DNA of 34,497 nt. It comes from Desulfarculus sp. Its GTDB lineage: Bacteria > Desulfobacterota > Desulfarculia > Desulfarculales > Desulfarculaceae. Made by a program: the position numbers and the translations under genes. The stretch is taken from the NCBI GenBank assembly GCA_016218705.1, contig JACRDC010000104.1, positions 1 through 34,497 on the forward strand, in the 5' to 3' direction. This document shows positions 1 through 34,497 of this stretch, in pieces. The notes under the pieces were generated by a model. It searched no databases. It saw only the letters and a list, made by a program, of their open reading frames with translations, and was not told where the DNA came from. Numbering within the stretch: the stretch's first letter is position 1; every line of letters begins with the position of its first letter.

Positions 1-35
1 ATCGGCCGGGAAAAAGCTAGGTTTTGCCCAGCCTC

Positions 36-100
36 CCGGGCGCTTTCGCGCCCGGCGGGCCATCCACCGGGGTCCCCAAAAAAGCGCGGCTTTTTTGGGG
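36..100. other. Two strong hairpins in the left intergenic region
   Basis: An 8-bp stem (CCGGGCGC, loop TTTC, GCGCCCGG) lies at 36-55. A 12-bp perfect stem (CCCCAAAAAAGC, loop GCG, GCTTTTTTGGGG) lies at 74-100. The A and T tracts of the second lie inside its stem, so it could end transcripts from either strand. GCGGGCC near 55 and GGCCCGC near 109 would extend it. They may terminate a gene lying left of the window; that is inference. Confidence 0.5.
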
Positions 101-115
101 TGGTTCTTGGCCCGC

Positions 116-160
116 ATACCAAGTTGCGATCAAACTACTCGTTTGATCGCAACCTGGTAT
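116..160. repeat. Long near-perfect palindrome with GTTTGATC motif
   Basis: The arms 116-135 and 141-160 form a roughly 19-bp stem with one mismatch and a 5-nt TACTC loop. The inner arm motif GATCAAAC / GTTTGATC appears again just downstream as AGTTTGATC (165-173). The base composition is less GC-rich than the surroundings. It could be a regulator-binding palindrome or the remnant of a small palindromic repeat; nothing in the sequence decides between them. Confidence 0.5.
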
Positions 161-217
161 GACTAGTTTGATCTTAACTTGCTGTCAACAGCCGCTCCTT
201 TTGCGCGGGCTGCCTCC

Positions 218-245
218 TTGACAGTGGGCCATGATAGGGTAGCCT
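218..245 (+). promoter_or_regulatory. Sigma-70-type promoter upstream of slyD
   Basis: A perfect -35 hexamer TTGACA (218-223) is followed after 16 nt by TAGCCT (240-245), a weak -10. CTGTCAA at 182-188 and TTGACAG at 218-224 form an inverted repeat that includes the -35 box. The start point would fall about 90 nt before slyD. Confidence 0.5.
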
Positions 246-268
246 TGCGGTATTAATTACGCAGTCAC

Positions 269-298
269 CCGAGCCTTGGTCATCGCTCGGCTTTTTTT
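269..298 (+). terminator. Intrinsic terminator between promoter and slyD
   Basis: CCGAGC (269-274) pairs with GCTCGG (285-290) and is followed by C and seven T residues, a textbook intrinsic terminator. It lies downstream of the TTGACA promoter and 44 nt before the slyD start codon. A transcript from that promoter would stop after about 50-55 nt unless read through. It is therefore either a small-RNA end or a leader attenuator. Confidence 0.65.
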
Positions 299-342
299 AT
301 TCATGGCCGCCCAGGGGCGGCACTCTGAAGGGACGGTCTGAT

Positions 343-888
343 ATGGGCATCGCCAAGCCTGGCGACTTCGTGCAGGTCTTCTACACCGGCTCGCTAACCA
401 ACGGCGAGGTCTTCGATTCCAACGAGGGCGGCACGCCGCTGGAGTTCCAGTTGAACAGCGGCGGCATCATCCCCGGCTTCAACGACGCGGTGCTGGGCAT
501 GGAGCAGGGCCAGGAGAAAGAGGTCAACATCCCCCCCGATATGGCCTACGGCATGCCCGACGAGCGCATGATAATGCAGTTCCCCCTCAAGGACGTGCCC
601 TCGCACATGAAGGTGGAACTGGGCATGACCTTGCAGCTCACCACCCCCGACGGCCGCCCCATGCCGGCCCGGGTCACCGCCCTGGACGATGAGAACATGA
701 CCCTGGACCTCAACTCGCCCCTGGCCGGCCAGACGCTGGTCTTCAAGATCCGCGTGGCGGGCATCACCGATCAGCCCACCCAGATGGCCGCCGGTTGCGG
801 CTGCGGCTGCGGCTCCGAGCCCGGTGGCGGCTGCGGTCCCGACACCAGCGGCGGCTGCGGAGGCGGTCAGGGCGGCTGCTCCTGCTAA
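343..888 (+). CDS. slyD: SlyD-type FKBP peptidyl-prolyl isomerase with Cys-rich tail
   Basis: The 181-aa protein follows the SlyD plan: an FKBP fold split by an insert-in-flap chaperone domain, then a metal-binding tail. The N-terminus has FYTGSLTNGEVFDSN and the Gly-rich IIPGFNDAVLGM typical of FKBP. Residues about 70-125 form the insert, and SPLAGQTLVFKIRVAGI closes the fold. The last 30 or so residues hold seven cysteines among glycines and no histidine, whereas the Escherichia coli SlyD tail mixes His and Cys; Zn or Ni binding is inferred. Family members speed prolyl isomerisation in the cytoplasm and help hydrogenase nickel insertion. The start has a weak GGGACGG ribosome site. It is monocistronic and convergent with cysK. 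Confidence 0.9.
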   Translation: MGIAKPGDFVQVFYTGSLTNGEVFDSNEGGTPLEFQLNSGGIIPGFNDAVLGMEQGQEKEVNIPPDMAYGMPDERMIMQFPLKDVPSHMKVELGMTLQLTTPDGRPMPARVTALDDENMTLDLNSPLAGQTLVFKIRVAGITDQPTQMAAGCGCGCGSEPGGGCGPDTSGGCGGGQGGCSC

Positions 889-969
889 GCGGCGAACCGC
901 CTCTGGCGTAAACGGGTCGGCCGGGTGCCCCCGGCTGGGCTTTAACGGGTCGGGGCGGCGAGCCGCCGC

Positions 970-1209
970 GGGCGTAAACGGGCCGGGGGGCGTTGATCCC
1001 TGACCAACCTTACCGGCTCCCGCTGTCAGGTCGTTCCAAAAATCCGGGCGGGGATAAACCCCGCCCCTACATTAAGACCGGTCGAAACAGGTCTTTTCTT
1101 GATGTAGGGGCGTGGTTTATCCCCGCCCGTCTTTGGTTGCTCGACGCGCCTGCAACGGGAGCCGGCGGCCCTGGCCCAGGCCGCGACGCCCCTCGACCCG
1201 TTTATGCCC
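970..1209. repeat. Nested inverted repeat (MITE/REP-like) between slyD and cysK
   Basis: Three sets of arms nest around one centre. The outer arms 970-994 and 1185-1209 are about 24 bp with three mismatches. The middle arms 1013-1022 and 1156-1165 are 10 bp and perfect. The inner arms 1046-1072 and 1102-1128 are 27 bp with one mismatch, and a further AAGACC/GGTCTT pair lies inside the loop. The inner arm contains GCGGGGATAAACC, a motif I associate with dispersed palindromic repeats in many genomes. No gene is visible from 889 to 1227. The element sits between convergent genes and may also stop transcription. Confidence 0.75.
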
Positions 1210-1227
1210 GCCCGGGCACCGGGCCGG

Positions 1228-2157
1228 CTAGTCCTCGAACAGGGCCGTGCTCAGGTAGCGCTCACCTGTGCTGGGCAGCACCACCACGATGAGCTTGCCC
1301 ACGTTCTCGGGCCGGCGGGCCACCTGGTAGGCGGCGTAGGCCGCCGCGCCCGAGGAGATGCCGCAGAGTATGCCCTCGCGCCTGGCCAGGGCCCGGGCCG
1401 TGGCGAAGGCCTGCTCGTTGGTGACGGTGAAGACCTCGTCAACGATCTTGGTGTTGAGGTTGGGCGGCACGAAGCCGGCACCGATGCCCTGTATCTTGTG
1501 GGGGCCGGGCGCCCCGCCGCTCAAGACCGGCGAATCGGCCGGCTCCACGGCCACGGCCTTGAAGCCCGGCTTGCGGGCCTTGATGACCTCGCTCACCCCG
1601 GTGATGGTGCCGCCGGTGCCCACTCCGGCCACCAGGATGTCCACGGCGCCATTGGTGTCGCGCCAGATCTCCTCGGCGGTGGTGCGGCGGTGGGCCTCGG
1701 GGTTGGCCGGGTTGGCGAACTGGTTGGGCATGTAGGCGCCGGGCGTGGCGGCCACGATTTCCTGGGCGCGCTCGATGGCCCCCTTCATGCCCTGGGGACC
1801 GGGGGTCAGCTCCAGTTCGGCCCCCAGGTGCTTTAAAAGCTTGCGCCGCTCCAGGCTCATGGTCTCGGGCATGGTCAGGATCAGCCGGTAGCCCTTGATG
1901 GCCGCCACGAAGGCCAGGGCTATGCCGGTGTTGCCGCTGGTGGGCTCCACGATCAACCCGCCGGGTTTGAGCAGGCCATCGGCCTCGGCGGCGCCGATCA
2001 TGGCCGCGCCGATGCGGTCCTTGACGCTGCCCAGGGGGTTTCTGAACTCCAGCTTGGCCGCCACGGTGGCCACCAGCTCCTGCTGGCAACTGGCCCCCAA
2101 CAGCACCAGGGGGGTGCCGCCGATGGTGCGGATGACGTCGGGATTGATGTTGACCAT
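1228..2157 (-). CDS. cysK: Cysteine synthase (O-acetylserine sulfhydrylase)
   Basis: This 309-aa PLP enzyme turns O-acetylserine plus sulfide into cysteine. Lys46 in GSVKDRIG is the Schiff-base lysine, TSGNTG (73-78) binds substrate, and the Gly-rich loop [10 protein letters not shown] holds the PLP phosphate. The length fits the CysK family. The start is supported by GGGAGG, 6 nt upstream. It follows cysE by 46 nt on the same strand, so the two steps from serine to cysteine form one operon and could assemble a cysteine synthase complex. The C-terminal residues of CysE are not the classical terminal Ile, so complex formation is uncertain. CysM is the alternative, but the motif pattern favours CysK. 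Confidence 0.95.
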
Positions 2158-2203
2158 GCTTGCCTCCCGGGGTTGCCGCCGCTTGCGGGCCGGCGGCGGG
2201 TGT

Positions 2204-3157
2204 TTACTTGCGGTCCAGGTAGATGAGCTCCGGCTTCTTGATGAAGACCTTGGTGTCGGGCGGCACCGACTCGGTCAGCCAGACGTTGCCGCCGATGGTG
2301 GAGCGGGCGCCCACCACGGTGTCGCCGCCCAGGATGGTGGCCCCGGAGTAGATGGTCACCTCGTCCTCGATGGTGGGGTGGCGCTTGGCGGTGCGCAGCA
2401 CCTCGGTGGCCTGGCGGGGCAGAGACAGCGCCCCCAGGGTGACGCCCTGGTACAGGCGCACGCGGCTGCCGATCACCGCGGTCTGGCCTATGACCACGCC
2501 GGTGCCGTGGTCTATAAAGAAGCTCTCGCCGATCTCGGCGCCGGGATGGATGTCAATGCCGGTCTGGCCATGGGCGTACTCGCTCATGATGCGCGGCAGC
2601 AAGGGCACCTTGAGTTCGTAGAGCACGTGGGCCAGACGGTAGACCGTGATGGCGAACAGCCCCGGGTAGCTGAAGATGATCTCGTCGTGGCTGCCGGCGG
2701 CCGGGTCGCCCTCGTAGGCGGCGCGCACGTCGGTGGCCAGCACCGTGCGTAAGCCCGGCAGGGCCGCCAGGAATTGCAGGGATATCTCCTGACCGCGTTC
2801 CTCGCACAGGGTGCAGGCCTGGTCGTAGCGGTAGCAGTCGTGGCGGATGGCCCAGGCGATCTGGGTGGAGAGGTCCTGGTACAGGGCCGTGGCCTCCTGG
2901 CCCAGGTAGTAGGGCAGGTTAACCGGATCAATGCGGGTCTGGTTGAAATAGCCGGGGAACAGGATGCGCCGGGCCTGCAAGAGTATCTGCACCACGGCCT
3001 CCCGCGAGGGGATGGGCACCGGGCTGACGTGGGCGAAGCAGCCCTCGCGCTGGCAGGAGGCCACCAGCTCGCCGACCACCTGGGGGATGCGCTGGCCCAA
3101 CGAATCAATGATCTGCGCCTCGTTCTTGCATTCATCCTTGTGCAGCAAGCTTTCCAT
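2204..3157 (-). CDS. cysE: Serine O-acetyltransferase, long form
   Basis: The enzyme acetylates serine with acetyl-CoA in the first committed step of cysteine synthesis. The N-terminal 160 or so residues are a helical extension of the type seen in EpsC-like and plant-like serine acetyltransferases. Residues about 190-310 are left-handed beta-helix hexapeptide repeats. Conserved active-site residues are visible in [12 protein letters not shown] (Asp202, His204) and [10 protein letters not shown] (Asp216, His217). At 317 aa it is longer than E. coli CysE (273 aa). It ends LIYLDRK and lacks the terminal Ile that docks into CysK in enterobacteria. Its ribosome site is weak (AGGG). It is upstream of cysK in the same operon. 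Confidence 0.93.
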
Positions 3158-3211
3158 GCCCTGCCCCCGCCGCGCCGGCGATTGCCGGCGGTTAAAACCA
3201 ACCTGGTTGCT

Positions 3212-3239
3212 ATGATACCACGACGCGCTGGCGGCCCAA
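3212..3239 (-). promoter_or_regulatory. Candidate promoter of cysE-cysK
   Basis: On the minus strand TTGGGC (3234-3239) precedes TATCAT (3212-3217) by 16 nt. The -10 matches five of six consensus bases and the -35 only three. It lies about 55 nt before the cysE start codon. Confidence 0.4.
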
Positions 3240-3250
3240 GCCGTTGACCG

Positions 3251-4633
3251 TCATCCCATCAGTTCTGGGTACAGCTTTTTGGCGCACTCGGGACAGATGC
3301 CGTGGGTGAATTGGGCCTGGGAGTGTTGGCTGATGTATGACTCGATGCGCTCCCAATAGCCCTGGTCGTCGCGGATGCGCTTGCAATGGGCACAGATGGG
3401 CAAAAGCCCACTCAAGGTCTTGACCTCGGCCAGGGCCTTTTGCAACTGGGCCAGCAGACGTTCGCGTTCCTCCTCGTGCCGTTTGCGCTGGGTGATGTCC
3501 TGGCCGAAGATGGCCACCCGCCAGGGCTGGCCCTGTTCATCAAAGATGGGATAAGCGGCTATGTCGAACCAGCGGCCGTCGCGTTGGTCCTCGAAACGCA
3601 CGCCCTGGCCGTCTTGCATGGCCTGCCTGATGCGGGCCTCGCGGCTGCTGGCCACCTGGGGCGGCAGGAAATCGCTGGCCCTGCGCCCCACCATGTCCTC
3701 CGGGCTACCATCCAGGTCCCTTGCCGCCACCTCGTTGATAGCCACAATGGCCCCCTCCATGTCCAGGAGCACGGCCGATTCATGGGGGGCGTTGAGCAGG
3801 GTGCGGGCGGTCTGTTCGCTCAGGCGCAGGGCCTCCTCGCCCTGCTTGAGCTCCCGGAACAAGAGATCGTAGGGACGGCGCAGCCCGATAACGATGACCG
3901 CCTGGTAGATCATGACGAAGGCCATGATCTTGAGCAGGTGGCCAACCACCAAGGCCGGGCCAAAGATGTTGACGTAGGTGGTGAAGGCCAGCTCGCTGGC
4001 CATGGACAAACCGTGGGCCGCCAGCATCTTAACCAAGACTCGGCGGTCCAGGCCCTGGCGCCGGCGCCACAGCCAGGCCGCGGCCAAGGCCAATGAGGCC
4101 ACGATCAGATACTCGCTGTAAATCTTGAATGGAGTTAGCCCCTGGCCCTCCAAAAAGCAATCAGGGAAGCGGCCCGTAAAGATGGCCATCAGCAATGGAA
4201 CGGTGACCAGACTCCAGGTGGCCAGCCAGAAGCCCGGCCGCAGGCGGTGGTCCACATACCAGGGCGCGATCAGAAAGGCCAGGGTCTGCAAGTAACGGGC
4301 GGTGATCCACAGTTGGGTGGCCAGGTTGGCCGACGCGCCTGGAAAAACGCCCATGCCCTTGTAGGCCAGGGCATGCAATAGGTCCACCCCGGCCACGAAA
4401 AGACAGGACAGGCCCAGGAACAGCAGGTAGCCGTCATCCATGAAGCGGCGGGCGTTCCAGGCCAGCAGGAACACCGCCATGGCCACCACGATGCTGAAGA
4501 TCTCGGCCAGGCTGTGAAAAAGCAGAAAGGAATACTGGCTGGTCAGACCCACCCCGCCCAGGGCCAGCAACCACAGCAGCGACCGGCCGGCTAACGAGGC
4601 GCCTTGGCCATATGCTAAACCGGCGTTGGCCAT
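3251..4633 (-). CDS. MASE3-PAS membrane sensor with C-terminal CxxC module, no kinase or GGDEF
   Basis: The first 250 or so residues hold about seven hydrophobic segments with the character of a MASE3 sensory domain (FLLFHSLAEIFSIVVA, LFVAGVDLLHALAYKG). A short coiled linker leads to a PAS domain at about 270-385, then another helix. The last 50 residues carry Cys414-x2-Cys417 and Cys447-x2-Cys450 around IRDDQGYWERIESYI, a module I recognise at the end of many deltaproteobacterial sensor proteins; zinc or redox binding is inferred. There is no histidine kinase, GGDEF, EAL or HD-GYP domain within 460 aa. It probably senses a membrane or redox signal and acts through a partner. It stands alone, divergent from the gene at 4854. 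Confidence 0.82.
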   Translation of the reverse strand: MANAGLAYGQGASLAGRSLLWLLALGGVGLTSQYSFLLFHSLAEIFSIVVAMAVFLLAWNARRFMDDGYLLFLGLSCLFVAGVDLLHALAYKGMGVFPGASANLATQLWITARYLQTLAFLIAPWYVDHRLRPGFWLATWSLVTVPLLMAIFTGRFPDCFLEGQGLTPFKIYSEYLIVASLALAAAWLWRRRQGLDRRVLVKMLAAHGLSMASELAFTTYVNIFGPALVVGHLLKIMAFVMIYQAVIVIGLRRPYDLLFRELKQGEEALRLSEQTARTLLNAPHESAVLLDMEGAIVAINEVAARDLDGSPEDMVGRRASDFLPPQVASSREARIRQAMQDGQGVRFEDQRDGRWFDIAAYPIFDEQGQPWRVAIFGQDITQRKRHEEERERLLAQLQKALAEVKTLSGLLPICAHCKRIRDDQGYWERIESYISQHSQAQFTHGICPECAKKLYPELMG

Positions 4634-4678
4634 GGGCGCCTGTCCCCCTGGGCACGGGTTGTTATCACACTTGTTATT

Positions 4679-4708
4679 ATATTACCCAATCGGCGCGCAA
4701 GGTCTCAA
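4679..4708 (-). promoter_or_regulatory. Candidate promoter of the MASE3-PAS gene
   Basis: On the minus strand TTGAGA (4703-4708) is followed after 18 nt by TAATAT (4679-4684), overlapping TATAAT. The AT-rich patch stands out in a GC-rich region and lies about 45 nt before the start codon. Confidence 0.45.
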
Positions 4709-4742
4709 GCGCCCACCCTGCCCTTGCGCCCACCCTGCCCTT
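4709..4742. repeat. Tandem 17-bp duplication
   Basis: GCGCCCACCCTGCCCTT occurs twice head to tail with no spacer (4709-4725 and 4726-4742). It sits in the 220-nt divergent gap beside the MASE3-PAS promoter and looks like a recent slippage duplication. Confidence 0.8.
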
Positions 4743-4853
4743 GCCGGCAAATACCTATTGACCGGTCCTGGCCTTGGTGTCAAGTTGAGGGCAAACAATA
4801 CCATCGTGCCTCAGCCTCCGTCCCAGCGTCCCACCCCTTGGTGAGGTAGCCCC

Positions 4854-5471
4854 ATGACCCCGGCGAGCCGTGGCCTGCTTATGTCTGTGCTGCTGCCCCT
4901 TTGCCTGCTGGCCGCCGGTCCGGCCATGGCCGACGAGATAGACGCCCAGATGGAGCGCGGGCGCAGGCTGTACCAAGAAGGCAAGCTGGGCGAGGCCCTG
5001 GAGGCGGTGGAGGTGGCCAGCACCCTGATGCGCCAGAAAAAGGCCGAGGCCATGCAGGCGGTCTTTCCCGACCCGCCCCCGGGCTGGACGGCGGACCAGG
5101 CCCAGAGCCAGGCCGTGGCCAAGGTCTTCATGGGTGGGGGCATCACCGCCAGCAGGCTCTACCGGCAGCGGGGAGACAAGGGCCGGGTCAAGCTGGAGGT
5201 GGTGAGCGATTCGCCGCTGATGCAGGGCGTGGCCTTGCTCCTCACCAACCCCCTCTTGGTGCAGAGCGCCCCCGGCGCCAAGCTGATTCGCCTGGGCCAG
5301 GACAACGCCCTGTTGACCAGCCATGGCGAAAGCCGCGCCGAGGTGCAGATGGTGGTGGACGGCAGGCTCCTGGTCAGGGCCGAGGCCAGCGGCCTGGAGC
5401 GGGCCGCCGAGACGGCCAAGGAATTCGCCACCCGCCTGGACCTGGAGAGGCTGCGCCGCCTGGCCAGGTAG
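4854..5471 (+). CDS. Secreted protein of unknown function with TPR-like start
   Basis: The 205-aa product begins with a clear signal peptide: the hydrophobic segment LLMSVLLPLCLLAAGP, then AMA-DE at the likely cleavage site near residue 26. The mature protein starts with a helical stretch (MERGRRLYQEGKLGEALEAV) that reads like a single TPR unit. It continues into a mixed alpha/beta region containing ITASRLYRQRG and LEVVSDSPLMQGVALLLTNPLL. I do not recognise the family. A periplasmic location is inferred. The start is preceded by GAGG. It is divergent from the MASE3 sensor and appears monocistronic; an imperfect GC-rich hairpin without a T tract lies at 5462-5499, over its stop codon. Confidence 0.75.
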   Translation: MTPASRGLLMSVLLPLCLLAAGPAMADEIDAQMERGRRLYQEGKLGEALEAVEVASTLMRQKKAEAMQAVFPDPPPGWTADQAQSQAVAKVFMGGGITASRLYRQRGDKGRVKLEVVSDSPLMQGVALLLTNPLLVQSAPGAKLIRLGQDNALLTSHGESRAEVQMVVDGRLLVRAEASGLERAAETAKEFATRLDLERLRRLAR

Positions 5472-5740
5472 GCCCCGGCCACCCCGGGCGGGCCTGGCCC
5501 GTGGCGGACCTAATTGACGTCCAGGCCCCAGACCCCCTTGTGCGCGGGCCTCGGCCTTTGCTACTTTGGAATATATGCAGAGCGATGCGAGCTCTACCCG
5601 CCCCGGGCCTCCGTCCGGCAGGGAGGGCATCCATTGAGGGGGGCAACAGACCGGCGCGGCCCATGTCCGGGCTCAACCCCAGGCCGCGCCACCATGCAAT
5701 GGGGTGCCTAGGTAAAAAACCCGGAACAAGGAGGTAGGTC

Positions 5741-5953
5741 ATGGCTGAGAAAAGAGTCGCCCGCGTAACCGACATCATCGCGGCCTCGCCCATCGGCTTC
5801 GACGACGCCGTGAAGGTGGGCTTCGAGCGGGCGGTCAAGACCCTGCGCGGTGTCACCGGCATCAAGGTGATCGAGCAGCGGGTGTCGGTGGATAACGACG
5901 CAATCTCCGAGTACCGGGTGCGCCTGGAGGTCATCTTCGTCCTGGAGAACTAA
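5741..5953 (+). CDS. Dodecin family flavin-storage protein
   Basis: The 70-aa protein matches dodecin in length and pattern: a beta strand (RVARVTDIIAASP), one helix (FDDAVKVGFERAVKTL), then two long strands (GIKVIEQRVSVDNDAISEYRVRLEVIFVLEN). Dodecins form hollow 12-mers that bind flavins or coenzyme A in the cytoplasm. A strong AAGGAGG lies 7 nt before the ATG. The 5472-5740 gap upstream holds no other gene I can support and no convincing promoter. CCGGGC-TTGA-GCCCGG at 5956-5971 just after the stop is a hairpin without a T tract, probably serving the convergent junction with the MaoC gene. Confidence 0.9.
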   Translation: MAEKRVARVTDIIAASPIGFDDAVKVGFERAVKTLRGVTGIKVIEQRVSVDNDAISEYRVRLEVIFVLEN

Positions 5954-6007
5954 CCCCGGGCTTGAGCCCGGCGGGGGCGCGCCCCACCGGCGGCCTTCTG
6001 GCCATTT

Positions 6008-6481
6008 CTAGGCCAGGGGGTTGGTGGGGTCGCCCGCCTCCATCATGGCCCCCAGGCGCCGCCGGTCGGTGGCCGAGGGCAAATACCCTGATATGCGGCC
6101 CTCCTGCACTACCTGGCCGTGCTGGTTGGTGTAGGTGGCCTGGGCCTCGGCCCGGCCGCTTTTTTCCACCTTGGTGATAACCAGGCGGCAGGTGATGGTG
6201 TCGCCAAAGTACACCGGCCGGCGGAAGCGAAACTCCATGCCCGAGGCCAGCCAGGCGATCTGGCCGCCTATCTCGCAGATCATGGCCGCCACCAAAAGGC
6301 CGTGGCAGATCAGGCCATCGAGCCCCTTGCCCGCGCAAAACTCCTGGTCGTAGTGCACGGGGTTGTAGTCCCGGGTCAGATCGCCGAAGGCCAACGTCTC
6401 GTCTTGGCCAAAGGTGCGGGTAATCTCGAAGCTGTCGCCGGCCTGGATACCCGCCACGGCCTGCTTGCGCATCTGGGACAT
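6008..6481 (-). CDS. MaoC-like (R)-specific enoyl-CoA hydratase / hot-dog protein
   Basis: The 157-aa single hot-dog domain carries the hydratase-2 signature FGDLTRDYNPVHYD, in which the Asp and His of DYNPVH form the catalytic pair. ICHGLLVAAMICEIGG follows as the central hot-dog helix, and VYFGDTITCRLVITKVEKSGRA as the sheet. Family members hydrate trans-2-enoyl-CoA to (R)-3-hydroxyacyl-CoA; the substrate here is unknown. AGGAGG 7 nt upstream supports the ATG. It stands alone between a dodecin and an EAL gene, so context gives no pathway. The C-terminal 20 residues (after GYLPS) are a low-conservation tail. Confidence 0.85.
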   Translation of the reverse strand: MSQMRKQAVAGIQAGDSFEITRTFGQDETLAFGDLTRDYNPVHYDQEFCAGKGLDGLICHGLLVAAMICEIGGQIAWLASGMEFRFRRPVYFGDTITCRLVITKVEKSGRAEAQATYTNQHGQVVQEGRISGYLPSATDRRRLGAMMEAGDPTNPLA

Positions 6482-6593
6482 GCCTTGCCTCCTGGCCCGG
6501 CCAATTACGCCGCGGCGGCCAAGAGTCTACCCCGGCCAGCTGGTCCATGGCAAACCATGGCCGTAATTATTTGAGCGGCGGTCGGGGCTTGGC

Positions 6594-7889
6594 TCAGGCG
6601 TCCTGCCCTGGCTGGGTATTTTCCTCCGGGGCCTGCACCGCGAAGTCGGCGCACAGCACCAGCCTTTGGCCGCCGCCGCCCACGAACCAGGTGGAGATGG
6701 TCAGGCAGAGGTTGCCCGAGGCCCGGGAGATGTAGGGCTCGGAGACGTAGCGCTCCAGGCCGGCCTTGAGCAGCAGGAAGTAGTTCTTAAGCGACTGGTC
6801 GGAGCCCTGGGCGGCCGGCCAGAAGATGGCCCCCCGCTGGCGGCTCAAGCGCCCGGCCTGGCAGGCGGTGCGGGTCAGTTGCTGTCCCTCCTCGTCCAGC
6901 ACGTACAGGCACTCCAGCCAGGGGTTCATCTCCACCAGCCCGGCCAGGCGCTGGTCCACCTGGGGCCAGGACAGGCCGCGCAGGCGCCGGACCAACTCGG
7001 CCATGACCTCCTGGTAATACTGGTGCTGGGCCTTCTTGGCCGCGATGGTCTCCACGGTGTATTGGCGAAACCTGGCCGCCAGCTCGCGGCCCCGTCGTTG
7101 ACAGAGGGCTATCTCCTCCGGCCCCGGTCCAGGTCGGGCCAGGTAGTAGCCCTGCAGCACGTCCACGCCCATCTCCAGGGCCAACAGCGCCTCCTCCTCC
7201 CGCTCCACCCCCTCGGCCACCACCAGGGCCCCGATCTTGCCGGCCAGGTTAAGGAGCGCCCGGGTCACCTCCTGCTTGTGGTAGTGGCGGTCCAGCCCGC
7301 TGATGAGCCCCCGGTCTATCTTGAGCACGTCGGGCTTGATGATGGCGATGCGCTCCAGGTTGGAATGCCCGGTGCCCACATCGTCCAGGGCCAGCAAGAA
7401 ACCGTGCCCCTTGTGGGTCTCCACGAAGCGCTCCAGGGCCTTGAGATCGGCCACCCGCGACTCCACCAGCTCGATGACGATGCGCCCCGGGTCCAGGCCC
7501 AGTTCGCGCACCAGGCCCAGCAGGTGCCCGGAGCCCACCACCCCCTGGTCCAGGAGCGCGGCCTCGAAGTTGAGGTTGAGCACCAGGCCGGGGTGCTGGC
7601 GGGAAAGCTCCCGGAAGGCCGTCAGGGCCTGGCGCCGGCACAGGCGGTCCAGGTCTATGAGCAGCCCGTCGCTGTGAGCCCGGGCGAACAACCGCTGCGG
7701 GGGCACCAATTGGCCGCTTGTGGGGTGCACTCCCCGGCACAGGGCCTCCACCCCTAGCAGGAATTGCCCGCGCAGGGACAAGAGGGGCTGGAAATGGGCC
7801 ACCACGCCTTGGCGGTCCAGGAGCTGGCGCAGGTCCAGGTCTTCCGGCGCGGGGCCGGGCGGGGGCTGCGGGGCGCTACAGGCGGGCAA
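6594..7889 (-). CDS. EAL-domain c-di-GMP phosphodiesterase with C-terminal sensor domain
   Basis: I place the start at a TTG (7889) because GAGGGGAGG lies 6 nt before it and family similarity begins about 20 residues later. An upstream ATG at 8192 would add 101 low-complexity residues and is rejected. The 431-aa protein has a complete EAL domain (about 25-255): VEAL (Glu48), an Asn in LNLNFEA, Glu140, Asp169-Asp170, Lys190, Glu226 and Gln246, all expected for activity. Residues about 285-431 form a PAS/Cache-like domain resembling the YkuI C-terminal region, probably a ligand sensor. No membrane segment is seen, so it is likely cytoplasmic. It should lower c-di-GMP levels. Confidence 0.87.
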   Translation of the reverse strand: MPACSAPQPPPGPAPEDLDLRQLLDRQGVVAHFQPLLSLRGQFLLGVEALCRGVHPTSGQLVPPQRLFARAHSDGLLIDLDRLCRRQALTAFRELSRQHPGLVLNLNFEAALLDQGVVGSGHLLGLVRELGLDPGRIVIELVESRVADLKALERFVETHKGHGFLLALDDVGTGHSNLERIAIIKPDVLKIDRGLISGLDRHYHKQEVTRALLNLAGKIGALVVAEGVEREEEALLALEMGVDVLQGYYLARPGPGPEEIALCQRRGRELAARFRQYTVETIAAKKAQHQYYQEVMAELVRRLRGLSWPQVDQRLAGLVEMNPWLECLYVLDEEGQQLTRTACQAGRLSRQRGAIFWPAAQGSDQSLKNYFLLLKAGLERYVSEPYISRASGNLCLTISTWFVGGGGQRLVLCADFAVQAPEENTQPGQDA

Positions 7890-8808
7890 CGGGCTCCTCC
7901 CCTCATGATGCTTGGCAAATTGGGCGCTTGGCCCCACAGGATGCTTTTGCACAGGGTCTTGACCGCGTGCTGATAACGCAAGGGACGGGCCAAAGGCGGC
8001 CCGGGCGGGGCCTGGCCAGGACATGGCTCGTGAATTATTGCGTTTTCTCGGTTGAGGCCTGGCGGGGCCTGGTTGGGAGCGCCGCAAATAAGTTACGTCG
8101 GGGTTACCATTCAGCGCTTTTACTACCGATAGGTAGGCAACTTTACGGCGAGGGCTGGCCAGGAAAATCCGGCCCGGCCAACCTGGGCTCAAAGATTATG
8201 GGTTGGCAGGGCGTGCTTAAGTTGGCACCGGCCCCCACCGCGGGGCCGGTGGGTGCCCGTCCGAAATCAACCCCTGTTATACCAATGGGCGAGGTTAACT
8301 TGTCCGCCGCAACCGAACAAACTGTCGCTAGTTTTATTTTTAGCATTTAGCAAATATCAAATTCAATATTCCTTGCCAAACATTTAATTATCCCAATCTA
8401 TTCACACTTTGTACTGCATTGAAAACACGGTTATTACCATGATAAATGATATTAACTTTAAATACTAATCTAATCATATAATCGGCATGAAAGCTGCAAG
8501 ATTATCGTCCGCCAAGCTCTTGGTGTCGCGCCGGGAGCTAGCCAGGGGGAATGGGGGGATGATCTCTGCCGCGAGCGGTTATTATTTTTATTTATTCCGC
8601 CTTCCCTGCTTCAGACAACGCGGCCAAGGCCAGCGCCATGACTGTGGTGGTTCACGAGTTGCCGTGGAAAGGCAGTGGTGGTTTTATTGCCACCATGCCC
8701 GGAGCGTGGCGATTTCCATTGTGAGGTAAGCGATAAAATTATCTGTGTATTTCGGTGTTTAACTAAGAAGATGATATGTCTTTGACATCAGGACGGGGGG
8801 GCAATCTC
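7890..8808. other. Intergenic region with a sharp GC drop
   Basis: No gene is convincing here. The part 7890-8330 is GC-rich and includes a perfect 10-bp hairpin (CACCGGCCCC at 8226-8235 with GGGGCCGGTG at 8242-8251) and a small CTACC-GATA-GGTAG hairpin at 8123-8136. From about 8330 to 8480 the sequence is strongly AT-rich, unlike any neighbour. A further hairpin at 8671-8699 pairs GGCA..TGGTGG with CCACCA..TGCC. An 80-codon open frame at 8487-8729 lacks a ribosome site and recognisable content. The AT-rich patch suggests acquired DNA. Confidence 0.6.
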
Positions 8809-9594
8809 ATGAAAAAGCGTTTTCTTTGTCTTTTGGCCTTGGCGGTTTCTCTCCTGTGGGCTTCTTCGGCACTGGCCACCACGATAACGGTGAATTATCT
8901 TACCTCGCTGGACCCTTCCAACGACCCGGCGTGGAATTATTCTAGCGTTATTGGTGCTTACATTGGTCCATCCAGCTTCAGCAACACACAATCAGGAATA
9001 TCCTGGACCATGACCGCCCACAACCCCGACGGTAGTGTAGGATACCTTGACTGGATAGATTATTCAATGAGCTATGGCAGCTCATTTTCATATCCATTGG
9101 CGTGGTTTAACGGAATGGCGGTAACTGGAGCAGGTCAACCATTCTTGGGTTTTCAGTTCCAGGGAACAGGCAACCAAAAATATTTGGAACTATCCTTTAG
9201 TAGTACAAATGGAGCGCCGGTTCACCTAAAATCACTGACCTTTGGCAACGTGGGCCAAGGTGAAATATATTCATACATGTTTATTTATGGTGATGGCTCT
9301 AACAGCGGTTGGAGTTCAGAAGTAGGACCTTATTCGTCTTACGAAGCCGCAGGCCAAGTAACCAAGGCCCTAGACTTGGCTATCTCGGGGGTGCGGCTAG
9401 CTAGCGGGCAATGGTCAGCTATTACGTTCCAGGGCTTTTCCTTGGAGAGCCAGTCACCCCCCCCCGACCCCAACCCTACTCCCGAGCCCGGCACCCTGGC
9501 CCTCATGGCCTCGGCCCTGGGCGCGGGCTTTTGGCTGCGCCGGCGGCGGGCCAAGCAGGTGCCGGCCCCCGGTGAGGGCCGGCACCCGTCGTAA
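8809..9594 (+). CDS. PEP-CTERM sorting domain exported protein
   Basis: I choose the ATG at 8809, which begins MKKRFLCLLALAVSLLWASSALA, a clean signal peptide; an in-frame ATG at 8776 would place a charged stretch before it. The 261-aa product has a beta-rich, Ser/Gly/Tyr-rich ectodomain of unknown role. It ends in PEPGTLALMASALGAGFWL followed by RRRR, the PEP-CTERM signal that exosortase processes for attachment to surface or extracellular polysaccharide. No exosortase is in the window. The ectodomain (8809 to about 9430) is clearly lower in GC than the terminal anchor and the rest of the window, suggesting a transferred or fast-evolving body joined to a native sorting tail. Confidence 0.87.
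   Translation: MKKRFLCLLALAVSLLWASSALATTITVNYLTSLDPSNDPAWNYSSVIGAYIGPSSFSNTQSGISWTMTAHNPDGSVGYLDWIDYSMSYGSSFSYPLAWFNGMAVTGAGQPFLGFQFQGTGNQKYLELSFSSTNGAPVHLKSLTFGNVGQGEIYSYMFIYGDGSNSGWSSEVGPYSSYEAAGQVTKALDLAISGVRLASGQWSAITFQGFSLESQSPPPDPNPTPEPGTLALMASALGAGFWLRRRRAKQVPAPGEGRHPS
9558..9586. terminator. Hairpin at the convergent PEP-CTERM / trpA junction
   Basis: GGTGCCGGCCC (9558-9568) pairs perfectly with GGGCCGGCACC (9576-9586), an 11-bp stem inside the last codons of the PEP-CTERM gene. The stop codons of the two convergent genes are only 4 nt apart, so this hairpin may serve both strands. There is no T tract, so intrinsic termination is uncertain. Confidence 0.4.
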
Positions 9595-9598
9595 TACC

Positions 9599-10396
9599 CT
9601 AACCCAGGGCCGCCCGCAGCTCCCGCGCCAGGCCGCCCACCGCCTGGACGGCCAGCTCCGGGCTGGCGGCCTCCAGCACCAGCTTGACCAGGGCCGAGCC
9701 CACGATCACGCCATCGGCCACGCCGGCCAGGGCGGCGGCTTGGCTGGGCTGGGCCACGCCGAAGCCCACGGCCAGGGGCAGGCCGGCGGCGGCCCGCGCC
9801 GTCCTGATGCCCGCCAGCACCTCGGGGGCCAGGTTGAGCCCCGCGCCGGTGACCCCGGTCATGGAGACGTAGTACAAGAACCCCGAGCAGCACTCCAACA
9901 GGCGGGGCAGGCGCTCCGGGGGCGTGGTGGGCGCGGCCATGAAGATGGTGTCCAGGCCGGCGGCGCGGGCCGCCTTGAGCCAGGGCGCCGCCTCCTCTGG
10001 CGGCAGGTCGGGCACGATGGCCCCTGAGACGCCGGCCTGCACCGCCCGCTGGGCAAAGGCCTCCAGGCCCAGGTTCAGCACCGGGTTGTAGTAGGTCATC
10101 ACCACCAGGGGGGCCTTGATGCGCCCCCGCAGGCCAGCCAGCATCTCCAGCACCCCCACGGGCGTGGCCCCGGCGTCCAGGGCGCGCTTGCTGGCCTCCT
10201 GGATCACCGGGCCGTCGGCCATGGGGTCGCTGAAGGGTATGCCTACCTCTATGACGTCGGCCCCGGCCTGGTCCAACTCCGTTAGCAGCCGGGCGGTGGT
10301 GGCCATGTCGGGCAGTCCGCCGCTCAAAAAGGGGATGAAGGCGGCGCGTCCGGCCTGGCGGGCGGCGGCGAAGGCTTGGGCAATGGCCTGGCTCAT
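9599..10396 (-). CDS. trpA: Tryptophan synthase alpha chain
   Basis: TrpA cleaves indole-glycerol phosphate to indole and glyceraldehyde 3-phosphate and passes indole to TrpB through a tunnel. The 265-aa TIM barrel has both catalytic residues in register: Glu50 in VIEVGIPF and Asp61 in MADGP. The phosphate loop GFGVAQPSQ and the active-site segment [10 protein letters not shown] are present. The ATG at 10396 overlaps the trpB stop by 4 nt (ATGA), which fixes the start even though the frame is open further upstream. It is the last gene of the trpDCFBA unit. Confidence 0.97.
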
Positions 10397-11622
10397 GAGT
10401 TCTTCTCCAGATAGGCGGCCACGCTGGCCACGTCCTTGTCGCCCCGGCCCGACAGGCACAGCAGCAGGATGGCGTCCCGGGGCATGGCGGCGGCGGTCAC
10501 AAAGGCCTGGGCCAGGGCATGGGAGGACTCCAGCGCGGGGATGATGCCCTCCACCCGGGCCAGTTCCTGGAAGGCGGCCACGGCCTGGGCGTCGGTCACC
10601 GCCGTGTATTGCACCCGGCCCACGTCCTTCAACAGGCCGTGCTCCGGCCCCACGCCGGGGTAGTCCAGGCCGGCGGCGATGGAGTGGGCCTCGTGTACCT
10701 GGCCGTGCTCGTCCTGCAAGAGATAGAGATGGCAGCCGTGCAGCACCCCCGGCCGGCCCGCTCCCAGGCTGGCGGCGTGCTGGCTGGTATCCAGGCCGTG
10801 GCCGGCGGCCTCCACGCCGATCATGGCCACCGGGTCGTCCAGAAAGGCGTGGAACAGGCCCATGGCGTTGCTGCCCGCGCCCACGCAGGCCATGAGCAGA
10901 TCGGGCAGGCGGCCCGCGCGCGCCAGTATCTGGGCACGGGCCTCCTGGCCGATGACGGCCTGGAAATCGCGCACCATCAGGGGGTAGGGATGGGGGCCGA
11001 TCACCGAGCCCATGATGTAGTGGGTGGTGCGCACGTTGGTCACCCAGTCGCGGATGGCCTGGTTGACGGCGTCCTTGAGCGAGCAACTGCCGCTAGTAAC
11101 CGGCTCCACCGTGGACCCCAGCATGCGCATGCGCGTGACATTCAGCGCCTGGCGCTCCATGTCCAGGGTGCCCATGTACACGGCGCAGGTGAGGCCCATG
11201 AGCGCGGCGGCGGTGGCCGTGGCCACGCCGTGCTGGCCGGCCCCGGTTTCGGCGATGATGCGCTTCTTGCCCATCTTCTTGGCCAAGAGCACCTGGCCCA
11301 GGGCGTTGTTGATCTTGTGCGCCCCGGTGTGGGTCAGGTCCTCGCGCTTGAGGAAAATGCGCGCGCCGCCCAGTTTTTCGCTCAGGCGCTTGGCCTCGTA
11401 GAGCGGCGTGGCCCGGCCGGCGTAGTGCTCCAAGAGATCGCCCAGCTCGGCCTGGAAGGCCTGGTCCCGGCGGGCCGCCTCATAGGCCGCCGCCAACTCC
11501 TCCAGGGCTGGCATGAGGGTCTCGGGCACGAAGCGGCCGCCGTAGGGGCCGAAATGCCCCCCGGCGTCGGGCTGGTCATGCCAGGCCCTTGGCGCGGGCG
11601 ACGAAGCTTCTGATCTTGGCAT
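10393..11622 (-). CDS. trpB: Tryptophan synthase beta chain
   Basis: TrpB joins indole and serine using PLP. The 409-aa protein carries the PLP lysine Lys103 in [11 protein letters not shown], the ETGAGQHG substrate loop and [12 protein letters not shown]. The phosphate-binding loop, normally GGGSN, reads GAGSN at 248-252, a conservative change worth noting. The ATG at 11622 has GGGAG 8 nt upstream and lies 47 nt inside trpF; no later start in this frame precedes the conserved [15 protein letters not shown]. The overlap implies translational coupling. This is the TrpB1 type expected to pair with TrpA. Confidence 0.96.
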
Positions 11623-12181
11623 GGTCTTTTCTCCCTGGTTCTCGTTCGACGCCGCTACTTACATCCACGGCGAAGGGTTTGACGGTGCTAATGGCCTGGG
11701 CCACGTTGCCGGGGTGGAGCCCGCCGGCCAGGATTATGGGTCGTTGGCGGGCCAGGTCCACGGCCAGGCCCCAATCAAAGGCCTGGCCGGTGCCGCCGGT
11801 GCGCCCGGCCAAGGCGGTGTCCAGCAGCAGGAGCGCCTCGGGATAGGCCTGGGGGTCCGGCGCCAGCCGGCCCACGGCCAGGGCCTTGATGATCCGGGGG
11901 GACAGGGCCTCCACCTCTTCCGGCGTCTCCTGGCCGTGCAGTTGCGCCCAGTCCAGGCCGCACCAGGCCTTGAGGCGCGCCACCTCCCGCACGGGCTCAT
12001 CCACGAAGACACCCACCGTGGCCACCAGGGGCGGCAGGCGCCGGATGATGGCCCGCGCCTGGTCGGGCGTGACCCGCCGAGGGCTCGGGGCCAGCACGAA
12101 GCCCAGGGCGTCGGCGCCGGCGGCCACGGCGGCCAGCGCGTCCTCCAGGTTGGTGAGCCCGCAAATCTTCACCCTGGTCAT
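11576..12181 (-). CDS. trpF: Phosphoribosylanthranilate isomerase
   Basis: TrpF performs the Amadori rearrangement of phosphoribosylanthranilate, the third step from chorismate to tryptophan. The 201-aa TIM barrel begins [12 protein letters not shown], where the Cys is the catalytic base of the family. It continues with [19 protein letters not shown] and the phosphate-binding [11 protein letters not shown]. The catalytic Asp lies in [10 protein letters not shown], and the end is DHAKIRSFV. The ATG overlaps the trpC stop by 4 nt. Its last 47 nt are shared with trpB in another frame. Confidence 0.96.
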
Positions 12182-12981
12182 GCCGGCACCGCCGCCACCA
12201 GGGAGGCCACCATGCCCCGGGGATCGCCAGCGCGCATCAGGGCGCTGCCCACCAGGAAGGCGCGCAGGCCGCCGGCGTGCAAGCGCGCCACGTCCGCCGG
12301 GGTCTCGATGCCGCTCTCGGCCACCACGGTGACGCCCGCCGGCACCAGGGGCCGCAGCCCGAGGCAGGTGTCCAGGCTCACGGCCAGGGTCTTGAGGTCG
12401 CGGTTGTTGATGCCCAGGAGCGGTGGCTTCAGCGCCAGGGCCGGGGCCAACTCGTCTTCGCCATGCACCTCGATCAGGGCCGTGAGCCCCAGCTCGCCGG
12501 CCAGGGCGTACAGATCGGCCAGGCGCGCCGGGGTGAGCGCCGCCACGATGAGGAGCACCGCGTCGGCGCCAGCGGCGCGGGCCTCATAGACCTGGGCCTC
12601 GTCAATGATGAAGTCCTTGCGCAGGATGGGCAGGCTCACGGCGGCGCGGGCCTCCTTGAGATCGGCCAGCGAGCCGCCGAAAAAGGGGCCGTCGGTGAGC
12701 ACGGAGAGCGCCGCCGCTCCTCCCAGGGCATAGGCCAAGGCCTGGCCGGCCACCGCCACGCCTTGGTTGATGCCGCCCGCCGAGGGCGAGGAGCGCTTGA
12801 TCTCGGCGATCAAGGCCGCCCCGGGCGCGGCCTTGAGGGCGGCCAGGAAGTCGCGGGGGGCTGGCGTGTCCAGGGCCTGGCGGCGCAGGTCGGCCAGGGG
12901 CGTGGCCGTCCTTAGGGCCGCTACCTCTTGACGCTTGCTGGCCAGGATGCGCGCCAGCACCGAGGGCATTGGCTGGGCCAC
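12178..12981 (-). CDS. trpC: Indole-3-glycerol phosphate synthase
   Basis: TrpC closes the indole ring to give indole-3-glycerol phosphate. The 267-aa barrel shows the expected active-site strands: AEIKRSSPSAG (general acid Lys), LRKDFIIDEAQVYEAR (second Lys), LIEVHGEDE, GINNRDLKTL and VAESGIET. It is monofunctional, unlike the TrpCF fusion of enterobacteria. It starts 3 nt after the trpD stop and ends in an ATGA overlap with trpF. Confidence 0.97.
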   Translation of the reverse strand: MAQPMPSVLARILASKRQEVAALRTATPLADLRRQALDTPAPRDFLAALKAAPGAALIAEIKRSSPSAGGINQGVAVAGQALAYALGGAAALSVLTDGPFFGGSLADLKEARAAVSLPILRKDFIIDEAQVYEARAAGADAVLLIVAALTPARLADLYALAGELGLTALIEVHGEDELAPALALKPPLLGINNRDLKTLAVSLDTCLGLRPLVPAGVTVVAESGIETPADVARLHAGGLRAFLVGSALMRAGDPRGMVASLVAAVPA

Positions 12982-12984
12982 GGC

Positions 12985-14028
12985 CTAGGCCCTGCCCTCT
13001 TGGCCGGCGGCCAGGCGGGCGGCCTGGCGCAGGGCATCGAGCTTGGCCAGGGCCGCGCCGGAGTCAATGGCCGCCGCGGCCTGCTTGAGGCCCTCGGCCA
13101 GGTCGGCGGCCCGGCCGGCCACCATCAGGGCCGCGCCGGCGTTCATCAGCACCGTGTCGCGGCAGGCCCCGGGCTCGCCGGCGAGCACCGCCAGGGCGAT
13201 GCCCGCGTTCTGGGCCGCGTCGCCGCCGGTAAGCTCCTGGGGCATGGCGCGCCTGAGGCCCAGTTCCTCGGGGGTGATGGTCAGGCCGCTCACCTGGCCG
13301 TCCTTCAGGTGGGCGGCCTGGGTGGGACCGGTGGAGCTTATCTCGTCCAGACCGCCGGGGCCGTGCACCACCAGGGCCTGGCGGCAGCCCAGGCGCCCCA
13401 GCACCCGGGCCAGGGGCGTCACCAGGGCCGGGTCATAGACTCCCAGCACCTGGGCCGTGGCCCCGGCGGGGTTGGTCAGCGGCCCCAGCAGGTTGAAGAT
13501 GGTGCGCAGGCCGATCTCCCGGCGGGGGCCGATGGCGTGGCGCATGGCCTGGTGCAGCAGCGGAGCGAACAAAAAACCGATGCCCACCTCGTCTACGCAG
13601 GCCCCCACCTGCTCGGGCGTCAGGTCCAGGGGTATGCCCAGGGCCTCCATGAGGTCGGCGCTGCCGCAACGGCTAGATACCGAGCGGTTGCCGTGCTTGG
13701 CTACCCGCGCCCCGGCCCCGGCCACCACGAAGGCCGCCGTGGTGGAGACGTTGAAGGTGTGCGCGCCATCGCCGCCGGTGCCGCAGGTGTCCACCAGCAC
13801 CTCCTGGAGTCCGCAGCGGCAGGGCACGGGCTTGCACTTCTGGCGCATGACCCGGGCCGCGCCGGCGATCTCCTCCACGGTCTCGCCCTTCATGCGTAGC
13901 GCGATCAGAAGCGCCCCGATCTGGGCGGGCGTGGCCTGGCCCTCCATGACCTGGTCCATCACCGCCGCCATCTCTTCCTCGCCCAAATGGGCGCCACCCA
14001 CCGCCTTGGCGATCGCCTCCTGGATCAT
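12985..14028 (-). CDS. trpD: Anthranilate phosphoribosyltransferase
   Basis: TrpD transfers phosphoribose from PRPP to anthranilate. The 347-aa protein has the conserved glycine-rich PRPP loop in DTCGTGGDGAHTFNVST, then KHGNRSVSS, the anthranilate-binding region with RHAIGPRREIGLRTIFN, and GPLTNPAGA. It is a stand-alone enzyme, not fused to TrpG. The ATG at 14028 has GGGGAGG 6 nt upstream. It is the first structural gene of the trp unit and lies just after an attenuator-like terminator, so it should respond to tryptophan through the leader at 14137-14211. Confidence 0.97.
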   Translation of the reverse strand: MIQEAIAKAVGGAHLGEEEMAAVMDQVMEGQATPAQIGALLIALRMKGETVEEIAGAARVMRQKCKPVPCRCGLQEVLVDTCGTGGDGAHTFNVSTTAAFVVAGAGARVAKHGNRSVSSRCGSADLMEALGIPLDLTPEQVGACVDEVGIGFLFAPLLHQAMRHAIGPRREIGLRTIFNLLGPLTNPAGATAQVLGVYDPALVTPLARVLGRLGCRQALVVHGPGGLDEISSTGPTQAAHLKDGQVSGLTITPEELGLRRAMPQELTGGDAAQNAGIALAVLAGEPGACRDTVLMNAGAALMVAGRAADLAEGLKQAAAAIDSGAALAKLDALRQAARLAAGQEGRA

Positions 14029-14050
14029 CTGGGGCCTCCCCTTTGCCGCT

Positions 14051-14108
14051 GGTTTCCAAAACACAAAAAGCAAGGGCCGTGAACCCGCTCTGGTCGAGTC
14101 CACGGCCC
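14051..14108 (-). terminator. Attenuator terminator before trpD
   Basis: On the minus strand GGGCCGTG (14101-14108) pairs perfectly with CACGGCCC (14074-14081) around a 19-nt loop, followed by TTGCTTTTTGTGTTTT. It lies between the Trp-rich leader peptide and trpD, the position of a classical trp attenuator. ACGGCC within the leader coding region (14167-14172) is complementary to the upstream arm and is one possible antiterminator strand. Confidence 0.8.
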
Positions 14109-14136
14109 GTTTCGCCTATTGGCTGAAGGTTGCTTC

Positions 14137-14211
14137 TCAAACCTCCAAGGGCAGCGGACGACCCCAGGCCGTCTGCCAACGCCAATACCGCCAAGAGGTG
14201 GAAAGAAGCAT
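14137..14211 (-). CDS. trpL: Trp leader peptide of trpDCFBA (24 aa, four Trp)
   Basis: This short frame begins MLLSTSW and places tryptophan at residues 7, 10, 12 and 16 of 24, then ends EV-stop, 29 nt before the terminator stem. Four TGG codons in ten positions is far above chance, and the order promoter, Trp-rich peptide, terminator, trp genes is the classical attenuation layout. The ribosome site is weak (AGGG about 9 nt upstream). When charged tRNA-Trp is scarce, ribosome stalling at these codons would be expected to prevent terminator formation. The coding sequence is seen directly; the mechanism is inferred from known trp attenuators. Confidence 0.85.
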   Translation of the reverse strand: MLLSTSWRYWRWQTAWGRPLPLEV

Positions 14212-14229
14212 ACCGTCCGTCCCTAGAAA

Positions 14230-14247
14230 TTTTTGTATACAGTATAC
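14230..14247 (-). promoter_or_regulatory. Palindromic operator candidate over the trpL/trpD -10
   Basis: GTATAC-A-GTATAC (14235-14247, plus strand) is a perfect 6-bp inverted repeat overlapping the -10 box. The plus-strand run TTTTTGTATACA (14230-14241) recurs identically upstream of trpE at 26153-26164. Palindromes of the TTGTATACAA type are typical of GntR-family operators, but no such regulator is in the window. Confidence 0.45.
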
Positions 14248-14267
14248 CCAGCCCACGGGGGCGTCAA
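14241..14267 (-). promoter_or_regulatory. Promoter of trpL-trpDCFBA
   Basis: The -35 TTGACG (14262-14267) and -10 TATACT (14241-14246) are 15 nt apart. The tyrA stop codon (14264-14266) lies inside the -35 box, so the promoter is packed into the end of the previous operon. The start point would be near 14234, about 23 nt before the leader ATG. Confidence 0.65.
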
Positions 14268-15115
14268 GGCCTTTGTGGTGGTGCTGGCAAATTTTTGGCT
14301 GGCCCGCCGCCGCCCAGGTAGTCCCGCACCTGGTCCATCATCTCCACCAGGCCCTGGCGGTCGCCGGCGGCGGTCATCTGGGCGATGCGCGCCAGGCCTT
14401 GGGCCAAGGCCGCCAGCATTGCCGGCGCGGCGGGGTTGTTCAGGGCCAGGTCGGCGTAGAGATCGGCCGGCTGCTGGCCCTGGTGCTCCAGAAGCCCCAC
14501 CAGGGAGCCGAACCAGGGGCCGGCCAGGGGCAGGTCGCGGGCGGGCTTGAAGCCCACCTCCCGCAGGGTGTGCCCCAGGCCCAGGAGCAGCATGTGCCGC
14601 AAGGTCTGCACCTGGGCCATGAGCCGGTCGTGGGACGCCGCCGTTATCTCCACCGCCTGGGCGCCGGCCCGGCCCAGCCAGGCCTGGAGCCAGGCCCACC
14701 AGCGGCTGCCCCGCCCCGGGCACACGAAGAAAACCTGCCCGGCCAGGGAGGGCGCCGTGGGGCCGCACAGGGGGTGGCCGCCGATCACCTCGCCCCGGGC
14801 GTGGGCCAGCATGGCCTCAAGCGGCGCCTGCTTGAGCGAGGCGATGTCCAGCAGCAGGCCGTCGGTGCGCGTAAAGGGGCCAATGGCAGCCATCACCTGG
14901 GCCACCGCCGGCACGGGCACGGCCAGGATAAGCACCGGGCAGGCGGCCGCCAGCTCGCATGGCGGCGGCCCGTGGCCCCGGTCGGCCACCCGCACCTGGT
15001 GGCCGTCCTCCTCCAGCCTGGCCTTCAGCCAGCGCCCCATGCGCCCCTGGCCGCCGATGATGCCCACCAGGGGCCGGGTAAACGGTGGGTCCTGGCTAAA
15101 CGATGGGTCATCCAT
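14264..15115 (-). CDS. tyrA: Prephenate dehydrogenase
   Basis: TyrA oxidatively decarboxylates prephenate to 4-hydroxyphenylpyruvate, the tyrosine branch. The 283-aa protein has an N-terminal dinucleotide fold (VGIIGGQGRMGRWL), the DIASLKQAPLEAM strand and the conserved GGHPLCGPTAPSLAG with the catalytic His. A helical C-terminal domain runs from about 170 onward. There is no fused chorismate mutase or ACT domain; the mutase comes from PheA. The ATG follows pheA by 35 nt with a weak ribosome site. Prephenate rather than arogenate specificity is inferred from the family. Confidence 0.92.
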   Translation of the reverse strand: MDDPSFSQDPPFTRPLVGIIGGQGRMGRWLKARLEEDGHQVRVADRGHGPPPCELAAACPVLILAVPVPAVAQVMAAIGPFTRTDGLLLDIASLKQAPLEAMLAHARGEVIGGHPLCGPTAPSLAGQVFFVCPGRGSRWWAWLQAWLGRAGAQAVEITAASHDRLMAQVQTLRHMLLLGLGHTLREVGFKPARDLPLAGPWFGSLVGLLEHQGQQPADLYADLALNNPAAPAMLAALAQGLARIAQMTAAGDRQGLVEMMDQVRDYLGGGGPAKNLPAPPQRP

Positions 15116-15150
15116 GCTGTCGTTTCCGTCCCTGGCGGCGGCGCGGTGTT

Positions 15151-16293
15151 TCAGCGCGCGGGGTTGGGCTCGCCCATGGGGTAGGAGCCCAGCACCTTGA
15201 GGAAATCAACGTTCTCCCGGAGCGCCTCCAGGGCCTGGCGTACCTGGGGGTCGTCCTGGTGCCCCTCGAAGTCCAGGAAGAAGGCGTACTCCCAGGGGCG
15301 GTTCTTGGCCGGCCGCGACTCGATGCGGGTCATATTGATGCCCCGCGCCGCGAAGTGCGACAGCGACTTGTACAGCGAGCCCGGTTGGTGGGCGGCCAGG
15401 TAGAGCACCGAGGTCTTGTCGTGGCCGGTGGGCGGGCACTGCTGGCGGCCCAGCACGAAGAAGCGGGTCATGTTGTGGGGGTTGTCCTGGATGTCCTTGG
15501 CCAGGATCTCCAGCTCGTAGTGCTGGGCGGTCAGCTCGCTACCCACGGCGGCGGCCCCGGGGGTCACGCCGGCCTGGCGGGCGGCGGCGGCCGTGCTGCT
15601 GGTCTCCACCAATACGGCCTGGGGCAGGTTGCGCCTGAGCCAGTCGCGGCACTGGTTCAGGGCCTGGGGGTGGGAATAGACCTTCTCCACGTCCTCCAGG
15701 CCGCCGCCACTGGCCATGAGCACGTGGCGCACCGGCCAGAAGACCTCGCCGCAGACCGAGAGGTCGGCGTTCATGAACTGATCCAGGGTGACGCTGACCC
15801 CGCCCTCGCTGGAGTTCTCCACCGGCACCACCCCCACCTGGGAGTGACCCCGAGCCACCTCGTCGAAGACGTCAATGATGGAGGCCTGGGGCGCGAACTC
15901 GCAGGAGGAACCGAAGTGGCGCAGGGCGGCCTGGTGGGTGAAGGTGGCCTCCGGCCCCAGGAAGGCCACCTTGAGCGGACGCTGCACGGCCCGGCAGGCG
16001 CTGATGATCTCGCCGAAGATGGGCTTGAGCGCCGCGTTGGGCAGTGGGCCACGATTCTGCTCCACCAGGGCCTTGATGATTCCCGTCTCGCGCTCGGGCG
16101 CGAACTCGGGCAGCCCGCCGTTTTCCTTGCAGCGGGCGATGGCCAGGGCGTGCATGGCCCGCTGGTTCAACAGGGCCAGTATCTCGCGGTCTATCTGGTC
16201 TATCTGCTGGCGCAGGGCCATCAGTTCTTGCTGGTCCACGCTGGTCGCTCCGTTGCCCACGTAGGGGCTCACATAATCCAGGGAGGTTTTCAT
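15151..16293 (-). CDS. pheA: Bifunctional chorismate mutase / prephenate dehydratase (P-protein)
   Basis: The 380-aa protein combines an AroQ-type chorismate mutase (about 20-105, LRQQIDQIDREILALLNQR), a prephenate dehydratase (about 105-290, with VAFLGPEATFTHQAA and TRFFVLG) and an ACT domain (about 300-380). The ACT domain retains the phenylalanine-binding motif ESRP, so feedback inhibition by Phe is expected. It makes phenylpyruvate from chorismate, and its mutase also supplies TyrA. The ATG at 16293 is preferred because AAGAGG lies 6 nt upstream; an earlier in-frame ATG at 16347 would overlap aroF. The gap from aroF is 43 nt. Confidence 0.96.
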   Translation of the reverse strand: MKTSLDYVSPYVGNGATSVDQQELMALRQQIDQIDREILALLNQRAMHALAIARCKENGGLPEFAPERETGIIKALVEQNRGPLPNAALKPIFGEIISACRAVQRPLKVAFLGPEATFTHQAALRHFGSSCEFAPQASIIDVFDEVARGHSQVGVVPVENSSEGGVSVTLDQFMNADLSVCGEVFWPVRHVLMASGGGLEDVEKVYSHPQALNQCRDWLRRNLPQAVLVETSSTAAAARQAGVTPGAAAVGSELTAQHYELEILAKDIQDNPHNMTRFFVLGRQQCPPTGHDKTSVLYLAAHQPGSLYKSLSHFAARGINMTRIESRPAKNRPWEYAFFLDFEGHQDDPQVRQALEALRENVDFLKVLGSYPMGEPNPAR

Positions 16294-16336
16294 GATGCCT
16301 CTTCCATGCCTGAAGGGCCCGCCGGCCCGGGATTTA

Positions 16337-17239
16337 TTATAGCTCACGATGCAGGGGCCGGCCCATCACCGCCAACTCGGCCATCATGGCCGCGAATTCC
16401 TCGGGCGTCAGCGACTGCTCGCCGTCGCACAGGGCCGTCTCGGGCGAGCAGTGCACCTCCACCATCACCCCGTCGGCGCCCACGGCCATGGCCCCCCGGG
16501 CCATGGGGGCCACGAAGCGCCGGCGGCCCACGGCGTGGCTGGGGTCCACGATGATGGGCAGGTGGGTGCGCTCCTTGAGCACGCAGATGGCGCTAAGGTC
16601 GAGCGTGTTGCGCGTGGCGGTCTCGAAGGTGCGGATGCCGCGCTCGCACAAGACCACCTGGGAATTGCCCGAGGCCAGGATGTACTCGGCGCTCATCAAG
16701 AGCTCATCCAGGGTGGTCATGAGCCCGCGCTTGAGGAGTATCGGCCTTTTCACGCGGCCCAGCTTTTTTAGCAGCGAGAAGTTCTGCACGTTGCGCGCGC
16801 CCACCTGGATCATGTCGGCGTATTCCTCCACCAGGGGGATGTCGCCGGAGTCCATGACCTCGGTCACCACCGGCAGGCCCGTGGCCTCGCGGGCGATGGC
16901 CAGCAGCTTGAGCCCCTCCTCGCCCATGCCCTGGAAGCTGTAGGGCGAGGTGCGCGGCTTGAAGGCCCCGCCGCGCAACAGCGAGGCCCCGGCGGCCTTG
17001 ACCGCCGTTGCCGTGGCCACCATCTGCTCGGCGCTCTCCACCGAGCAGGGGCCGGCGATCACCGCGAAGCGCGGCCCGCCGATGGTCACGTCCCCCACGC
17101 GCACCACGGTGTCCTGGTCCTGGCTCTCGCGGCTGACCAGGTTGCACTTGGGTTTGGACCTGACGCAGGCCTGGGGCGCCGCCCCGGCCGCCATCACCGC
17201 CTCCGCTATTTCCATTCTCTCCACTCTGGCCGCTATCAT
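16337..17239 (-). CDS. aroF: DAHP synthase, short form without ACT-like domain
   Basis: This 300-aa type I-beta 3-deoxy-7-phosphoheptulonate synthase condenses phosphoenolpyruvate and erythrose 4-phosphate, the entry to the shikimate pathway. Signature segments are [54 protein letters not shown] and DPSHAVGRR, with metal ligands in the Cys, His and Glu positions. The roughly 45-residue N-terminal lead lacks the ferredoxin-like regulatory domain seen in the second copy (22790-23824). The ATG follows a strong GGGAGGGAGG. It is the first gene of the Phe/Tyr unit, behind an aromatic leader peptide. The paralogue shares long identical segments. Confidence 0.93.
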
Positions 17240-17279
17240 CTGGGACCTCCCTCCCGAAAGTTGGCTTTTTGCTCATCCA

Positions 17280-17320
17280 CAAAATGCAAGGAGCCCTGGG
17301 TTGGCTGCCCAGGGCTCCTT
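17280..17320 (-). terminator. Attenuator terminator before aroF-pheA-tyrA
   Basis: On the minus strand the 13-bp arms at 17308-17320 and 17288-17300 (AAGGAGCCCTGGG with CCCAGGGCTCCTT) are perfectly complementary around a 7-nt loop. Only a short GCATTTTG follows, so the U tract is weak. The hairpin lies between the Phe/Tyr-rich leader peptide and aroF. Confidence 0.7.
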
Positions 17321-17327
17321 AAACTTT

Positions 17328-17369
17328 AAGGCCATGGGCGGGTGGCTTTCGCCGTCTGCCCATGGCCTT
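17328..17369 (-). promoter_or_regulatory. Alternative leader RNA hairpin (aroF attenuator)
   Basis: AAGGCCATGGGC (minus strand, 17358-17369) pairs perfectly with GCCCATGGCCTT (17328-17339), a 12-bp stem. The loop and arm contain GGGCAGACGGC (17351-17361), which is an exact 11-nt complement of GCCGTCTGCCC in the leader coding region (17417-17427). GCCCATGG (17332-17339) can instead pair, 7 of 8, with the terminator arm (17307-17314). These mutually exclusive pairings are what attenuation requires. Confidence 0.65.
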
Positions 17370-17397
17370 TGGTTTGGTTTAGCTTAGCTTGGCTCTC

Positions 17398-17514
17398 CTA
17401 GACCTCCCCTGGCACCGGGCAGACGGCGGTAAAGTAATAAAAGCTAAAATAGAAATAGGCCGCCCCCGGCTGGTTGCCGGTGCCCATGATTCTATTTAGC
17501 TTGCCGCTGCCCAT
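17398..17514 (-). CDS. Phe/Tyr leader peptide of aroF-pheA-tyrA (38 aa)
   Basis: The frame starts MGSGKLNRIM and contains the run YFYFSFYYF at residues 20-28, four Tyr and four Phe in nine positions, then TAVCPVPGEV and a stop. AAGGAAAG lies about 8 nt before the ATG, and a consensus-like promoter lies upstream. Terminator and alternative hairpins follow directly. This matches the leader layout of phenylalanine and tyrosine attenuators such as pheL, but the peptide itself is not one I recognise. Starvation for either amino acid should stall ribosomes here and raise aroF-pheA-tyrA expression; that response is inferred. Confidence 0.87.
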   Translation of the reverse strand: MGSGKLNRIMGTGNQPGAAYFYFSFYYFTAVCPVPGEV

Positions 17515-17549
17515 GCGTGTCTTTCCTTGAAGCCAAAATGCTGAGGCTA

Positions 17550-17578
17550 ACTAAACACCGCTTTACGCGCCCTGTCAA
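17550..17578 (-). promoter_or_regulatory. Promoter of the aroF-pheA-tyrA unit
   Basis: A perfect -35 TTGACA (17573-17578) is followed by TTTAGT (17550-17555) after 17 nt. It lies between the aroQ stop and the leader peptide. No intrinsic terminator is visible after aroQ (17579-17647), so read-through from the upstream operon into this leader is possible. Confidence 0.65.
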
Positions 17579-17647
17579 CAGGTAAAATGGGGGCCGCGCG
17601 ATTTTCACCAGCTATTATGCAGCCATATGAGCCGGCCTTGAATGGCC

Positions 17648-18082
17648 CTAGGCTTTCTGGGAACGGCTAAACCACAACAGGGCCAGCACATAGGACCGCC
17701 AGCCGAAACCGGCGATGGAGCCGGCGCAGACATCGGCCAACAGGGACACCCGGCGGAACTCCTCGCGGGCCTGGGGGTTGGTCAGGTGCACCTCCACCAC
17801 CGGCACCCCGCAGGAGAGCACCGCGTCGCGCAGGGCCACGCTGGTGTGGGTGTAGGCCCCGGCGTTGAGTATCACTCCCTGGCTGTCGCGGCCGGCGCGT
17901 TGGATGATGTCCACCAGCTCGCCCTCGTGGTTGGATTGCAGGCACTCCACCACCATGCCCAGCTCCGAGCCCAGGTCGCGGAGCTCGCCCTCGATCCAGG
18001 ACAGGGTCTTGTCGCCGTAGAGGCCGGGCTCGCGGCGGCCCAGCAGGTTGAGGTTGGGGCCGTTGACAACCATGATGCGCAT
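17648..18082 (-). CDS. aroQ: 3-dehydroquinate dehydratase, type II
   Basis: AroQ dehydrates 3-dehydroquinate to 3-dehydroshikimate, the third shikimate step, replacing type I AroD. The 144-aa product has the family opening [20 protein letters not shown] with catalytic Arg and Tyr22. [16 protein letters not shown] and [15 protein letters not shown] carry the catalytic His and Asn, and [11 protein letters not shown] lies near the end. I choose the ATG at 18082, with GAGGAG 8 nt upstream, over an ATG at 18103 that overlaps the aroC stop. It is the last gene of the trpE-aroQ unit. Confidence 0.96.
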
Positions 18083-18099
18083 GTTTGAGGCTCCTCGTT

Positions 18100-19161
18100 T
18101 CATCGGATGTTGCGCGCGGCCCGCTGGGCCAGCCAGGCGTCGGCCAGCACCAGGGCGGCCATGGCCTCGGCCACGGGGGCGATGCGCGGGCATAGGCAGG
18201 GGTCGTGCCGGCCCTTGATCTGGATGGTACGCGCCTGGCCGTCCAAGTCAATGGTCTGCTGGGGCTGGGCGATGGAGGGCGTGGGCTTGACCGCCAGGCG
18301 CAGCACGATGTCCTGGCCGGTGGAGATGCCGCCCAGGATGCCGCCGGCGTGGTTGCTCAAAAAACCCTGGGGGCTAATCTGATCGTTGTTGGCCGAGCCC
18401 CGGCGGGCCGCCACGGCGAAGCCGTCGCCCACCTCCAGGCCCTTGACCCCGCCGATCCCCAACATGGCCCCGGCCAAGAGGGCGTCCAGCTTGTCGGCCA
18501 CTGGGTCGCCCAGACCGGCGGGCGCGCCGGTGATGAGCACCTCCACCACCCCGCCCACGCTGTCGCCAGCGGCCAGGGCCTGGCGCACCTCATCGGCCAT
18601 GGCCTCGGCCACGGCGGGGTCGGGGCAGCGCAGGGGGTCGCCTTGGGCAAAGGCCAGGTCACAGGCTTGAGCCCGCATGCCCCCCACCTGCACGGTGTAG
18701 GCCTGGATGCCCACACCCTCCTGGGCCAGCAAGGCCCGGGCCAAGGCCCCGGCGGCCACCCGCCCCACGGTCTCGCGCCCCGAGGCGCGGCCCCCGCCGG
18801 GCTGGGGGGGCACGCCGTATTTGTGGAAATAGGTGAAGTCGGCGTGGCCGGGGCGGAAGAGCCGGGCCAGCTCGCCATAGTCCTTGGAGCGGGCGTCCTG
18901 ATTGCGCACCAACAGGGCGATGGGCGTGCCCAGGCTTAGGCCATCGGCCCCCACCCCGGAGAGAATCTCCACCTGGTCGGCCTCGCGGCGGGCCGAGGTG
19001 AAGACACTCTGGCCGGGGCGCCGGCGGTCCAGGTCGCGCTGGATCATTTCGGCGCTGACCGCCAGGCCGGCGGGCAGGCCCTCCACCACCACGCCCACGG
19101 CCTTGCCGTGGGACTCGCCAAAGGTGGCGGCGCGCAAATATCGGCCGAAGATGCTACCCAT
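18100..19161 (-). CDS. aroC: Chorismate synthase
   Basis: AroC eliminates phosphate from EPSP to give chorismate and needs reduced FMN. The 353-aa protein opens with [23 protein letters not shown], has [10 protein letters not shown], and contains the Arg-rich loop [17 protein letters not shown] with the FMN-contacting residues. [20 protein letters not shown] near the end is the conserved closing motif. The ATG lies 8 nt inside the end of the aroK-aroB gene, indicating coupling. It ends in an ATGA junction ahead of aroQ. Confidence 0.96.
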
Positions 19162-20722
19162 GCAGATAATCCCGGGCCATTTGCAGGGCCGTGGCCAACT
19201 CGGCGGGGGTGACGTCCTCCACGCAGACCGGCTGGCCCACGCCCGCGAGCAACACGAACAGCACCCGCCCCCCCTGGTTCTTCTTGTCGTTCAGCATGAT
19301 CTCCCAGGCCACCTGGGCCTCGGGCCAGGCCGGCATGCGCGGCAGCAACCGGGCCATGTCGCCCGCCACCTCCCGGGCCAGCTCGCGGGGGACCAGCCCC
19401 CGCCCGGCCGAGAGCGCCGCCGCCACCATCAGGCCCACGGCCACGGCGCGGCCGTGGCTCAGGCGGTAGCGGTGGAAGCTCTCCAGGGCGTGGCCGTAAG
19501 TATGCCCCAGATTGAGGATGCGGCGCAGGCCTTTTTCGCGGTAATCGGCGCTGACCACCTTGGCCTTGGCCCGGCCCGAGAGGCTGGCCGCCCGGGCCAG
19601 GAGCGGCAGGTCGCCGTTGAGCAAGGCCGGCAGGTCGCCGCGCACCAGATCGTATAGCTCGGGCGAGGCCACCAGGCCGGTCTTGTAGGCCTCCACCAGC
19701 CCCTCGGCGATCTGGGCGCGCGGCAGGGTGGAGAGCGCCAGCAGGTCCAGCGCCACCAGGGCCGGCTGGGCAAAGGTGCCCACCACGTTCTTGCCTTGGG
19801 GCAGATTGACGCCGGTCTTGCCGCCGATGGCCGCGTCCACCGCCCCCACCAGGGAGGTGCTGGCGATGACGAACTCCATGCCGCGCTTGTAGGTGCTGGC
19901 CACGAAGGCCGCCAGGTCGGAGACCACGCCGCCCCCCAGGGCCACCAGCAGATCGCCGCGCTCGATGCGTCCCGCCAGCAGGGCCTGGTAGAGCCTTTGC
20001 GCCTTGGCCAGGGTCTTGCTGCCCTCGCCTGGCGCGATCTCGATGACCAGGGGTTGGCCCAGGGCCGTCAGGTAGCGGGGCAGGTGTAGGCGGGCCAGGT
20101 TGCGGTCGGTGATGACCGCCACCCGCCGGCCGGCGGTCAGGGGGGCCAAGGCCTGGGGGCCATGGCAGGTGGCCTCCACCGGGCATTCCTGGCCGCCCAG
20201 GCTGGCCGTGAAACGCTCCCGGCCCAACACCGCCGCGGCCAAGGCCTCCACCACCTGGGTCTGGTCCAGGCCGTCCACGGCCAAGGCCGCGTGGCAGTCG
20301 GCGTAGGCCTGCCGCCGGCTGGCGTAGAGCGCCTCCAGGGCCGCCGGGTCTTGCCACAGGGGCCGGCCGGCAGTGCCCTCCTGGCCCAGGCGCGCCCGGC
20401 AACCCACCAGGCTGGAGTCCAGGCAGATGACGCGCCCCGTGCCCTGCATGGTCTGACGATTGGCCGGGTCCACGGCTAGCCCGCCGCCCGTGGCCACCAC
20501 CAGGCGCTGGCCTCGGCTTACCCGCCTTAGCTCGGCGGACTCGGCGGCGCGGAAGGCGGGCTCTCCCAGGTTGGCGAAGGCCTGGGGGATATCCATGCCC
20601 AGGCGCCGGGCCACCAGGTCGTCCAGATCCAGGAAGCGGCGTTTGAGTAGCCGGGCCAGGCCTTGGGCCGCGCTGGTCTTGCCCGCGCCCATGAAGCCGG
20701 TGAGGTATATGTTCTGGTTCAT
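19154..20722 (-). CDS. aroKB: Fused shikimate kinase / 3-dehydroquinate synthase
   Basis: One 522-aa reading frame joins two shikimate enzymes. Residues 1-170 are shikimate kinase with P-loop GFMGAGKTS (Lys15), the DLDDLVARR Mg/shikimate site and GGGLAVDPANR. Residues about 175-522 are 3-dehydroquinate synthase with the NAD loop ALGGGVVSDLAAFVAS, the GGKTGVN active site, EGLVEAYKTG, and metal ligands in RRILNLGHTYGHALE. The order kinase-synthase brings steps 2 and 5 into one chain. Such fusions occur in a few lineages (for example Thermotoga). The ATG at 20722 overlaps the aroE stop by 4 nt, so the longer upstream extension of the frame is discarded. No frameshift is seen at the joint. Confidence 0.94.
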   Translation of the reverse strand: MNQNIYLTGFMGAGKTSAAQGLARLLKRRFLDLDDLVARRLGMDIPQAFANLGEPAFRAAESAELRRVSRGQRLVVATGGGLAVDPANRQTMQGTGRVICLDSSLVGCRARLGQEGTAGRPLWQDPAALEALYASRRQAYADCHAALAVDGLDQTQVVEALAAAVLGRERFTASLGGQECPVEATCHGPQALAPLTAGRRVAVITDRNLARLHLPRYLTALGQPLVIEIAPGEGSKTLAKAQRLYQALLAGRIERGDLLVALGGGVVSDLAAFVASTYKRGMEFVIASTSLVGAVDAAIGGKTGVNLPQGKNVVGTFAQPALVALDLLALSTLPRAQIAEGLVEAYKTGLVASPELYDLVRGDLPALLNGDLPLLARAASLSGRAKAKVVSADYREKGLRRILNLGHTYGHALESFHRYRLSHGRAVAVGLMVAAALSAGRGLVPRELAREVAGDMARLLPRMPAWPEAQVAWEIMLNDKKNQGGRVLFVLLAGVGQPVCVEDVTPAELATALQMARDYLHG

Positions 20723-21543
20723 GGCTTTTCCAGGGCCAAGGCCGCGTAAAACTCCTGGGCCGTGGCCTCCAGGCCGGTCCACAGGTTGAAGCTAAGCGCC
20801 GCCTGGGCCGCCAGCATGTACAGGCCGTCCAGGAAGGCCGCGCCGGCGCGCCCAGCCAGGGCCTGCCAGAAATTACCGTGCCGGCCGTAGTTGAGGTCCA
20901 TGACCAGGCGGCAGGCGTCCCCCGGGCGCAAGGCCTGCACCAGGGCGGCCATCTGCGGCGACTCGCCGGGCGTGGAAACCGCGCTGGCGTTGATGACGAT
21001 CTCGGCCTGGCCGGCGGCTTGGGGCAGGTCGTCCATAATGATGGCCTGGCCGCCCAATTGCCCGCACAGTTCCCGGGCCTGTTCCAGGCGGCGGCCGGCC
21101 ACGGTTACCCGCGCGGCGCCGGCCAGGCGCAGGGCCAGCACCACCGCCCGGGCCGCCCCGCCGGCCCCCACCACCAAAGCCCGCAGGCCCTTGGGCGGCT
21201 GGCCGGCCCGCTCCAGGGCCGCCAGAAAGCCGCCCACGTCGGTGTTGTGCCCCTCCAAGAGGCCGTCCTTGATGACGATGGTGTTGACGGCCATGAGTTC
21301 GCGGGCCAAGTCCGAGAGGGTGGAGAGATAGGGCAGCACGGCCTGCTTGTGGGGCACCGTGACGTTGGCGCCGCTGAAGCCCAGGGCCTTGAGCCCCCGC
21401 ACGGCCTCGCCCACCTCGGCGGGGTGGACCTTGAGGGCCAGGTATTGCCCCGCCAGGCCATGGGCCTGGAGCACCGCGTTGTGCATCACCGGCGAGAGCG
21501 ACTTGGCCACCCGCTCGTCGCCCAGCACACCCAGGAGCATCAT
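20719..21543 (-). CDS. aroE: Shikimate dehydrogenase
   Basis: AroE reduces 3-dehydroshikimate to shikimate with NADPH. The 274-aa protein has the shikimate-binding KSLSPVMHN, catalytic Lys66 in ANVTVPHKQAV and Asp102 in HNTDVGGFLAAL. The nucleotide-binding VVGAGGAARAVVLAL is followed by AGRR, the NADPH-preferring motif. The start ATGATG overlaps the aroA stop by 4 nt. It lies within the trpE-aroQ unit. Confidence 0.96.
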   Translation of the reverse strand: MMLLGVLGDERVAKSLSPVMHNAVLQAHGLAGQYLALKVHPAEVGEAVRGLKALGFSGANVTVPHKQAVLPYLSTLSDLARELMAVNTIVIKDGLLEGHNTDVGGFLAALERAGQPPKGLRALVVGAGGAARAVVLALRLAGAARVTVAGRRLEQARELCGQLGGQAIIMDDLPQAAGQAEIVINASAVSTPGESPQMAALVQALRPGDACRLVMDLNYGRHGNFWQALAGRAGAAFLDGLYMLAAQAALSFNLWTGLEATAQEFYAALALEKP

Positions 21544-22793
21544 TGGAGCAACAGCCCCAGGTCGTGGCCAAAGCCGGGGTAGGAGACCGCCGCGCAGCCG
21601 GCGTCCTTGATGGCCAACTCCTGGCCGCAGAGCACCCCGGCCAGGGTGAGCGTCATGGCGATGCGGTGGTCGCCGAAGGAGTCCAGCTCCCCCGCCGGGG
21701 CCTTCAAGGGCGTGGGGCCGTTTATCACCAGGTCCTCGCCCTCTATGCTTATATCCGCGCCCATGGCCCCCAGACCCGAGGCCACGGCGGCCAGGCGGTC
21801 CGATTCCTTGACGCGCAGCTCGCCCACCTCCTTCATCACCGTGGTCCCCCGGGCCTGGGTGGCCACCAGGGCCAGGATGGGCACCTCGTCCACCAGAAGC
21901 GGTATCTCCTCGGCCCGCACCTGGCAGGCCTTCAACTCCGGCGAGTAGGCGGCCCGCACCTGGCCCCACTCCTCGGGCACCCGCCCCTGCTCCTCTATGG
22001 CCAGGTTGGCGCCCATGCGCTCCAGCACCCGCAAAAAGCCGATGCGCGTGGGGTTGAGCAGGGTGCCCTCGCTGGTCACGTCACTGCCGGGGGTTATGGC
22101 CGCGGCGCACAAAAAGAAGGCCGCCGAGGAGGCGTCACCGGGCACGCGTAGCTCCTCTGGCAGGGTGAGCTCGGAACGCTCGATGCGCCAGCCGCCGGGC
22201 TCCTGCCGGATGTTGGCCCCGCACAAGGCCAGCAGGCGCTCGCTGTGGTCGCGGCTCTTGACCGGCTCGCCCACGAAGGTGTTGCCCCCGGCCTGCACGC
22301 CGGCCAGAAGCAGGGCGCTTTTGAGTTGGGCGCTGGCCACGGGCAGGGTGTAGTCAATGCCCCTGAGCCCGCCGCCAAAGAGGCTCACCGGCGGACGGCC
22401 CCCGGGGCACTCCACCCGGGCGCCCATGAGCCTAAGCGGCGTGGCCACCCGCTCCATGGGCCGGCGGCGCAAGGACTCGTCGCCATCCAGCACGAAGCTG
22501 CCCGGCACCCCGGCCAACAGGCCCATGAGCAGGCGCAGGGTGGTGCCGGAGTTGCCGCAGTCCACGCTCGCGCCGGCGCGCAGGCGGCCCTGGGCGCCGG
22601 TCAGCCACACGCCGTCCTCGCTGAAACGCACCTCGCCGCCCAGGAGCTTGACCGCCCCCAGGGTGGAGGAGCAGTCCTGGCAGGGCGAGTAGTTGCTCAC
22701 CCGCATGCGCCCCCGGGCCAGGAGCGAGAACAGGCCGGCGCGGTGGGAGATGGACTTGTCGCCCGGCGGGGCGAAGGAACCCTTAAGCCTCAT
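21540..22793 (-). CDS. aroA: 3-phosphoshikimate 1-carboxyvinyltransferase (EPSP synthase)
   Basis: AroA adds enolpyruvate from PEP to shikimate 3-phosphate. The 417-aa protein has [18 protein letters not shown] (Lys13), [58 protein letters not shown] and [12 protein letters not shown], covering both half-domains. The SAQLK and SLRRRPM patterns resemble class II enzymes more than E. coli AroA; class assignment is inference. The ATG overlaps the stop of the preceding aroF by 4 nt. Confidence 0.96.
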
Positions 22794-23824
22794 GGCCGCA
22801 CCACCTGACGCCCCACGGCGTTAGCCACCTTCTCCAGGTCGCCCATGAGCTGGGCAAAAGCCGGCACGGTCAGCGACTGGCGGCCGTCGGACAGCGCCTT
22901 GTCCGGCTGGGGATGAACTTCCACGATCACGCCGTCGGCGCCGGCGGCCACGGCGGCGCAGGCCAGGGCCGGCACCAGCTCGCGCTTGCCGGCGGCGTGG
23001 CTGGGGTCCACCACCACCGGCAGGTGGGTGTGCTGTTTGAGTACCGGCACCGCCGAGATGTCCAGGGTGTTGCGGGTCTCGGTCTCGAAGGTGCGAATGC
23101 CCCGCTCGCAGAGGATGACCTGCCAGTTGCCCCGGGCCAGGATGTACTCCGCCGAGAGCAGAAGCTCCTTGATGGTGGCCATCATGCCGCGTTTTAAGAG
23201 CACCGGCCGGTCCACGTCGCCCACGGCCTCCAGGAGCGCGAAGTTTTGCATGTTGCGGGCGCCGATCTGCAAGACGTCGGCGTATTTGGCCACCAGGGGC
23301 ACGTCCGAGGCCCTAAGGACCTCGGTGACCACCGGCAGGCCGGTGATCTCCCGGGCCTCGGCCATGATCTTGAGCCCCTCCTCGCCCAGGCCCCTGAAGG
23401 AATAGGGCGAGGTGCGCGGCTTGAAAGCCCCGCCGCGCAAGACGCCGGCCCCCAGGGGGGCCAGGGCCCGGGCCACCTCCAGGTAGCCCTCGCGCGACTC
23501 CACGGCGCAGGGACCGGCCATGACCACCAATTGGCCGTTGCCGATGGTCAGGTTGCCCAGCTTGAAGGACGTGGGCTCCTGGCGGAAGTCGCGGGAGACC
23601 AGCTTCCAGGACTTCTCGAAGCTCTCGATCTCCTCCACGCCCTCCATGATCGCCACCTTTGCCATGATCTCCTCGGCCAGGGGCCGGCTGATCTCCTCCA
23701 CCACCCCCAGGACCACCCGGGAGCCGGGGGAGACCACCCGGGCCTGTAGGCCATAGCCCCTTAGGGCCGCGATGACCTGGGCCACCTCCCCCTTCTGACA
23801 TCCATCTCGCATGGCGATTACCAT
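22790..23824 (-). CDS. aroF: DAHP synthase with N-terminal ferredoxin-like regulatory domain
   Basis: The second DAHP synthase (344 aa) begins with a roughly 75-residue ferredoxin/ACT-like domain ([18 protein letters not shown] to VEEIESFEK), as in the Thermotoga-type enzyme, where it mediates Tyr or Phe inhibition. The catalytic barrel then shows [54 protein letters not shown] and [15 protein letters not shown] about 8 nt before the ATG at 23824 decides the start. It follows trpG by 81 nt. Being in the trpE-led unit, it supplies the common pathway and has allosteric control that the other copy lacks. Confidence 0.94.
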
Positions 23825-23905
23825 ATCCGCGCCTCCCGCGCTAGTGGCTATGCGCCTGATTTTTTTGAAACATCGTTCCGAAATCCAACACAAACGGCGC
23901 GCCCC

Positions 23906-24484
23906 TCAAGCGGCCCGCACGTATAGGTCGAGGAAATTGTTGAAAATGATCGCACCCTGCGGCGTGGCGATGGACTCGGGGTGGAACTGCACCCCCTCCA
24001 ATTTAAGCTCCGCCGCGCGTATGCCCATCACCTCGCCCTCCAGGGTGTAGGCCGAGACCGACAGCGGGGGTTTGAGGCTCTCCTCGGTAACGATAAGGCT
24101 ATGGTAGCGGGCGGCCTGGAAGGGGTTGCGCAGGCCGGCGAACAGCCCCTGGCCGTCGTGGAAGACCTCGGAGGTCTTGCCGTGCACGGGCCTTTTGGCG
24201 CGCTGCACCGTGGCCCCGAAGACCTGGCCGATGGCCTGGTGCCCCAGGCAGACCCCCAGGATGGGTATCTGGCCGGCCAGCTTCTCGATCACCGGGCAGG
24301 TGACGCCCGAGTCCTCGGGCCGCCCCGGCCCCGGCGAGATGACAATCGCCGCCGGGGCCATCTCGGCAATCTCGTCCACCGAGACAGTATCGTTGCGCAG
24401 GACAAGCAATTCCTGCCCCAGGGCACCCAGGGCCTGGGCCACGTTGTAGGTGAAAGAGTCGTAGTTGTCTATCAAGAGGATCAT
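23906..24484 (-). CDS. trpG: Anthranilate synthase glutamine amidotransferase component
   Basis: TrpG releases ammonia from glutamine for TrpE. The 192-aa class I amidotransferase has nucleophile Cys79 in ILGVCLGHQAIGQ and the His168/Glu170 pair in FHPESIATPQG. It opens with LIDNYDSFTYNV, and PVHGKTSEVFHD is the family segment that contacts the synthase. The ATG overlaps the trpE stop by 4 nt. It could also serve 4-amino-4-deoxychorismate synthesis, as amphibolic TrpG/PabA proteins do. Confidence 0.96.
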   Translation of the reverse strand: MILLIDNYDSFTYNVAQALGALGQELLVLRNDTVSVDEIAEMAPAAIVISPGPGRPEDSGVTCPVIEKLAGQIPILGVCLGHQAIGQVFGATVQRAKRPVHGKTSEVFHDGQGLFAGLRNPFQAARYHSLIVTEESLKPPLSVSAYTLEGEVMGIRAAELKLEGVQFHPESIATPQGAIIFNNFLDLYVRAA

Positions 24485-25875
24485 AGCTCCCCCCTGGCGG
24501 CGGCCTTGAGGGCGGCGATGCCCTGGGCGGCCTTGTGGGTTATCTCCTGGAACTCCATCTCGGGCACGCTGTCGGCCACGATGCCGGCCCCCACCTGCAA
24601 GGTGAAGTTTCGCCCCTCGAACTGCACCATGCGGATGGCGATGCAGGTGTCCATCTGCCGCCCCGGCCCGAAGAAGCCCACCGCCCCGGCGTAGGGACCC
24701 CGGGGGCCGTCCTCCAGCTCGGTGATGATCTCCATGGCCCGCACCTTGGGCGCGCCACTGACCGTGCCGGCCGGGAAGCCAGCCTGGAAGGCGTCCCAGG
24801 CGTCCAGCTCGGGCCGCAAGAGCCCGCTGACCTGGGAGACGATGTGCATCACGTGGCTATAGCGCTCCACGGTCATGTAGGGCTCCACGGCCACGCTGCC
24901 GTAGGCGCTCACCCGGCCGGCGTCGTTGCGGGCCAGGTCCACCAGCATGACGTGCTCGGCGCACTCCTTTTCCGAGGCCAGCATCTCGCGCTCCAGTTCC
25001 TGGTCGCGCTGGCGGTCGTCGCTGCGCCCCCGGGTGCCGGCGATGGGGCGCAGGTACACCCGCCCGTCCTGCACCCGCACCATGGTCTCCGGCGAGGAGC
25101 CCAGCAGGTGGCAGTCGCCCAGCTTGAGGAAAAACATGTAGGGCGAGGGGCTCTTGACCCTCAGCCAGCGGTAGACCCGCAAGGGGTCCAGGTCGGTCAC
25201 GCCCGTGAAGCGCTCGCTCAAGACCACCTGGAAGATGTCGCCGTCCAGGATGTATTCCTTGGCCCTTTTCACCGCCTCCAGGTAGTGCTCCTTGGGCGGG
25301 TCCACGAAGCTCAGCTCCCGGCAGGGGGCCAAGCCGGGCAGGGCGAAGGGGGCTTGCAGGCGCTCTTCCATCTCCCTTAGCTTGGCCTGGGCCTGACCCT
25401 CGCCGGCGGCGATGGCCACCAGGGTGAGCTGGCGCTTCAAATGGTCGAAGACCGCCAGGCGCGAGGGGTAGCAGAGCTGGGCCACGGGCAGCCGGTGGGC
25501 CGGGGCCGGGGGCAGCCTCTCCACCAGGCGCACGGCGTCGAAGCCCAGATAGCCCGCCAGGGCGCCCACGAAGGGCAGGGCCGGCAGGCCCTTACAGGCC
25601 AGCTCGCGCTCCATCCGCCGGGCCAGGGCGAAGAACTCGCCAGCCGGGTAGAGGCCGTGCGCCCCGTTCAGGTCCAGTTCGGCCCGCTCGGGCCACAGCA
25701 CCAGGGAGGCCAGGGGGTCGCAGGCCACCACCGAGAAGCGGCCGAAGCGCTCCACGGTCTCGCCGCTCTCGAAGAGAAAGGCCACCTCCTGGTCCTGGCA
25801 GAGCTTTAGGTAGGCCGAGACCGGGGTGTCGGTGTCGGCCAGGAGGGTCTTGTGGCTGGCTATCAACGCGGACAT
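24481..25875 (-). CDS. trpE: Anthranilate synthase component I
   Basis: TrpE converts chorismate and ammonia to anthranilate. The 464-aa protein has an N-terminal domain with FLFESGETVERFGRFS, the region that binds inhibitory tryptophan in the family. The chorismate-binding C-terminal half contains DGDIFQVVLSERF, LRPIAGTRGR, DLARNDAGRV, HIVSQVSG, GTVSGAPKVRAMEII and YAGAVGFFG. Feedback inhibition by Trp is therefore expected. The ATG at 25875 has AAAGG upstream. It is the first structural gene of an eight-gene unit that runs through to aroQ, so the Trp branch-point enzyme is co-transcribed with the common chorismate pathway. Confidence 0.96.
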   Translation of the reverse strand: MSALIASHKTLLADTDTPVSAYLKLCQDQEVAFLFESGETVERFGRFSVVACDPLASLVLWPERAELDLNGAHGLYPAGEFFALARRMERELACKGLPALPFVGALAGYLGFDAVRLVERLPPAPAHRLPVAQLCYPSRLAVFDHLKRQLTLVAIAAGEGQAQAKLREMEERLQAPFALPGLAPCRELSFVDPPKEHYLEAVKRAKEYILDGDIFQVVLSERFTGVTDLDPLRVYRWLRVKSPSPYMFFLKLGDCHLLGSSPETMVRVQDGRVYLRPIAGTRGRSDDRQRDQELEREMLASEKECAEHVMLVDLARNDAGRVSAYGSVAVEPYMTVERYSHVMHIVSQVSGLLRPELDAWDAFQAGFPAGTVSGAPKVRAMEIITELEDGPRGPYAGAVGFFGPGRQMDTCIAIRMVQFEGRNFTLQVGAGIVADSVPEMEFQEITHKAAQGIAALKAAARGEL

Positions 25876-25900
25876 GCTTGCATCGCCTTTCTGCGCCCAA

Positions 25901-25932
25901 AAAATGAAAAACCCACCGCATGGTGCGGTGGG
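25901..25932 (-). terminator. Attenuator terminator before trpE
   Basis: CCCACCGC pairs with GCGGTGGG (minus strand 25932 to 25912; nine perfect pairs if the A-T is included), followed by TTTTTCATTTTTT. This is a strong intrinsic terminator 37 nt before the trpE ATG and downstream of a leader peptide with aromatic codons. Confidence 0.88.
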
Positions 25933-25990
25933 CTCGCGGCCGGCTGTCTGCTTTAGTGGTTAGCTAAGGCGTTACCCGCACGAGCCCACC
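25927..25990 (-). promoter_or_regulatory. Antiterminator pairing of the trpE leader
   Basis: GGTGGGCTCG (minus strand, 25981-25990), just after the Trp codons inside the leader peptide, is an exact 10-nt complement of CGAGCCCACC (25927-25936). The latter contains the upstream arm of the terminator. The two structures cannot coexist, giving the 2:3 versus 3:4 switch of classical attenuation. Confidence 0.8.
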
Positions 25991-26089
25991 CCCGGGCCAG
26001 CGCCACCAATAAAAGCCGCCCGCGCAGACAACGGCCAAAAGCTGGCCGGCGGCCTGGGCGGGGGGGGTGGTGCTGGTCTTAGGGGTCAT
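25964..26089 (-). CDS. trpL: Aromatic leader peptide of trpE-aroQ (41 aa, FYWWRW)
   Basis: The frame starts MTPKTSTTPP and carries Phe26-Tyr27-Trp28-Trp29-Arg30-Trp31 before PGGGLVRVTP and a stop. AGGTGA lies about 9 nt before the ATG. The terminator and antiterminator described here follow, so this is the leader peptide of an attenuator. Unlike the usual trp leader, it places Phe and Tyr codons immediately before the Trp run. The unit it controls makes chorismate for all three aromatic amino acids, so sensing of all three is a reasonable inference. A nine-C run in codons 8-11 could be prone to slippage. Confidence 0.87.
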   Translation of the reverse strand: MTPKTSTTPPAQAAGQLLAVVCAGGFYWWRWPGGGLVRVTP

Positions 26090-26119
26090 GGGCTCGCTTC
26101 ACCTGGTTCGGTTTAGGCG

Positions 26120-26148
26120 AGTTTGGCCGGCGGCCAAGGCTTTGTCAA
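26120..26148 (-). promoter_or_regulatory. Promoter of the trpE-aroQ unit
   Basis: A perfect -35 TTGACA (26143-26148) is followed after 17 nt by CAAACT (26120-26125), a poor -10. The start point would be about 25 nt before the leader ATG. The weak -10 suggests dependence on another factor or a different exact box. Confidence 0.5.
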
Positions 26149-26152
26149 GGGG

Positions 26153-26165
26153 TTTTTGTATACAA
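26153..26165 (-). promoter_or_regulatory. TTGTATACAA palindrome upstream of the trpE promoter
   Basis: TTGTATACAA (26156-26165) is a perfect 10-bp palindrome ending 7 nt upstream of the -35 box. Twelve bases (plus-strand TTTTTGTATACA) recur at the trpL/trpD promoter, in the same orientation relative to the operon it precedes. A shared regulator is inferred. Confidence 0.45.
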
Positions 26166-26189
26166 TCTGCGGGGAAAACAATGGACGGT

Positions 26190-26389
26190 CCCCGGCAAGC
26201 CGGGGAAGCAGCCGCCCTGGAGGGCGGGGGCATAAAAGCTAAGCGCCTGCCGTCACTGGAGTTACCGGTGCCGGCAGGCGCCTGGCTGGACTTTTTGGGA
26301 TTGCCAGCAGCGGGGGCCTTGGACTGGGTCCGCGAAGCGATGGCCCCGCTGGACCAGCCCCGGGCCCAGGCCAAGGACCCCGCTGCTGG
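26190..26389. other. Four consecutive strong hairpins, possible structured RNA
   Basis: The hairpins are: 26190-26205 (CCCCGG/CCGGGG, 4-nt loop); 26212-26227 (CCGCCC/GGGCGG, 4-nt loop); 26243-26281 (10 perfect bp GCGCCTGCCG/CGGCAGGCGC, extended to about 17 bp with a 5-nt loop); and 26304-26389 (19-bp arms with one mismatch, CCAGCAGCGGGG/CCCCGCTGCTGG outermost). A 76-codon plus-strand frame (26181-26411) covers them but looks like nothing known. The strand of any RNA is unclear. It may be a non-coding RNA or a palindromic repeat. Confidence 0.55.
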
Positions 26390-26466
26390 CGATTATGTGC
26401 ACGTTTTCTAGTTCATCGGACCACATAGATCAATCCTTGCCGCGGCCTTAAGCCCTGACCTGGGGA

Positions 26467-26838
26467 TCAACCCTCATCGGGCCAGGGGATGTCTAGGTTG
26501 CCGGTGCTACGCATGTAGTGCTTGACTACCTCTTCCACCACGGGCAGGTGGGGCTTGATGGCCTGCCAGTAGGCCGTGTCCTCGCTGCCGCTGGGCGGGT
26601 GGGGTCCCTTCTTGAGCTCGGCGATGAGCGCATCCTTGACCTTCACGCCGGGACCGTACTTGGCGCGCAGATGCTGGGCCAGGAGCGCCAGGTTGGCCGC
26701 GGCGGCCAGGTAGTGGGGAAAGTGCTGGATGCCCAGGAGCTCGCAGGCCTTCTGGGGGTCCAGTTCGCGGACGTAGGCCTCCCAATAGGCATCGTCATCC
26801 AGATGTTCAACACGCCGGGCGGGCCGCGCGGGGGCCAT
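26467..26838 (-). CDS. Unknown 123-aa protein, second gene of a sigma-54 operon
   Basis: I do not recognise this protein. It is mainly helical by composition, acidic toward the end (DIPWPDEG), and has a Tyr/Trp/His-rich core (DDDAYWEAYVRELDP, LLGIQHFPHYLAAAANLA, YWQAIKPHLPVVEEVVKHYM). There is no signal peptide or membrane segment. A very strong GGAGGAGGTGG precedes the ATG at 26838. It overlaps the upstream 58-aa gene by 32 nt, so the two are translationally coupled. The function is unknown; a soluble partner of the small upstream protein is a guess. Confidence 0.7.
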   Translation of the reverse strand: MAPARPARRVEHLDDDAYWEAYVRELDPQKACELLGIQHFPHYLAAAANLALLAQHLRAKYGPGVKVKDALIAELKKGPHPPSGSEDTAYWQAIKPHLPVVEEVVKHYMRSTGNLDIPWPDEG

Positions 26839-26983
26839 GCTCCACCTCCTCCTCCGGGCGGTCGGTGAGCACCGCCATGAACCGGGCCTTGCTGGGCCAC
26901 CGTCCGGTGAGCAGGAAGTACTCCAGCATCTTGGGCGGCGGCGTGATCACCACGGGTGGACTGGGTGCTCTACTGGTGGCCAT
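26807..26983 (-). CDS. Unknown 58-aa protein, first gene of a sigma-54 operon
   Basis: The start at ATG 26983 is chosen because GGAG lies 8 nt upstream and the sigma-54-like promoter falls inside any longer version of the frame. The product begins MATSRAPSPPVVITPPPK, a proline-rich lead, then MLEYFLLTGRWPSKARFMAV, an aromatic and basic helix, and an acidic patch (DRPEEEVEHG). I cannot assign a family. Its end overlaps the next gene by 32 nt. Confidence 0.62.
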   Translation of the reverse strand: MATSRAPSPPVVITPPPKMLEYFLLTGRWPSKARFMAVLTDRPEEEVEHGPRAARPAC

Positions 26984-27035
26984 CTGGTCTTCTCCTTTCT
27001 CCTGGGTTGCGGTTTCCAGCCTTTGCCCGACAATA

Positions 27036-27052
27036 ATGCAACATCCGTGCCT
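27036..27052 (-). promoter_or_regulatory. Sigma-54 (RpoN) promoter
   Basis: The minus strand reads AGGCACGGATGTTGCAT, matching TGGCACG-N4-TTGCW at 15 of 16 positions with the required GG-N10-GC spacing. It lies about 50 nt before the 58-aa gene. No enhancer-binding activator gene is in the window, so the inducing signal is unknown. Confidence 0.75.
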
Positions 27053-27074
27053 GTAGACTTTTTTCACTATCCAT

Positions 27075-27225
27075 GCGGACCAATCGTCCGCCAGCGCACT
27101 CGCCGGCCTACTTGGTGGTACTTATTACCGCCGGCGATCTTCTCCTAGCGTACTAATCGGTATTTTCTTGGCGGCCCATCAGCGATATTTGGCCCCCGCC
27201 GCGCAAAACTTGCGCGGCGGGGGCC
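27075..27225. other. Hairpins in the 27068-27385 intergenic region
   Basis: GCGGAC-CAATC-GTCCGC lies at 27075-27091. A very strong 16-bp stem with a 3-nt loop lies at 27191-27225 (arms begin GGCCCCCGCCGCGC). Neither has a T tract. The larger one is about 160 nt beyond the FliD-like gene and may end that transcript. I see no gene in the interval. Confidence 0.5.
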
Positions 27226-27385
27226 TGCCGGGCCTAGGGACGGCCCCGGCTGCCTGGTGGAGATTGCGGAATCAATATTTACGGGATCGTAAAAACAGAA
27301 CCCTACGTAAGAGATGTGAACAAGGTATCAGGTTCTCGCCCGCGACTGTCAGGCCCCACCGGACATGCCTGTGAATTGTCTGGGC

Positions 27386-28690
27386 CTAAAAATAACGGTC
27401 CAGGATGCCGCTGGCGGTCTGCTCCAAGACCAGCCAGGCCCGGCGGCGTTGCTGAGCCAGGCTGTCGGTCTCCAGCACCGCGCCGAAGGCCTCCTGGTCC
27501 ATGGCCAGCACCTGCCCCACCTTGGCGCGCAGCGCCGGCAGCCAGCCCTGGCTGTCCAGGAGGACCTGGCGCGCAGTGGGGTAGTCGCCGCTGACCCGCT
27601 GGGCGAACTGGGAGGAGGGCAGGAGCTTGCCCTGGGCCGTGGGCTTAAGCCCCAGGGCCGGCATCTGGGCGGCCCGGCTCTCCAGGGGGCGCGCCAGGCG
27701 GTCCTTGAGGGAGGGGCGCAAGAGGTCGGCGTGGCTGTCCAGGTAGGAGAGCAGGCCGTTGTACTGGGTTATGACCGAAGCAAGTTGGCGGGTGATGGGG
27801 CCGGCCCCGGCCTCCACCTTGAGTTCCACCACTCCGCCGGTGGTGCCCAGGGCCGTGGCGCTCACATGGCCGTTGTCCAGGCTGAAGTCGTTGCTTTCCT
27901 GGGCCGTCAAGGCCCCGCCCAGCCTGAGGCTGGCCGAGCGGGGTGGGCTCTGGCTGTCCAGGTGGTAGGCCGCCACCAGCGAGCCCTGGCCGTCGGCCAG
28001 GCTGAAGGAGGCCCCCTGGCCTGGCCCCACGCCCTGGATCAACAACCGCGCCGTGCGGTTGAGCAGGCGGTGGTCAGGGTCGTGGGCGTCCTCTTGCCCA
28101 AAGACCACCTGGGCGCTCAACCCTGCGTCGGCCCCGCCGATGACCCGGGCCAGGCGGCCCAGCAGGTCCTCCTGGGTGTCCACCTGGCCGTTGCTGTTGT
28201 GCACCATCACGCTGAGCTGGTGCTCCACGCCGTCCACGGTCAGGGTGAAGGTGTGCTCCCCATCGTCCAGGTCCACCAGGGCCACCGGGTTTTGGGGCGG
28301 CGAGAGCACCTGTCCCGGCGCCGCGGTCCACTGTACCTCCACGCCGTGACTGGCCGGGGCCGTGGCCTCTTGGTCTGCGGTGGCGCTAAGGGCTTGGGGG
28401 GTGGGGCTCAAGGCGGTGACGGCCGTGGCCGGGGTGTCGCCCTCGGGTGGGGTGAGGTTGTCAATGGTCAGGGCCAGGCTGTATAGGCGCTGACGCACCT
28501 CGGCCAGCACCCGCTCCTGTTCGGCCTGGCGGATGTTCAGGTGGAGATGGGGGGCGCCCCCGCCAAAATACAGCCCCATGGCCCCGGGGTCGGCCTTGTC
28601 CGGGGCCGGCCTGGGCGAGACATGGCGTCCCTGGCCAGCCACCAGCAAGGGCTGGTCCTTGATGCCCTGGTATATCACGGTGACGGCCAA
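27386..28690 (-). CDS. FliD-like flagellar hook-associated protein (orphan)
   Basis: The C-terminal third (about 290-400) has the pattern of a FliD C-terminal domain: VVELKVEAGAGPITRQLASVI and then QYNGLLSYLDSHADLLRPSL, a helical terminal region. The middle is beta-rich, with repeated VDGVEHQLSV and SLADGQGSLVAAYHL-type strands. FliD caps the growing filament and is secreted by the flagellar type III system, consistent with no signal peptide. A sigma-28-like promoter 75 nt upstream supports a late flagellar role. The start is uncertain: TTG at 28690 is the best in-frame choice, with GGAGG about 12 nt upstream. No other flagellar gene is nearby. At 434 aa it is of FliD size, but the N-terminal match is weak. 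Confidence 0.6.
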   Translation of the reverse strand: MAVTVIYQGIKDQPLLVAGQGRHVSPRPAPDKADPGAMGLYFGGGAPHLHLNIRQAEQERVLAEVRQRLYSLALTIDNLTPPEGDTPATAVTALSPTPQALSATADQEATAPASHGVEVQWTAAPGQVLSPPQNPVALVDLDDGEHTFTLTVDGVEHQLSVMVHNSNGQVDTQEDLLGRLARVIGGADAGLSAQVVFGQEDAHDPDHRLLNRTARLLIQGVGPGQGASFSLADGQGSLVAAYHLDSQSPPRSASLRLGGALTAQESNDFSLDNGHVSATALGTTGGVVELKVEAGAGPITRQLASVITQYNGLLSYLDSHADLLRPSLKDRLARPLESRAAQMPALGLKPTAQGKLLPSSQFAQRVSGDYPTARQVLLDSQGWLPALRAKVGQVLAMDQEAFGAVLETDSLAQQRRRAWLVLEQTASGILDRYF

Positions 28691-28765
28691 AACCTTAATA
28701 GCCCTCCGGCAAGGGGGGGGAACCGTGGCCGGTCCACGCCGGCAAGGCGTGGCTGGCCATTTACG

Positions 28766-28792
28766 TTATCGGTCTGGGGGAGCAAAAGCTTA
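28766..28792 (-). promoter_or_regulatory. Sigma-28 (FliA)-type promoter
   Basis: The minus strand reads TAAGCTTT, 11 nt, ACCGATAA. The flagellar consensus is TAAAGTTT-N11-GCCGATAA, so six of eight and seven of eight bases match with exact spacing. It points toward the FliD-like gene. Confidence 0.7.
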
Positions 28793-28827
28793 AGGAAAAA
28801 GATTCATCCGGCCAAAGGCCAGATGAA
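28793..28827 (-). terminator. Intrinsic terminator of the lipoprotein-nagZ unit
   Basis: On the minus strand TTCATC-T-GGCC, loop TTT, GGCC-G-GATGAA is followed by TCTTTTTCC. The stem (28803-28827) has ten pairs and one internal mismatch. It lies about 40 nt past the nagZ stop and abuts the sigma-28-like promoter. Confidence 0.75.
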
Positions 28828-28865
28828 ACCATGGGGAGGGTAGGCGGCCCGGGGCCGGGCCGGGG

Positions 28866-29912
28866 TCAGGCCAGGCCCAGAAGGCCCTGGAGGTGGGCCA
28901 GGGGACCGGGGCCGGGGTGCAGGCCGCTCTTGGCCCGGGCGATGCGCTGGGCGCCCTGGGCGATGCGCTCCGGGGGTATCTGGCCCTCCAGGGCCATCTC
29001 CACCAGGCGCTCCAGGGCTTGCAGGGCGTAGTCCCAGTGCTTGCAGACCAAGAGCAGGTCGCAGCCGGCCAGGTAGGCGGCCACGGCGGCGCTGGCCGGG
29101 TCCAGGTCGGCGGCCACGGCGCCCATCTCCAGGTCATCGCTGAGCACCAGGCCGTTGAAGCCCATCTCCTGGCGCAGGAGCCCCTCGATGACCAGGGGCG
29201 ACAGCGAGGCCGGCTGGCCGGGGTCCAGGGCCTGGAACACGGCGTGGCAGACCATGATCCCGGCCACCCCGGCCCGGGCCGCCCGGGCAAAGGGCACCAG
29301 TTCCACGGCCTCCAGCTCGGCGCGGCTCAGGTCAACCTGGGGCCGCTCGCGGTGGGTGTCCAGGGTGGTGCGCCCCAAGCCGGGAAAATGCTTGGCGCAG
29401 GCCAGGCAACCCTTGGCCTGCATGCCCCCGATGAAGGCCGCCCCCAGCTCGGCCACCCGGGCGGGGTCGGGGCCCAGGCTGCGCCGCTCCTGCACGCCGC
29501 CGGACACGGCGTGCACGTCCAGGACCGGGGCCAGGTCCCAGTTGAAACCCGCGGCGGTGAGCTCGGCCCCCAGGCGGGCGCCCAGGTCGCGCAGGGCGCG
29601 GGCGTCGCCAGCCTGCCCCAGTTCCTGGAACCCGGGGCCGTCGGTGAAGGGCGCCCGCAACCGGGCCACGCTGCCGCCCTCCTGGTCCACCATGACAAAG
29701 GGCGTGGGCCGGCCGGCCGACAAGGCGGCCTGGCACAGGTCGCGGTTCAGGCGCCAGACCTGCTCCGGGTCCTCGATGTTGCGGCTGAAGAGGATCACCC
29801 CGCCCAGGCCGTGTTCGGCCACCAGGGCCAGGGACTCCGGCCCGGCCCAAGCCCCCTCGAAGCCCACCACCAGGGATTGGGCCAGGGTCTGTCTAAGCTG
29901 CTGGCGGTTCAT
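28866..29912 (-). CDS. nagZ: Beta-N-acetylhexosaminidase, GH3 family (NagZ-like)
   Basis: The 348-aa protein is a single-domain GH3 glycosidase that removes N-acetylglucosamine from muropeptides or GlcNAc-anhydroMurNAc. Motifs visible are GVILFSRNIEDPEQ, VMVDQEGGSVARL, the flexible loop KHFPGLGRTTLDTHRERP with Lys174-His175 and the Asp185/His187 acid-base pair, and the nucleophile segment VLSDDLEMGAV (Asp259 or 260). The Asp-His dyad is characteristic of NagZ-type enzymes. No signal peptide is seen, so a cytoplasmic recycling role fits. It follows a lipoprotein gene by 32 nt and lies back to back with a MurU/AmgK-like operon. Confidence 0.92.
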   Translation of the reverse strand: MNRQQLRQTLAQSLVVGFEGAWAGPESLALVAEHGLGGVILFSRNIEDPEQVWRLNRDLCQAALSAGRPTPFVMVDQEGGSVARLRAPFTDGPGFQELGQAGDARALRDLGARLGAELTAAGFNWDLAPVLDVHAVSGGVQERRSLGPDPARVAELGAAFIGGMQAKGCLACAKHFPGLGRTTLDTHRERPQVDLSRAELEAVELVPFARAARAGVAGIMVCHAVFQALDPGQPASLSPLVIEGLLRQEMGFNGLVLSDDLEMGAVAADLDPASAAVAAYLAGCDLLLVCKHWDYALQALERLVEMALEGQIPPERIAQGAQRIARAKSGLHPGPGPLAHLQGLLGLA

Positions 29913-29944
29913 TTGCCCTGCTGCTGCGGTTGTTGCTGTTGCTC

Positions 29945-30826
29945 TTATTGTTTCTGGAGCTGTTCCTGCTGCTTATTCAGTTCTTGTTGCTTTTGATTCT
30001 GCTGCTGTTGCTGGCGGTAGAACTGCACCCGCCCGCCGGGCAGGCTCTCCCCCCGGCCCAGGGCCTCCTCGAAGGCGTCGGGGTGATGGCTGATGGCGTC
30101 CTTTTGCTCATAGGCCCTGAAGACCATGAAGCCCTTGAAGTCGGCGCTGAAGGTCAGGGTGTCGCGGACGTTCTCGTTGACCAGGACCGACAAGGGCACC
30201 TTCCAGGCCACCCGGCTGCCCCCCTGCTGGCTCTCGGCCGGCACCTCGCTGGCCCCCACCACCAGGGGGCGGGCCAGGCTCACCGTGCCGGGAAACTTGA
30301 TGGCCACGGTCAGGTGATGGCCGGCCAGGCCGCGGGCGCGCAACTCGCGGGCGCGGCGCTGGGCCGGATCGTCGGGCAGGGCCTGGGGGCTTCGTTTTTC
30401 CAGCTCGAAACCGGGCTGCACCTGGCGGTCGGGCAGGTCGCCCTCGGCCATCTCCAGGCGCACGGTGACGCGGTAGGTGTAATCGCCCATGCCCACCAGG
30501 CCGGTGCCGATCTCCTTGACGTGGAACAGCACCCGGCGGGCGGCCAGGTCGTCCAGATTGTCGAAGGTGTTGCGCTCCTTGACCACCAGGCGGCCCTCCA
30601 CCACCTGGCGCGAGCGCTGGGGCACGGGCCAGATGAGGGTATCCAGGGAGCCCACGTGGTACTGTGAGGCCACCTGCTCGGGCAGGCTTAGCTGCACCGT
30701 GGCCCCGCCGTGGCCGGTTTTGGTCAGCTCCAGTTCCAGCTCGTAGTCAAAGCAGCCGGCGGTCTGGACCATGAGCAGCAGGCCCAGGAGCAGGACCACC
30801 AGGCGCTTGAGGGACAAAGGCCGCAT
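29945..30826 (-). CDS. Lipoprotein of unknown function with Gln-rich tail
   Basis: The 293-aa product starts MRPLSLKRLVVLLLGLLLMV and has a lipobox TAGC with the modified Cys near residue 25. The mature part is beta-rich (FDYELELELTKTGHGGATVQLSLP, TYRVTVRLEMAEG, DTLTFSADFKGFMVFRAYEQ). The end is an unusual low-complexity tail of about 22 residues made almost only of Gln, Lys, Asn and Glu (codons around 29948-30020). GGGAGG precedes the ATG at 30826; the frame is open upstream but without a ribosome site. The family is not recognised. It heads a two-gene unit with nagZ and probably sits on the inner or outer membrane. Confidence 0.78.
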   Translation of the reverse strand: MRPLSLKRLVVLLLGLLLMVQTAGCFDYELELELTKTGHGGATVQLSLPEQVASQYHVGSLDTLIWPVPQRSRQVVEGRLVVKERNTFDNLDDLAARRVLFHVKEIGTGLVGMGDYTYRVTVRLEMAEGDLPDRQVQPGFELEKRSPQALPDDPAQRRARELRARGLAGHHLTVAIKFPGTVSLARPLVVGASEVPAESQQGGSRVAWKVPLSVLVNENVRDTLTFSADFKGFMVFRAYEQKDAISHHPDAFEEALGRGESLPGGRVQFYRQQQQQNQKQQELNKQQEQLQKQ

Positions 30827-30929
30827 ATGCCCTCCCGTGGGGTTCGCTCCCGCCATCTTCCCCCGCCCGGGGCGCCAGGTCAAGGGCCAGGCCGGGGCCG
30901 GGCGCTCGCGGCGGGGCCGCGGTTTAGGA

Positions 30930-30935
30930 TATAAT
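30930..30935 (+). promoter_or_regulatory. -10 box for the murU-amgK-der operon
   Basis: TATAAT matches the consensus fully in an otherwise GC-rich gap. No clear -35 hexamer lies 16-18 nt upstream. The start point would be about 58 nt before the GTG start codon at 31000. Confidence 0.45.
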
Positions 30936-30999
30936 GCCTTGTCCGCCCCCCCTCCGGCCGGTGGCGGCGCCCTTGCCAACTAAATTTAGGGGAGATGCC

Positions 31000-31947
31000 G
31001 TGCGGGTTTTCATCCTGGCCGCCGGCCTGGGCACCAGGCTCATGCCGCTCACGCGCCTGCGGCCCAAGTGCCTGATGCCGGTGATTAATCAACCCCTCTT
31101 GGGCCTGTGGCTGAAGCGCCTGGCCGGCCTGGGGGTGCGGCGGGCGGTGGTCAACACCCACCACCTGGCGCCCCAGGTGCGCCGTTTTGTGCAAGAGAGC
31201 CCGGTCCCGGGCCTGGAGGTGCTTGAGAGCCACGAGCCGGTCATCCTGGGCACCGGCGGCGGCCTCAAGGCGGCGCGGCGGTTGCTGGGCGACGGGCCAT
31301 TCTTGCTGGTCAACTCCGACGTGGTGGCCACCGCCGACCCCCGGCCCCTGCTCGACACCCTTGAGCAAACCGGGTCCTTGGCGGTGCTGGGGCTCACCGA
31401 CCAGCCGCGCTTCAACACCGTGGCCGTGGATGGCGAGGGCCGGGTGCTGGGCTTCCAGGGCGGACCCGGCCTCACGGCCGCCCCCCGCTGGCTGACCTAC
31501 GGGGGCCTGGCGGCCATCGCGCCGGCCCTGCTGGATTATCTGCCGCCCGGCGGATTCAGCACCCTGGTGCAGGGGCTCGCGGCCGCCCTGGCCGCCGGCC
31601 GGCCGGTGCTGGGCCAGATGCTGGAGGGCTTCTGGGACGACCTGGGCACGCCAGAGTGCCTTTTGGACCTGCACCGGCTGCTGCTGGCCGCCCCGCCCGC
31701 CGGCCTGGGACACCTGTCCGCCCAGGGGCCGCTGGTGCTGGCCCCGGGGGCAATGGTGGGGCCAGGCGCCCGGGTGGAGGGCTTCGCCGTGCTGGGCGAG
31801 GGGGCCAGGGTGGAGGCTGGGGCCAGGGTGCAAGACAGCCTGCTGCTGCAAGGGGCGGTGGTGGCCGCCGGGGCCAGCGTGCGGGATGCCGTTCTGGGCG
31901 ACGGCTTCGTGGCCCAGGGCGAGATCAAGGGAGGCGCCCATGCTTGA
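31000..31947 (+). CDS. Sugar-1-phosphate nucleotidyltransferase, MurU-like with hexapeptide tail
   Basis: The start is GTG 31000, with TAGGGGAG 5 nt upstream; an earlier in-frame ATG at 30934 would overlap the promoter box. The 315-aa protein has the nucleotidyltransferase signature FILAAGLGTRLMPLTRLRPK with catalytic Lys23, GTGGGLKAARRLLG, and LLVNSDVV with the metal-binding Asp. After the catalytic domain (to about 235) comes a left-handed beta-helix tail (LAPGAMVGPGARVEGFAVLGEG and onward) that the shorter Pseudomonas MurU lacks. The adjacent sugar kinase and the divergent nagZ suggest MurNAc-1-phosphate uridylyltransferase for cell-wall recycling. GDP-mannose or glucose-1-phosphate transfer is the alternative. 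Confidence 0.75.
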   Translation: MRVFILAAGLGTRLMPLTRLRPKCLMPVINQPLLGLWLKRLAGLGVRRAVVNTHHLAPQVRRFVQESPVPGLEVLESHEPVILGTGGGLKAARRLLGDGPFLLVNSDVVATADPRPLLDTLEQTGSLAVLGLTDQPRFNTVAVDGEGRVLGFQGGPGLTAAPRWLTYGGLAAIAPALLDYLPPGGFSTLVQGLAAALAAGRPVLGQMLEGFWDDLGTPECLLDLHRLLLAAPPAGLGHLSAQGPLVLAPGAMVGPGARVEGFAVLGEGARVEAGARVQDSLLLQGAVVAAGASVRDAVLGDGFVAQGEIKGGAHA

Positions 31948-33001
31948 GCAAATAGCGCCCGAACTGGCGCGGTGGGCGCGGGCTAACTGGCCCGGCGGCG
32001 ACCCCGGGGAGCTGGCCGTGGAAGCCATCGCCGCCGACGGCTCGCCGCGCGCCTTCTGGCGCCTGCGGGCCGGCGCGCAGAGCCTGGTGCTCTTGCACAG
32101 CCCGGATAATCCGCCCGAGAATCGGGCCTGGCAATGGCTGGCCGGCTACCTGGGGTCCCTGGGTCTGCCCGTGGCCCGGGTGCTGGCCGCCCAGGCCGAG
32201 GCCGGGCGCTTCCTCATGGAAGACCTGGGCGCCACTTCGCTGCAAGAGGCGGCCCTGGCCCTGGCCGGCGATGAAGAGGCCCTGGCCGGCCTCTACGAGC
32301 CGGTGTTGGCCATGCTGGCCCACATGCAGGCCAGGGGTGCCCAGGGCCTGGATCAGTCCATCTGCTTCGACGGCCCCAAGCTCACGGCCGAGTTTCTGTT
32401 GGAGCGCGAGGCCCATTACTTTCTGCGCGAATTCGTGCTGGGGGCCTGCGGGCTGGCTAGCGCCGGCTGGCCGGCCAACCTATTGGCCGAGCTGACCGAA
32501 TTGTGCCGCCTGGCGGCGCGCGCCCGGCCCCTGGGCTTTGTTCACCGCGACTTCCAGAGCCGCAACCTCCTGGTCCGCCCAAACGGCCTGGGTTTGGTGG
32601 ACTTCCAGGGCGGGCGCCTGGGGCCGGCCCAATATGATCTGGCGGCCCTGGTCAACGACCCCTACGTGGACCTGCCCCAGGGCCTGCGCCGGCGGCTGGT
32701 GGCGCGCTACCTTAAGCTGCGCGCCCCCCTGGGCGGCCTCAACCCGGATTTATTCATGATGGGCTGGCCCTACGTGGCCCTTAGCCGCGCCATGCAGACC
32801 CTGGGGGCCTTCGCCTTCTTGACCAGGGCGCGCGGCCGCGGCCACTTCGCGGCCTATGTGACCCCGGCGCTGGCCACCTTGCGCGGCTTGGCCGCGCTGC
32901 CGGAGATGGAGTCCTTCCCCGCCATCCAGGGGCTGGTGGCGGCCCTGCCGGAGAACCTTGCTCCCGAGGCCCTGCGGCCCCTGGAAGGAGCGCAAGCTTG
33001 A
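31940..33001 (+). CDS. Aminoglycoside-phosphotransferase-fold sugar kinase, AmgK-like
   Basis: The 353-aa kinase has the APH catalytic loop GFVHRDFQSRNLLV (Asp204, Asn209) and metal-binding LVDFQGGRLGPAQYDLAAL (Asp221), with MEDLGATSLQEA in the N-lobe. The ATG lies 8 nt inside the end of the nucleotidyltransferase gene with GGGAGG upstream, so the two are coupled. An APH-fold kinase next to a nucleotidyltransferase is the hallmark of the AmgK-MurU pair, which makes UDP-MurNAc from free MurNAc and bypasses de novo synthesis (and its fosfomycin target). The substrate is inferred; homoserine or choline kinase functions are possible but fit the context less. Confidence 0.75.
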   Translation: MLEQIAPELARWARANWPGGDPGELAVEAIAADGSPRAFWRLRAGAQSLVLLHSPDNPPENRAWQWLAGYLGSLGLPVARVLAAQAEAGRFLMEDLGATSLQEAALALAGDEEALAGLYEPVLAMLAHMQARGAQGLDQSICFDGPKLTAEFLLEREAHYFLREFVLGACGLASAGWPANLLAELTELCRLAARARPLGFVHRDFQSRNLLVRPNGLGLVDFQGGRLGPAQYDLAALVNDPYVDLPQGLRRRLVARYLKLRAPLGGLNPDLFMMGWPYVALSRAMQTLGAFAFLTRARGRGHFAAYVTPALATLRGLAALPEMESFPAIQGLVAALPENLAPEALRPLEGAQA

Positions 33002-34374
33002 CTACCCCCATCGTCGCCATAGTCGGAAGACCGAACGTGGGAAAGTCCACCCTGTTCAACCGGCTGACCAAGAGCCGCCAGGCCCTGGTGGACGACCTGC
33101 CCGGGGTGACCCGCGACCGCCTCTACGGCAGCGTGGCCGCCGAGGGGCGCGTCTTCCGCCTGGTGGACACCGGCGGCTTCGACCCCCCGGCCGACCAGGC
33201 CTTCGCCAAGGAGGTCCACGCCCAGATCGAGATGGCCCTGTCCGAGGCCGACCTGATCCTCTTCCTGGCCGACGCCCGGGCGGGCCTGAACCCCCAGGAC
33301 CGCGAGGTGGTCAACCGCCTGAGAAAGGCGGGCAAGCCGGTAATCCACGCGGTCAACAAGGTGGACGGCCCCGAGAAGGAGGACGCGGCCCAGGAGTTCC
33401 AGGCCCTGGGGGTGGACAACCTGCACTTCATCAGCGCCGCCCACGGATGGGGGGTGCGTGACCTGTTGTCCAACATCCTGGAGCTGTTGCCCCCGGAGCC
33501 CGAGGAGCAAGAGGAAGGCCTGCCCCCCGAGGACCAGCCCGCGCCCCCGGTGCAGGTGGCCCTGTTGGGCCGGCCCAACGTGGGCAAGTCCTCCCTGCTC
33601 AACGCCCTGGTGGGCGCCCCCCGGGTGGTGGTCTCGGCGGTGCCTGGCACCACTCGCGACGCCATAGACACGCCCTTTTCCCTGGACGGCAAGGAATACG
33701 TGCTCATAGACACCGCGGGCATCCGCCGCCAGGGCCGCGTGGAGCGGGGCATCGAGAAAGCCGGCGTGTTCCGCTCGCTTAGGGCCGTGGAGCGCGCCCA
33801 CGTGGTGGTGGCGGTGATGGACGCCGGCGAGGGGCTCACCGACCAGGACCTCAAGCTGGTGGGCCAAGCCGTGGAGGCCCACCGGGGGCTGGTGGTGGTG
33901 ATGAACAAGTGGGACCTGTTGCTGGGCGACCCCGAGGGCCAACGCCTGGTCAAGGAGCAGTTGGAGCGCCTGCGGGGCGTGGCCCCCTGGGCGCCGGTCC
34001 TCCACCTGAGCGCCAAGACCGGCAAGCACCTGGATCGTCTGCTGCCCGCGGTGGACCAGGTCTACGAGCAGTACGGCCAGCGCCTGGCCACCTCCGCCCT
34101 CAATCAGGCCTTGAGCGAGATCACCGCCCGCCACCAGCCGCCGGTGGTGCGCGGGCGCAGGCTCAAGTTCTTCTACGCCTCCCAGGTGGGGGTGCGGCCA
34201 CCCACGGTGGTGGTCTTCGTCAGCGACCCCCAGGCGGTACACTTTTCCTACCGCCGCTATCTGCTTAACGAGCTGCGCAAGGCCCTGGGGCTGTCGCTAT
34301 CGCCCCTGCGCCTGCACCTGCGCGCCCGCAGCGGGCGCCGGCCCGGCCGGTCCCGCACTGTTGTCAACAAATAG
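32998..34374 (+). CDS. der: Ribosome biogenesis GTPase Der (EngA)
   Basis: Der is an essential GTPase needed for 50S subunit maturation. The 458-aa protein has two tandem G domains, each with GRPNVGKS (10-17 and near 190), DTGG or DTAG switch II motifs and NKVD or NKWD G4 motifs. A KH-like domain (from about 350) and a basic tail (SGRRPGRSRTVVNK) follow. The start is TTG 32998, overlapping the amgK-like stop (TTGA) with AAGGAG 7 nt upstream. It is the last gene of the operon; no terminator is seen before the repeats that follow. Confidence 0.97.
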   Translation: MTTPIVAIVGRPNVGKSTLFNRLTKSRQALVDDLPGVTRDRLYGSVAAEGRVFRLVDTGGFDPPADQAFAKEVHAQIEMALSEADLILFLADARAGLNPQDREVVNRLRKAGKPVIHAVNKVDGPEKEDAAQEFQALGVDNLHFISAAHGWGVRDLLSNILELLPPEPEEQEEGLPPEDQPAPPVQVALLGRPNVGKSSLLNALVGAPRVVVSAVPGTTRDAIDTPFSLDGKEYVLIDTAGIRRQGRVERGIEKAGVFRSLRAVERAHVVVAVMDAGEGLTDQDLKLVGQAVEAHRGLVVVMNKWDLLLGDPEGQRLVKEQLERLRGVAPWAPVLHLSAKTGKHLDRLLPAVDQVYEQYGQRLATSALNQALSEITARHQPPVVRGRRLKFFYASQVGVRPPTVVVFVSDPQAVHFSYRRYLLNELRKALGLSLSPLRLHLRARSGRRPGRSRTVVNK

Positions 34375-34409
34375 AACTGTCCGGTGTAGTAGCACATAAA
34401 CTGTCCGGT
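34375..34409. repeat. Direct repeat AACTGTCCGGT, possible IS end
   Basis: AACTGTCCGGT occurs at 34375-34385 and 34399-34409, 24 nt apart, immediately after the der stop codon; the second copy runs into TTTTTTG. Paired short repeats of this kind are common at insertion sequence ends, but no transposase is within the window. Confidence 0.4.
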
Positions 34410-34415
34410 TTTTTG

Positions 34416-34466
34416 CGCGAGGGGGAATCCCCGGAGGGCGTAGCCCGGAGGGGATTTCCCCTCGCG
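34416..34466. repeat. Palindromic element after der
   Basis: Arms 34416-34432 and 34450-34466 are 17 bp with one mismatch (CGCGAGGGGGAATCCCC with GGGGATTTCCCCTCGCG), enclosing GGAGGGCGTAGCCCGGA. It resembles a REP-like palindrome or a transposon end and may stop der transcription. Confidence 0.55.
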
Positions 34467-34497
34467 AGCCGCCGTGCGCCCCCCCTATGCGGCGGCC

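Follow-up and report, generated by a model that had tools for sequence, protein, structure and literature searches.

The analysed stretch of 34,497 nt (hereafter the window) belongs to the 4.2 Mb genome (G000) of a bacterium resembling sulfate reducers, whose nearest named relatives are Desulfarculus/Desulfarculaceae MAGs. Sixteen genes in a single minus-strand run encode the entire route to Phe, Tyr and Trp (Table 1), and this gene order is repeated in relatives. An earlier note on this DNA had recognised the genes from trpE to aroQ as one unit, which gene annotation confirmed, but had ended the unit at aroQ, whereas the run continues through aroF2-pheA-tyrA-trpDCFBA to approximately position 9,600. 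The two DAHP synthases of the window (22793-23893 and 16340-17239, both minus strand) also differ in their alignment to NF006421, with an extra N-terminal part found in the first only that is possibly a feedback domain. Three short open reading frames with the appearance of leader peptides, referred to here as leaders A, B and C, precede successive blocks of this gene run.

Table 1. Genes and leader elements of the aromatic amino acid run, in order of reading along the minus strand of the window.
Feature	Position	Strand	Description
Leader A promoter-like site (TTGACA, 17 nt, CAAACT)	26148-26120	minus	read from sequence; same place in relatives
Leader A ORF (41 codons, FYWWRW)	26089-25964	minus	before trpE; predicted Phe+Tyr+Trp leader peptide
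Leader A control codons (TTT TAT TGG TGG CGC TGG)	26014-25997	minus	read from sequence
Leader A antiterminator 5' strand GGTGGGCTCG	25990-25981	minus	inside leader ORF; 10 perfect pairs
Leader A antiterminator 3' strand CGAGCCCACC	25936-25927	minus	overlaps terminator 5' arm
Leader A intrinsic terminator and U tract	25932-25901	minus	hairpin CCCACCGCAccaTGCGGTGGG at 25932-25912, then TTTTTCATTTTTT
trpE	25875-24481	minus	NCBIfam
trpG-aroF-aroA-aroE-aroKB-aroC-aroQ	24484-17648	minus	NCBIfam (aroK-aroB fused; aroF = DAHP synthase)
Leader B promoter-like site (TTGACA, 17 nt, TTTAGT)	17578-17550	minus	read from sequence
Leader B ORF (38 codons), AAYFYFSFYYFTAV (YFYFSFYYF)	17514-17398	minus	between aroQ and aroF2; predicted Phe/Tyr leader peptide
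Leader B antiterminator 5' strand GCCGTCTGCCC	17427-17417	minus	
Leader B antiterminator 3' strand GGGCAGACGGC	17361-17351	minus	inside terminator
Leader B terminator GGCCATGGGC...GCCCATGGCC	17367-17330	minus	T run interrupted in window
Second hairpin after leader B terminator	17317-17291	minus	
aroF2 (second DAHP synthase)-pheA-tyrA	17239-14264	minus	NCBIfam
Leader C ORF (24 codons, SWRYWRWQTAW)	14211-14137	minus	between tyrA and trpD; Trp-rich
Leader C terminator	14108-14074	minus	read from sequence
trpD-trpC-trpF-trpB-trpA	14103-9599	minus	start codons approximate

The leader A ORF translates as MTPKTSTTPPAQAAGQLLAVVCAGGFYWWRWPGGGLVRVTP* (stop at end), has a Shine-Dalgarno-like AGGTGA upstream of its ATG and carries three Trp codons, one Phe codon and one Tyr codon in its control run. 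The FYWWRW leader peptide upstream of trpE, the 10-nt antiterminator formed by 25981-25990 with 25927-25936 and the terminator at 25912-25932 had all been described in the earlier note, and our analysis recovered each of them in place, with perfect antiterminator pairing and a T run following the terminator hairpin. Leader A combines a translatable ORF, clustered codons for pathway end products and a terminator ahead of the first gene. Aromatic runs of this density are rare in the window, as at least five Phe, Tyr or Trp residues in six codons occurred at only three places when 61,764 six-codon windows in all six frames of the 34.5 kb were examined: leader A, leader B (17457) and position 8580 on the plus strand. 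The run at 8580 had no recognisable leader or terminator context and was rejected as a leader. Dinucleotide shuffles of positions 25880-26160 produced an ORF with such a run holding all three residues in 2 of 10,000 cases, and the 211-nt leader A RNA folded better than all 200 of its shuffled versions (z -3.5).

Promoter-like sites precede the leaders, where leaders A and B share the -35-like hexamer TTGACA and leader C has TTGACG; as promoter elements, the hexamers of the window are weak. The -10 hexamer of leader A is itself weak and this site was absent from the output of a consensus scan, while relatives carry TTGACA-16/17-GATACT at the same position. A perfect palindrome, TTGTATACAAA, is located at 26165-26155 (minus strand), just 5' of the leader A -35 hexamer, and GTATAC motifs resembling it were seen near leaders in relatives; this 11-mer is present only once in the genome and no claim of a regulon operator is made for it.

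Relatives were located by TrpE searches among the 63 genomes of the class and the regions upstream of trpE were read. All 17 trpE leaders from Desulfarculaceae and its sister family (families f1 and f6) retained the short ORF, and 15 of these 17 had Phe, Tyr and Trp together near the predicted stall site. The earlier note had proposed loss of the Phe and Tyr codons in close relatives as a check on its idea, and this comparison showed them to be kept in those 15 leaders. Stall-site runs in these families included FYWWRW (three leaders), FFSYYWWSS, FFGYYWWWR, FGFYWWWR, WFYWWR-types, FTAYFWWWW, FFYFWW and RFYFWW, as well as WLYWWR in G017, where Phe is located three codons 5' of the run. Synonymous changes between TTT and TTC and between TAT and TAC were found among these leaders, indicating that the residue is kept rather than the nucleotide string. 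Within the nine codons ending at the last Trp, Phe accounted for 27 of 153 codons in comparison to 12 of 600 in the rest of the peptides (approximately 9-fold enrichment), and Tyr for 17 of 153 in comparison to 1 of 600 (approximately 67-fold), with Fisher p values near 1e-11 for each residue that are only indicative as the sequences are related.

The genes located behind trpE leaders differ along with their codons. In the neighbouring families f3, f4 and f5, trpE leaders contained Trp only (NNWWWP, WWWWQ, GGWWWR), and in each case where the operon could be followed for a sufficient distance the unit was trpEGDCFBA with no aro or phe/tyr genes. Leaders with all three residues formed one supported clade in the TrpE tree, within which Phe and Tyr were lost separately in G005 and G007. 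In G007 (one contig), the operon has separated into three units. A Trp-only leader precedes trpEG-aroFAE-KB-C-Q, the far-off aroF2-pheA-tyrA unit has a Phe/Tyr leader of its own (YYFSYFYF), and the leader of trpDCFBA carries Trp (WRNWRVRW). The genome of G005, a close relative, is 54% complete, and the contig concerned breaks off inside aroE. In the 97%-complete congener G002, a search for the trpE ortholog did not find it, and pheA, tyrA and trpD-A were located on short contigs.

Leader B, with the full peptide MGSGKLNRIMGTGNQPGAAYFYFSFYYFTAVCPVPGEV, has a counterpart rich in Phe and Tyr before aroF2, or before the unit headed by aroF2, in every Desulfarculia genome read. The codons of its control run were TTT, TTC, TAT or TAC (TWY) in 135 of 146 cases, the rest being the small spacers AGC, GGC and AAC, and Phe and Tyr swap freely within the run. 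Trp was found inside the control run in none of the 17 Desulfarculia B leaders measured, and G020, which lies outside those 17, does have a Trp. Leader C (MLLSTSWRYWRWQTAWGRPLPLEV) always has Trp in relatives at its site, its Tyr position is variable (Y, W, N or F), and 8 of 14 genomes have two such leaders in tandem.

Leader A could also be read as an ordinary Trp attenuator in which the Trp codons alone count, those for Phe and Tyr being carried along as passengers or only tuning the approach of the ribosome. This reading would agree with Trp being the sole residue found in every trpE leader, G005 and G007 included, and with the three Trp codons of leader A against one each for Phe and Tyr, and it draws further strength from the F-Y-F leader of Corynebacterium glutamicum, which gives no response to Tyr (PMC11802643). 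As leader A has just one codon each for Phe and Tyr, that precedent indicates that one Tyr codon may not suffice for a response. The enrichment of Phe and Tyr at the stall site and their retention through synonymous changes nevertheless argue against passengers, as do the association of Trp-only leaders with trp-only operons and the clear Phe/Tyr runs in the neighbouring leaders of the same operon, so that we regard a purely Trp-responsive leader as unlikely. Comparison of relatives supports well a pan-aromatic role for the Phe and Tyr codons of leader A, with a response to each amino acid predicted.

A second alternative is that leader A encodes a functional small peptide or an arrest peptide, which acts via the ribosome tunnel or in trans rather than by codon supply. 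Leader peptides such as peTrpL are able to act in trans (PMC7298713). Known examples of action through the nascent chain include TnaC. Residues preceding the control run were not conserved between genera, and the free exchange of Phe and Tyr in the leader B run fits sensing of codon supply and not a sequence-specific arrest, making an active peptide very improbable here.

RNA structure was compared in an alignment of 16 A leaders, and the antiterminator was paired in 81.7% of cells in comparison to 35-49% when its partners were slid, with a covariation of 0.156 against 0.099 in shuffles. The leader A terminator was paired in 95.8% of cells across relatives with a covariation of 0.222 that was reached in none of 500 shuffles. 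Leader B gave a similar result for its antiterminator (89.5% paired in comparison to 30-40%; covariation 0.127 in comparison to 0.085). Sequence conservation in the leader A region was confined to the control codons, antiterminator strands and terminator, and an Rfam search of leader A returned no family at gathering score and nothing relevant at a relaxed E-value. Both results speak against control of the terminator by a ligand-binding riboswitch, T-box or RNA-binding protein with an incidental ORF, a possibility for which the presence of a terminator was the only support found and which we consider barely credible.

The position of the antiterminator is also fixed relative to the control codons. 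Its 5' strand is located within the leader A ORF. In nearly all leaders it begins 5-13 nt 3' of the final Trp codon in the control run, and 12-23 nt separate its end from the stop codon; the distance from the last aromatic codon to the conserved core of the antiterminator is 8-16 nt in leader A and 9 nt in 17 of 17 B leaders. When a control codon is placed in the A site, the leader A antiterminator starts 8-35 nt downstream, so a ribosome held at the codon for Phe, for Tyr or for one of the first Trp residues would be expected to leave the strand free. The footprint of a ribosome at the last Trp or at the stop codon would cover part of the antiterminator strand, and the least permissive position in leader A of the window is the final Trp of WWRW, at +9. 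A complementary stretch near the start codon, as for a classical 1:2 helix, appeared when the leader A RNA of the window was folded without constraints. Duplex energies of region 1 with region 2 in relatives, compared with shuffled 5' segments, gave z values near zero for leader A and weakly negative values in most B leaders, and this helix was left out of our claim as it had no support across relatives.

Taken together, it is likely that leader A is a ribosome-mediated attenuator for all three aromatic amino acids and the first of three in series, whose codon sets follow the end products served by the downstream genes. From the arrangement of codons and helices we infer translation of the leader, in which a ribosome would stall at FYWWRW when awaiting tRNA charged with Phe, Tyr or Trp and would free the antiterminator strand just downstream. 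The freed strand would pair with the 5' arm of the terminator, excluding the terminator and permitting transcription to continue through trpE and the genes of the common pathway. A ribosome reaching the end of the peptide would cover, or would already have passed, the antiterminator strand, allowing the terminator to form and transcription to stop near 25901. Leader A (Phe, Tyr and Trp) would in this way serve the common pathway and trpEG, leader B (Phe and Tyr) aroF2-pheA-tyrA and leader C (mainly Trp) trpDCFBA, the amino acids represented in each leader being retained, acquired or lost in line with the end products that its downstream genes serve. Such an arrangement probably lets the cell regulate the shared steps and the individual branches of the pathway independently of one another.

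The distribution of such leaders beyond this class was surveyed with R1, a covariance model built from leader B alone and without any information on downstream genes. At a threshold of E<=0.01, R1 matched 198 of 395 genomes of the phylum, although these E-values are rough and the weakest matches may be due to chance. Among 65 matches read outside Desulfarculaceae, the leader ORF was rich in Phe and Tyr in all but one, and nearly all were located directly 5' of an AroF-type DAHP synthase, type I DAHP synthase or ADTH synthase gene. Weak matches of model R2 (below approximately 40 bits) mostly fitted the generic terminator part of the model alone and were ignored.

Trp codons varied in these leaders with gene context. 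DAHP synthase-aroKB units, which belong to the common pathway, had Trp as well in 17 of 19 leaders, and DAHP synthase-pheA units outside Desulfarculaceae had Trp in 2 of 5. Trp was found in 9 of 14 leaders where the AroF-type DAHP synthase is present as a single copy in comparison to 1 of 9 with two or more copies (p 0.03, not corrected for phylogeny and with exceptions); the exceptions to the rule for DAHP synthase units are G323, G331, G403 and G021, which lack Trp, and G379, which has it. The two-tier layout is repeated in family f61, where G161 and G379 have no DAHP synthase in the first block, FLFYWW before trpE and YFYFWRYYY or YFYFWRFYYF before aroF2, while G432, with two DAHP synthases, has DYYYGWWW and RFYGYFYYYF. 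The aroF-trpEGDCFBA units of G243 and G219 are preceded by FWWCWWWC.

Several further leaders were observed in this survey. An extra DAHP synthase gene in genus g4 (L206-L209: G015:C73, G012:C28, G008:C6 and G014:C1:364588) is preceded by Tyr-rich leaders such as YYYYYAP and GYYYYYAPA, which are candidate Tyr-sensing attenuators. ADTH synthase provides an alternative entry to the shikimate pathway, and its genes in other families have the same kind of Phe/Tyr(/Trp) leader (L124, L127, L128, L135, L168, L170-L172, L174, L180, L182, L186, L194 and L195). At L181 (G216:C78), an ORF rich in Phe and Tyr (NNYFVYYFFGF) precedes a pyridoxal-phosphate aminotransferase gene.

Like trpL of E. coli, C. 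glutamicum and Streptomyces, leader A is a short ORF with Trp codons 5' of trpE, with mutually exclusive antiterminator and terminator helices. Known trp leaders sense Trp alone, whereas leader A adds Phe and Tyr codons (FYWWRW in the window; all three residues in 15 of 17 relatives) and so departs from the Trp-only composition of the classical type. It differs further in having its antiterminator strand inside the ORF approximately 10 nt past the last Trp, in having no evident 1:2 helix and in preceding a unit that covers the whole aromatic pathway. Single leaders with codons for several end products of a shared pathway are found before E. coli ilvGMEDA, ilvBN and thr; the principle is the same, but these concern branched-chain amino acids or Thr/Ile, with one leader per operon in comparison to three matched leaders in series. 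The E. coli leaders of pheA (pheL) and pheST are Phe-codon attenuators of aromatic genes that each serve a single amino acid, with no Tyr or Trp.

The closest experimental analogue of leader B is the C. glutamicum aroR leader, a Phe-Tyr-Phe attenuator before aroF in a DAHP synthase operon that responds to limitation of Phe but not of Tyr (Neshat et al. 2014, as summarised in the review PMC11802643); in contrast to the leaders described here it is actinobacterial, has no Trp codon and has no tiered layout. The uORFC-13-1 motif 5' of aroF in Acholeplasma comprises a terminator and a predicted leader ORF containing Phe codon(s), and is confined to Acholeplasma and environmental sequences and to Phe only as described (PMC8632094). 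Attenuators have been predicted before several supraoperons, among them the aromatic one (aroA'-aroB'-...-trp) of the sulfate reducer Desulfovibrio vulgaris (Merino database, cited in PMC1173090). The D. vulgaris case has a different gene order and a single attenuator, and the passages concerning it in PMC1173090 give no leader peptide or codon content. A search of the literature accessible without subscription found no report of a leader with Phe, Tyr and Trp or of matched leaders in series. Leader-peptide attenuation as a mechanism is already known, and the pan-aromatic leader and tiered layout appear undescribed in the searchable literature.

On balance, we favour the wider view that these leaders belong to an attenuator family that governs aromatic biosynthesis across the Desulfobacterota-type phylum, whose codon sets (Phe+Tyr+Trp, Phe+Tyr, Trp or mainly Tyr) are rewritten in evolution to suit whatever end products the downstream genes serve, and that the three in series here give separate control of the common pathway, the Phe/Tyr branch and the Trp branch inside a single transcription run. 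If true, leader A would be the first described leader in the searchable literature to read all three aromatic amino acids, and it would be a natural case in which the inputs of a regulator are legible in its codons and can be set against its target genes. As layouts differ by family (split operons, one or two DAHP synthases, trp-only units), the relationship between regulation and operon rearrangement becomes testable. This outcome would also annotate many small ORFs that a large phylum carries 5' of its DAHP or ADTH synthase genes, and the leaders may serve directly as sensors of aromatic amino acids, singly or in combination.
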